DNA of 38,913 bases. It comes from a virus. The notes below the pieces were generated by a model. The model had not been told where the DNA came from. It searched no databases and saw nothing but the letters and a program-made list of their open reading frames with translations. The position numbers and the translations under genes are program-made. This document shows positions 1 through 38,913 of this stretch, one piece after another (the first letter of the stretch is position 1; each line of letters opens with the position of its first letter). The DNA lies in IMG/VR virus record IMGVR_UViG_3300044655_000403, positions 1 to 38,913 of that record. One strand, 5' to 3'.

Positions 1-439
1 CGAAATATAACACAGTAAATACAAAGCACAAGGGGTGGGGTACTCATGGGACCTAAAGCATGCGAAGCGAAAAATCCATTTTCCCCCGTGCTCACGTGAA
101 GAGCAAGAAAAGTATATTCCAAAAATTTTGGGGGTGGGGGGTGTTGAAATAAAAAAGGTATGGGGGGTGTTTCTATGTGGGAGATTGTGGGAGAGTTGTG
201 GATATTTAAGTAGGGGGAGGGGGGTCTAGTTGGCAGCAAGAAGTACCCTTAATGTTATGTATACGCTGATAACCAGATATACCTTAGGTACTTAATGCCG
301 ATATAGGGGGAGTTTTAAAACGCGATATCTCTTGTGCAGATTAGTGTGTATAGAGGGACTGATACTTCTTTTTTTAAAAATGGGGTGGTGGGTATGCTTG
401 CTTCTACCATGCCTAACATTGTTAGGGGTAGGCTATTTA

Positions 440-474
440 TTGTTTCTATTTTGTGTTACGAATATGATTATAAT
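440..474 (+). promoter_or_regulatory. Possible promoter upstream of the first gene
   Basis: A perfect TATAAT lies at 469-474, about 70 nt before the first start codon. No good -35 is present at 16-18 nt, although TTGTTT (440-445) and TTGTGT (451-456) lie near. The stretch TATTTTGTGTTA is shared with the spacer of the promoter module at 1990-2055. A palindrome copy (412-426) lies about 43 bp upstream of the -10. The call is tentative. Confidence 0.4.
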
Positions 475-481
475 AGACCTA

Positions 482-524
482 TGCAAACCAAAACAGTTTG
501 CACCTGACTAGGCAGATACCTAGT
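482..524 (+). promoter_or_regulatory. Two tandem hairpins in the leader of the first gene
   Basis: TGCAAAC (482-488) pairs with GTTTGCA (496-502) across a 7-nt loop. ACTAGG (507-512) pairs with CCTAGT (519-524) across a 6-nt loop. Both stems are perfect. They lie just downstream of the TATAAT at 469-474, so they would form the 5' end of the leader ahead of the ribosome-binding site at about 533-537. They may stabilise the mRNA or act as a protein-binding leader. No T tract follows, so they are not terminators. Confidence 0.45.
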
Positions 525-544
525 GTTTAAATAGGAGTAATCAA

Positions 545-1066
545 ATGCAAGAAAATACAATCAACCTAGATCAACAGATCGACAATGCTCGTGCCAAGGT
601 AATTGGTCAGTATGAATCAACCTACGGCGCAAACGTTGATTATGCTTCACTACTCAACCAAAAATGGGAGTTCGATTGGTTTGAGTTAAAGCATACTGAC
701 ACCAGCGACGAAGGTAAGGCAGTAAAGGCAGAAGGTGACCGTTTTCGTAAAGGTATCAAGCAATGGCATTCTAACCCTAGTACAGCATGGAAACAGATCA
801 GAGAGCATGCCCGTACTGCTCGTTATGGTAAGCCAGTAGTAGAAACCACCGAAGGTGGCGAAGGTGGCGAAGGTGGCGAAACCGAATCATCAGGTGACGC
901 TAAGCATAATCGGTCACCCGAATTGCGTAATCTTGAGGAGCTGATTGTATTGTTCAAGTTCAACCGTCGCCAAGAGTCATTGAGCGAAGAACTCAAGCAA
1001 TGCCAAGCGTATATTGCCAAGGCATTGGAATCGTTAGGTGTCGATATCGGTATGATCGGCGACTAA
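545..1066 (+). CDS. Hypothetical early protein, paralogue A
   Basis: This 173-aa protein of unknown function is acidic and hydrophilic. It carries a Gly-Glu repeat linker (GGEGGEGGE, about residues 104-112) and then a conserved-looking C-terminal block with KHNRSPELRNLEEL, FNRRQESLS and a GVDIGMIGD end. The gene at 2364-2891 has the same architecture and is clearly a paralogue. The start is well supported by AGGAGTAATCAA just upstream of ATG. A promoter-like TATAAT and two hairpins precede it, and it is followed by the palindrome-based terminator at 1075-1105, so it may be its own transcription unit. No family is recognised. As the first gene behind the leader it is probably expressed early, which is an inference. 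Confidence 0.85.
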   Translation: MQENTINLDQQIDNARAKVIGQYESTYGANVDYASLLNQKWEFDWFELKHTDTSDEGKAVKAEGDRFRKGIKQWHSNPSTAWKQIREHARTARYGKPVVETTEGGEGGEGGETESSGDAKHNRSPELRNLEELIVLFKFNRRQESLSEELKQCQAYIAKALESLGVDIGMIGD

Positions 1067-1074
1067 GTAATCCT

Positions 1075-1105
1075 ACCTACCCTAACATTGTTAGGGTAGG
1101 TTTTT
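1075..1105 (+). terminator. Extended palindrome copy acting as a likely intrinsic terminator
   Basis: The 15-bp palindrome (1081-1095) is extended by ACCTAC on the left and GTAGGT on the right. This gives a 27-bp perfect odd palindrome (1075-1101) with five Ts at 1101-1105. It begins 8 nt after the stop codon of the first gene. As RNA this is a stem of about 12 bp with a short loop and a U run, so the repeat seems to double as a terminator here. Confidence 0.65.
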
Positions 1106-1133
1106 AACCCTTAACCCTACTGGAGTAATCACA

Positions 1134-1421
1134 ATGCCTGTATTCTACAAAACCAAAAAAGTAAACACTACCTTTTATAAACACTTAGATTCGATTCAAG
1201 GTGACGCATGGAGGCAAATGGAGTTGTTTCCAAAATTCACTGCAACAATCGACTCTCTGCAAGACGGAAAATACTTAGTACGGTTTATGCATTGTGATAC
1301 AGAAAACGGTAAACCCACAATTTTTTCTGATCGCACCATGGCTTATGAATGCATCTCGGCTTACCTATCTCAGAATAGTCATGGTGCTGATTCGCCTTAC
1401 GAATACCGTGAGCAAATTTAG
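1134..1421 (+). CDS. Hypothetical protein, 95 aa
   Basis: This small protein of unknown function begins MPVFYKTKKVNTTFYKHLDS and has a mixed alpha/beta-looking composition with many aromatic residues. No signal peptide, membrane segment or known motif is seen. The start is supported by CTGGAGTAATCACA upstream of ATG, the same leader style as the gene at 545. It lies between a palindrome-type terminator (1075-1105) and a classical terminator just after its stop codon (1423-1447), so it appears to be a single-gene unit or fed by read-through. The frame is convincing because of the RBS and the clean terminator. Function is not inferable. Confidence 0.75.
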   Translation: MPVFYKTKKVNTTFYKHLDSIQGDAWRQMELFPKFTATIDSLQDGKYLVRFMHCDTENGKPTIFSDRTMAYECISAYLSQNSHGADSPYEYREQI

Positions 1422-1422
1422 C

Positions 1423-1447
1423 AAATCCCCGAAAGGGGATTTTTTTT
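1423..1447 (+). terminator. Intrinsic terminator after the 95-aa gene
   Basis: AAATCCCC (1423-1430), loop GAAA, GGGGATTT (1435-1442), with a T run through 1447. It begins two bases after the stop codon at 1419-1421. The GAAA loop and the GC-rich upper stem make a stable hairpin. Confidence 0.88.
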
Positions 1448-1454
1448 GTCCATG

Positions 1455-1478
1455 CCCTAACAATGTTAGGGTTTTTTT
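1455..1478 (+). terminator. Palindrome copy followed by a T tract
   Basis: CCCTAACAATGTTAGGG (1455-1471) is directly followed by seven Ts (1472-1478). This copy of the dispersed palindrome has terminator architecture. It lies 8 nt after the T run of the classical terminator at 1423-1447, so it may act as a back-up. Its main role may still be that of the repeat family. Confidence 0.5.
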
Positions 1479-1481
1479 GTT

Positions 1482-1526
1482 TTTGTCATTTTTCAAAAAT
1501 GATAGTTCTTAGGAGGGTGGTAGCCC
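1482..1526 (+). repeat. Hairpin element with conserved tail, copy a
   Basis: TCATTTTT (1486-1493) can pair with AAAAATGA (1495-1502). It is followed by a tail, TAGTTCTTAGGAGGGTGGTA then GCCC (1503-1526), shared with copies at 1544-1589 and 3212-3264. The stem sequence differs between copies while pairing is kept; the tail is conserved. It lies in non-coding DNA just after a palindrome copy. A structured RNA or a mobile repeat are both possible. Confidence 0.6.
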
Positions 1527-1543
1527 AAAGCCTCGCATCCCAA

Positions 1544-1589
1544 GTTTTTGTCGTTTTGAAAATGACAGTTCTTAGAGGAGTGGAAGCCC
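1544..1589 (+). repeat. Hairpin element with conserved tail, copy b
   Basis: GTCGTTTT (1550-1557) pairs with AAAATGAC (1559-1566), including one G-U pair. The tail AGTTCTTAGAGGAGTGGAAG then CCC follows to 1589. It starts about 62 bp after copy a in the same orientation, and a palindrome copy (1598-1612) follows at once. Tail differences from copy a are few (GGAGGGTGGT versus GAGGAGTGGA). Confidence 0.6.
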
Positions 1590-1628
1590 ATAGCGCCCCT
1601 AACATTGTTAGGCTTGAGCCAAAAAAGG

Positions 1629-1980
1629 TTTTCTAATATTGCATCCTTTAGAATCAAGGACTTACACCTATTATTAGAAAAGCAAAACACGATTCTAATA
1701 ATACAAAACCCTTTGGAATCAAGGACTTGCAAGCGTTTTTGGGGTATTATTAGAAAAAGTGCAAAAGTTGTGTACGAACTTCTAAAGAGAGCCTTTAGCG
1801 CAGTGCAAAATCTTACAATAGCAAAAAACTCTATGGGGGTATATAAAATTTTAAAAAGTCTAATAATCTAATAATACCTAATTTTCTTCCCGCCAAGCCT
1901 TGTACTTATTGACTTTCATATTATTAGAAAATACATTAGAAAAACCTCCACTTTTCTAATATTACCTAACTTTTCTATTA
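1629..1980. repeat. AT-rich iteron-like field of TTAGAAAA / TTTTCTAA
   Basis: Copies of TTTTCTAA lie at 1629-1636 and 1952-1959. Copies of TTAGAAAA lie at 1674-1681, 1750-1757, 1924-1931 and 1936-1943. TCTAATAAT occurs at 1859-1867 and 1867-1875, with related sequence at 1693-1702 and 1971-1980. The block is AT-rich and has no supported gene. A 22-nt direct repeat lies within it. A weak promoter-like TTGACT (1909-1914) with TACATT 17 nt later overlaps two copies. Clustered short repeats in both orientations in AT-rich DNA fit a replication origin or a multi-site operator; neither is proven. Confidence 0.6.
1645..1731 (+). repeat. Pair of 22-nt direct repeats
   Basis: CCTTTRGAATCAAGGACTTR followed by CA occurs at 1645-1666 and again at 1710-1731, with two A/G differences. 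Each copy is preceded by TCTAATA and followed by TATTATTAGAAAA, so a larger unit of about 65-80 bp appears to be duplicated inside the iteron-like field. Confidence 0.65.
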
Positions 1981-1989
1981 TTACCCCCG

Positions 1990-2055
1990 TTCCGAATTAT
2001 TTTTATTTCTTTGCAGAATACTTGATCTATCTCTTATTTTGTGTTATACTATACT
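1990..2055 (+). promoter_or_regulatory. Sigma70-type promoter module, copy 1
   Basis: The -35 is TTGATC (2022-2027) and the -10 is TATACT (2045-2050), with a 17-nt spacer. The upstream half begins TTCCGAATTATTTT, is AT-rich like an UP element, and is shared with the module at 6239-6304 at identical distances. A 17-bp stretch, CGTTCCGAATTATTTTT (1988-2004), is present in inverted orientation at 3280-3296 next to the second module. A palindrome copy (2089-2103) lies in the leader 39 bp past the -10, ahead of the gene at 2117. Confidence 0.82.
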
Positions 2056-2116
2056 TGTAGTATGAAAAAATGAAAAAACAAACAAAGACCTAACATTGTT
2101 AGGGGAAAGGCAAAAA

Positions 2117-2275
2117 ATGCAATCACAGTATTCACTAGCAACCCAAGGCTCTATTCGCCCTATAACTATGCTATCAGGTGCGACTTGGTATCGTGCCTCT
2201 AGATTCTTTTTAGGTAATTTTGAATTTCAAGATTTTAAAAATGCCGACAATGCAAAGGCATGGGCAGGGATTTAA
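2117..2275 (+). CDS. Small hypothetical protein, 52 aa
   Basis: Reading from ATG at 2117 to TAA at 2273-2275 gives a 52-aa protein beginning MQSQYSLATQGSIRPITM. It is rich in aromatic residues (WYRASRFFLGNFEF in the middle). It is the first gene behind the promoter module at 1990-2055. The RBS is AGGGGAAAGG, and its first AGG is the right end of the palindrome copy at 2089-2103, so the palindrome hairpin could occlude ribosome binding. No family is recognised. The frame is supported by promoter, RBS and position rather than by homology. Confidence 0.65.
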   Translation: MQSQYSLATQGSIRPITMLSGATWYRASRFFLGNFEFQDFKNADNAKAWAGI

Positions 2276-2363
2276 AGCAGTCGCAGTAAGAGTAAGTCGG
2301 GTTCTCTACTAATCCGACAAGCCCTAACAATGTTAGGGTGCTACTAAGAAAGAGGTAATCAAA

Positions 2364-2891
2364 TTGTTTAATCCATCCACTCAAGGTTTAGATGTAGATG
2401 CAGTCGTTGCAGAAAAGCGCCAAGGCGCAATCGAGGCTCAAACCTCTGCTTATGGTGCTAATGTGGAATACGCAAAAGCCCTTAATCTGAAGTTTGACGG
2501 GTTTGATTGGTTTGCAGTAAGCCACACCGATTCTACGGATGAGGGTAAAGCAGTCCGCAAAGAAAAGACAATTTTCTTTGATGGCTTGAAAGCGGGTAAG
2601 CACTCAAATCCCTCTAAGGTTTGGAAGGATGTGCGGGATTATGGTTTGATAGCCCGCTATGGTGTAGCAGATACACCTACTGAAGAAAGTGCAGATGGTG
2701 AAGTTGCTGAGGGTTCGGATGATGCAAAACACAATCGTTCCCCCGAGTTGCGTAACCTCGAGGAATTAACAACCCTCTATAAGTTCAACCGCAGACAAGA
2801 ATCTTTGTCCCCTAAATTAACTAAAGTTCAGCAGAAGATCGCTGAGGCTTTGGCTGAGATGGGTGTAGATATTGGGATGATTGCAGACTAA
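2364..2891 (+). CDS. Hypothetical early protein, paralogue B
   Basis: This 175-aa paralogue of the protein at 545-1066 shares AYGANVEYAKALN-like, FDWF-x-HTDS-x-DEGKAV, HSNPS-x-W, RYG, DAKHNRSPELRNLEEL, KFNRRQESLS and GVDIGMI blocks. The acidic linker differs (ESADGEVAEGSDD in place of the GGE repeat). The start codon is TTG at 2364. It is chosen because AGAGGTAATCAAA precedes it in the same arrangement as AGGAGTAATCAA before the ATG of paralogue A. A palindrome copy (2323-2337) lies 26 bp upstream. Function unknown. The conserved ends and variable linker suggest two folded segments joined by a flexible acidic hinge. Confidence 0.85.
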   Translation: MFNPSTQGLDVDAVVAEKRQGAIEAQTSAYGANVEYAKALNLKFDGFDWFAVSHTDSTDEGKAVRKEKTIFFDGLKAGKHSNPSKVWKDVRDYGLIARYGVADTPTEESADGEVAEGSDDAKHNRSPELRNLEELTTLYKFNRRQESLSPKLTKVQQKIAEALAEMGVDIGMIAD

Positions 2892-2960
2892 CAGGGAGGG
2901 GGGCGCAGTTTGCCCCCTAACATTGTTAGGTCATTTTTAACTTTTTAAGGAGTAGTCAAA

Positions 2961-3134
2961 ATGGATTCTTATTCAATTCTAGAAGTTTTAATGCGCAGAG
3001 ATGGTATGAGCAAAGAAGAGGCTTTGGAGTTTATTGCCGAAGCAAAGCAGATGGTCGCAGAGGGTGCAAACCCCGAAGAAGTATTGCACTATGAGTTTGG
3101 CTTAGAACCCGATTACATGTTTGACTTGATGTAA
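2961..3134 (+). CDS. Small acidic hypothetical protein, 57 aa
   Basis: The frame from ATG at 2961 to TAA at 3132-3134 encodes 57 aa beginning MDSYSILEVLMRRDGMSKEE and ending FDLM. It is acidic and probably mostly helical (MSKEEALEFIAEAKQMVAEG). A strong RBS, AAGGAGTAGTC, precedes it, a palindrome copy (2916-2930) lies 30 bp upstream, and a strong terminator follows at 3153-3181. Short acidic helical phage proteins sometimes inhibit host proteins, but nothing specific supports that here. Confidence 0.75.
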   Translation: MDSYSILEVLMRRDGMSKEEALEFIAEAKQMVAEGANPEEVLHYEFGLEPDYMFDLM

Positions 3135-3152
3135 TCCCCTCCCCCTCCTTAC

Positions 3153-3181
3153 ATACCCTGCCAAGTGCAGGGTATTTTTTT
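3153..3181 (+). terminator. Strong intrinsic terminator
   Basis: ATACCCTGC (3153-3161), loop CAAGT, GCAGGGTAT (3167-3175), with T at 3175-3181. It closes the unit ending with the 57-aa gene. A palindrome copy (3190-3204) follows 8 bp later. Confidence 0.92.
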
Positions 3182-3211
3182 GCCTATACCCTAACAATGT
3201 TAGGTTAGATT

Positions 3212-3264
3212 TCTTTGTCATTCGGCTCTTGCCGAAATGACAGTTCTCAGAGGGGTGGTAGCCC
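3212..3264 (+). repeat. Hairpin element with conserved tail, copy c
   Basis: GTCATT-CGGC (3217-3226), loop TCTT, GCCG-A-AATGAC (3231-3241), with one bulged A. The conserved tail AGTTCTCAGAGGGGTGGTAG then CCC follows to 3264. The stem is GC-rich here but AT-only in copies a and b, which shows compensatory change around a conserved tail. A smaller hairpin, GGGGA-ATA-TCCCC (3267-3279), follows. Confidence 0.6.
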
Positions 3265-3279
3265 GAGGGGAATATCCCC

Positions 3280-3354
3280 AAAAATAATTCGGAACGAGGG
3301 TCGATTTCTGCCCAAAAAACTTGATCTGTCTAGTATATTATGTTATAATATAAG
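3280..3354 (+). promoter_or_regulatory. Sigma70-type promoter module, copy 2
   Basis: The -35 is TTGATC (3321-3326) and the -10 is TATAAT (3344-3349), with a 17-nt spacer. The core TTGATCTGTCTARTATTATG-like stretch closely matches the module at 6239-6304. The upstream part differs: the TTCCGAATTATTTTT block is present inverted (3280-3296). A palindrome copy lies in the leader at 3405-3419, ahead of the gene at 3439. Confidence 0.82.
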
Positions 3355-3438
3355 ATATATATATGAGAATAAAGATTCGCCCTCATTTTATATTTTGTTC
3401 AACCCCTAACAATGTTAGGTCTATACGGAGGTAGTTAA

Positions 3439-3618
3439 ATGATGCTAGATACATACAACAACGACTTAGTAGCAGATGTAAACCACTTCATCAATGATGA
3501 CAAACTAAAAGGCATGCTCACCGATTATGAGTGGCTCGACACGATTGCGCAGATTGTAGAAAAGCGTAAGTTGGTCATTGGTCTAACCGATTGCACGACA
3601 GGGCTTCGCTATGAATAA
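3439..3618 (+). CDS. Small hypothetical protein, 59 aa
   Basis: The frame runs from ATG 3439 to TAA 3616-3618, product MMLDTYNNDLVADVNHFIND followed by 39 further residues. It is acidic in its first half and ends TDCTTGLRYE. ATACGGAGGTAGTTAA is a strong RBS. It is the first gene behind promoter module copy 2, with a palindrome (3405-3419) in its leader. The next small gene begins inside its last codons (3611). No family is recognised. Confidence 0.72.
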   Translation: MMLDTYNNDLVADVNHFINDDKLKGMLTDYEWLDTIAQIVEKRKLVIGLTDCTTGLRYE

Positions 3619-3688
3619 TGCATGGGACATTTTGCTTGGTGTTGCTCTAGTAGTCTTTATGGTTAATTTGATATGGGGGGTAATGTAA
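3611..3688 (+). CDS. Single-pass membrane micropeptide, 25 aa
   Basis: ATG at 3611 to TAA at 3686-3688 gives MNNAWDILLGVALVVFMVNL plus IWGVM. Nearly the whole chain is one transmembrane segment. It overlaps the end of the previous gene by 8 nt and the start of the next by 1 nt (TAATG), the coupled arrangement typical of real phage genes. There is no strong RBS of its own, so translational coupling is likely. Too short for family assignment; it could be a small membrane effector or a chance frame. Confidence 0.45.
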   Translation: MNNAWDILLGVALVVFMVNLIWGVM

Positions 3689-3957
3689 TGGCTCAGTTAG
3701 ATATTGATTTTGGTGATGAGGTTAAGCAAGCCCCTCCTAACAATGTTAGCCCTACTCAAGCAGTGGCAAGTGCATGGGTGCAGTATGCAGACGCAAACAG
3801 GCTCAACCCTAAGACCAAGAAGTACAAGGAGTCGCAACATGCGTTCCTTTGCGGTATTGGGCATGTGATGGGTAACTCTATGCCTATGTTGCTATCCATG
3901 TGCTTGGCTAGTGGCAGGGATATTGCCTCGATCATTGAACGCACTCAACCCCGATAA
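3688..3957 (+). CDS. Hypothetical protein, 89 aa
   Basis: The start at 3688 (ATGGCTCAG) is preferred over an in-frame upstream codon because it overlaps the previous stop as TAATG and follows a G-rich RBS (ATGGGGGGTAATGTA). The protein begins MAQLDIDFGDEVKQAPPNNV. Its C-terminal half (QHAFLCGIGHVMGNSMPMLL and on) looks like a compact helical domain. A palindrome copy with one mismatch (3736-3750) is read as P-N-N-V-S. No family is recognised. Confidence 0.72.
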   Translation: MAQLDIDFGDEVKQAPPNNVSPTQAVASAWVQYADANRLNPKTKKYKESQHAFLCGIGHVMGNSMPMLLSMCLASGRDIASIIERTQPR

Positions 3958-3968
3958 ACCAAAGGAGA

Positions 3969-3983
3969 CCTAACAATGTTATA
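3969..3983 (+). repeat. Degenerate palindrome copy supplying a start codon
   Basis: CCTAACAATGTTATA keeps 13 of 15 positions. The central ATG (3976-3978) is the start codon of the zinc-finger protein gene, 6 nt after AAAGGAGA. The right arm is degenerate, so a closed hairpin would be weaker here than in other copies. Confidence 0.8.
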
Positions 3984-4179
3984 TGGCATGGACTGTGAAT
4001 GTGGCTTGGAGATACCGATTGGCAGACTAGACCTAGGGTATACGACATGCTTAAAGTGTGGCGACAAAGTGGCAAAGCGTGTAAAGCATATTGTGCAGAT
4101 ACCCTATTCCAAGGGTGCGTACCAATATATCCACAACCCCCAAGACTTATGCTTTACCAACCCAAAGAGGACAACATGA
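3976..4179 (+). CDS. Small zinc-finger-like protein, 67 aa
   Basis: The N-terminal half contains Cys-x-Cys at residues 7 and 9 and Cys-x2-Cys at residues 25 and 28, a plausible zinc-binding knuckle. The rest is basic with several Tyr and His residues. The start is the ATG inside a degenerate palindrome copy, with AAAGGAGA as RBS. The stop overlaps the next start (ATGA at 4176-4179). Small zinc-ribbon proteins are common in phage early regions, where they may bind nucleic acid or protein; the specific role is unknown. Confidence 0.68.
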   Translation: MLYGMDCECGLEIPIGRLDLGYTTCLKCGDKVAKRVKHIVQIPYSKGAYQYIHNPQDLCFTNPKRTT

Positions 4180-4361
4180 CAGAGAAGTCACAACCAACCC
4201 TCTATGAAATAGCCCTAGTCAAAAGCTATGCCTTTACCCAAGAGTACAACCCCGTATCGGGGCAAGCTGAGGATAAGCATGGATATAGGTTTCTCAAAGA
4301 GGGTTACATAGCAGGGTTTATGGCAGGGTTCGCACACAAAATGGGAGGTGGACATGACTAA
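4176..4361 (+). CDS. Small hypothetical protein, 61 aa
   Basis: ATG at 4176 overlaps the previous stop codon, with AAGAGGACA as RBS. The product begins MTEKSQPTLYEIALVKSYAF and contains YRFLKEGYIAGFMAGFAHK, a helix with a GxxxG-like face. No membrane segment or known motif is convincing. It ends in an ATGA overlap with the next gene. It is the second of four tightly coupled small genes (3976-4720). Confidence 0.65.
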   Translation: MTEKSQPTLYEIALVKSYAFTQEYNPVSGQAEDKHGYRFLKEGYIAGFMAGFAHKMGGGHD

Positions 4362-4536
4362 GTTTTACAAGGGTGAAAGAATCTCGGAGTTGCTCAAGCA
4401 GATAGATAAGTTGAGCAAAGCATTGGAAGATAACCACGAGGAGTATGAGAACGAAACGCAAGCGTTACGGGCAGTAGAGGCAAGGACTACGCTAGCAATA
4501 GCAAAGGCTAAATTAACTTCATTACAAGGAGAGTGA
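4354..4536 (+). CDS. Small coiled-coil protein, 60 aa
   Basis: ATG at 4354 is preferred over an in-frame GTG at 4348 because GGGAGG lies at the right distance and the start forms an ATGA overlap with the previous stop. The sequence from residue 10 to 57 is almost all charged and heptad-like (ISELLKQIDKLSKALEDN, then LRAVEARTTLAIAKAKL), so a dimeric coiled coil is likely. Function unknown. Confidence 0.65.
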   Translation: MTKFYKGERISELLKQIDKLSKALEDNHEEYENETQALRAVEARTTLAIAKAKLTSLQGE

Positions 4537-4537
4537 T

Positions 4538-4720
4538 ATGGAAAAGATCGAAGATGTGATTCTAGATGCACAAGATGCGTTCCATGTATTTGATGATGAG
4601 CAAGGCAATATCTTTACGGATGATGACCGCATGCTCTTTTGCGAAGGATTCAATCAGGGCATGGAGGCTATGCGTAAAGCAACCCTAACATTGTTAGGAG
4701 AGATGAAAGATGGGGTATAG
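4538..4720 (+). CDS. Small acidic hypothetical protein, 60 aa
   Basis: It begins MEKIEDVILDAQDAFHVFDD and is strongly acidic in its first half. ACAAGGAGAGTGAT is a clear RBS. A perfect palindrome copy (4684-4698) lies near the 3' end and is read as T-L-T-L-L-G, a different frame from the copy at 3736. The last 11 nt overlap the next gene, whose RBS (AGGAGAG) overlaps the right edge of the palindrome. Function unknown. Confidence 0.65.
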   Translation: MEKIEDVILDAQDAFHVFDDEQGNIFTDDDRMLFCEGFNQGMEAMRKATLTLLGEMKDGV

Positions 4721-5237
4721 ATCACAAGTTGCAGGAATCATTAGCGTAGACAGAGTGCTTGTTAAACCTGAGTCGGGGAGTTCTTACTACAAATACGACA
4801 AAGCCAAGTTCAAGGAGATGATTGGGTTCATCAAACTAACCAAGTTCTATGAGTTGTGGACTGAATCAGACAACGATTCATTCGGGTGGAAAGATGGTGC
4901 GTTCATCATGCATGGCAACGATTGGAAGTGGTATCCCGACTACCCTGATGTTATGGCATGGGATGAGATGTGGAAGAACATGCAAACCATCGAGGGTATA
5001 TCAGGCTACTTTTGCAGAGTGGGTGAGGAGAGTGATGACATTGTGCATATGGAGTTTGGGGATGACCCATGCACCGATTACTTCCATGCCTTTACTGCCC
5101 TTAGTTTTGAGGGTGATGATTACTTAGGAAAGAGAGATACAGATGAAGCAGAGACGACGCAAGAAAATACCGCTACACCGCAACCCGATTGTGCGGGCGC
5201 TAATCATGCAACCGAAACGCAACAACGGAAAGCATAA
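4710..5237 (+). CDS. Phage hypothetical protein of the MGYRS-type, 175 aa
   Basis: The N-terminus MGYRSQVAGIISVDRVLV is typical of a loosely defined set of phage hypothetical proteins that start MGYRS. The central part is rich in Trp and Tyr (DNDSFGWKDGAF, WKWYPDYPDVMAWDEMW) and suggests an alpha/beta fold; the last 35 residues look disordered. The RBS AGGAGAGATG coincides with the right edge of the palindrome at 4684-4698. The biochemical role of such proteins is not known to me. Confidence 0.75.
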   Translation: MGYRSQVAGIISVDRVLVKPESGSSYYKYDKAKFKEMIGFIKLTKFYELWTESDNDSFGWKDGAFIMHGNDWKWYPDYPDVMAWDEMWKNMQTIEGISGYFCRVGEESDDIVHMEFGDDPCTDYFHAFTALSFEGDDYLGKRDTDEAETTQENTATPQPDCAGANHATETQQRKA

Positions 5238-5310
5238 GCCTAACAATGTTAGGACTAAGACAGTAGGTATAGAAGATTAAACGCAGCGCAACTAAACAAG
5301 GAGAGTAATT

Positions 5311-6225
5311 ATGTACGGACACCATAGAAATTCGGGGATTCATCCCCTTGCAAACTACAACGAGGCATTCCACAAGTGGGAGTCGACCAAGCCCATTCGT
5401 GGTAGGGGTGTAGATGTAAGACCACTAGGGCATCGCAAAAGTGCTGACCAATACAAGATCGAGTTGCTACCCGAGGGGGGTGTGGCTTGTGTTCTGTATA
5501 AGACGGCAGTAGTAACCTTTTTTGAGGATGGCGATATCCGCATCTTGAATGACGATTGGAATAGTGTATCGACATGCAATTTCATAGACGAAGTTTTATG
5601 GGGTGTGCGTAGTCGCATCTATAACAACGATCTGTATGTGGGCACAGGACAAGGTGAGTTTGCGCTAGGCAAAGAGGGTATATGGCTACGCATGAATGAC
5701 AAGGGTAATCTCGAGGTCAAGACTGACAAGCTAGCACCTAGGTATGTGCATGCGATAGACCGCAAGAAGGCTAACAATGTTAGGGCGCAGTACAAGCCCT
5801 TCCTTGATTATGTTAGTAGGATGTGCAGACTCAAAGGTAATGACCCCTACCCTGTATCGGAGATGGCTCGAGTGTTTACACCTTTGGGGAATATGGGTGT
5901 CTTGTTAAACAATCGTGCTTATGACAAGTGGACTGATTCAATCAAGAATCTATTTACCCTGATGAAATCAGAGGGTGAGAGTCAGCACGACAATTTCTAT
6001 AAGGCTTTACTACTACTAGCTAACTCATATGGTAATCATAGATACCACGAACCCGAAGGCTATGTGATAACAGATAAGAAGATCAAGGTAGCCCTTGACG
6101 ATTTGATTGTCGGATTCCACCGAGATGAGGTGCTTATGCAAAAAGAGATACCACTAGGTGTAGCTCGCAGAGATAGCAACGGCAGATACTTTAGAGATGG
6201 ATGGCGCAGATTGCATGAGGCATAA
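5311..6225 (+). CDS. Hypothetical protein, 304 aa
   Basis: AAGGAGAGTAATT precedes ATG at 5311. The protein begins MYGHHRNSGIHPLANYNEAF. It has a beta-rich N-terminal half (PEGGVACVLYKTAVVTFFED) and a helical C-terminal half. No motif of a known enzyme is evident. An internal palindrome copy (5770-5784, one mismatch) reads A-N-N-V-R. The stop codon TAA (6223-6225) lies inside another copy (6221-6235). The region before it (5238-5310) holds a palindrome copy (5239-5253) and no promoter I can recognise. Function unknown. Confidence 0.8.
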   Translation: MYGHHRNSGIHPLANYNEAFHKWESTKPIRGRGVDVRPLGHRKSADQYKIELLPEGGVACVLYKTAVVTFFEDGDIRILNDDWNSVSTCNFIDEVLWGVRSRIYNNDLYVGTGQGEFALGKEGIWLRMNDKGNLEVKTDKLAPRYVHAIDRKKANNVRAQYKPFLDYVSRMCRLKGNDPYPVSEMARVFTPLGNMGVLLNNRAYDKWTDSIKNLFTLMKSEGESQHDNFYKALLLLANSYGNHRYHEPEGYVITDKKIKVALDDLIVGFHRDEVLMQKEIPLGVARRDSNGRYFRDGWRRLHEA

Positions 6226-6235
6226 CAATGTTAGG
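6221..6235 (+). repeat. Palindrome copy containing a stop codon
   Basis: CATAACAATGTTAGG, one mismatch from consensus. Bases 6223-6225 are the TAA stop of the 304-aa gene. It lies just left of promoter module copy 3. Confidence 0.88.
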
Positions 6236-6238
6236 CGA

Positions 6239-6304
6239 TTCCGAATTATTTTATTTTCTCGGCAGAATCCTTGATCTGTCTAATATTATGTGTTATAATA
6301 TAGT
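6239..6304 (+). promoter_or_regulatory. Sigma70-type promoter module, copy 3
   Basis: The -35 is TTGATC (6271-6276) and the -10 is TATAAT (6294-6299), with a 17-nt spacer. The 66-bp block aligns without gaps to 1990-2055, from TTCCGAATTATTTT through the -10. A palindrome copy lies in the leader (6340-6354), and AGGAGAATC leads into the AAA+ gene at 6399. This promoter very likely drives the MoxR/VWA cassette. Confidence 0.85.
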
Positions 6305-6398
6305 ATATATAAAATAATAAATGTTAAAGTTTTCAACCCCCTAACAATGTTAGGGCTAACGCAGTAGATGTAATCAACCACAACAGGAGAATCAAAGC

Positions 6399-7466
6399 AT
6401 GGCTGAAATAAACTTCGGTAAAACAGTAACACTAGCACAGGCATCAAACATCATTCTTTCCACACCAATGAATCGCTACTTCTTAAAGGGCGAGCCAGGA
6501 ATTGGTAAGTCGTCTCTACTTAAGTCGCTATCAGCAAAGCTACCCGACCATGAGGTGTCTTACATTGATGTGCCTAACATGGACTTGGGTGATATCGCTA
6601 TGCCCGTCATTGATCGGGAGACAAAGACTACTGCCTACTACCCTAACAGTAGATTCAAATTGCATCTGGGTAGACCCGTCATAACAATGTTAGATGAGTA
6701 CACAAAAGGTGCTGACCCGATTAAGAATATGTTGCACCCTATGCTTGAGGTGGCAAACCCTCGGCTCGGTGATATCCCATTGCATCCCGAATCAATTACT
6801 TTTCTGACAGGCAACCTTAGTTCAGACGGAGTAGGCGATTCCCTGAAAGCTCATAGTATGAATCGTATTATTCCGCTACATGTAAGAAAGCCTGATGCTG
6901 AGGAGTGGATGGCATGGGCAATCGAGAATGATATTGCGCCTGAGATTATTGCGTGGGTTAGACAATTCCCTCATGCAATGGCTAGCTACTTAGATGATGG
7001 TCAAGCAGACAACCCATACATTTTTAATCCAAAAAAAGTGCAGATGGCATTCGTGTCTCCTCGTTCCCTCGAGAGAGTATCTAACATTGTTAGGGTGCGG
7101 TCACAATTGGATGCCGATAGCTTGATATGTGCAATGAGTGGTGCGGTAGGGGAGTCAGCCTCTCGTGATATGCAAGCATACATAGAGTTCTCGGATCAGC
7201 TTCCTACTTGGGAATCCGTGATTGCTAATCCTAAGACTGCCTTAGTTCCCGAGAGTGCGGGTGCATGCGCAATCATTGTGTTCGGTGCTATCAGTAAGAT
7301 GGACAAGCAGAGTATGCCTAAGTTCATGGACTACATTGAACGATTCCAACCCGAGTGGCAAGCATGCTTTGCTATCAACATTGCTAAGTCACCAAGCAAG
7401 CAGTCTATTGCTTTCAGTTCTTCCAAGTTCGCTGATTGGGTTCAGAAGAACGAGGACTTGCTATGA
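6399..7466 (+). CDS. MoxR-like AAA+ ATPase
   Basis: The 355-aa protein has Walker A GEPGIGKS (residues 31-38), Walker B PVITMLDE (93-100) and sensor 1 FLTGN (135-139), in the order and spacing of MoxR/AAA_5 ATPases. MoxR ATPases act as chaperones or remodelers with VWA-domain partners. The partner here is at 7630-8865, and a DUF3150-like gene follows, so the cassette is complete. The start is supported by AGGAGAATCAAAGC. It is the first gene behind promoter module copy 3. Two palindrome copies lie inside: 6680-6694, which encodes part of Walker B, and 7080-7094. The stop overlaps the next start (ATGA). Confidence 0.9.
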   Translation: MAEINFGKTVTLAQASNIILSTPMNRYFLKGEPGIGKSSLLKSLSAKLPDHEVSYIDVPNMDLGDIAMPVIDRETKTTAYYPNSRFKLHLGRPVITMLDEYTKGADPIKNMLHPMLEVANPRLGDIPLHPESITFLTGNLSSDGVGDSLKAHSMNRIIPLHVRKPDAEEWMAWAIENDIAPEIIAWVRQFPHAMASYLDDGQADNPYIFNPKKVQMAFVSPRSLERVSNIVRVRSQLDADSLICAMSGAVGESASRDMQAYIEFSDQLPTWESVIANPKTALVPESAGACAIIVFGAISKMDKQSMPKFMDYIERFQPEWQACFAINIAKSPSKQSIAFSSSKFADWVQKNEDLL

Positions 7467-7627
7467 CCAAAGAAGTAACAATTAAGAAACGAGTATTTAA
7501 GGAGACTGTATCTAGGGAAAGAATAAGGCAAATCCAAGAACGAGCGATAGGCAAGTTGCGTAAAGTTATGTATGCCAAAGGTTATAAGTTCGAGGATTTT
7601 TTTGATGATTCAAAAAAGAAAGGCTAA
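7463..7627 (+). CDS. Mini sigma70 region 4.2-like protein, 54 aa
   Basis: ATG at 7463 forms an ATGA overlap with the AAA+ gene and follows GAGGACTTGCT; an in-frame TTG at 7436 is less likely. Residues 16-33 (VSRERIRQIQERAIGKLR) match the sigma70 region 4.2 recognition helix, VTRERIRQIEAKALRKLR in E. coli as I recall it. The -35-contacting positions R584, E585, R586, R588 and Q589 are all kept (here R18, E19, R20, R22, Q23), and the tail ends FEDFFDD much like FLDD. The first helix of the HTH is not recognisable: a short basic stretch (VTIKKRVFKE) replaces it. It could bind -35-like DNA, mimic region 4 to capture beta-flap or activators, or be a remnant. Confidence 0.78.
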   Translation: MTKEVTIKKRVFKETVSRERIRQIQERAIGKLRKVMYAKGYKFEDFFDDSKKKG

Positions 7628-7637
7628 CAATGTTAGG
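7623..7637 (+). repeat. Palindrome copy containing both a stop and a start codon
   Basis: GCTAACAATGTTAGG, one mismatch from consensus. TAA at 7625-7627 ends the mini-sigma gene and ATG at 7630-7632, at the centre of the palindrome, starts the VWA gene. As RNA the start codon would overlap the triloop and stem, so hairpin formation could affect initiation. Confidence 0.9.
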
Positions 7638-8865
7638 TGATATTCAAGTAGTCAAAGACAAAGAAGAACGCAGATTGAGCAAAGTTAAGATTTCAATTAT
7701 GCGTAATCCTAAGTTCGCATTATGGTCAGGCTTGATGACTGTCGGTAAAACAAGCATAGATGACAACATCCCAACCGCATGCACTAATGGTAGAGATGAA
7801 CGCTATGGTCGTGAGTTCGTTAAGACTCTAGATGATAAAGAGTTGGCATTCGTAGTGTTGCACGAAACATTGCACAAGGCTTATCGTCATCTCTTTACAT
7901 GGCGCAGGCTAAATGATGAGAACCCTCATCTTGCAAATCTAGCGTGTGACTATGTAATCAACCTTCAGCTAAAGGATATGGACAAGGATGAATTACTAAT
8001 CGCCATGCCTCAGCGTAATGGTAAGGCGATAGGTGCAGTCGATGAACGATTCCGTGGCATGAACGCTAAGCAAGTATTCGACATACTCAAGGATGAGGAG
8101 GAAGAAGGCGGTGGTGGCGGTGGTGAAGGTGGAGAAGGTGGTAAAGGTGGTGGTGAAGGCTTTGATGACCACGATTGGGAAGGTGCGAAAGCATTGAGTG
8201 AAGAAGGCAAGAAAGAGCTAGAGCGTGACATAGATCAGGCTATCAGGCAAGGTGTAATTGCTCAGCAGAAACTTGCAGGGGCAGGGGGCGGTGGATTGTC
8301 TCGAGAGTTGCAAGAGTTGCTTGAACCCAAGGTGGATTGGAGAGAGTTGCTCAAGGAGTTTGTTCGCTCTACATGTAATGCGAAAGACACAAGTTCGTGG
8401 CGCAGGGTTAATCGTAGATACCTAGGTCAGGATATCTATATGCCTACGCTAATAGGTGAGCGTGTAGGGCATCTTGTGATTGGCATTGATACGAGTGGCT
8501 CAGTAGGTGGTAAGGAATTGGCAGAGTTCTTATCTGAGGTGCAAGGCATTGCTAAAGATGTTCACCCTGATAAGGTCGATCTTATCTATTGGGATGGTGA
8601 AGTTGCAGGGCATGAGGAGTATGACTCTTCCCAAGTGGATAACATTGTTAGCTCGACCCAACCCAAGGGGGGTGGTGGTACTGACCCTACTTGCGTAATG
8701 CGTTACTTGAAAGAGAAGGTGATTAAGCCCGAGGCAATCATCATGCTAACCGATGGATATGTAGGGGAGTGGGGAAATGATTGGGATGCACCGATTCTAT
8801 GGACTATCGTGGGAGGTAATAAATCTGTTGCCTCTGTGGGTAAAACAATACATGTTAAGGACTAA
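7630..8865 (+). CDS. VWA-domain metallopeptidase-like protein (DUF2201-type), MoxR partner
   Basis: The 411-aa protein has an N-terminal domain with HETLH (residues 78-82, an HExxH zinc site) and a further His at 87. An acidic Gly-rich linker follows (about 155-178). The C-terminal von Willebrand A domain has the MIDAS motif DTSGS (287-291), a Thr at 351 and an Asp at 375 (LTDG). This layout matches the DUF2201_N plus VWA-like proteins that pair with MoxR AAA+ ATPases. It lies directly after the AAA+ and mini-sigma genes. The start codon sits inside a palindrome copy with no classical RBS apart from AAAGAAAGG about 4-12 nt upstream. A weak palindrome copy (8638-8652) lies within the gene. Confidence 0.88.
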   Translation: MLGDIQVVKDKEERRLSKVKISIMRNPKFALWSGLMTVGKTSIDDNIPTACTNGRDERYGREFVKTLDDKELAFVVLHETLHKAYRHLFTWRRLNDENPHLANLACDYVINLQLKDMDKDELLIAMPQRNGKAIGAVDERFRGMNAKQVFDILKDEEEEGGGGGGEGGEGGKGGGEGFDDHDWEGAKALSEEGKKELERDIDQAIRQGVIAQQKLAGAGGGGLSRELQELLEPKVDWRELLKEFVRSTCNAKDTSSWRRVNRRYLGQDIYMPTLIGERVGHLVIGIDTSGSVGGKELAEFLSEVQGIAKDVHPDKVDLIYWDGEVAGHEEYDSSQVDNIVSSTQPKGGGGTDPTCVMRYLKEKVIKPEAIIMLTDGYVGEWGNDWDAPILWTIVGGNKSVASVGKTIHVKD

Positions 8866-8869
8866 TCAT

Positions 8870-9112
8870 ATGAGCAAAGTAATAATAAACATGGGATGGA
8901 ATAAGGAGTTTGTTATGGATGCTGACAAAGCCCTAACATTGTTAGACCTTCTCAAAGATGCAGAGATTTACAAAGAGAATTATCGAAGTGCAGATAAAGG
9001 GGGTAGTACCTTTCATATCTTTCCCCAAGATAAGTTGTTGTGTGACATGCGTGTGTTAAGTGTTGCTTTTTATAACCTAGCGAAGTTAGCTGGCAAACCT
9101 GAGGAGAGTTAA
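8870..9112 (+). CDS. Hypothetical protein, 80 aa
   Basis: The start at 8870 (ATGAGCAAAGTA) is chosen because AAGGACTAATCAT precedes it and it follows the VWA stop by 4 nt; upstream in-frame codons run back into the VWA gene. The protein begins MSKVIINMGWNKEFVMDADK and looks alpha/beta. A palindrome copy (8932-8946) is read as A-L-T-L-L-D. Its place between the VWA gene and the DUF3150-like gene suggests that it belongs to the same operon. No family is recognised. Confidence 0.7.
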   Translation: MSKVIINMGWNKEFVMDADKALTLLDLLKDAEIYKENYRSADKGGSTFHIFPQDKLLCDMRVLSVAFYNLAKLAGKPEES

Positions 9113-9114
9113 TC

Positions 9115-9972
9115 ATGAGTATATCTAGTAGCGCAGTATTGGTAGAACTAAACATTAGTGTTTGGACTGCCAACAAGTTGGACAAGGGTGCAACCGATAG
9201 TGTGCTTGCAAGTAATAGTGCAAGTAGCGGTTCAGCACAAGTGCGTAAGAACTTAATGGCTGGAACTGACAAGCGTAAGAAGATAGCTGACTACGCTGCT
9301 AGGGCTAGGCTCTACCATAATCAGACTACGCTGTCGTGGTCAGACAAAGGTGCTAGGTTACTACCTACAAGTTTGTTCATGGACTACAAGTCAAACATGA
9401 ATGTGTATCAAAGCAACATGAAAACCATGATCGAGGACTTCTATACAAACTATGCAGACCTGATCGAGTTGTCTAAGCATTACATGGGTGATCTGTTCAA
9501 TCCTTACGACTATCCTGATATGGATACGCTTAAGTCTAAGTTCGGATTCCGATTGGTATTCTCTCCGTTGCCTGAGGGTGGTGACTTCCGTTTAGATATT
9601 CCGAAAGCGGACATGGATGAATTGGGTGAGCAGTATGAGTCAGCGTTTAATGACAGGCTCAAAGATGCCATGCGTGAACCTTGGGATAAGTTGCATAAGA
9701 ACCTTGTGCATATCTCAGAAAAGCTAACCGACATAGATGGCGATGACGATAGTAAGAAGCGGTATCACGATACCCTGATTACGAATGCGCAAGAGTTGTG
9801 CGGTTTACTTACACACTTGAACATAACAAAAGACCCATTGCTTGAGAATGCTCGCCGTTCCCTCGAGCTAACAATGTTAGGTGTTGATATCGAGGACATT
9901 AAAGAACATGCGGAAGTTCGGCAGTCTGTTAAGTCTAAGGTTGATGACATTCTTAAGAAGTTCGATTGGTAA
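9115..9972 (+). CDS. DUF3150-like protein of the MoxR/VWA cassette
   Basis: The 285-aa protein opens AVLVELNISVWTANKLDKG, which resembles the start of DUF3150 proteins (a beta strand followed by SLW-type residues and a Lys). Long charged helices follow, including a DYAARARLYHNQTTLSW segment. DUF3150 proteins are found in phages next to MoxR ATPases and VWA proteins, which is the arrangement here. GAGGAGAGTTAATC is the RBS. A palindrome copy (9867-9881) reads E-L-T-M-L-G. The molecular role of the family is not established. The assignment rests on recalled family features plus context. Confidence 0.65.
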   Translation: MSISSSAVLVELNISVWTANKLDKGATDSVLASNSASSGSAQVRKNLMAGTDKRKKIADYAARARLYHNQTTLSWSDKGARLLPTSLFMDYKSNMNVYQSNMKTMIEDFYTNYADLIELSKHYMGDLFNPYDYPDMDTLKSKFGFRLVFSPLPEGGDFRLDIPKADMDELGEQYESAFNDRLKDAMREPWDKLHKNLVHISEKLTDIDGDDDSKKRYHDTLITNAQELCGLLTHLNITKDPLLENARRSLELTMLGVDIEDIKEHAEVRQSVKSKVDDILKKFDW

Positions 9973-9981
9973 GGGGGACTT

Positions 9982-10077
9982 ATGTTTACTGTACTAATAA
10001 CAATACTTGCGTTAACAGGGGCGCTTACATGGGCTTTTGTTTTATATGTTTTGTTTAACATTTATATAAAGGATTAG
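9982..10077 (+). CDS. Single-pass membrane micropeptide, 31 aa
   Basis: ATG 9982 to TAG 10075-10077 encodes a chain that is nearly all one transmembrane helix (FTVLITILALTGALTWAFVL and on), ending NIYIKD. AAGGGGGACTT directly upstream is a good RBS. It fills the gap between two larger genes with no wasted sequence, which supports it being real. It is similar in design to the 25-aa micropeptide at 3611-3688, but sequence similarity is not evident. Function unknown. Confidence 0.58.
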   Translation: MFTVLITILALTGALTWAFVLYVLFNIYIKD

Positions 10078-10079
10078 TA

Positions 10080-10916
10080 ATGACATACGAGAATATCAAA
10101 TTAAAAAAGCATGACAAGTTTGGAGAAGGTGAGAAGGAATCAGTTATCGACCCTTTTCTCAAAAGCTTTATAGAGAAGCTAGCGCTCAAGTATCCACAAT
10201 GGACATTCGAGGAAGTGCATAACACGGCTATCTCCAATACTAAGACTTATGAAGCGTATAAGTTTAATGTTGTGGATAAGAGAGAAGTCTTAGGTTCTAT
10301 TGATAAAGAGTATACGAGCAATGGTGGGTGGCGGTATTGCGTAGACAACCATCGTATCAATGGTGTGCGAGAGCGTGGTCGTGGTATGAAAACAATCCAC
10401 GAAGATAAAGCCCTCAAGCATGTGGGTAAGTTCTTTGGTAAGAAGAATATAAACGAGAAGTTTACTGAGGCTACTCAAGTAATTGGTAGTGCGTTAGGTA
10501 GCATACACAATCAGAAAAGATGGGACTTGTCTCACAAGTGGGATGCACTCAAAGACCATGCACAACAATTCATCGTTGATAACTATGCACAGTTTGCTAG
10601 CACAGTAGCAGGGGATAAAAAACCAAGTGATAACTTAGAGAAGTTGCCGTCTTGCTATGCGGAGTTTAGTTCAGTTGATGCAATGCAAAATGCGTTGCAA
10701 AAAGGAAACGCTTACATTGTGTTCATAGATGGAGTAAACTATTCTGTACAAAAGGGCAAAGACCCTCTAGAAATAAAAACAAGTGAAGAGTTGCCCGACT
10801 TTATGCGAAGGGCAGTAGGGCTACTTAAACTAGTTGAAGATAACCAAGTAATAGAAGGTGTCGGTGTTCGTGCAAACGAAACAACTTTCTTGGTGATGCC
10901 TAACAATGTTAGCTAA
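10080..10916 (+). CDS. Hypothetical protein, 278 aa
   Basis: AAAGGATTAGTA precedes ATG at 10080. The protein is basic in its first two thirds (MTYENIKLKKHDKFGEGEKE, RERGRGMKT) and probably alpha/beta. No enzyme motif is visible. The last codons coincide with a palindrome copy (10899-10913, one mismatch), read P-N-N-V-S before the stop. It follows the MoxR/VWA/DUF3150 genes on the same strand and may be the last member of that transcription unit. Function unknown. Confidence 0.75.
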   Translation: MTYENIKLKKHDKFGEGEKESVIDPFLKSFIEKLALKYPQWTFEEVHNTAISNTKTYEAYKFNVVDKREVLGSIDKEYTSNGGWRYCVDNHRINGVRERGRGMKTIHEDKALKHVGKFFGKKNINEKFTEATQVIGSALGSIHNQKRWDLSHKWDALKDHAQQFIVDNYAQFASTVAGDKKPSDNLEKLPSCYAEFSSVDAMQNALQKGNAYIVFIDGVNYSVQKGKDPLEIKTSEELPDFMRRAVGLLKLVEDNQVIEGVGVRANETTFLVMPNNVS

Positions 10917-10925
10917 GGAGTAGAT

Positions 10926-11144
10926 ATGAGATTATTTAAACGCAAACTTGATGTAGTTAAAGATGTATCTAAGGAAAGGAAACAAGCTATGGCTACTGAT
11001 ACTAACTCTAGGTTCGTATACACAGGTGGTTCTGATGTAATGAAAACCTTTAAGCGGTATGGGTTTGTTCCACCTAGTGAATATCGTGATGATTATTTAT
11101 TTAAGATTAACAGAGAAGCTAACCAAAGAGAGAATGATGAATGA
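10926..11144 (+). CDS. Small basic hypothetical protein, 72 aa
   Basis: AAGGAGTAGAT is a strong RBS before ATG at 10926. The product begins MRLFKRKLDVVKDVSKERKQ, is basic at the N-terminus and ends NREANQRENDE. No motif is recognised. It overlaps the next gene by 11 nt. The length and charge pattern suit a nucleic-acid or protein-binding phage accessory protein, but this is only a composition argument. Confidence 0.65.
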   Translation: MRLFKRKLDVVKDVSKERKQAMATDTNSRFVYTGGSDVMKTFKRYGFVPPSEYRDDYLFKINREANQRENDE

Positions 11145-11346
11145 AGTAACCCCAAAGAAAGGTAGAGGTAAGGGGGTAAAGCCTGCAATGGTTTACTTTC
11201 CCCTCAGATTACCAACAGAAGTAATGCAGTTTTTTGAAGCTTACCCTAACAGGAATGCAAAGATTAGGGAAGTGCTAGCTAGTTATATTCAACAACAAGG
11301 AGAAGTAAATGAGAACACCAAGCAAAAAATCGCAGAAGTTAAATAG
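11134..11346 (+). CDS. Ribbon-helix-helix-like small DNA-binding protein, 70 aa
   Basis: ATG at 11134 (or 11137, as two Met codons are adjacent) follows GAGAGA. After a basic Lys/Gly-rich N-terminus (TPKKGRGKGVKP), residues of the type VYFPLRLPTEVMQFFEAYPN followed by AKIREVLASYI resemble the strand-helix-helix of MetJ/Arc or BrnA-like RHH proteins. RHH dimers commonly bind short palindromes, so this is a candidate reader of the 15-bp palindrome; that link is inference. It overlaps both neighbours, with translational coupling likely. Confidence 0.6.
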   Translation: MMNEVTPKKGRGKGVKPAMVYFPLRLPTEVMQFFEAYPNRNAKIREVLASYIQQQGEVNENTKQKIAEVK

Positions 11347-11764
11347 TTATTTAGAGTTGAACCCTACTGCTAAGGCGAGTGCGGTTGCCAAGTTGTTTAA
11401 GGTAAGTGCGCAATCCGTATATCAGCGTAAGGCTAAGCTTAAGAGCGCAGCGACTAAAAGTGATTGGAAAACCACATGGGTGGGGACAAGCAACAAGAGC
11501 GTTCGCCAGAAACCTTCAACGCTTGTACCTAACGCAGTAGCATCAATGGCATTGTTTGCAGATGATACAGTCAATCACCCTAGCCACTATAAGGTAGGTG
11601 GTATTGAGACTATCGACTTTATCGAAGCTAAAGACTTAGGGTATCACCTAGGTAATGTAGTCAAGTACATTACTCGTGCTGACCACAAAGGGAATAAGTT
11701 AGAAGATTTACAGAAGGCGCAATGGTATCTTAATCGTGCGGTTGCAAACCTAAGCAAGACCTAA
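11309..11764 (+). CDS. HTH plus DUF3310 protein, 151 aa
   Basis: The C-terminal part reads VNHPSHYKVGGIETIDFIEA, then YITRADHKGN and LEDLQKAQWYLNRAV, which is the DUF3310 pattern of phage proteins often annotated as nucleotide-kinase-like. The N-terminal 50 residues (NPTAKASAVAKLFKVSAQSV followed by YQRKAKLK) look like a helix-turn-helix, so this seems to be a fusion. ACAAGGAGAAGTAA is the RBS. The stop codon (11762-11764) lies inside a perfect palindrome copy (11760-11774). DUF3310 function is not firmly known. Confidence 0.82.
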   Translation: MRTPSKKSQKLNSYLELNPTAKASAVAKLFKVSAQSVYQRKAKLKSAATKSDWKTTWVGTSNKSVRQKPSTLVPNAVASMALFADDTVNHPSHYKVGGIETIDFIEAKDLGYHLGNVVKYITRADHKGNKLEDLQKAQWYLNRAVANLSKT

Positions 11765-11774
11765 CAATGTTAGG
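11760..11774 (+). repeat. Perfect palindrome copy containing a stop codon
   Basis: CCTAACAATGTTAGG. TAA at 11762-11764 ends the DUF3310 gene. This is the last intergenic copy; only 12225-12239 lies further right. Confidence 0.9.
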
Positions 11775-11805
11775 GGCGTTTGATTACGATAGAACCTATT
11801 AGCCT

Positions 11806-11897
11806 TGTAGATGCGAACGATTTTATTCTCAGCTAGTTGCCCCGATGCTTTTTTACGCTAGCTGAATCCAAACTCTGAGGGTGGCAGAGAATCTACA
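11806..11897 (+). ncRNA. Possible three-way-junction structured RNA
   Basis: Three nested inverted repeats lie in the 206-bp gap before the VRR-NUC gene. The outer stem is TGTAGAT (11806-11812) with ATCTACA (11891-11897). One inner stem is TCAGCTAG (11829-11836) with CTAGCTGA (11858-11865). The second is CTCTG (11873-11877) with CAGAG (11885-11889). All are perfect, and together they close a compact three-way junction. The structure ends 39 nt before the -35 of the next promoter, so it belongs to the 3' end of the upstream transcript or is a separate small RNA. I do not recognise a known riboswitch or ribozyme class. No tRNA fold is seen. Confidence 0.4.
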
Positions 11898-11936
11898 TAT
11901 CCACCCAACCCCTCCCAAATATATTTTAAATTCTCC

Positions 11937-11964
11937 TTGACAAAGTCCAACACCATGTTAATAT
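11937..11964 (+). promoter_or_regulatory. Sigma70 promoter for the DNA-metabolism genes
   Basis: The -35 is TTGACA (11937-11942) and the -10 is TAATAT (11959-11964), with a 16-nt spacer. A typical transcription start 6-7 nt past the -10 falls at the ATG of the next gene (11971), so the mRNA would be leaderless or nearly so. Its -35 differs from the TTGATC of the three early modules. Confidence 0.75.
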
Positions 11965-11970
11965 GGTGGC

Positions 11971-12291
11971 ATGGCACAAACTCCCGAAAAGAAAGTTAAA
12001 GATAAAGTTGTTAAGCTAATCAAGGCTTACGGCATTTATTATTTTTTCCCTGCAACGCATGGCTTTGGTCGCTCAGGTGTGCCCGATATCATATGCTGTG
12101 CTAAGGGTAAGTTCATTGCCATAGAATGCAAAGCAGGCAACAATAAGCCTACTGCACTACAAGAAAAAGAAATGGCAGACATCCGTAAAGCGGGTGGACA
12201 TGCCTATGTAGTAAACGAGGAGAACCTAACATTGTTAGGTGCAACCTTAAGGAGCTTACTTTACGAGGAGGATATTGATGGCAGATGTTGA
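11971..12291 (+). CDS. VRR-NUC domain nuclease
   Basis: The 106-aa protein is a single VRR-NUC-type PD-(D/E)XK fold. It has GVPDI (residues 36-40, with catalytic Asp39), a strand ending IECKAG with Glu52-x-Lys54, and Gln64 in the following helix. Stand-alone VRR-NUC proteins are common in phages and may act as Holliday-junction or flap nucleases in replication or recombination. No Shine-Dalgarno sequence is convincing, and the promoter at 11937-11964 suggests a leaderless transcript. A perfect palindrome copy (12225-12239), the last in the window, is read N-L-T-L-L-G. It overlaps the next gene by 14 nt. Confidence 0.9.
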   Translation: MAQTPEKKVKDKVVKLIKAYGIYYFFPATHGFGRSGVPDIICCAKGKFIAIECKAGNNKPTALQEKEMADIRKAGGHAYVVNEENLTLLGATLRSLLYEEDIDGRC

Positions 12292-12670
12292 AATAAACAA
12301 AGGGGTTCAGATATTACTTGAACGCATGAGCAGTAACCCTGATGAGTTTATCCCTACCCTACGAGACGGGTATCCTAAGAAGTGGCGAGACCTTCTTCTT
12401 TCTGTTGAAATGCGAACCAATGGGGGCAAGGACTACAGAGATCAGTTGTCATTCCTAAACGACAAAGAAATCAAAGCCCTATGGGACAAGATGCAAAGTC
12501 TGCAAGGAGACTTGTTTACTAAACGAGTTATGGATACTCTGCTAAAAGATGCAGAAGATGGATTAGGTTATTCCGAGGTAGTAGCACTAATAGAAGCTAA
12601 AGCAAAACTAGCAGAACTATCATCAGGAAAACGGCAAGTTGCAAGTGGAAGCCCCAAAGGTTCGTTTTGA
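12278..12670 (+). CDS. Hypothetical protein, 130 aa
   Basis: ATG at 12278 follows GAGGAGGATATTG, inside the end of the VRR-NUC gene. The protein is acidic and mostly helical (FIPTLRDGYPKKWRDLLLSV, then a C-terminal helix VVALIEAKAKLAELSSG) with a flexible Ser/Gly tail. No motif is recognised. It lies between the VRR-NUC and DNA polymerase genes with overlaps on both sides, so a replication accessory role is plausible but unproven. Confidence 0.72.
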   Translation: MADVEINKGVQILLERMSSNPDEFIPTLRDGYPKKWRDLLLSVEMRTNGGKDYRDQLSFLNDKEIKALWDKMQSLQGDLFTKRVMDTLLKDAEDGLGYSEVVALIEAKAKLAELSSGKRQVASGSPKGSF

Positions 12671-14484
12671 AAATATTTTGCATAGACTTTGAGACCTACT
12701 ACTCTCAGACCTACTCGCTTAGCAAAATAACTACGGAAGAATACATCCGTGGCTCTGAGTTTGAGACGATTGGGTTTGCTATTCAAGAAGAAGGCGGAGA
12801 AACCCATTGGTATAGCGGTACTAAAGCACAACTAAAGACTGCATTAGATAAATATGAACTTGACAAGCATCTCGTGATAGCCCACAACGCTATGTTTGAT
12901 ATGGCTATCCTTAGTTTTATATTTGATATAAGACCTAAAGCCATTGTAGATACGTTATCTATGGCAAGAGCCATACATGGCACGGAAGTAGGCGGTAGTT
13001 TAGCTAAACTAGCTGAACACTATGAACTAGGAGTAAAAGGTACAGAAGTCTTACAGGCACAGGGCAAGCGTCGGATTGACTTTAACGCTGAAGACCTAGC
13101 CAAGTATGGGGAATACTGTAAGAACGACGTGGTTCTTACGATGGACTTGTTCAAGCATCTGAGTGCGGGCTTTCCTCCTACTGAACTACGACTTATTGAC
13201 CTGACTATCCGTATGTTTACTGAACCTAGCCTATGGCTTGACGGCAATATACTGTACGACCACCTAGGTGATATTCAAGCTAAAAAATTAAAATGTTTAG
13301 AGCATTACAGTAAAGAAGATTTAATGAGCAACGACAAGTTTGCTACATTGTTAGAAGGCTTAGGTGTAGAACCTCCCACTAAGATTAGCGCTACGACAGG
13401 TAAGGAAGCATGGGCATTTGCCAAGACTGACGAGGGGTTTAAAGAGTTGCTTGAGCATGAGAACGAAGAGGTGCAAATACTAGCAACAGCGCGCTTAGGA
13501 GTGAAGTCAACCATTGAAGAAACAAGGACTGAGCGTTTTATAGAGATCTCGCAACGAGGCTTATTCCCCATACCACTACGCTACTATGCGGCTCATACGG
13601 GTCGTTGGGGCGGTGATGACAAGGTTAACTTGCAAAACCTACCAAGGGGGTCGATGCTAAAGAAAGCAATAATGGCTCCGCCTGGATCGGTGATTGTGGA
13701 CTCTGACTCTAGCCAAATAGAAGCAAGAACATTAGCGTGGCTGGCTGAACAGAACGATTTGGTTGATGCGTTTGAAAGAGGCGAGGATGTATACAAGATC
13801 ATGGCATCGTCTATCTATGTTAAGGCGCAAGAAGAAATTAGCAAAGATGAGAGATTCGTCGGTAAGACAACAATATTGGGATGTGGCTACGGCATGGGGA
13901 GTGCGAAATTTCAAGCACAGCTCAAGACTTTTAATGTGGAAATTGAGGATGGGGAAGCCAATCGTATTATCAAAGTCTATCGGGAGACTTATGATTGGAT
14001 ACCGCAACTTTGGAGGCAAGCGGGAGTAGCACTAGATGCCATCATTAACGATAAAACTGCTCCGTTAGGGCGCAAGGATGTGTTGTTTGTAGATGGGCGC
14101 AAAGGTATTCGCCTACCAAATGGGTTGTACATGAAGTATCCAAACCTACGCAAAATACGCAATGAGCAAGGTAAAGATGAGTATGTGTACGACATCAAAA
14201 AGGGTAAAGCCGTTATCCCTAACAGGATATATGGTGGGAAGGTTATTGAGAACGTCTGCCAAGCCTTAGCCCGAATCATTATTGGTGAGCAGATGCTCCA
14301 AGTAGCAAAGAAATACAAAGTAGTAATGACTGTGCATGATGCGATTGCTTGTGTAATACCTGAGCAAGAAGCGCAGACAGGGCAAGAGTATGTTGAGATG
14401 TGCATGAGAATGCGACCTAAGTGGGCACAGGAGTTGCCGTTAAATTGTGAATCAGGAGTTGGAAAATCATATGGAGAGTGTTAA
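12667..14484 (+). CDS. Family A DNA polymerase with 3'-5' exonuclease domain
   Basis: The 605-aa protein is a replicative phage PolA-type enzyme. The exonuclease motifs are Exo I DFET (D7, E9), Exo II HNAMFD (73-78) and Exo III Y150-x3-D154. The polymerase motifs are motif A DSSQIE (347-352), motif B with K400 and Y408-G, and motif C VHD (555-557). No 5' nuclease domain is present, as usual in phages. The start is TTG at 12667, overlapping the previous TGA and just before the conserved first strand (KIFCIDFET); AAAGG lies upstream. Proofreading residues look intact. Confidence 0.95.
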   Translation: MKIFCIDFETYYSQTYSLSKITTEEYIRGSEFETIGFAIQEEGGETHWYSGTKAQLKTALDKYELDKHLVIAHNAMFDMAILSFIFDIRPKAIVDTLSMARAIHGTEVGGSLAKLAEHYELGVKGTEVLQAQGKRRIDFNAEDLAKYGEYCKNDVVLTMDLFKHLSAGFPPTELRLIDLTIRMFTEPSLWLDGNILYDHLGDIQAKKLKCLEHYSKEDLMSNDKFATLLEGLGVEPPTKISATTGKEAWAFAKTDEGFKELLEHENEEVQILATARLGVKSTIEETRTERFIEISQRGLFPIPLRYYAAHTGRWGGDDKVNLQNLPRGSMLKKAIMAPPGSVIVDSDSSQIEARTLAWLAEQNDLVDAFERGEDVYKIMASSIYVKAQEEISKDERFVGKTTILGCGYGMGSAKFQAQLKTFNVEIEDGEANRIIKVYRETYDWIPQLWRQAGVALDAIINDKTAPLGRKDVLFVDGRKGIRLPNGLYMKYPNLRKIRNEQGKDEYVYDIKKGKAVIPNRIYGGKVIENVCQALARIIIGEQMLQVAKKYKVVMTVHDAIACVIPEQEAQTGQEYVEMCMRMRPKWAQELPLNCESGVGKSYGEC

Positions 14485-14970
14485 ATGAAAATTCACGTGG
14501 AGTTTAATTCAATAGCAGAGATGGTGAACTTTAGTAAGTTTGCAGGTAATGACTTAGTACAGATACCTCTATCTAAGAATCAGCAACAATCAGACGATGC
14601 GTATAAAGCTAAGTATGAAAGAACGGAAGCTAATCTTGAACGTGCTTACGAAAGGCTCAGAGAAATTAATAGCCACCCAAAAATAGTTGAAATTCTTAAG
14701 CAAGAAGAGATAAAAAAGAATGCTAAAGCATGGGATGAAAGAGAAAAGGTTAAAAAAGAAGCTTTTGAGAACGACGAGAGGTTTGAGTTTAGTAATCGTG
14801 CTTTGAACTGCTTAAAAGCAGAAAATATTTTTACTTTAAAAGATTTACTTAGCAAGACAGAAAATGAACTAATGAAGATACCTAATATGGGTAAGCTAAC
14901 TTTGAAGGAAATAAAAGAAGAGCTTGCTAAAAACAAAATGAAACTTAAAAAACCGAGTAAACAATTATGA
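14485..14970 (+). CDS. Protein with RNA polymerase alpha-CTD-like C-terminal domain
   Basis: The 161-aa protein has a short N-terminal domain (1-35), a charged coiled coil (about 40-95) and a C-terminal domain (about 102-155) that aligns gap-free with RpoA alpha-CTD. Compare NCLKAENIFTLKDLLSKTE with E. coli NCLKAEAIHYIGDLVQRTE, and KIPNMGKLTLKEIK with KTPNLGKKSLTEIK. DNA-contact residues R265, N268 and G296 correspond to R105, N108 and G136, all kept; K298 is Leu and S299 is Thr. Alpha-CTD binds UP-element DNA and activators. The GGAGAG RBS and its place directly after the polymerase gene support the start. It could recruit or displace host alpha-CTD at phage promoters; a pure HhH DNA-binding role is the alternative. 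Confidence 0.82.
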   Translation: MKIHVEFNSIAEMVNFSKFAGNDLVQIPLSKNQQQSDDAYKAKYERTEANLERAYERLREINSHPKIVEILKQEEIKKNAKAWDEREKVKKEAFENDERFEFSNRALNCLKAENIFTLKDLLSKTENELMKIPNMGKLTLKEIKEELAKNKMKLKKPSKQL

Positions 14971-15149
14971 ACGAACAAGACTTACGAGATTGCTTTGCTA
15001 TGCTTAGAGGTGTAACAGGCGCAAGTGCAGAAGAGTGTTATAAATTTGCTGACGAAATGTTAGAAGCGAGGAAAGAAAATGACGGAGAAAAACTTGGAAT
15101 TGCAGCAGTTAAACCTAAACGTAGATACAGTAGTAAAAAGGAGGATTAA
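14967..15149 (+). CDS. Small hypothetical protein, 60 aa
   Basis: ATGA overlap with the alpha-CTD-like gene. It begins MNEQDLRDCFAMLRGVTGAS, is probably a three-helix chain (AEECYKFADEMLEARKEND), and has a basic tail (KPKRRYSSKKED). Small proteins of this type occur in phage replication clusters, but no function is known to me. Tight coupling on both sides supports the frame. Confidence 0.7.
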   Translation: MNEQDLRDCFAMLRGVTGASAEECYKFADEMLEARKENDGEKLGIAAVKPKRRYSSKKED

Positions 15150-15410
15150 ATGAAAAAAATATTATTAATTACAGGGTTCTTAGGAGCATGCTCGTCATCG
15201 CCCTACGTAGATAATTCTAGGTTACCTGACACTGCGCTAGTAGTAGAAAAAGAAGTTACACAAATGAGTCGCAGTCAAGTAATTATGGCGGTACAAGAAT
15301 GCGAGTCAAGCGGACTTAGACCATCCGTTATTATGTCTAGACGCAAAATTAATGGGAGTTTATCTGATGTTCCTGTTGATATAACTTGCATGCCAAGGTA
15401 CGGAAAATAA
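15150..15410 (+). CDS. Small predicted lipoprotein, 86 aa
   Basis: The N-terminus MKKILLITGFLGACSSS is a lipoprotein signal peptide with lipobox LGAC, so Cys14 would be the lipidated residue after cleavage. The mature part is about 73 aa, polar, with two further Cys residues (CESSG and DITC), and no transmembrane segment. AAAAGGAGGATTAA is a very strong RBS. It lies within a DNA-metabolism gene cluster, which is unusual for an envelope protein. Phage early lipoproteins can act in superinfection exclusion, and a Rz1-like spanin is another option, but Rz1 would normally lie with the lysis genes at 37-38 kb. Confidence 0.78.
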   Translation: MKKILLITGFLGACSSSPYVDNSRLPDTALVVEKEVTQMSRSQVIMAVQECESSGLRPSVIMSRRKINGSLSDVPVDITCMPRYGK

Positions 15411-15417
15411 ACGCAAA

Positions 15418-16065
15418 ATGACTTTTCTAGTAGCTAACATACCACCCGTTAAATGCTTTGTACGCAGGGAGTTTCTCTATAACCACGAGAAGGGTCATGG
15501 AGAACTAGAACCCTGTGTATGGATGACCGCCAAGGCTATAAAGGGTCAAGCCTTTCGTATCGAGTCGATGTTAACTAACTACGGGGCGCTGTACGACAAG
15601 CTACCTATCCATGCGTATGTTTGGAAAGAGGTAGTCGAGCCGTTACCCTTAGATCATTTACAGATATGGGACTGCCTATCGTATGACATGGCGGTTATTG
15701 AGAAATCAAACCTACGGGGTTTGAAGGTTAAGTTCTTTGGTAAAGACAAACAGTTTCACTTTGGCAATTACCTGTTCACGATTGACTTTGCCTCGCCCGA
15801 ATCTAACAGACTAGACACTAGCTTTAGTGAGGGGGTCGAAGAGCATAAGAGCTATAACTTTATCCGTTTAGATAACGGGCAGTTTGCTTGCCAACCCAAC
15901 AACAGGTGCTTGTGGTATGACGTATCACTCGTACCAGCAGTTCTAAAGACTCCTGACTTTAAGATACCTACCGAGGTATATAGCGTTGAGAACCACGCCA
16001 AATGGAGTGCTAAAGACGAATGGTTTTACGGGTTTGAAGAAATAAGAAAGGCACAAGAGAAATGA
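15418..16065 (+). CDS. Conserved-looking phage hypothetical protein, 215 aa
   Basis: It begins MTFLVANIPPVKCFVRREFL. The composition is that of a folded alpha/beta protein with many aromatics (VWMTAKAIKGQAFRIESM, WKEVVEPLPLDHLQIWDCLS). I do not recognise a catalytic motif. The RBS is weak (GGAAAAT). It lies between the lipoprotein and the Cas4-like nuclease, with an ATGA overlap to the latter, so a role with that nuclease or in replication is possible. Confidence 0.75.
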   Translation: MTFLVANIPPVKCFVRREFLYNHEKGHGELEPCVWMTAKAIKGQAFRIESMLTNYGALYDKLPIHAYVWKEVVEPLPLDHLQIWDCLSYDMAVIEKSNLRGLKVKFFGKDKQFHFGNYLFTIDFASPESNRLDTSFSEGVEEHKSYNFIRLDNGQFACQPNNRCLWYDVSLVPAVLKTPDFKIPTEVYSVENHAKWSAKDEWFYGFEEIRKAQEK

Positions 16066-16733
16066 GTGCGTGGTCATATAGTGGATTAAAAACATTTCAA
16101 CAATGTCCTAAGAAGTATTACCACCTTAAGGTTGCTAAGGATGTTAAAGACGACGGCAGTGAAGCCACAATATATGGCAAAGAGCTACACAAAGCTGCTG
16201 AGGACTACATTAAAGATGGTACACCCATACCACCCCAGTTTGCCTTTATTCAAAAGACCCTAGATGCGCTTAAGAATATCCCAGGTGAGAAGCATACTGA
16301 GATTGAACTAGGTGTATCTAACAAAGGTGGCAGGCTTAATCCTTGTGGATTCAACGATAAAAATGCATGGTATCGAGGCATTGCGGATTTACTAATCATC
16401 AATGGTGATGAAGGATATTTGGTTGACTACAAGAGCAGTAAGAACGCTAAGTATGCAGACTTAAAACAATTAGATTTATTAGCGGCGGCGGTGTTCACTC
16501 ACTTCCCTGAGGTTAAGAGTCTTAAGTCTGCTTTGATATTTATAGTTAGTAACGAGTTTGTTAAAAAAGAACACAGTTCAATGCACAAGTTAGCCTACTT
16601 TGAGCATGTGCGGTTTGACCTAGAGCGCCTCGAAACGGCTATGAAAACAGGGGTATGGAACGCAGTAGCGGGTCCGTTATGCGGTTGGTGCCCCGTTAAG
16701 ACTTGTCATAACTATCGGGAGAGACGCAAATGA
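16062..16733 (+). CDS. Cas4/RecB-like PD-(D/E)XK nuclease with probable Fe-S cluster
   Basis: The 223-aa protein begins with the S-x-L-x-T-F-x-x-C-P-K-K-Y pattern of PDDEXK_1 nucleases. The visible motifs are His43 (GKELH), Asp109 (GIAD), Asp122-Y-Lys124 (VDYKSS) and Gln136 (motif of RecB nucleases). Four cysteines, C15 and C207-x2-C210-x4-C215, are placed as in the Fe-S cluster of Cas4 and AddB nucleases. The expected activity is ssDNA exonuclease or flap processing in recombination. There is no CRISPR array or other cas gene nearby, so this is a phage recombination enzyme rather than part of adaptation. It overlaps both neighbours by 4 nt. Confidence 0.9.
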   Translation: MSAWSYSGLKTFQQCPKKYYHLKVAKDVKDDGSEATIYGKELHKAAEDYIKDGTPIPPQFAFIQKTLDALKNIPGEKHTEIELGVSNKGGRLNPCGFNDKNAWYRGIADLLIINGDEGYLVDYKSSKNAKYADLKQLDLLAAAVFTHFPEVKSLKSALIFIVSNEFVKKEHSSMHKLAYFEHVRFDLERLETAMKTGVWNAVAGPLCGWCPVKTCHNYRERRK

Positions 16734-17128
16734 GTTTTAGTAAAGGTATACCTGTAGGTAAAAAATTAAACGAGGAAAAAGGGGAGTTTGACGGGTATAG
16801 AGGTGAAACCGAAATTTGCATGTGTGTATACCCCTCCTGTAGAAATAGAAAAATACTTAGGTCAGAAGATGCCATTTTTTGGGATGGTGTAAACCTAGCT
16901 AAAGATGAGTTTGAAAGTAACTTAAGCCCATTAGCTAAATTAGCAGTCGTTGCAAATCCTTCGGACTATACAGAAAAGTATGGGCACTATTATGTAACCT
17001 TAGCTATGCATGCTGGATGCGCTGCAGAATGGGGTATGCACTTGATTAAAGATGCTTTAGGGAGCCATAATGTGGGTACAAAACTTCGTAAGGAAAAACC
17101 TCAAAATGCCATACGTGAACAAACCTAG
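16730..17128 (+). CDS. Hypothetical protein with Cys pairs, 132 aa
   Basis: ATG at 16730 overlaps the previous stop. It contains ICMCVYPSCRN near residues 29-39 and a later HAGCAAEWGMH segment (Cys and two His), which could form a zinc site. The rest is alpha/beta with no enzyme motif. It lies between two nuclease genes and overlaps the HNH gene by 23 nt. It may be a zinc-binding accessory to nucleic-acid processing, but this is inferred from context only. Confidence 0.68.
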   Translation: MSFSKGIPVGKKLNEEKGEFDGYRGETEICMCVYPSCRNRKILRSEDAIFWDGVNLAKDEFESNLSPLAKLAVVANPSDYTEKYGHYYVTLAMHAGCAAEWGMHLIKDALGSHNVGTKLRKEKPQNAIREQT

Positions 17129-17390
17129 ACCATACAAAAAAGAATACGAACAGTATCAGGGTAAACCCGAACAAATTAAAAATAGGGGCAAGCGTAATGC
17201 TGCCCGTGCGGAGCTAATGAAAGATGGAAAGGTATCAAAAGGGGATGGAAAAGACGTCGACCACTCAAAGCCTCTCAGCAAAGGGGGCACAAGTGCTAAA
17301 AGCAATCTCAAGGTTAAATCCGCTAGCAGTAATCGCTCGTTTAGCAGAAACTCAGACCACACAGTTAAGCGGAATGTTAGCAAAAAATAG
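17106..17390 (+). CDS. Small HNH-type endonuclease
   Basis: The 94-aa basic protein has KGDGKDVDHSKPLSKGGTSA followed by SNLKVKSASSNRSF, a common phage HNH pattern (D-V-D-H, G-G, then N-L with a later N-R). The start at 17106 (MPYVNKPRPYKKEYEQYQGK) is chosen over an upstream GTG because it is ATG and lies at the start of the conserved region; it lies within the previous gene's last codons. The C-terminus overlaps the helicase start. Small HNH enzymes may nick DNA or aid packaging; the absence of terminase here makes a replication or recombination context more likely. Confidence 0.8.
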   Translation: MPYVNKPRPYKKEYEQYQGKPEQIKNRGKRNAARAELMKDGKVSKGDGKDVDHSKPLSKGGTSAKSNLKVKSASSNRSFSRNSDHTVKRNVSKK

Positions 17391-18768
17391 CATCATAACG
17401 GACTATAACTGGCCTGGAAAATTTAAACCATTTGACCATCAAAAGCTAACTTCTGAGTTTCTTACGTTAAACCGCAAAGCATTTTGCTTTAACGAGCAAG
17501 GCACTGGTAAAACAGCTAGCGTAATATGGGCAACAGACTACCTAATGAAGTTGGGTGTAGTCCGTCGTGTGCTGGTTATCTGCCCTCTGTCTATTATGAA
17601 GTCAGCATGGCAACAGGACTTATTTAAGTTTGCTATCCACCGCACATGCGATGTAGCTCACGGTAGCCCAGCTCAACGGAAAAAAATATTTGCTAACAAC
17701 GCTGAGTTTGTCATCATTAACTTTGACGGAGTAGATATTGTTAAGCAAGACATCTTGAACGGGGGCTTTGACCTAATCGTAGTAGACGAAGCAAGTGCCT
17801 ATAAGAATGCACAAACAACCCGTTGGAAGACACTCAGAGACATAGCTGGTCAAGTAAAGGGTATGTGGATGCTTACTGGTACTCCAGCAGCACAATCGCC
17901 CATAGATGCGTTTGGCCTAGCCAAGCTTATTAATCCAACTGGCACACCCAAATTTTATGGTCAGTTCCGTGACCAAGTTATGTACAAAGTTGGTATGTAT
18001 CGTTGGCTACCTAAAGCTACTGCTCAAGACACCGTACATAAAGTGTTACAACCAGCTATTCGGTTTGAGAAAGACCAATGCCTAGACTTACCTGACGTTA
18101 CTTTTGTTGAACGGGATGCACCCCTAACTGCCCAGCAAATGAAGTATTACAAATTGCTCAAACAGCAGATGACTATGTCAGCAGATGGAGAACAAGTTAG
18201 TTCAGTAAATGCGGCTGTTAATATTAATAAGCTTCTCCAGATCTCTGGCGGTGCGGTGTATACCGATACTAGAGAAGTCATAGAGTTTGATGTGTCCAAC
18301 CGCTTAAAAGTTATTGAAGAAGTTATTAACGAAGCATCACATAAGGTCCTGGTATTTGTTCCATTTACTCATACTATAGAACTACTAAACAAATATTTAA
18401 CAGCAGCTAACATACCTTGTGCAGTTATCAACGGACAAGTTCCTGTAAACAGACGGCACGACATAATCAACGACTTTCAATCAACAGAAAACATTCGTGT
18501 GCTTATCATCCAACCTCAAGCGGCATCACACGGGTTAACACTAACTGCTGCTAACGTAATCATTTGGTATGCTCCTATGACCAGTGTAGAGACGTACTTA
18601 CAAGCCAATGCTCGTATTAACCGTCCTGGGCAAAAGAACCCTATGACCATTGTGCATATCAAAGGAAGTGAAGTAGAAGCTAAGTTGTACAAGATGCTAA
18701 GTAGCAATATAGATAACCACACAAAAATAATTGACTTATATAGACAAGAAATAGAAAATATAGCTTGA
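17374..18768 (+). CDS. SNF2-like superfamily 2 helicase
   Basis: Starting at ATG 17374 gives 464 aa. Longer in-frame extensions run through the HNH gene and lack family sequence, so they are discarded. The motifs are QGTGKT (42-47, Walker A), DEAS (138-141, motif II), LTGTP (167-171, motif III) and NARINRPGQ near residue 412 (motif VI). This is the compact SNF2/DEAD-like helicase seen in many phages, probably remodelling replication forks or recombination intermediates. The RBS is weak (AAGCGGA), consistent with coupling to the HNH gene. A sigma70 promoter overlaps its stop codon. Confidence 0.92.
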   Translation: MLAKNSIITDYNWPGKFKPFDHQKLTSEFLTLNRKAFCFNEQGTGKTASVIWATDYLMKLGVVRRVLVICPLSIMKSAWQQDLFKFAIHRTCDVAHGSPAQRKKIFANNAEFVIINFDGVDIVKQDILNGGFDLIVVDEASAYKNAQTTRWKTLRDIAGQVKGMWMLTGTPAAQSPIDAFGLAKLINPTGTPKFYGQFRDQVMYKVGMYRWLPKATAQDTVHKVLQPAIRFEKDQCLDLPDVTFVERDAPLTAQQMKYYKLLKQQMTMSADGEQVSSVNAAVNINKLLQISGGAVYTDTREVIEFDVSNRLKVIEEVINEASHKVLVFVPFTHTIELLNKYLTAANIPCAVINGQVPVNRRHDIINDFQSTENIRVLIIQPQAASHGLTLTAANVIIWYAPMTSVETYLQANARINRPGQKNPMTIVHIKGSEVEAKLYKMLSSNIDNHTKIIDLYRQEIENIA

Positions 18769-18792
18769 CATTGTCAAAGTCATCTGTATAAT
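18765..18792 (+). promoter_or_regulatory. Sigma70 promoter with palindromic -35
   Basis: TTGACA (18765-18770) and TATAAT (18787-18792) are both consensus, with a 16-nt spacer. The -35 is the left half of a perfect 13-bp palindrome TTGACATTGTCAA (18765-18777), a likely operator. It overlaps the 3' end of the helicase gene (stop at 18766-18768). It drives the genes at 18823-20356, which end at the terminator 20376-20399. Confidence 0.88.
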
Positions 18793-18822
18793 AAAAAGTT
18801 CGTAGTTTGAAGGAGCTAAATG

Positions 18823-19218
18823 ATGGAAGATTTCACAACAGATAAACTCGCCGAAGTTTACATAAAAATTCGTGATAAACGAGCAGAATTAAAAGAGCAA
18901 TTTGAAGTACAAGACGAAGGCTTGAAAGCCCAACAAGAACTGCTAGCGGAGAAGATGCTAGATATATGTAGGGACAACAACGCTGACAGCATTAAAACAC
19001 CAGCAGGGACAATCATTCGTAAAGTGGATACACGGTACTGGACGACGGATTGGGATTCTATGTATCAGTTTATAGAAGAACATGATGCATACCCCCTGCT
19101 CGAGAAGAGGATACATCAAACTAACCTCAAGCAGTTTCTTGAAGAGAATCCCGAACTGTTACCTGCTGGTTTACAAGCAGACAGAAAATACACCGTGGTC
19201 GTTAGAAGGAGCAAATAA
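18823..19218 (+). CDS. Hypothetical replication-associated protein, 131 aa
   Basis: ATG at 18823 is preferred over the adjacent ATG at 18820 for better distance from GGAG. The protein begins MEDFTTDKLAEVYIKIRDKR. It has a long N-terminal helix (to about 45), then a small domain including IKTPAGTIIRKVDTRYWTTD, and ends with a basic strand. It is the first gene behind a consensus promoter and overlaps the next by 1 nt. This organisation (helical hairpin followed by a small beta domain) is common upstream of phage ssDNA-binding proteins. Function unassigned. Confidence 0.75.
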   Translation: MEDFTTDKLAEVYIKIRDKRAELKEQFEVQDEGLKAQQELLAEKMLDICRDNNADSIKTPAGTIIRKVDTRYWTTDWDSMYQFIEEHDAYPLLEKRIHQTNLKQFLEENPELLPAGLQADRKYTVVVRRSK

Positions 19219-20096
19219 TGAGTAACATTTCTATTTTTCAACAAAAAACAGCACCAGTAGCAGGTCGTGAAGTTAGTGAGCTATCTAAGTCATTAGGTGC
19301 AACTACTAGTACATCCCGTCGTATCACCATGGCTAAGGGTGTATTCCGTCGTATTGTTAATGGCAAAGAAGCAGGTAAGATTAAAGACGGTCACATGAAC
19401 GTCATCGTTATTAATGCCTTACCTAAAGTATCTCGTCAGTTTTACGCATCTGCGTATGATCCTGATGCGGCTCCTACTCTGCCAGACTGCTGGTCAAACC
19501 TAGGTGATGTACCTGACCCTAAAGCTGCTAATGCGCAATCAGCAAACTGCGCTAGCTGCCCACAAAACATTGATGGTTCAGGCCCTAACGGTAAGGGTCG
19601 TGCATGTCGTTTTAATCGTCGTGTAGCAATGGTACTTGAAGGCGATATGAGTGGCGATATATACCAGTTCAATATTCCAGCTAAGTCATTGTTTGGTAAG
19701 GGCACTGGTAATACACATCCGTTTGAAAGCTATATTAAGTTCTTACCAGCTAACGGAGAAAGCATTGACCGCATTGTTACTCAGATTGCATTTGACGAGA
19801 ACGAGACTGCTGATGTATTGAAGTTTACTCCTGTGCGTCATCTAACTGATGAAGAGATTGATGTAGTAGAAGCTGCTCAGGCAACACAAGAATCTAAGAC
19901 TGTAATTCAGTTGACTGTAGCTCAGCAAGATGGAGTTATTAAGCTACCACCAGCAGCTAAAGCAGCGCCAGCATTTGTAGAAACTGAAGAAGTTATTGAA
20001 GAGCCTGTAGTTAAACGGTCTAAGAAGGCTGAAGCGCCTCCTACAGCACCAAAGGCAAATCTAGCTGACGTTGTCAGTGCTTGGTCGGATAGTTAA
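19218..20096 (+). CDS. Putative ssDNA-binding-type protein with zinc site, 292 aa
   Basis: Residues about 35-215 form a beta-rich domain containing CASCPQN and, about 20 residues on, ACRFNRR, so a Cys-x2-Cys plus Cys zinc site is likely. An acidic, low-complexity tail rich in Glu, Ala and Pro follows (VETEEVIEEPVVKRSKKAEA), ending VSAWSDS. A zinc-stabilised core plus acidic tail is reminiscent of phage ssDNA-binding proteins such as gp32, but no direct similarity is asserted. It is co-transcribed from the strong promoter at 18765 just before the primase-helicase, which suits that role. The start is coupled by TAATG. Confidence 0.5.
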   Translation: MSNISIFQQKTAPVAGREVSELSKSLGATTSTSRRITMAKGVFRRIVNGKEAGKIKDGHMNVIVINALPKVSRQFYASAYDPDAAPTLPDCWSNLGDVPDPKAANAQSANCASCPQNIDGSGPNGKGRACRFNRRVAMVLEGDMSGDIYQFNIPAKSLFGKGTGNTHPFESYIKFLPANGESIDRIVTQIAFDENETADVLKFTPVRHLTDEEIDVVEAAQATQESKTVIQLTVAQQDGVIKLPPAAKAAPAFVETEEVIEEPVVKRSKKAEAPPTAPKANLADVVSAWSDS

Positions 20097-20098
20097 TA

Positions 20099-20356
20099 AT
20101 GAGTTACGGCTATAGTGCCAAGACTATTCAGTTAAACAAAAGAGCCGATAGCAGTGGGCTTGGAGTTGCGTTGGGTAGGGCGGCTATTAAACTAGGTATA
20201 TCGGTTGCAGATGTAGCCGCTACGCTTAGGGTTAGCCGTCAGACCGTCTATAACTGGTTTGTTGGGTCGTATACACCAAAGGACAGCGTTACCAAAGACG
20301 TAACTAGATTACTCAATAGTTTTAACAAGCACATCAAAGAATCAAAGCTTAAGTAA
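20099..20356 (+). CDS. HTH transcriptional regulator-like protein, 85 aa
   Basis: The central segment ISVADVAATLRVSRQTVYNW is a clear helix-turn-helix (Cro/C1-type: helix, turn, then SRQTVYNW recognition helix), followed by a C-terminal helix and a basic end. It follows the previous stop by 2 nt and is the last gene before a strong terminator. A plausible regulator of the palindromic promoter at 18765 or of the early palindromes; both links are inference. Confidence 0.8.
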   Translation: MSYGYSAKTIQLNKRADSSGLGVALGRAAIKLGISVADVAATLRVSRQTVYNWFVGSYTPKDSVTKDVTRLLNSFNKHIKESKLK

Positions 20357-20375
20357 AACCTATTAACGGAGGTTT

Positions 20376-20399
20376 GGGGGGAGTAGTCCCCCCTTTTTT
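20376..20399 (+). terminator. Strong intrinsic terminator directly upstream of the primase gene
   Basis: GGGGGGA (20376-20382), loop GTAG, TCCCCCC (20387-20393), six Ts (20394-20399). It ends 19 nt before the primase-helicase start codon, leaving no room for a promoter, so primase transcription must read through it. Confidence 0.92.
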
Positions 20400-20418
20400 C
20401 CCTAACAACGAGACAACG

Positions 20419-23259
20419 ATGGCAAATATTGACCTATTAAACAGAGTGCAAAGCCCCGATGGGTGGCTTACCGTGCTCGGCTTAAAGGGAAAGTCTGCTA
20501 TACAAGAGCTTGTTCAAACACGAGAAGAATTCGATAAGTATGTAGCAGAGTTTTTAGAAAAAGGTAGGGATGTTTATTTTGGCGTAGCTAAGTTTGAAAC
20601 CAATTTAAACCGCAAAAAGGAAAACGTAAAAGACCTCAAATCTTTTTGGATTGATTTAGATTGTGGCGAGTCTAAAGCAGAAGTAAATCAAAAGACAGGT
20701 CGCCCTGATGGGTACATTGACCAAGCTACTGGATTACAAGAACTACAAAAGTTTTGCAAACTAATCGGATTACCCAGACCATTACTTGTTAACTCAGGTA
20801 GAGGCATCCATGCGTATTGGCCCCTTACTAATCCTGTAAGTAAAGAGGAATGGGAGCCAGTTGCTAATCGTTTGAACGAGTTGTGTGTATTGCACAACCT
20901 TTATGTCGACGCAAGCGTATTTGAAATAGCCCGTGTACTTAGAGTACCAGGCACACTGAATTTTAAAGATAATCCACCTAAGCCAGTAGAGCTAATCAGT
21001 GATGCACCAGATGTAGAGTACGAAACATTTAAAAATTTATTAGGCGTAAAAGAAGCGCCAACAAAACCTTCCGCACCAAAAGAATTAAGTGAATTACAAA
21101 AAGCCATGGCTGCTAATACCGTATCACGGTTTAGTAAGATTATGATTCGCAGTGCCAACAACGAAGGTTGTGCACAGTTGTTGTATCAGTTTCAAAACCA
21201 AGACTCTGTATCCGAACCTATGTGGTTCAATGCCTTATCTATTGCTCACCGTTGCGTAGATAGAGAAACTGCAATCCATAAGATTTCAGAACGGCATCCT
21301 GAGTACTCACCCGAAGATACAGAGAACAAAGCTAGTCACACTGCGTTCGCACAGCGATGCGCTACGTTTGAGAAAAATAATCCAGGAGGTTGTGATGGTT
21401 GCCAATGGAAGGGGCGTATCGGTTCTCCTATTGCATTAGGTAGAGAGATAGTAAAAGCAGAAGAAACAGAGGTTCACGAGACCGAAGAGTTAGATGACTT
21501 TGCAACACACAAGATACCGTCTTACCCGTATCCTTATTTCCGTGGTAAGAATGGTGGCATTTACATAACTGTTAGCAGCGATGAAGAAACAGAACCTATC
21601 TGTGTGTATGAACATGATTTATATGTAGTAAAGCGGATGAACGACCCTGATCCTTCTGTGGGTGAGTTAGTGCTGTTACGTTTGCATTTACCTAAAGACG
21701 GTGTACGAGAATTTACAATACCCCTTTCTACGGTGGCAGTTAAAGAAAGATTGCGTGAAGCTCTTTCTACCAAGGGTGTGGCGGGTATGCCAAAACAAAT
21801 GGATCAACTAATGGCGTTCTTAATGATGTTTATTAAAGAATTGCAATATAAAAAGAAAGCAGAGCTTATGAGGACACAATTTGGCTGGGTAGATAAAGAC
21901 AGCAAGTTTATTATTGGTGATAGGGAGATTAGTAAAGATGGTGCATTCCATAGCCCTCCATCCACGGTTACACAACAGTTTGCAGAAAGCATGCATCCTA
22001 TGGGGACAATGGAGAAGTGGAAAGAAGTATTTAATATGTATGGGGCGCCTGGTCTAGAACCCCATGCGTTTGCTGCGCTTACTGCGTTTGGCGCGCCACT
22101 TCTTAAATTCACTGGTCATAGCGGAGCAATCATAAACTTAATCCACAAGGATTCGGGCACAGGTAAGTCTACTGCGTTGTATATGTGTAATAGCGTGTAC
22201 GGACACCCCGATAGACTAGCGGCTATTTGGAAAGATACCCTAGCTGCTAAGGTGCTTCACCTAGGTATTATGAATAACCTACCGTTTACTGTGGATGAGA
22301 TTACCAATCTTAGCCCTGCGGACTTCTCCACTTTAGCGTATAGCATGTCACAAGGTCGTGGAGCAAATAGGTCTAGGTCAGACAAGAATGAGATGCGCAT
22401 TAACAAGACTACTTGGCAGACTATATCCTTAGCTAGTTCTAACGCTAGCTTCTACGAGAAAATGGGTGTGCATAAGAATAGTCCTGATGGCGAGATGATG
22501 CGCTTACTGGAGTATCAAATTCACCCAAGTAATATTATCCCAACTCATGTAGCTAAGCACATGTTTGACCACCAGCTCAAGGAGAACTACGGTCATGCTG
22601 GAGATATTTACTGTTCTTACCTAGTCAATAACCTAGAAGATGCTAAGAGCAACATGTTAGCTATCCAACAGAAGATTGATAAAGAGATGCGTCTAACCAA
22701 CAAGGAGCGCTTCTGGTCTGCAGTTATTGCTTGTAACCTAACAGGGGGTTTGATTGCCCGTATGCTAGGTCTACACGACTACGATATGAAAGCTATCTAC
22801 GCATGGTCTATGCAGATGCTAACCACAGTACGTCAAGATATTGCACCACCAGCTAACAACTCCTCTTCTGTAATTGGTGACTACCTTAATCGTCATATAC
22901 AAAACATGTTGGTTGTAAACAACGATACAGACAAGCGTACCAACATGCACTCCTTGCCAATACAAGAGCCACGGGGTGAGTTGTATATCCGTTATGAGCC
23001 TGATACGAAGCTAATGTATATTGTTGCCAAGCACTTTAAAAAGGATTGCGTAGAGTCACAAGCATCGTACAAAGACACCTTGCATGAGCTTAAGACTAAG
23101 GGCATCTTCCTTAAGGGTGATACCAAGCAGATGTCAAAAGGCATGCGGCTTACATCACCTGGAGTCTATGCGTTGATATTCGATTGTTCTTTGACGGACT
23201 TTATTGATATAGATGCGATGGTTGCGCCTATAGTTGAGAATGCTAGTAGAGAAAATTAG
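20419..23259 (+). CDS. Primase-helicase fusion (AEP-type primase with P-loop helicase)
   Basis: ATG at 20419 (MANIDLLNRVQSPDGW) gives 946 aa; an upstream in-frame start would place the terminator within the gene. The N-terminal domain has archaeo-eukaryotic primase features: D79-L-D81 (WIDLDCG), SGRGIH (126-131) and an Asp near 164 (DASVFEIARVLRVPG). A middle PriCT-like region contains a C-x2-C pair (GGCDGCQW). The helicase has Walker A DSGTGKST at about 577-584 and an acidic Walker B-like VDEI near 625. Such fusions unwind and prime phage DNA. The RBS is poor, and expression depends on read-through of the terminator at 20376. It overlaps the next gene by 20 nt. Confidence 0.9.
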   Translation: MANIDLLNRVQSPDGWLTVLGLKGKSAIQELVQTREEFDKYVAEFLEKGRDVYFGVAKFETNLNRKKENVKDLKSFWIDLDCGESKAEVNQKTGRPDGYIDQATGLQELQKFCKLIGLPRPLLVNSGRGIHAYWPLTNPVSKEEWEPVANRLNELCVLHNLYVDASVFEIARVLRVPGTLNFKDNPPKPVELISDAPDVEYETFKNLLGVKEAPTKPSAPKELSELQKAMAANTVSRFSKIMIRSANNEGCAQLLYQFQNQDSVSEPMWFNALSIAHRCVDRETAIHKISERHPEYSPEDTENKASHTAFAQRCATFEKNNPGGCDGCQWKGRIGSPIALGREIVKAEETEVHETEELDDFATHKIPSYPYPYFRGKNGGIYITVSSDEETEPICVYEHDLYVVKRMNDPDPSVGELVLLRLHLPKDGVREFTIPLSTVAVKERLREALSTKGVAGMPKQMDQLMAFLMMFIKELQYKKKAELMRTQFGWVDKDSKFIIGDREISKDGAFHSPPSTVTQQFAESMHPMGTMEKWKEVFNMYGAPGLEPHAFAALTAFGAPLLKFTGHSGAIINLIHKDSGTGKSTALYMCNSVYGHPDRLAAIWKDTLAAKVLHLGIMNNLPFTVDEITNLSPADFSTLAYSMSQGRGANRSRSDKNEMRINKTTWQTISLASSNASFYEKMGVHKNSPDGEMMRLLEYQIHPSNIIPTHVAKHMFDHQLKENYGHAGDIYCSYLVNNLEDAKSNMLAIQQKIDKEMRLTNKERFWSAVIACNLTGGLIARMLGLHDYDMKAIYAWSMQMLTTVRQDIAPPANNSSSVIGDYLNRHIQNMLVVNNDTDKRTNMHSLPIQEPRGELYIRYEPDTKLMYIVAKHFKKDCVESQASYKDTLHELKTKGIFLKGDTKQMSKGMRLTSPGVYALIFDCSLTDFIDIDAMVAPIVENASREN

Positions 23260-23434
23260 TTACAACGTTAACTGGAAAAATTTTAAGGTGGGGTATTCAA
23301 TTTTCATACCCTGCATTGACACCAGTGAAGCTAAGCAGGATATCTTACGTGTTACAAAAAGATTAAAGATAGAAGTAATTACGAAATTAGTTATTGAAGA
23401 AGGGGTGAGGGGCTTACGCATCTGGAGAATTTAA
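23240..23434 (+). CDS. Small hypothetical protein, 64 aa
   Basis: ATG at 23240 is preferred over an in-frame TTG at 23234. It begins MLVEKISYNVNWKNFKVGYS and continues with FIPCIDTSEAKQDI, then a basic helical end (RVTKRLKIEVITKLVIEEGV). Small NWKNFKVG-type proteins occur downstream of phage replication genes. A winged-helix or other DNA-binding role is possible but not shown. It is the last + strand gene, followed by a terminator at 23504-23529. Confidence 0.72.
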   Translation: MLVEKISYNVNWKNFKVGYSIFIPCIDTSEAKQDILRVTKRLKIEVITKLVIEEGVRGLRIWRI

Positions 23435-23503
23435 CCTATACTCAGGCGTAGAACAACTCCTTGTTGTTTCTTCTCGGAAGTTAGCTCCTTCCAATCCTTT
23501 TGA

Positions 23504-23529
23504 ACCCCGCCTAGTGCGGGGTCTTTTTT
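23504..23529 (+). terminator. Terminator between the convergent arms
   Basis: ACCCCGC (23504-23510), loop CTAGT, GCGGGGT (23516-23522), then C and six Ts (23524-23529). It serves the + strand. On the minus strand the hairpin is followed by TTCAAAAGG, not a U run, so it should be one-directional. The stop codon of the minus-strand gene lies in its T run. Confidence 0.88.
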
Positions 23530-26500
23530 AATCTGCGGAACGAGTGCCTTCAACCAACGGATAGATAAACGGAGCTTGCTTATCAGATACAGATAAGCCT
23601 TGAGACGATTTGCCACGACGCTCTTCACGGGACTGTAAAGACTTACTAATTGTTTCACCGTCAATAGGTAGCATAGCGTTCTTAGTATTAAATTTTTCTA
23701 TATCATCTAATATGGAATCAATCTTATCGTCGTCTTCATTACGCACGGCTATATCTAAGCGGTTAAGTAACGTAGCTGTTTGCTTTTCTATTTTTGCAAC
23801 TACTTGCTTTGCCATAAAATTAGATTTTTGTAGTTGTGCTACTTGAGTATTTCCAAACCCTAGAGCTTGCGCAGCTAATTTGCCTGTCGTATAAAACTCA
23901 GCCGCCTTGATCTCATCGCCTTTGGTAGTAGTAGCACCTTCTTGACTTAACCTATATGAAGCCAAACCACCTCTAAGCCATGCTGGGGCAAGCTTTTCAA
24001 AACCTCTATTTATCTGCCCATTATTAAAGTCATCAAAAGCACCTGCTATGTTTGCACCTACGCTACCTATAGGGCCAGTAAAACCAAACACAAAGTTTTG
24101 GAAAGCCTCACGAGAAGTATCCCCAGGGGTGTCATTTCTAAACCACAAACCATCTAACGAAGTAGACGCACCAAGATTTAAATCTGTATACGCAGACAAT
24201 GGACCCATCTCAACACTACGAGCTAATGTTTTAGCATCCTCTTCACTTAGTCCTAAAACACTAGCTAAGTTGCTATCGGGGCCAAAATAACTAGGAATAA
24301 ACCAGTTTCTAAACCATACATCTAGATTACGCTTACCAAGTGGGTTTCCTTCGTCATCTTCATCGTAGTCTTCGTCATCCTCATCACGCATTAATTCACG
24401 CACACCTTCTGCTACACCCATGATAAAACTATATAAAGGGAATCCTGTAACACCAGCAAATAAACCAGTCATACCTAAAGTACCAAAGAACTTAATTGCT
24501 GCTTCTTTCTTTTCATCTTTGTTTAAGAACGGCAGCATACCATAAAAGTTACGTACTAAATACGATGTCATCTGTAGTGGGTAGGTTAAAAATTGTGTGC
24601 CTAACCTAGCTAATGGACTACCTTTCATCAACCTAGGCTTGTTGTACTGTGTGTAGTTAAACAAAGCATCGTACGTTAGGGCTAAGGCTCTTTCAGTAGC
24701 GGCATCAAAAGCAGCTTTATCATCCATGCCCTTTTGCTTGTAATCAGCGTAGGCTAATTCAAAAGATGACATAAACATAATCTCACGAGAGATACGCTCA
24801 GCGTGGTGGAATGCACCACCCATAAAATTAAACACACCTCTAGTCGCTTTGCTAACTACATTGTGATATTTAGCAGTAGGAACTGCAGACATTGCAGTCA
24901 TATCTCCTGCATAGGTAGACATAAATATATCTTTGTCATTAGCAAAATTCCAAGCGTCTTTTAGCGTTTTTCTATACGCTGGGTCTTTATGCTCAGTAAC
25001 ATACTTAGAGTCACCAATAGAAGGCTGCCCCCAGTTAGTAGTTACGTTCCCATTGTCATCTGTTTTAGTTGTGCTAAATTTATTCCACAAAGCACTATAC
25101 CTAAGAGCAGTTGCACCTGCTTTTGCTACACCAAACTCTGCTGCTAAGGTAGGTAAACCAACAATAGGTAACTGCGTCATCTGTATTAACGCAGATTTAG
25201 GAGAGGTTAGCAACCAATAGAATACAAACTTGTTACCCGCCGCTGCAACTTGATTCCAGTCTATGCCGTCATCAGGGATGCTAGGTGTAATTTCTTCAAG
25301 CGCCCTAGCGCTAATTTCTCTAACTAATACCGCTAATTTTAGTTTGTCTGGGTTCTGTGCTATTTCCGCATATGCAGCTGCTATGCCATTACGAATCTTA
25401 TCTGCATAGCTTAAACGGGCTAATTGATTAGCAGCTGTATGTTGGCTAGTAATAAAGTTGCGGATTACATCGGCACTAAAACCAGTCTTGCCTTGACGGT
25501 GTACAAACTTACGACGTATGTCTTTATCAGGTAAGGTCATTAAATACATCTGATAAATGTTGTCCTTAACAGCCTCTATATCCGACATTTTATTGCTATC
25601 AAGCATTGCAAAGATTTCTTTAAGCATGTCGCTAGACTCAACATGCTTCTCTCTTAGTTTGCGTATGTCATCGCCAACGTCTATATCCCCATCTTCAATC
25701 ATTTTAGCTAAGCTACGATTGGTACCACCAGCTTTATTAAGTTCAGCAACACGGGCTTCAACAGCAGCATTTCGGGCGGTAGCGCTTTCAAACATATAGA
25801 ACTCACCACTCTTGCCCTTACCTTTACTAAACCAGAAGTTACCGTAACGCATTAACGGGAAATAAATATCTAACAGTCGGGCTTCTTGGAAGGTCTTAGT
25901 AATAGCCGCAATCAATTTACCTTTTGGAGTAGACGCATCATTAATATCTCCAGGTACGTTAGAAGATGCAATCTTTTCTTTTAATAATTTTTCATGCAAG
26001 TCAAACGTTTCTTTGTAGCTATCTCTAGCCATTTTGTATATAGTATGCCCTTCGCCATTTCCAAACTTACCTAAAGCATCCCAGCCAAGCATAGTAAATT
26101 TTTCACCTGTAATAGGGTTATTTAAAACCCCACCTTCGTATACTAGTTTTATAGCTGCGGTGCGTTCAGTTCTTTGCTTTTTAAGGTTAGGTAGCGTCTT
26201 AGGATCTGTAGACGGGTTAAGAATATCGTTTTCTATTTGTTTTAATTTTGGATCATTTTTTATAGCGGTTGCTGCATCAGGATGTTTAGCAGGGTCAACT
26301 TGTAACAAAGTAGCTGCATTTATTACATCAGCTAGTGCGTTGCCACCTTTTTTATATTTTTGGTTAAAGTTAATCCAAGCAGGGGTTTTTTCAGAAAGTT
26401 CACGAATCATGCGGGTGCGCATACCAGCCATGTCGTTTACAGCGGAATTAATAACTTTTAGGTTGGTAAGCTTATCCCCTGCTATGCGGGTAATATCCCC

Positions 26501-29500
26501 TGTATCAAAAGCGCGCATTACAAACCTTAACTTGGCTACGCTTATAGTGCTATACACAGCCTTCATTAGTCGAATAGCATCACTAGCATTTCTAGTTTGC
26601 ATCATTAACTGACCGATTGAAGTATTCATGTCAGTACTACTATGAGATAACCTAAGTTTTCTAAGTGTGGTTTCTACCATCTTTAACTGTTTAGGCGCTT
26701 TTGGTTGCTTAGCCTTAGCTTGTGACGGCTCACTCGTTGCAACCGCTGCTTCTGCAAGCTGTACGTCTAACAACTTATTAGTAATAATAATTAAATCTTG
26801 TAAGGCAGACTTATGGTTCTCGCCCATGTTAAACATTTGACGCAAGCTCTGTACAAACTTATTAAACAGTTTGCTAATAAACCCAGGTGCCTCACCAGCA
26901 TACTCGCCAGGAGCTAGTAAAAGAAAGTCTTGCATTGCGGGTAAAGACAAACCATAAGATACAAATTCTTTAATATCAGTAAATGCCTCATCAGGGATGT
27001 TTAACATCTCAGGAGTAAGTTGACCTAAATCTTCTAGCAAAAGAGCATCAGATTTAAGCTGGTCATATAGCTGTTTGGCTTCTGCCATGGTCTCCATAAG
27101 CTCAACAACAGGAACTCGTAAGGAAGCAGGAATAGGCTTGCCATCTTGTTTTAATTGCAGGTAGGTGTCGATACGAGCAACAGTTGCAGCATGCAAAGCT
27201 TCGTGTAACACAACAGTATTGTTAATACCGCCTTCACGCATTACATAGATAGTCTTTCTATCGGGAACATATAAACCTGCTGCCCCTTCCATTTTTCTTT
27301 GTAGGAATGAGGTTGGCATATCCGCAGCATTATCTACTATGACAAACTTAACACCATTAAGGAACGGTGCAAGACGCTTAGCTAAAGCTTGTTCAAATGC
27401 GTTGCCGTTTTTGGCTATAAAGTTAACTGCACCTTTAGCAAAATTAAATTGTTCAAATGCCGTGTTATCCTGTCCATTAGTAGATTCGCTAATTTCGGAA
27501 CGGCTAGGTGCGCCTATTTTTTTCTTAGAGTCGTATATTTGTTTAGCAGTTTCAAGTTCTTTGGGGTCAGCTGTTTCTAATAATGTACTAGCTCTTTTAC
27601 CCGCAGTCTTATTTTTTTGGTCAGGGTCAATAGATAGACGATATGCCGTCTCAAGTGCGCCTATACGCTGCAATTTTAATTGGGATAACTGAGATATTGC
27701 GTCTTGTTCGTTAGCAGCATTATTAATAATTTGCTCTGTATTTACCTCTTGGGTTAAAACTTTTTCTGCCCTATTAATGTCATTACTAGCGTTACGACCA
27801 ATATCTTGACGTTGTTTTTTATACGCAGCATCAGCGGCTATTTGCTCTGGAGTTTTTGTAACAATTGGTCTACCACGAGATTTACCTTTAGTACCTGTAG
27901 TATCTGTAGTACCTGTAGTTATTTCTTCTTCAGTTACTGTTGTATCTTGAGGTGGTTGTTGTTTTTCATACGCATTAATTATGGCGTCATCTAAAGCACG
28001 GGTTTCCCCTGTTGCTGTTTCCTTTAAATAATCTTTTTTAGTAAGTCCTAGTTGAGCTGCTTTGGCTTCTATTAAACGTCTAGACGCCATTGTGGCATTT
28101 CGTTTGTTAGCTGGGCTAGGATATATGCTAGTTGCTTCTTCTGCTGCAATTGATTTAGCGTATAAATCAACTAAATTTTGAGGTACGGTAATTGCTGGAG
28201 GAACACTTGCGCCAACACCAGCAGCTTGTTGCTGGGCGGCAATTTGTTTTTGACGTAGGCTTTCTTTAGCATTTGCTAATGCTTGTTCATCTGTTAACTG
28301 GGGATACTTAGCTTTTAGGTTTGCAGCTAGTGTATTGAGTTCAGCTCCTTCTCCGCCTCCAACAGCATCAGTAGTCGTGCCAGTTGCTGCCAAGTCTCCT
28401 TGGGTAGTGTCCGTAGTTCTTGTGTCGGTTCCGCTTGTTCCGCTAGGCACAGAAACGCCTGATTGATCTGTTCCACCGATAATTGATTCAAGTCCATCTA
28501 GTCCACCCTCCTGCAGTATGGCATCCCCAGCAATAGCAAAAGCTTCTTCTTCAGTATAAAGGCGCCCGCCTGATCCATCTTTTTTTACTGTTTTAGGATT
28601 TTGTGTATTTTTTAATCTTTCAACTTCATTGTTAAATTGTGCACCTAAAGCCTCCATAGCTCCAGGTTTGTTAAGCATTTCAAGAGTTTTCTTTTGGTTT
28701 TCAATTGCTTTAGCTTCTTCTTCTCTTTTTGCAATGGTAGACGGTAAACGTTCATAGGCTTGTTGCCCACCAAATGCTCCTGTCTCTAATAAGCTACTTG
28801 GACCTTCACCAGCGGCTTCTAAAAGTGCTCGACCAGGTTTTTTAACTTCACCTTCAGTAGCAAGCTGTGCAAGTATTTCACCACCAGCACCACTAACCAT
28901 TTGCGCAACAGGTTGAGCTACTCCAATATTGACAGCTTCTTTTGCAAATTGATTTTTTATTACTCCTTTAGGTACAAGCATTTTGCTAGCTAATCCAGCA
29001 GCAGCTGTATCTGCAACAGCAATAATAGAACCCCGTGCTAAGGCATGTTCATACGCTTTAGCAAATAGTGTAGGATCGTTTAATGCTTTGTTAACCGCTA
29101 TAGGGTCTCCAGTATTGATTCCGTTATCTTGGAAGTACTCCATAACCCCAGAGGACAACTCACTAGCAAAGCTAGTACTACCCATAGCCAACGCACCCAC
29201 AGTAGGGTTACGTGTTATAGCACCTAGTACAAGAGCAGGAGCAACCTGTGGCAAGCTTTCTAAAGATACACTAGCCATAACACCTAAAGGATCAGCTTGA
29301 AATGCTTGAAATGCCTGTCGTGCAGTTGTTACATCATTTAATAGTTCAACGGCTGGTCTTTTTTTAATTTTACTAATTTCTGTTTGAACGCCCATTACTT
29401 TCTTTTGTGCTTCTGCTTGTCGTGCCTGCAATGATTTAATTGCGGCTTCAGCTTCTTCTGGTTGAAGAGGGGTCATCTCCCCAGTTAGGGGATCCCGTGG

Positions 29501-29908
29501 ACCGACCTTGCCTTCTCGTATTGCATTAATTTCTTTTTGAAGACTAGTAATTTCTAAGTTTGGAACAAGAGTTGATAAACCTTTAACTCCTGCTTTTATT
29601 GGATCAGTCTGCCTCTGTAGAAAAGGCACTTCTGCTTCGTATTTTGCAGTTGCTTCTGCTAGTTGTTTCTTTTGTTGCGCAGTTAAACCTGCACCTGGCT
29701 GCGCTGCAAAAGCCCCTTTAGGGGTTTCCATTTGTGAAGTTACTTCTTCAGGACTGCTTATGGGCGCAACTTCTGTTGTTGGTGCCGCTATAGGAGCGGC
29801 TTTAGGCGCCTCTTGTTTACCAAGATATGTCAATATTTTATTTTTTGCTACTGTTGGGTCTGCATCAGCAATATCATATTGCTGACCCTTATATTCGTAA
29901 ATAGGCAT
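23528..29908 (-). CDS. Giant ejection/internal virion protein with HExxH metallopeptidase-like motif
   Basis: This 2,126-aa protein begins MPIYEYKGQQYDIADADPTV. The N-terminal half is Ala/Gln/Thr-rich, with disordered segments near 470-560 and 660-720. A VVLHEALHAATVARI segment with HExxH at about 902-906 suggests a zinc metallopeptidase of the type found in large phage polyvalent proteins. The C-terminal third has LFNYTQYNKPRLMKGSPLAR, then a hydrophobic stretch near 1,800-1,830 and an acidic DEDDEDYDEDDEG run. This layout fits podovirus internal proteins that are ejected and cross the envelope; the C-terminal region resembles LPD38-like domains. It is the last gene of the right arm. AAGG at 11 nt from ATG is a modest RBS. 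Confidence 0.82.
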   Translation of the reverse strand: MPIYEYKGQQYDIADADPTVAKNKILTYLGKQEAPKAAPIAAPTTEVAPISSPEEVTSQMETPKGAFAAQPGAGLTAQQKKQLAEATAKYEAEVPFLQRQTDPIKAGVKGLSTLVPNLEITSLQKEINAIREGKVGPRDPLTGEMTPLQPEEAEAAIKSLQARQAEAQKKVMGVQTEISKIKKRPAVELLNDVTTARQAFQAFQADPLGVMASVSLESLPQVAPALVLGAITRNPTVGALAMGSTSFASELSSGVMEYFQDNGINTGDPIAVNKALNDPTLFAKAYEHALARGSIIAVADTAAAGLASKMLVPKGVIKNQFAKEAVNIGVAQPVAQMVSGAGGEILAQLATEGEVKKPGRALLEAAGEGPSSLLETGAFGGQQAYERLPSTIAKREEEAKAIENQKKTLEMLNKPGAMEALGAQFNNEVERLKNTQNPKTVKKDGSGGRLYTEEEAFAIAGDAILQEGGLDGLESIIGGTDQSGVSVPSGTSGTDTRTTDTTQGDLAATGTTTDAVGGGEGAELNTLAANLKAKYPQLTDEQALANAKESLRQKQIAAQQQAAGVGASVPPAITVPQNLVDLYAKSIAAEEATSIYPSPANKRNATMASRRLIEAKAAQLGLTKKDYLKETATGETRALDDAIINAYEKQQPPQDTTVTEEEITTGTTDTTGTKGKSRGRPIVTKTPEQIAADAAYKKQRQDIGRNASNDINRAEKVLTQEVNTEQIINNAANEQDAISQLSQLKLQRIGALETAYRLSIDPDQKNKTAGKRASTLLETADPKELETAKQIYDSKKKIGAPSRSEISESTNGQDNTAFEQFNFAKGAVNFIAKNGNAFEQALAKRLAPFLNGVKFVIVDNAADMPTSFLQRKMEGAAGLYVPDRKTIYVMREGGINNTVVLHEALHAATVARIDTYLQLKQDGKPIPASLRVPVVELMETMAEAKQLYDQLKSDALLLEDLGQLTPEMLNIPDEAFTDIKEFVSYGLSLPAMQDFLLLAPGEYAGEAPGFISKLFNKFVQSLRQMFNMGENHKSALQDLIIITNKLLDVQLAEAAVATSEPSQAKAKQPKAPKQLKMVETTLRKLRLSHSSTDMNTSIGQLMMQTRNASDAIRLMKAVYSTISVAKLRFVMRAFDTGDITRIAGDKLTNLKVINSAVNDMAGMRTRMIRELSEKTPAWINFNQKYKKGGNALADVINAATLLQVDPAKHPDAATAIKNDPKLKQIENDILNPSTDPKTLPNLKKQRTERTAAIKLVYEGGVLNNPITGEKFTMLGWDALGKFGNGEGHTIYKMARDSYKETFDLHEKLLKEKIASSNVPGDINDASTPKGKLIAAITKTFQEARLLDIYFPLMRYGNFWFSKGKGKSGEFYMFESATARNAAVEARVAELNKAGGTNRSLAKMIEDGDIDVGDDIRKLREKHVESSDMLKEIFAMLDSNKMSDIEAVKDNIYQMYLMTLPDKDIRRKFVHRQGKTGFSADVIRNFITSQHTAANQLARLSYADKIRNGIAAAYAEIAQNPDKLKLAVLVREISARALEEITPSIPDDGIDWNQVAAAGNKFVFYWLLTSPKSALIQMTQLPIVGLPTLAAEFGVAKAGATALRYSALWNKFSTTKTDDNGNVTTNWGQPSIGDSKYVTEHKDPAYRKTLKDAWNFANDKDIFMSTYAGDMTAMSAVPTAKYHNVVSKATRGVFNFMGGAFHHAERISREIMFMSSFELAYADYKQKGMDDKAAFDAATERALALTYDALFNYTQYNKPRLMKGSPLARLGTQFLTYPLQMTSYLVRNFYGMLPFLNKDEKKEAAIKFFGTLGMTGLFAGVTGFPLYSFIMGVAEGVRELMRDEDDEDYDEDDEGNPLGKRNLDVWFRNWFIPSYFGPDSNLASVLGLSEEDAKTLARSVEMGPLSAYTDLNLGASTSLDGLWFRNDTPGDTSREAFQNFVFGFTGPIGSVGANIAGAFDDFNNGQINRGFEKLAPAWLRGGLASYRLSQEGATTTKGDEIKAAEFYTTGKLAAQALGFGNTQVAQLQKSNFMAKQVVAKIEKQTATLLNRLDIAVRNEDDDKIDSILDDIEKFNTKNAMLPIDGETISKSLQSREERRGKSSQGLSVSDKQAPFIYPLVEGTRSAD

Positions 29909-29919
29909 TTTATAAAGCC

Positions 29920-32328
29920 TTAATCTAACTTAATTACTTTTGGCTTGTTACTACCTCCGCTTCCACCAGATTGATTTCTAGACAGTATTTTATCTCTTAC
30001 CTCCCCACTAATTCTTGCATCTTCTGCTTTTTTCTCTGCAGGAGTTAATTTATCCCAATCAGCCTCTGCTTTACGCGCTTTCATTCTGGCTTTATATTCT
30101 TTGTACCCAGGAGTGTTAACTGTAGCAATTTCTTTATTAGCATCATCTCTAGTAAGATTTTGTCCAGTAATATTTACTTGTTGCGCTGCAACACCTGCAC
30201 GTGCCATTTGTGCTTTCTGTAATTTATCTAAGTAGTCGTTCCTACCTTCAAAAAGAACAATTTCATCAGGTCTTTTATCACCCTTAGCTCTTGCATCTGC
30301 TAAATAACCCTTAGCGTGATTATCTGCTCTATCCGCTACAGAAGCTCTTGTACTTGCAATAGATTCTTTAGTTTCGCGTTCTTTAGCTTTATCAAACATA
30401 GCATTGCCACCAGTAATATCACCTAGCTTCATTAGGCGTTCACCTTCAGCAACTTCAGCAAGACCTTTAGCAACTTCACCACGACGCCCTCTAAGTCCTT
30501 CTTCACGGGCTATTATATTTGGCAATGTTGCCCTACCTGTTTTACCAGCTGCTTGCGTTAAAGGGCCTGTTTGAGTGGCTAAATTAAAGCCAATGTCCAT
30601 CAAGTTATACCCTTTATTTTTGCTCTCAGCATCTGCTAGGGCAGCTTGTTCTTTTGTGTAAAACTCACCTAATGCAGCCTTGGGCGCACCAACACCAGCA
30701 GCCTCACGTTGTTTTCTAGCAAAGTTCTCGTATTGCTGACGTTCTAAAAATTGTTGTTGTAAGCGAGCCGCCGCTTCTTCATCTAAGTCTACTTCACCCT
30801 CATTAGCAAAAGCCACAATACCACCACTAGCGGCATTTAGCATATCCATAGACCCAGCAGGTGCGGCAGGTAAACCAGCTCGTTCAGTAACAGGGGTGGG
30901 TAGACCACGTTGATCTTGAGCAATAGACTGTTGCGCTTGTGTTTCAGCTTGCTCTCTAATCTTTTGCTCTTGTAATATTTGTATTGCCATAGCACGAATT
31001 TCTTCGCTAGGACTGCTTTGCGCAACACGATTTAACTCGTCAGCATTCATCATCATTAATTTTTGACGGATACCACGAACTACTCCGCTATCAGGATTAG
31101 CCTGAACCATTCCTCTATTAGCATAGCCTGCAACGCCACCAGAAGCTAAATCTTTGATAGTTCCTCCCTCTGCAAACAAACCAGCTTGCTTAGCGCCAGC
31201 AGCACCAGCTAAAAGACCAAGACCTTGCGTAATGGGAGCGGGTGCTGCTTGATACGTTTGTGTAGTAGTTGCTTGCATTGGTAGACCACGCAACATATTG
31301 GACATCATGCCTAATTGCAGGAGTGGGTACTGTTGTTGTGTTGCATAGTCTTGGGTAGCCTGATTAATCTTAGCTTGCTCCATTGCTTGTTGTTGCCCAC
31401 CCATTTGATTTTGCAAACCAATAATGCCTTGTTGTGCTTGTAATTGAGCACCGCCTAATTGACCTATTTGCCCAGCACCCTGCATAGTTTGACCTAAACC
31501 TTGTAAACCAACACCAAGACCTCCGTAACCAGCTTGTAATCCTTGAAGTCCTAAATTAGCACCAAACTGTTGAGACTGTAGCGCTCTATCGTAAGCAGAC
31601 TGAGAGCCTTGAGCTTGGATATTAGATAAGTTAGAAAGTAAATTACGCTCACGCTCACCTTGCATCAAAGCCTGACGTGCACCGCCATAAGTACCTTGCC
31701 GAGACGCTCCTAAATTTTGAGCATTTTGTGCCATCTGCGCTTCACGTACAGCAGCTGCTTTGGCAACATCAGTAACGCTTTGTTGATATGGCGACATGTA
31801 TGCTTGCATGGTTCCAGGACTTGTTACATTTTGTGCGTATTGTTGACCTGCACCAAAACCTTGTTGAGCGGCTGCTGCTCCTTGACCTGCTAACCCCATA
31901 GAACCCATAGCGCCTAAACCAGTTAGTCCAATAGCTTGTTGATATTCACCAGGTGTTTGTAACGCAGCAGTAGCTTGTTGAGCCTGCCGCTGCATCGGAC
32001 TAAACGGCGCAAAATAATTACTTACATCCGTGCTATAGGGTCGATATGGTTTAAATCCAGTAATATTAAAACCACCTTCTGCAGTTGGAGCGCCTTCAAA
32101 CAACTGCCTCTGAGTTGCTTCCAACATGTTAGTAACATATGGTTTTGCATATTCAGGAATATTAGTCTGATACGCAGTACTCTGTTGGGGTGGAGGAGTG
32201 CCACCACCACCACCGCCTTTGCCACCGCCACCACAAATGTATCCACCACCAAGCTTGCGCTGAGTGACGCTATCGCCTAGGGGTTCGCCAAAGGCTTCTA
32301 ATTCTCTACGAGACCAATTCTGTTTCAT
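29920..32328 (-). CDS. Gly/Ala/Gln-rich internal virion protein, 802 aa
   Basis: It begins MKQNWSRRELEAFGEPLGDS and then a poly-Gly run (GGGYICGGGGKGGGGGGT). Residues about 100-380 are low-complexity, Gly/Ala/Gln-rich, with repeated LGLQGLQAGYGGLG-type units. The C-terminal part is charged and helical (LQQQFLERQQYENFARKQRE). The short N-terminal leader ending in poly-Gly is seen in other phage virion proteins and may be a targeting segment; that is recalled, not tested. It is probably an internal core or ejection protein that works with the 2,126-aa and 568-aa proteins. The RBS is GGGAGCGGG. Its first 23 nt overlap the acetyltransferase gene. Confidence 0.78.
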   Translation of the reverse strand: MKQNWSRRELEAFGEPLGDSVTQRKLGGGYICGGGGKGGGGGGTPPPQQSTAYQTNIPEYAKPYVTNMLEATQRQLFEGAPTAEGGFNITGFKPYRPYSTDVSNYFAPFSPMQRQAQQATAALQTPGEYQQAIGLTGLGAMGSMGLAGQGAAAAQQGFGAGQQYAQNVTSPGTMQAYMSPYQQSVTDVAKAAAVREAQMAQNAQNLGASRQGTYGGARQALMQGERERNLLSNLSNIQAQGSQSAYDRALQSQQFGANLGLQGLQAGYGGLGVGLQGLGQTMQGAGQIGQLGGAQLQAQQGIIGLQNQMGGQQQAMEQAKINQATQDYATQQQYPLLQLGMMSNMLRGLPMQATTTQTYQAAPAPITQGLGLLAGAAGAKQAGLFAEGGTIKDLASGGVAGYANRGMVQANPDSGVVRGIRQKLMMMNADELNRVAQSSPSEEIRAMAIQILQEQKIREQAETQAQQSIAQDQRGLPTPVTERAGLPAAPAGSMDMLNAASGGIVAFANEGEVDLDEEAAARLQQQFLERQQYENFARKQREAAGVGAPKAALGEFYTKEQAALADAESKNKGYNLMDIGFNLATQTGPLTQAAGKTGRATLPNIIAREEGLRGRRGEVAKGLAEVAEGERLMKLGDITGGNAMFDKAKERETKESIASTRASVADRADNHAKGYLADARAKGDKRPDEIVLFEGRNDYLDKLQKAQMARAGVAAQQVNITGQNLTRDDANKEIATVNTPGYKEYKARMKARKAEADWDKLTPAEKKAEDARISGEVRDKILSRNQSGGSGGSNKPKVIKLD

Positions 32329-32758
32329 GTTTTACCCGCTCCCTAATCCAGCGACAGTCAGCTTTATTCATTTCAAAAACTACTAAATCCCCGCCATCAC
32401 AATGCATACCTGGGAAACGAATGGCTTCTTTAAATCCCAGTTTTTTGTCATACTCCATAGCCTTTGTATTTTGGCTATTTACAATTCCAAAAGTTTTCTC
32501 TAAACCTAAAAAGTTAAAAGGATAATCAAACGCACCAAACAATAAACCCTTAGGCGTATAACCACCTTTTAAATTAACCATGTGCATTTGGCAAGTCTTT
32601 CCTATAAATGCCGTATACCCAATAACCCACTCAATCTGATCGTTTTCATCTACCCAAAACAACGCTTGAAAATCTGCGCAAGGCTGAACTCCAGCATGCT
32701 CATATAAATAGTGTTGGGCAATCGCCTTAGCTTCATTTGACTGAGCACCCTTTAACAT
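32306..32758 (-). CDS. GNAT-family acetyltransferase-like virion-cluster protein
   Basis: The 150-aa protein has the pattern of a GNAT fold ending: IVNSQNTKAMEYDKKLGFKE, the usual N-x2-A-x3-Y-x-K-LGF signature. A central beta sheet (WVIGYTAFIG) precedes it. Such small acetyltransferases occur among podovirus internal-virion genes (compare T7 gp13 position). Whether it acetylates a substrate or is a structural variant is unknown. It is packed between two internal virion protein genes, adjacent to one and overlapping the next. Confidence 0.75.
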   Translation of the reverse strand: MLKGAQSNEAKAIAQHYLYEHAGVQPCADFQALFWVDENDQIEWVIGYTAFIGKTCQMHMVNLKGGYTPKGLLFGAFDYPFNFLGLEKTFGIVNSQNTKAMEYDKKLGFKEAIRFPGMHCDGGDLVVFEMNKADCRWIRERVKHETELVS

Positions 32759-34465
32759 TTATGCAGGCATGTATCTACTAGCTTTAACTGCGGGAGCTTG
32801 TTTCTTTTTACCCGTTCTAGCTTTGCGAATCTTGTTCATCATGCTATATAACTTCTTAGCACCAGCATCCGTAGAGCCATTACCTAAATGCGAAACAACA
32901 TCCGCTGGTACAACAAACTCTCCATCAGCCAACCGTGCTGGTTGCTTTCCAGCAATAGTAGCAGGAATAGAATCAGACATACCATCACCAGGTCCTTTAA
33001 GCATTCTTCCGCCATCAGAGTATCCTCCTAGGTTATAACGCATAGTGCCACCAGCAGCGGCTTCTTCTATCTCAGGAGTAGCGCCTTTAATATCGCCTAG
33101 ACCTTTAATTGAGGTTTTAGGAAGAGCAACTGGCTTAATACCAGCACCCTTACCTGCTTTGCCTAAACGGACCATAGAGGCAGTAAAAGCATCTTTTCTT
33201 GCTGTATCTACATCAGTATCTCTAAATATACCTGTGCGTGGAACCCCAACACTTTCTGGTAAATGTTTTATTTGTTGCTGCCCTTGTCTATCCAAGTAAT
33301 CTTGTAATACATTAACTTGACCTTTACTTTTATATCGAGCAACGCCACCAGCCGCATACTCCATAGCTCCACCACCCATAAAGCCCTTTTGCATATTACC
33401 TTGCATTAAGCCTCTAGCTTCGTCCATACCAGATTCATCGTCAAAAGAACCTCCAGCAGCTAACTCCATAACACCACCCTGAGCTGCATATTGAGCTTGG
33501 TAATACGGATTAGGTCTTGGAGCCTCGTAGGCTTGGTAATTTGGACTTAGTTTGTAACCTTTAAGTCTTCTATCGTATTCATCTTCTTGATACCCAGCGG
33601 AACCTACACCTTGTTGTTGCTGATCTCCTACTAAAAGAGGTAAGGCAGCGCTACCTATAGTACCAACGTTACTACCTAAGAAGCTTCCAGCGGCGGGTAC
33701 ACTTGAGCTAACTTCTTTAAGCCCTGTAGCTATATTACTTCCTGTAGTAGCACCAGCAGCACCTTGCGCCCTACCCGCAGCACCAATAACATCTTGAGGA
33801 CTAGCCCCAGGAACATTTAAAGCAGATTGATAGCCTTGTACAGCTTCTGAAGTTAGTCCTGGAAAATTATTGGCGTTTCCTAAAAACCCTTGAGCTGCTT
33901 CTTGGGTAAGCTGTTGTGCTCCACCTGTTTTAGCGTACAGATCCGCATAGTTAGCTGGAAGGGTTGTACCCTCTAAAGCAGCAGTTTTAGCAGCTTCTTG
34001 TACTGCTTGTTGCGTTCCTTGTGTAACGGCTTCATTAGCAACGGTTTTAAATCCTTCAGTAGCAGCTTGTTGCCCTGCTTGAGCAGCAGCTTGTCCACCC
34101 GCCGCAGATAAACTACCAGCTAACCCAGCACCACCATAGGCGCCTAGACCAGCTATAAGACCTTTTTCTACGCTACCTGTAGCCAAGCCATAGCCACCAC
34201 CCACTATAGCAGCGGCAGCTAAAGGACCTACTCCAGGAATCATCATTAGACCCGCACCAGCAACCATTGGGAGTATTTGTTCTAGAAACCCAGCCTCTAC
34301 AAGACCAGTATCGGGGTTAATAGTAAGGGACCCGCCGTTAGCCAAAGCCAAAGCTTGTAAACCTTTAATCTCGTTCTTAGACATATGAACAAGCTCAGTG
34401 TCTCTACCACGACCTTTGGTCTTTAGATAGTTTGCTGTGTTATGTAATCCACCATTTGTGTTCAT
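32759..34465 (-). CDS. Internal virion protein with hydrophobic Gly/Ala core, 568 aa
   Basis: Residues about 60-110 are hydrophobic and Gly-rich (QILPMVAGAGLMMIPGVGPL and on), compatible with membrane insertion. An Ala/Gln-rich region follows (QAAAQAGQQAATEGFK). The C-terminal block GPGDGMSDSIPATIAGKQPA, then RLADGEFVVPADVVSHLGNG, is a recurrent motif of phage virion proteins as I recall them. It probably helps form the ejection channel with the neighbouring large proteins. The start overlaps the previous gene's stop as ATGA. No enzymatic motif is seen. Confidence 0.75.
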   Translation of the reverse strand: MNTNGGLHNTANYLKTKGRGRDTELVHMSKNEIKGLQALALANGGSLTINPDTGLVEAGFLEQILPMVAGAGLMMIPGVGPLAAAAIVGGGYGLATGSVEKGLIAGLGAYGGAGLAGSLSAAGGQAAAQAGQQAATEGFKTVANEAVTQGTQQAVQEAAKTAALEGTTLPANYADLYAKTGGAQQLTQEAAQGFLGNANNFPGLTSEAVQGYQSALNVPGASPQDVIGAAGRAQGAAGATTGSNIATGLKEVSSSVPAAGSFLGSNVGTIGSAALPLLVGDQQQQGVGSAGYQEDEYDRRLKGYKLSPNYQAYEAPRPNPYYQAQYAAQGGVMELAAGGSFDDESGMDEARGLMQGNMQKGFMGGGAMEYAAGGVARYKSKGQVNVLQDYLDRQGQQQIKHLPESVGVPRTGIFRDTDVDTARKDAFTASMVRLGKAGKGAGIKPVALPKTSIKGLGDIKGATPEIEEAAAGGTMRYNLGGYSDGGRMLKGPGDGMSDSIPATIAGKQPARLADGEFVVPADVVSHLGNGSTDAGAKKLYSMMNKIRKARTGKKKQAPAVKASRYMPA

Positions 34466-34830
34466 ATAATAGTCACCGTTACCGTTCCTACGTTACCCGT
34501 TCCTGATACACCTTGAACATCAACTAAATTAGAGTTGGCTACTACTGTGACACTGCCAACTGACCCAGTTCCCGACACACCTTGTACATAGGCAAAGTTT
34601 AGCGAGACTATTTTTAAGAACTCGCCATCCCGAAAGACTGTGCCTTCTGGCAAATTGTACCCCGATGTTGGCAAATTTAATAGCCGTAACCCGTCTAGTT
34701 GCAAGGCAGCATTGGAGTCGCTTTGCGTAAAGTAAAGCCTTAATGCCCCAATTAACTGCGCCATGTGCTGTTGGTCGTATTCGACTGGAGCCAGAGGTAA
34801 AGCTGGCGCACGGAACCGTTGCATTCCCAT
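34462..34830 (-). CDS. Structural protein with a VQGVSGTG repeat, 122 aa
   Basis: The N-terminal 60 residues look folded (RFRAPALPLAPVEYDQQHMA). The C-terminal half has two copies of VQGVSGTG-x-VG-x-VTV (about residues 82-95 and 105-118), a short beta-repeat like those in fibre or Ig-like virion proteins. The start is coupled to the nozzle gene by TAATG and the stop to the next gene by ATGA, so it is part of the tail/ejection operon. A tail-associated structural role is likely; exact function unknown. Confidence 0.75.
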   Translation of the reverse strand: MGMQRFRAPALPLAPVEYDQQHMAQLIGALRLYFTQSDSNAALQLDGLRLLNLPTSGYNLPEGTVFRDGEFLKIVSLNFAYVQGVSGTGSVGSVTVVANSNLVDVQGVSGTGNVGTVTVTII

Positions 34831-36878
34831 TATCTACGCCCATCTGGTCTGCCATCCAATCTAGGACTACCTAACTGCCATTGAACATTTAAGTCAGAAG
34901 ATTGAATCTGAATAGCCATCTGTCTAGCCCTAGCCCGCATAAAGATCTGCTCGGTGTATATATCTACCGAGGTCTCGATTACTGTGCCTGTCTCGGTGTT
35001 GGAATATGCGTTGCCAGGAAAGTTCCGTGGTTTTATTAACATTGTGACCGCAGGCAAGGTGGCAGTCGATCCCGCAAAGTTAAGGTCAGGAATAATCCGC
35101 TTAGTCAGGATGAACTGATCCCCGTCTACAAGGTCAAAGTCTGATGAGGCAATAAAAGAGGTCATTGCCGTTGTGCCATCGTTTAAACCTTGCTCATGGT
35201 TATAGATAATGCTGTCGGCAGTCATTGTGGTCTGGACTACAAGCTGGGAGATATTGACGATATAAGTGCCTATCCCACCAGTTCCTGTGCCTAGGGCAGT
35301 AATCTTAGTGCCTGTAGCTACTCCAGTACCCGTAATGACTGAGCCTACTTGCAGGCTACCAGTAGATATTGCAGTCACATTGAGGGTTGTACTGTTATTC
35401 AGAGAGCCTGTAAAAGACGTTGTGGTAACTGCTTGAGGGTATTCCCTTAAAGACGAGTCTGACCACGCAGTGCGATCTATCGTTCCGTAGTACCAAATCT
35501 TCTCTAAGTGGTTATAAATCACATAGGCGTTATTAATTTGACTATTAGCCGTTGGGTAGAACCACCAAATTTCATTCCAGCCCTCGTTTGTTCCTGAGAT
35601 AATCTGGTCGGCTTGATTGTAGTTAAGGTTCTCAAATACGTGATTTCTTATGGTACATGGCAGAGTCTCTACCCGTCCGCCATAGGCATAGAACTTATCA
35701 TGCCCCATCCAATAAGCCGTGTTATTAACGGTAACGACCGCCCGTGGGCTAAGAATTGAAATGTTATCAGAAAGCTCTTGAAGACCGAATACGTCCGTAG
35801 TGCCTAGGAACTGTAAAGAATTAAGGGTTCCCTCTGTATATACAAGGATCTCCTGACGAGTTGCTACGGCACAGACTATGGCAGAACCACGGGATACTCG
35901 TAAGAATCCTGCTGAATTAGTAACTAGCGGAGTCCAGACATTAGGTTGATCTTGGGTGGCAAAACGGATTAATAAAGGATCAGATGTTCCTCCCCCAAAC
36001 GGTGTACAGCCAAAAGCCAATAAATGTTTATCGTTCTGGGAAACTAATACTTGCATTGCCTGAGTAGGGACATCAGCAGGAGCTACTCCGTCAATAGTTG
36101 TTGTGGCTAAAGGTGTAGCCCTAGTTCCAACACCGCTAGAATACTTCCAATAAAAAATGGTTCCATCACGGATATTAGCTACTAGGTCATCGTCAAAGTT
36201 TTGTAAGAACCAATCCCGTTGTGGTGCATAAACAGGCGTAGCTGATCCTAAACCCCAGCCAACCGTACTCCATGTACCTGAACCCCAGCCGTATCCAGCA
36301 ACACCGCCATCGTTACCTATATTGATTTGGAAGGCTGCGGTAATAGCAGAACCACCACCTGAAGTCGAGGATGAGGCTGCTGTGGCTGCTGTAATAGTAA
36401 AAGAGTTAGCGTCAACAAAAGCAATAATAAACTCAGTATTTAAGTTTGGCGCTGTAATTCCGCCTACCGCAACAGCACCAGAAAACGTGACATAAGAGCC
36501 ATCTGTAGCACCGTGACCTGAAATAGTTACCGTAACCGTTTTAGAGCCATTAACCGTGGTAAAGCAGTTATCGGTTGCTGGAGATACAAAAGTAGCCCGT
36601 ATTGGGGTAATGTCGTATAAAGTCTGCCCTGCTTCTATATATAGTTTTCTAGAAGTTCCAAGAGCTAGGTAGTTATCTGCAACCGTGGTAATCCAATTAA
36701 AGACTTGCCGACAGGTTCCCACCACAGTAAATAAACCATAACGAAGCCAGCCACCCATCTTCTGTGGGTATCCTGAGCGAAAGCGGATTTTGTCGCACTC
36801 AAAGAATCCACCTTCATTGGTGTAGTTAGTCTGATCTCTGTTTAAACCTGGTTTGAATTGTAGTTTCTGTAATGGCAC
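34830..36878 (-). CDS. Tail nozzle / DNA-stabilisation protein (P22 gp10-like)
   Basis: GTG at 36878 is chosen: AAGGG lies 7 nt upstream and the upstream gene ends just before. A TTG at 36920 is the longer alternative and has no clear RBS. The product is 682 aa, beginning [15 protein letters not shown]. Beta-rich repeats with many WYY/GG motifs ([40 protein letters not shown]) and a C-terminal [15 protein letters not shown] resemble the beta-propeller nozzle proteins of podoviruses. Its place near the ejection and lysis genes agrees. It would plug the tail after packaging. Confidence 0.72.
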
Positions 36879-36888
36879 GGGTTTACCC

Positions 36889-37317
36889 TTAGACGTATTG
36901 ACGTGTTCCTGATTTGTCAATGATAAGGGCTTGCCGCCTTGGTGTCATGTCTTTTGTGTTAGGCACTGAGATATGTGTCCAGCGGTCAAACTCACGGATA
37001 ATTTGGTCGTAGCCAATACCAGAGGCAATCACCGCTTTGACTACTTCATCTGGCGTCATGCCTGGTACTCTAATGTCGGCAGCACAACCTATGCGATGTT
37101 GTGAGGTGTTGCGACTTCCAACGGCATTGTTCACGGCTTCTGATCTAAAGGCGGAGTTAACCATAATTGGCTTACCACCCAACACAGTCTTTACCTGTTC
37201 TAAGAACTCTGCTAATCGGGTCAAATTTTCGGTTTCTTCTACATTTGGAGTGTTGTCAAACTCACGATGGTCGGTAATAGTTAGTTCTTCAAAGGTAAAG
37301 TGTTCACTTAGATTCAT
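36889..37317 (-). CDS. Endolysin, peptidase M15-type
   Basis: The 142-aa protein has [20 protein letters not shown], where S-x-H-x2-G-x-A-x-D ([11 protein letters not shown]) supplies zinc ligands His and Asp, and WTHIS supplies the third ligand. This is the peptidase_M15 (D,D-carboxypeptidase) endolysin pattern used to cut peptidoglycan crosslinks. No signal peptide is present, so a holin is required; the 3TM holin gene lies directly upstream and overlaps by 14 nt. The length is typical of single-domain M15 lysins. GAGG precedes the start. Confidence 0.92.
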
Positions 37318-37714
37318 CTTTTGACCTCTTCATATCCATGATTTTTTCCAGCGTCCTACCGCCAAAATAGAAGGACATGATTAACATACCCCACTGCCCA
37401 AGCAGTTCTACATAGGGTTGATGTACATTCATTTCAAACGCACTCATAATCGCAAATGATGTATATACAACCAAAATAAATACTAGCGTACCTGGACGGA
37501 TGTTTTTAGACAACCAGCTATCACTAGCCATGTCAGCTTGCTGGCGTTTTGTCAGTTCTTGGGCTTCAATGTTATCGGCATTGAGTTCAGCCAACCTGCC
37601 TTCTTGTTGCATCTGTAATAACTCTTTTTGAGCCTTTGCCTTAGCTTCAGGATCGGGAATAAACTTGTCTAGGACTTTCATCCCAACATCGACTAGTGCC
37701 ATTAACGGAATCAT
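37304..37714 (-). CDS. Holin of the 3TM (gene-transfer/phage) type
   Basis: The 136-aa protein starts with a helix (VDVGMKVLDKFIPDPEAKAK), followed by a charged amphipathic helix. It then has transmembrane segments around 73-92 (PGTLVFILVVYTSFAIMSAF) and 101-120 (LGQWGMLIMSFYFGG), with a basic C-terminus. The DKFIPDPEAKAKA opening is characteristic of the holin_3TM family. It lies just upstream of the endolysin in the transcription direction, which supports holin function. GGGAGA of the upstream gene's end is the RBS. Confidence 0.85.
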   Translation of the reverse strand: MIPLMALVDVGMKVLDKFIPDPEAKAKAQKELLQMQQEGRLAELNADNIEAQELTKRQQADMASDSWLSKNIRPGTLVFILVVYTSFAIMSAFEMNVHQPYVELLGQWGMLIMSFYFGGRTLEKIMDMKRSKDESK

Positions 37715-37715
37715 A

Positions 37716-38066
37716 TTATCTCCCTATAGCGGTTTCGTTATCGCCTTTGCGAACAACAACTTTATCGCCATCTACTGCAACAGTCATTGGATCACGATCA
37801 GCCATCTTATCTAGGCGGGAAATTAGTTCTTTCATAATCTCAAACTCAGGTCTGTCTTGTTTGGGGGTAGCACCAGCGACACCGTTAAGCATTGAGATTA
37901 AGGCGGTTAAAGACGCACCAAGTAACCCCATAACGGCAGCCATTTTAGATTCTTCAAGGACTATGGAAGCTCCTACGCCAATAACGACAATAAAGGTAAT
38001 GTAGAAAAGACCTTGTTTGCCAATGTATTTACCAGCAACTTCTTTAGCGGTTTCATGTTCGTTCAT
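37716..38066 (-). CDS. Two-segment membrane protein, 116 aa
   Basis: The start at 38066 (MNEHETAKEVAGKYIGKQGL) is chosen because GGGGGAG lies 6 nt upstream and it forms an ATGA overlap with the preceding gene; longer in-frame starts run into that gene. It has transmembrane segments around 21-36 (FYITFIVVIGVGASIV) and 42-60, then a soluble acidic/basic C-terminal tail (PEFEIMKELISRLDKM). It may be a second holin-like or antiholin protein given its position beside the holin, but no family is recognised. Confidence 0.7.
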   Translation of the reverse strand: MNEHETAKEVAGKYIGKQGLFYITFIVVIGVGASIVLEESKMAAVMGLLGASLTALISMLNGVAGATPKQDRPEFEIMKELISRLDKMADRDPMTVAVDGDKVVVRKGDNETAIGR

Positions 38067-38509
38067 TTCCATCTCCCCCAAGTACATTCGTAAGCTATCC
38101 AAGTTGCAAATATGTAACACAACGCCATAACGCTTTTCATTACCCTTCTATCGCTTTGCTCCAAATACTTATCACGCTTGTCTTCCCACTGCTTCCTAGC
38201 TTTAATACCCTGTATTTCTTCCCACGCTTTTTCGCCATACTTCTTAACTATTTCGTGCTTAATCTTTTCTTCAGACTGCTTGGCTAACATCAGCCTTTGG
38301 AACTCGTCTACTGCTTCAATAATTGTTGTGGTATCAGCGTTAACAATCCTTGAATTCTTCCTTGATGCTGCTCTTTCTTTTGCTGCTTTATCCGCTACCG
38401 CCAGTACGCCATCAATTGCTTTAGATAGTTCTTCAGACGCCTTTACAGACTCATTAAGAGTCTTTGTGACCTGTTTCGTGCCATCTATAATTCCAAACGG
38501 ATCGGGCAT
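38063..38509 (-). CDS. Coiled-coil protein with C-terminal membrane segment, 148 aa
   Basis: Long charged helices (residues 10-118: LNESVKASEELSKAIDGVLA, QSEEKIKHEIVKKYGEKAWE) are followed by a hydrophobic segment near the C-terminus (VMKSVMALCYIFATWIAYEC), with positive residues on the inner side. A C-tail-anchored coiled coil in a lysis cluster could be an ejection, spanin-like or holin-accessory protein; spanins usually carry an N-terminal anchor, so that is less likely. No family is recognised. The start is supported by position (8 nt after the previous stop); the RBS is weak. Confidence 0.68.
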   Translation of the reverse strand: MPDPFGIIDGTKQVTKTLNESVKASEELSKAIDGVLAVADKAAKERAASRKNSRIVNADTTTIIEAVDEFQRLMLAKQSEEKIKHEIVKKYGEKAWEEIQGIKARKQWEDKRDKYLEQSDRRVMKSVMALCYIFATWIAYECTWGRWK

Positions 38510-38517
38510 GACTCAAT

Positions 38518-38730
38518 TTAAAACACCTTTCCGCCAGCGGCAGGTACTGAAGTTGCATGAATAGATATATGCTGTTTCAGGTTTAAAGGAGCTTTACAGT
38601 CTGAGCAGGTATCTGCCTCTAGCTCGGCTTCATCTAAGTCGTAACCACAGGCTGCACACACCACTTCTACCTCATGGGCAGGTTCAATCAACCCACCCTC
38701 TAAGTTTCTGGCTTCTACAAACTGTTTCAT
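38518..38730 (-). CDS. Zinc-ribbon protein, 70 aa
   Basis: Two Cys pairs, VCAACGYD and CSDCKAP, make a C-x2-C-(12-14)-C-x2-C zinc ribbon in residues 25-45. The remainder is polar, with a C-terminal HISIHATSVPAAGGKVF. Small zinc-ribbon proteins of this sort are frequent in phage structural or late regions and may bind protein or nucleic acid. The start overlaps the stop of the cut gene upstream (ATGA). Confidence 0.78.
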   Translation of the reverse strand: MKQFVEARNLEGGLIEPAHEVEVVCAACGYDLDEAELEADTCSDCKAPLNLKQHISIHATSVPAAGGKVF

Positions 38731-38912
38731 GTTAGTTCCATTTCTTCAAGTAAATGTAAATAATCATTGGATTCCCATAAATGTACCCAACTTAACTGTG
38801 GTGAAGCAATAACTGTAGGCTCTTGATATGAAAGATGATAGGCACATGATGGTATTGGGCTAAACAAACGAACATGACCTGTATTATTTTTTAAATTTAC
38901 ATACAGTTTATT
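38727..38912 (-). CDS. Partial hypothetical protein cut by the right edge
   Basis: The last 61 codons of a gene entering from the right edge are open to TGA at 38729-38727, which overlaps the ATG of the zinc-ribbon gene. The visible part contains VRLFSPIPSCAYHLSYQEPT and ends LHLLEEMELT. No motif is recognised. Its presence shows that the minus-strand operon starts outside the window. Confidence 0.65.
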   Translation of the reverse strand, partial: NKLYVNLKNNTGHVRLFSPIPSCAYHLSYQEPTVIASPQLSWVHLWESNDYLHLLEEMELT

Positions 38913-38913
38913 A

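Follow-up and report, generated by a model that had tools for sequence, protein, structure and literature searches.

What kind of protein is encoded by the largest gene in this stretch of an environmental phage, and what does its HExxH motif do? The window analysed here, the whole 38,913-nucleotide stretch of the IMG/VR virus record IMGVR_UViG_3300044655_000403, has 105 listed open reading frames, among which that of the giant protein ranks first in size, as a sequence-only reading had stated; it lies on the minus strand (Table 1). The explanation we favour, with a probability of roughly 0.55, takes the protein for an ejected core protein, in one class with T7 gp16, the PhiM1 tetrameric ejection protein and the N4 virion RNA polymerase (vRNAP), of polyvalent build and carrying a zincin. 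The giant protein belongs to an already known kind of phage protein. Sequence comparison establishes the zincin domain with its HExxH and Glu, their conservation, the kinship with N4 and phiKMV proteins and the PLxRFG tail.

Several features that the sequence-only reading had described are present in the translation, including VVLHEALHA (residues 899-907) and the highly acidic run DEDDEDYDEDDE (1842-1853). Its single hydrophobic segment exists (1807-1834), but we count four (210-232, 289-313, 1039-1057 and 1807-1834). The Ala/Thr-rich stretch is likewise real, Ala plus Thr reaching 30-31% in residues 501-700, while the disorder claimed for it was judged from composition. Residues 206-375 share 35% identity (tblastn) with hypothetical proteins from Xanthomonas phage CP2 and Pseudomonas phage AF and could possibly be a membrane-inserting part, a role modelled on what is described for the N-terminal domain of N4 vRNAP (PMC12633501). 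The domains recognised in the giant protein are the zincin, LPD39 (PF18858; E 2.1e-7, 31.2 bits, cut-off 27) and the PLxRFG tail; a second catalytic domain (ART) is found only in relatives such as L015.

Table 1. Features of the giant-protein gene and its surroundings, in window coordinates
Feature	Residues	Position	Strand	Basis
Giant-protein gene (whole ORF)	1-2126	23528..29908	minus	ATG start, 2,126 aa
Hydrophobic N-terminal region	206-375	28784..29293	minus	tblastn, hydrophobic segments
Ala/Thr-rich, low-hydrophobicity linker	400-700	27809..28711	minus	composition alone
Zincin-like metallopeptidase domain	~815-1050	26759..27466	minus	A1 alignment, model, VIA, hhalign
HExxH (HEALH)	902-906	27191..27205	minus	translation, A1 alignment, conservation count
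Predicted third zinc ligand, Glu in KEFVSYG	981	26966..26968	minus	invariant in A1 alignment
LPD39 match	1138-1217	26258..26497	minus	Pfam PF18858
Helical C-terminal hub with PLxRFG tail	1085-2126	23531..26656	minus	NF032893, model
PLxRFG-type segment SPLARLGTQFLTYPLQMTSYLVRNFYGM	1764-1791	24536..24619	minus	hhalign, register check
Hydrophobic segment in hub	1807-1834	24407..24490	minus	the one noted in the sequence-only reading
Acidic run DEDDEDYDEDDE	1842-1853	24350..24385	minus	translation
802-aa gene directly upstream, candidate partner ejection protein		29920..32328	minus	position, match of a relative
Acyl-CoA N-acyltransferase (GNAT-like), same operon		32306..32758	minus	phrog_4470, E 1.4e-22
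Virion structural protein, same late gene run		34830..36920	minus	phrog_3287, E 3e-58

An HExxH motif arises in 15 of 2,000 shuffles of the giant protein, so by itself it is just moderately unlikely, and we accept it as real because it is conserved in homologues. The conservation count covered 98 domain matches in 925 ORFs of 100 loci, or 70 distinct stretches once identical ones had been removed, since the loci came from two overlapping searches. His902, Glu903, His906 and Glu981 are all kept in 69 of these; the seventieth, a fragment, begins beyond the HExxH site, and the equivalent of Glu981 is present in all 70. Conservation of HExxH was not built into this sample, because the viral scan patterns held no HExxH; that of the third ligand was partly built in, because one pattern held EF[VI][AT]YG. 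Across the giant PLxRFG, N4 and phiKMV/PhiM1-type families, HExxH and the downstream Glu occur in 22/22 aligned representatives, and three gp16-type proteins without the motif (HHU8, Brevundimonas AA and Rhizobium TM38) lack the entire domain, which, on these alignments, appears to occur either with an intact site or not at all. Loss of HExxH in close homologues, named by the sequence-only reading as refuting its proposal, was looked for in these stretches and not seen. Two further motifs, HERLH at 559 in the T7 gp16 of L111 and HESFH at 1141 in T7-Ah, are taken as chance, as the zincin profile gives no score in either region.

By alignment, residues ~815-1050 are a zincin-like metallopeptidase domain with His902, His906 and Glu981 as predicted ligands, and the metallopeptidase-like site of the sequence-only reading does sit in a true domain of this type with a third Glu ligand. 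In the predicted model, of moderate confidence (pLDDT 73.6), a helix is followed by three strands forming a sheet, then the HExxH helix and the Glu helix, matching the zincin core described for polyvalent MPTases (PMC5512222). Its best VIA match is residues 2124-2366 (C1) of N4 vRNAP (Z 9.3, rmsd 4.1, 197 aligned), the family ranked next falling far behind at Z 6.1; Foldseek against the PDB returned no match at E < 0.001 for the domain or C-terminal models. Profile comparison with hhalign joins the domain to N4 C1 (98.1%, E 6.6e-14) and to phiKMV-type gp37 (97.7%, E 2.2e-12), and the phiKMV-type domain to N4 C1 (97.9%, E 6.2e-13). The A1 profile matches PDB 9sfn_G, "Internal virion protein" (E 2.8e-11), which is identical in sequence to LUZ19 gp37 and related (E 1.2e-25) to 8vb2_A, the PhiM1 "Tetrameric ejection protein (gp48)". 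The 9sfn match surfaced with this profile only and not in the PDB sequence search with the whole protein, whose matches to CcmP, orb2/ORF12 and similar entries (E 0.23-0.72) we attribute to chance. In a profile search for metallopeptidase families, a check that the sequence-only reading had proposed, Pfam zincin models matched none of the 13 A1 members below E 0.1, the nearest family being Tox-MPTase4 (E 0.12, one member of 13). PF18818, the model for polyvalent MPTases, is absent from the Pfam matches of these members.

Conservation also bears on whether the domain is an enzyme, and we infer that it binds zinc and is catalytic. It might instead be a structural zinc fold for packing or hub assembly: the N4 region with this domain is described as required for encapsidation and N4 vRNAP as packaged unprocessed (PMC5512222), and a preprint reports that N4 C1 touches the RNA polymerase and that the CTD slows transcription (PMC12633501). 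However, in zincins the catalytic Glu of HExxH does not itself coordinate the zinc (textbook knowledge; also PMC5512222), and a purely structural site should drift at this position, yet Glu903 is kept in 69/69 stretches that cover it and in all 22 family representatives. We regard a structural role as improbable.

If the domain cuts proteins, the next question is which ones. An effector that cleaves some host protein during entry, as the sequence-only reading suggested, is listed among the possibilities for polyvalent MPTases (PMC5512222); its target might be a protein of the defence or the envelope. ART-PolyVal, a domain type that modifies the host, occurs in relatives, and secreted bacterial protease toxins are among the VIA neighbours at Z ~6. 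We still think this unlikely: the domain and its core residues are kept across phages of Pseudomonas, Pectobacterium, Xanthomonas, Klebsiella and E. coli, so that a phage-intrinsic substrate fits better than a host-specific one, and no search made suggested a host target.

Annotation points elsewhere, to the cell wall or envelope. Many matching records bear lytic labels, phiKMV-type relatives being called "endolysin domain" or "peptidoglycan lytic exotransglycosylase" proteins, and residues 268-528 of the PhiM1 tetrameric ejection protein are assigned an endolysin/exotransglycosidase-like domain (PMC11440229). We consider an attack on the wall or envelope very improbable, though the zincin could conceivably be a peptidoglycan endopeptidase. 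Pfam finds no lysozyme or transglycosylase in LUZ19 gp37, C171, PhiM1 gp48 or KP34, whereas the positive control, T7 gp16, gives SLT at E 1.7e-31. Moreover, one chain of Xanthomonas phage L13.2 holds SLT (14-126), the zincin (666-802) and the hub, which makes the zincin and the SLT separate domains. Judging from sequence, it is the zincin domain that carries the "endolysin/exotransglycosylase" label in ejection proteins of the phiKMV and PhiM1 types, and the widespread annotation "internal virion protein with endolysin domain" is probably mistaken about the enzyme of phiKMV-like phages. The PhiM1 paper (PMC11440229) has no occurrence of metallo, peptidase, protease or HEXXH, and our literature search found, in the texts accessible to it, no description of phiKMV-type gp37 as a metallopeptidase.

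The C-terminal half, which would be a hub packing the protein above the portal, belongs to the PLxRFG family (NF032893), with a match of E 5.3e-103 and 345.7 bits against a curated cut-off of 100, best over residues 1348-1845. Its PLxRFG-type segment aligns with T7 gp16 and LUZ19 gp37 in hhalign, the register check giving 12/14 positions exact and two off by one, at weak scores, and a motif search for such a segment matches 49 of 70 distinct C-terminal stretches. T7 gp16 is also the best structural match of the C-terminal model (VIA Z 7.2, rmsd 9.7, under the safe level for helical matches), and the hhalign probability of hub against T7 gp16 is low (3-25%); a link between the two hubs, consistent in register, is weakly suggested. 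The N4 C2 region is absent among the VIA matches of this model, and the C-terminal parts of the giant protein and N4 have no detectable link at sequence level (hhalign E 0.053), which counts neither way. With "DarB-like" phrog_10089, as with NF032893, the giant protein shares its C-terminal ~780 residues, the DarB-like match being confined to residues 1336-2111 (the C-terminal 776), but no DNA methylase-SNF2 helicase dyad appears among its Pfam matches at E up to 10, and the antirestriction name does not transfer. The SdpC toxin family (TIGR04032) scored 21.2 bits, under its cut-off of 99.2.

Set against known systems, the giant protein resembles coliphage N4 vRNAP gp50 (PDB 9pnr/9pnt) in having a homologous C1 zincin, ~1,100 helical residues C-terminal to it and a hydrophobic N-terminal part, but its C-terminal part is not detectably related and it lacks the RNA polymerase (no single-subunit RNA polymerase domain among Pfam matches, E up to 10). 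phiKMV/LUZ19 gp37 and PhiM1 gp48 share the zincin with HExxH and Glu and a helical C-terminal part with a PLxRFG-type segment; they are shorter, at 1,263-1,337 aa, the N-terminal 800 residues having no counterpart in them, and their C-terminal kinship is only weakly detectable. T7 gp16 may share the hub, to judge by structural match and segment register, but has no zincin and carries an N-terminal SLT transglycosylase, a domain that Pfam (E up to 10, T7 gp16 control positive) did not find in the giant protein. Like the polyvalent MPTase proteins (PMC5512222), it is encoded near late genes and combines a zincin HExxH and Glu helix with an LPD domain, with ART-PolyVal in relatives; unlike them, it has one recognised catalytic domain, and no Pfam model recognises its zincin.

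The sequence-only reading had presumed an internal virion protein, delivered with the DNA. Homology to packaged and ejected families (N4 vRNAP, the PhiM1 tetrameric ejection protein and the phiKMV-type internal virion protein) and gene context speak for this, and in this phage too the protein would be part of the virion; it is probably shot into the host along with the DNA. The phage would be of the short-tailed type and its core protein would consist of a hydrophobic N-terminal part, a long linker (cargo in relatives), the zincin and the helical hub. The zincin would be latent in the capsid and become active once the chain has passed through the tail and folded again; it could then cut an ejected protein, either its own linker or a partner, freeing the N-terminal membrane part or cargo from the hub. 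Within our favoured explanation this cut is the likeliest step, at about even odds, and ejected proteins are our first guess for the substrate, host proteins the second. Since N4 vRNAP is packaged unprocessed, action after ejection is likelier than processing inside the head, and the 9sfn and 8vb2 chains, recorded as full-length, give no support for cleavage in the head.

It is tempting to speculate further, at somewhat less than even odds, that short-tailed phages share a single zincin module as their ejectosome protease, exchangeable on T7-gp16-type hubs and working in the cell after threading. Its carriers would be N4-type RNA polymerases, phiKMV-/PhiM1-type core proteins, Parlo-type DarB and the giant PLxRFG proteins. 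If so, phiKMV-like core proteins are wrongly annotated as endolysin/exotransglycosylase in more than 100 phage records. The zincin domain of the giant protein offers a precise enzyme hypothesis for phage core proteins at entry, and the solved virion structures (8vb2, 9sfn), together with the laboratory phages LUZ19, phiKMV and N4, make the HExxH Glu testable.

The giant gene lies within a late-gene run of structural, endolysin and holin genes. Upstream of it, the window's own 802-aa protein has phrog_473 as its sole match (E 0.019), and the same-position gene of relative G001 (L109:2281-4605) has a match at E 4.9e-5 to phrog_4287, "DNA ejection protein". Phage records searched at the DNA level gave no match, and a scan of a bacterial genome collection yielded 28 pattern matches and no relative, so no host is named. 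Protein relatives occur among viral loci. The close relative L015, with 85.5% identity in the final 1,325 residues, carries its ART-PolyVal domain immediately before the zincin, the slot of the RNA polymerase in N4, and L022 reaches 68% over 2,208 BLAST columns without composition adjustment. With the adjustment most of the L022 match disappeared and a single 28% piece, 304 columns long, was left. In Serratia phage Parlo and Pseudomonas phage Skulduggery, too, the giant gene has acyltransferase genes ahead of it.

The giant protein, encoded on a 38,913-base virus contig, bears the features that the sequence-only reading had ascribed to it, as the HExxH motif, the acidic run, the hydrophobic segment and the Ala/Thr-rich stretch could each be located (see table). 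Because 15 of 2,000 shuffled giant proteins also show an HExxH, the motif alone was insufficient and relatives had to be tested. Scanning viral contigs with the whole protein as query gave 21 loci, and the zincin domain profile gave 78, from the best 80 of 149 relative-encoding stretches; the ORFs of 100 loci held 98 zincin domain matches, 70 of them distinct. Loss of the HExxH residues in these homologues was looked for: H902, E903, H906 and E981 are all kept in 69 of the 70, and the other is a fragment that starts past the HExxH and keeps the Glu. The same four residues are invariant in A1, our 13-member alignment of the domain, as is the Y-G following the Glu. Since the scan patterns lacked the HExxH and one of them held the Glu motif, selection-free conservation applies to the HExxH only.

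Coordinates of the giant protein, its features, related inserts and window genes
Feature	Position	Strand	Remarks
Giant protein ORF, 2,126 aa	window 23528-29908	minus	single long ORF
Ala/Thr-rich stretch	giant protein residues 501-700		
VVLHEALHA	giant protein residues 899-907		HExxH at 902-906
Hydrophobic segment	giant protein residues 1807-1834		
Acidic run	giant protein residues 1842-1853		
Long zincin-tail insert proteins	L084:4707-14516		also L079, L083, L086, L088-L093, L096, L097, L100
Minus-strand run of giant gene		minus	holin (GTA_holin_3TM), M15 endolysin, virion structural protein (phrog_3287), acyltransferase, 802-aa protein
Second, unrelated HExxH protein (VVLHETLHKAYRHLF)	window 7630-8865	plus	Pfam DUF2201 putative metallopeptidase, E 5e-30; VWA-like domain, E 1.3e-16

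For residues 796-1135, AlphaFold2 predicts (pLDDT 73.6) a helix followed by three strands, then the HExxH helix (model 102-126) and finally the Glu helix (184-193). A Foldseek search with this model, taken by itself, yielded nothing significant. VIA, a structure comparison run on Foldseek-ranked chains, placed N4 vRNAP gp50 2124-2366 first (Z 9.3, rmsd 4.1, 197 aligned) and the anthrax lethal factor protease domain next (Z about 6); residues 2124-2375 of N4 vRNAP form its C1 domain, described with an HExxH in the N4 preprint (PMC12633501). Among PDB sequences, the A1 profile matched a sole chain, the 'Internal virion protein' 9sfn_G (E 2.8e-11), which is identical to LUZ19 gp37 over 1,337 residues, and a 143-residue stretch of which matches 128 phage records, including N4-type RNA polymerases and the DarB-like protein of Serratia phage Parlo. 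Comparison of the family alignments with hhalign linked ours to N4 (98.1%, E 6.6e-14, 198 columns), ours to the phiKMV type (97.7%, E 2.2e-12) and the phiKMV type to N4 (97.9%, E 6.2e-13), and the HExxH and downstream Glu are present in 22/22 members of an alignment of representatives.

Both LUZ19 gp37 (E 1.2e-25) and Kantovirus C171 gp03 (E below the printed limit) are related to the PhiM1 'Tetrameric ejection protein (gp48)' (TEP; PDB 8vb2), which has HEAAH at 385 and Glu449. PhiM1 gp48 has been placed in the ejectosome within the capsid (PMC11440229), so homologues of the zincin domain have been seen inside virions, and by this homology the giant protein itself would be a virion component. 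In the same source, TEP 268-528 was assigned an endolysin/exotransglycosidase-like domain from BLASTP and DALI, and many phiKMV-type records are titled 'internal virion protein with endolysin domain' or 'peptidoglycan lytic exotransglycosylase'. The zincin falls in this very interval. Searched against Pfam, LUZ19 gp37, C171, PhiM1 gp48 and KP34 show no match to a lytic domain, and the control, T7 gp16, gives SLT at E 1.7e-31; the label of these phiKMV-/PhiM1-type proteins therefore looks wrong, probably a misannotation carried over by name. The lysozyme similarity of PhiM1-like phages is reported in internal virion protein B, not C (PMC6115819), and Xanthomonas phage L13.2 combines SLT, zincin and the helical hub in one protein. 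The value of our finding lies in unifying one zincin domain across ejected proteins, together with this probable misannotation.

In the C-terminal half, NF032893 (PLxRFG domain) matches residues 1348-1845 with 345.7 bits and LPD39 matches 1138-1217. The best VIA match of the 1085-2126 model (pLDDT 77.7) is T7 gp16 of the mature core (9jyy_I, 515-860; 235 aligned, rmsd 9.7), with a Z of 7.2 that is unsafe for a helical protein; the following rows align 45-87 residues. Profile comparison gives a clear link between the C-terminal halves of LUZ19-type proteins and T7 gp16 (99.1%, E 7.4e-19, 620 columns); for that of the giant protein the link is weak (E 0.0045 to the LUZ19 type, 0.014 to the T7 type). 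Of 14 positions checked, 12 are in register across all three pairwise alignments and the other 2 are displaced by one. Real scores are 33.6-44.0 against at most 22.6 for reversed controls, and the shared segment reads SPLARLGTQFLTYPLQMTSYLVRNFYGM in the giant protein. The same comparison gave no link to N4 C2.

The close relative L015 (L015:5979-13220) is 85.5% identical to the giant protein over the last 1,325 residues and has an ART-PolyVal domain (E 3e-12) that separates its N-terminal part from the zincin; this insertion sits immediately ahead of the zincin, next to a repeated SRSE string. Zincin and tail lie 693-974 residues apart in 13 of the 72 distinct proteins holding both. In L084 the insert combines a GHKL-type ATPase (HATPase_c at E 2.4e-4, a score short of the Pfam cut-off) with ART-PolyVal and a second HExxH; the ATPase and a second metallopeptidase-like motif, HExxHxxRxH(G), mark these long inserts (13 loci). 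ART-PolyVal occurs in 4 and HATPase_c in 8 of 17 long members, and Pfam recognised no second enzyme in the giant protein itself. The terms 'GHKL' and 'HSP90' are absent from the main text of PMC5512222. Two HExxH per chain also occur in the giant proteins (loci L104 and L106) of Serratia phage Parlo (1195, 2557) and Xanthomonas phage Bolivar (923, 1125), the zincin profile matching well only the first of each. Judged by sequence, the N-terminal part seems exchangeable. The relative L022 (9009 onwards) is 28% identical over the N-terminal 300 residues and 66% over the zincin domain; the first 29 residues, MPIYEYKGQQYDI... (window 29822-29908, minus strand), are common to both, with divergence after, and may be a short motif for anchoring or packaging. 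By eye, residues ~675-690 of the giant protein hold an AT-hook-like KSRGRP string, its GRP kept in L021, L022 and L078.

We propose that the chain is likely packed as a core component, would exit via the tail and then refold, after which the predicted zincin would probably cut. Conservation of the domain among phages whose hosts are unrelated, together with its position between exchangeable parts, leads us to favour the processing of ejected proteins, a role already proposed for polyvalent MPTases (PMC5512222, which also describes N4 vRNAP as packaged uncut); the alternatives are that it acts on host targets, serves a structural purpose or acts on the envelope. The earlier suggestion that an ejected metallopeptidase-like site processes host or virion proteins at entry thus holds in part, for the zincin domain with its conserved site and its homologues inside virions, the catalytic steps being a proposal only.

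The giant gene is the last of its minus-strand run, and in the relative G001 the gene directly upstream matches 'DNA ejection protein' (E 4.9e-5). Our analysis identified no portal, capsid or terminase genes in the window. The PHROGs family of the second HExxH protein is named 'HNH endonuclease', in contrast to its Pfam assignment as a metallopeptidase.
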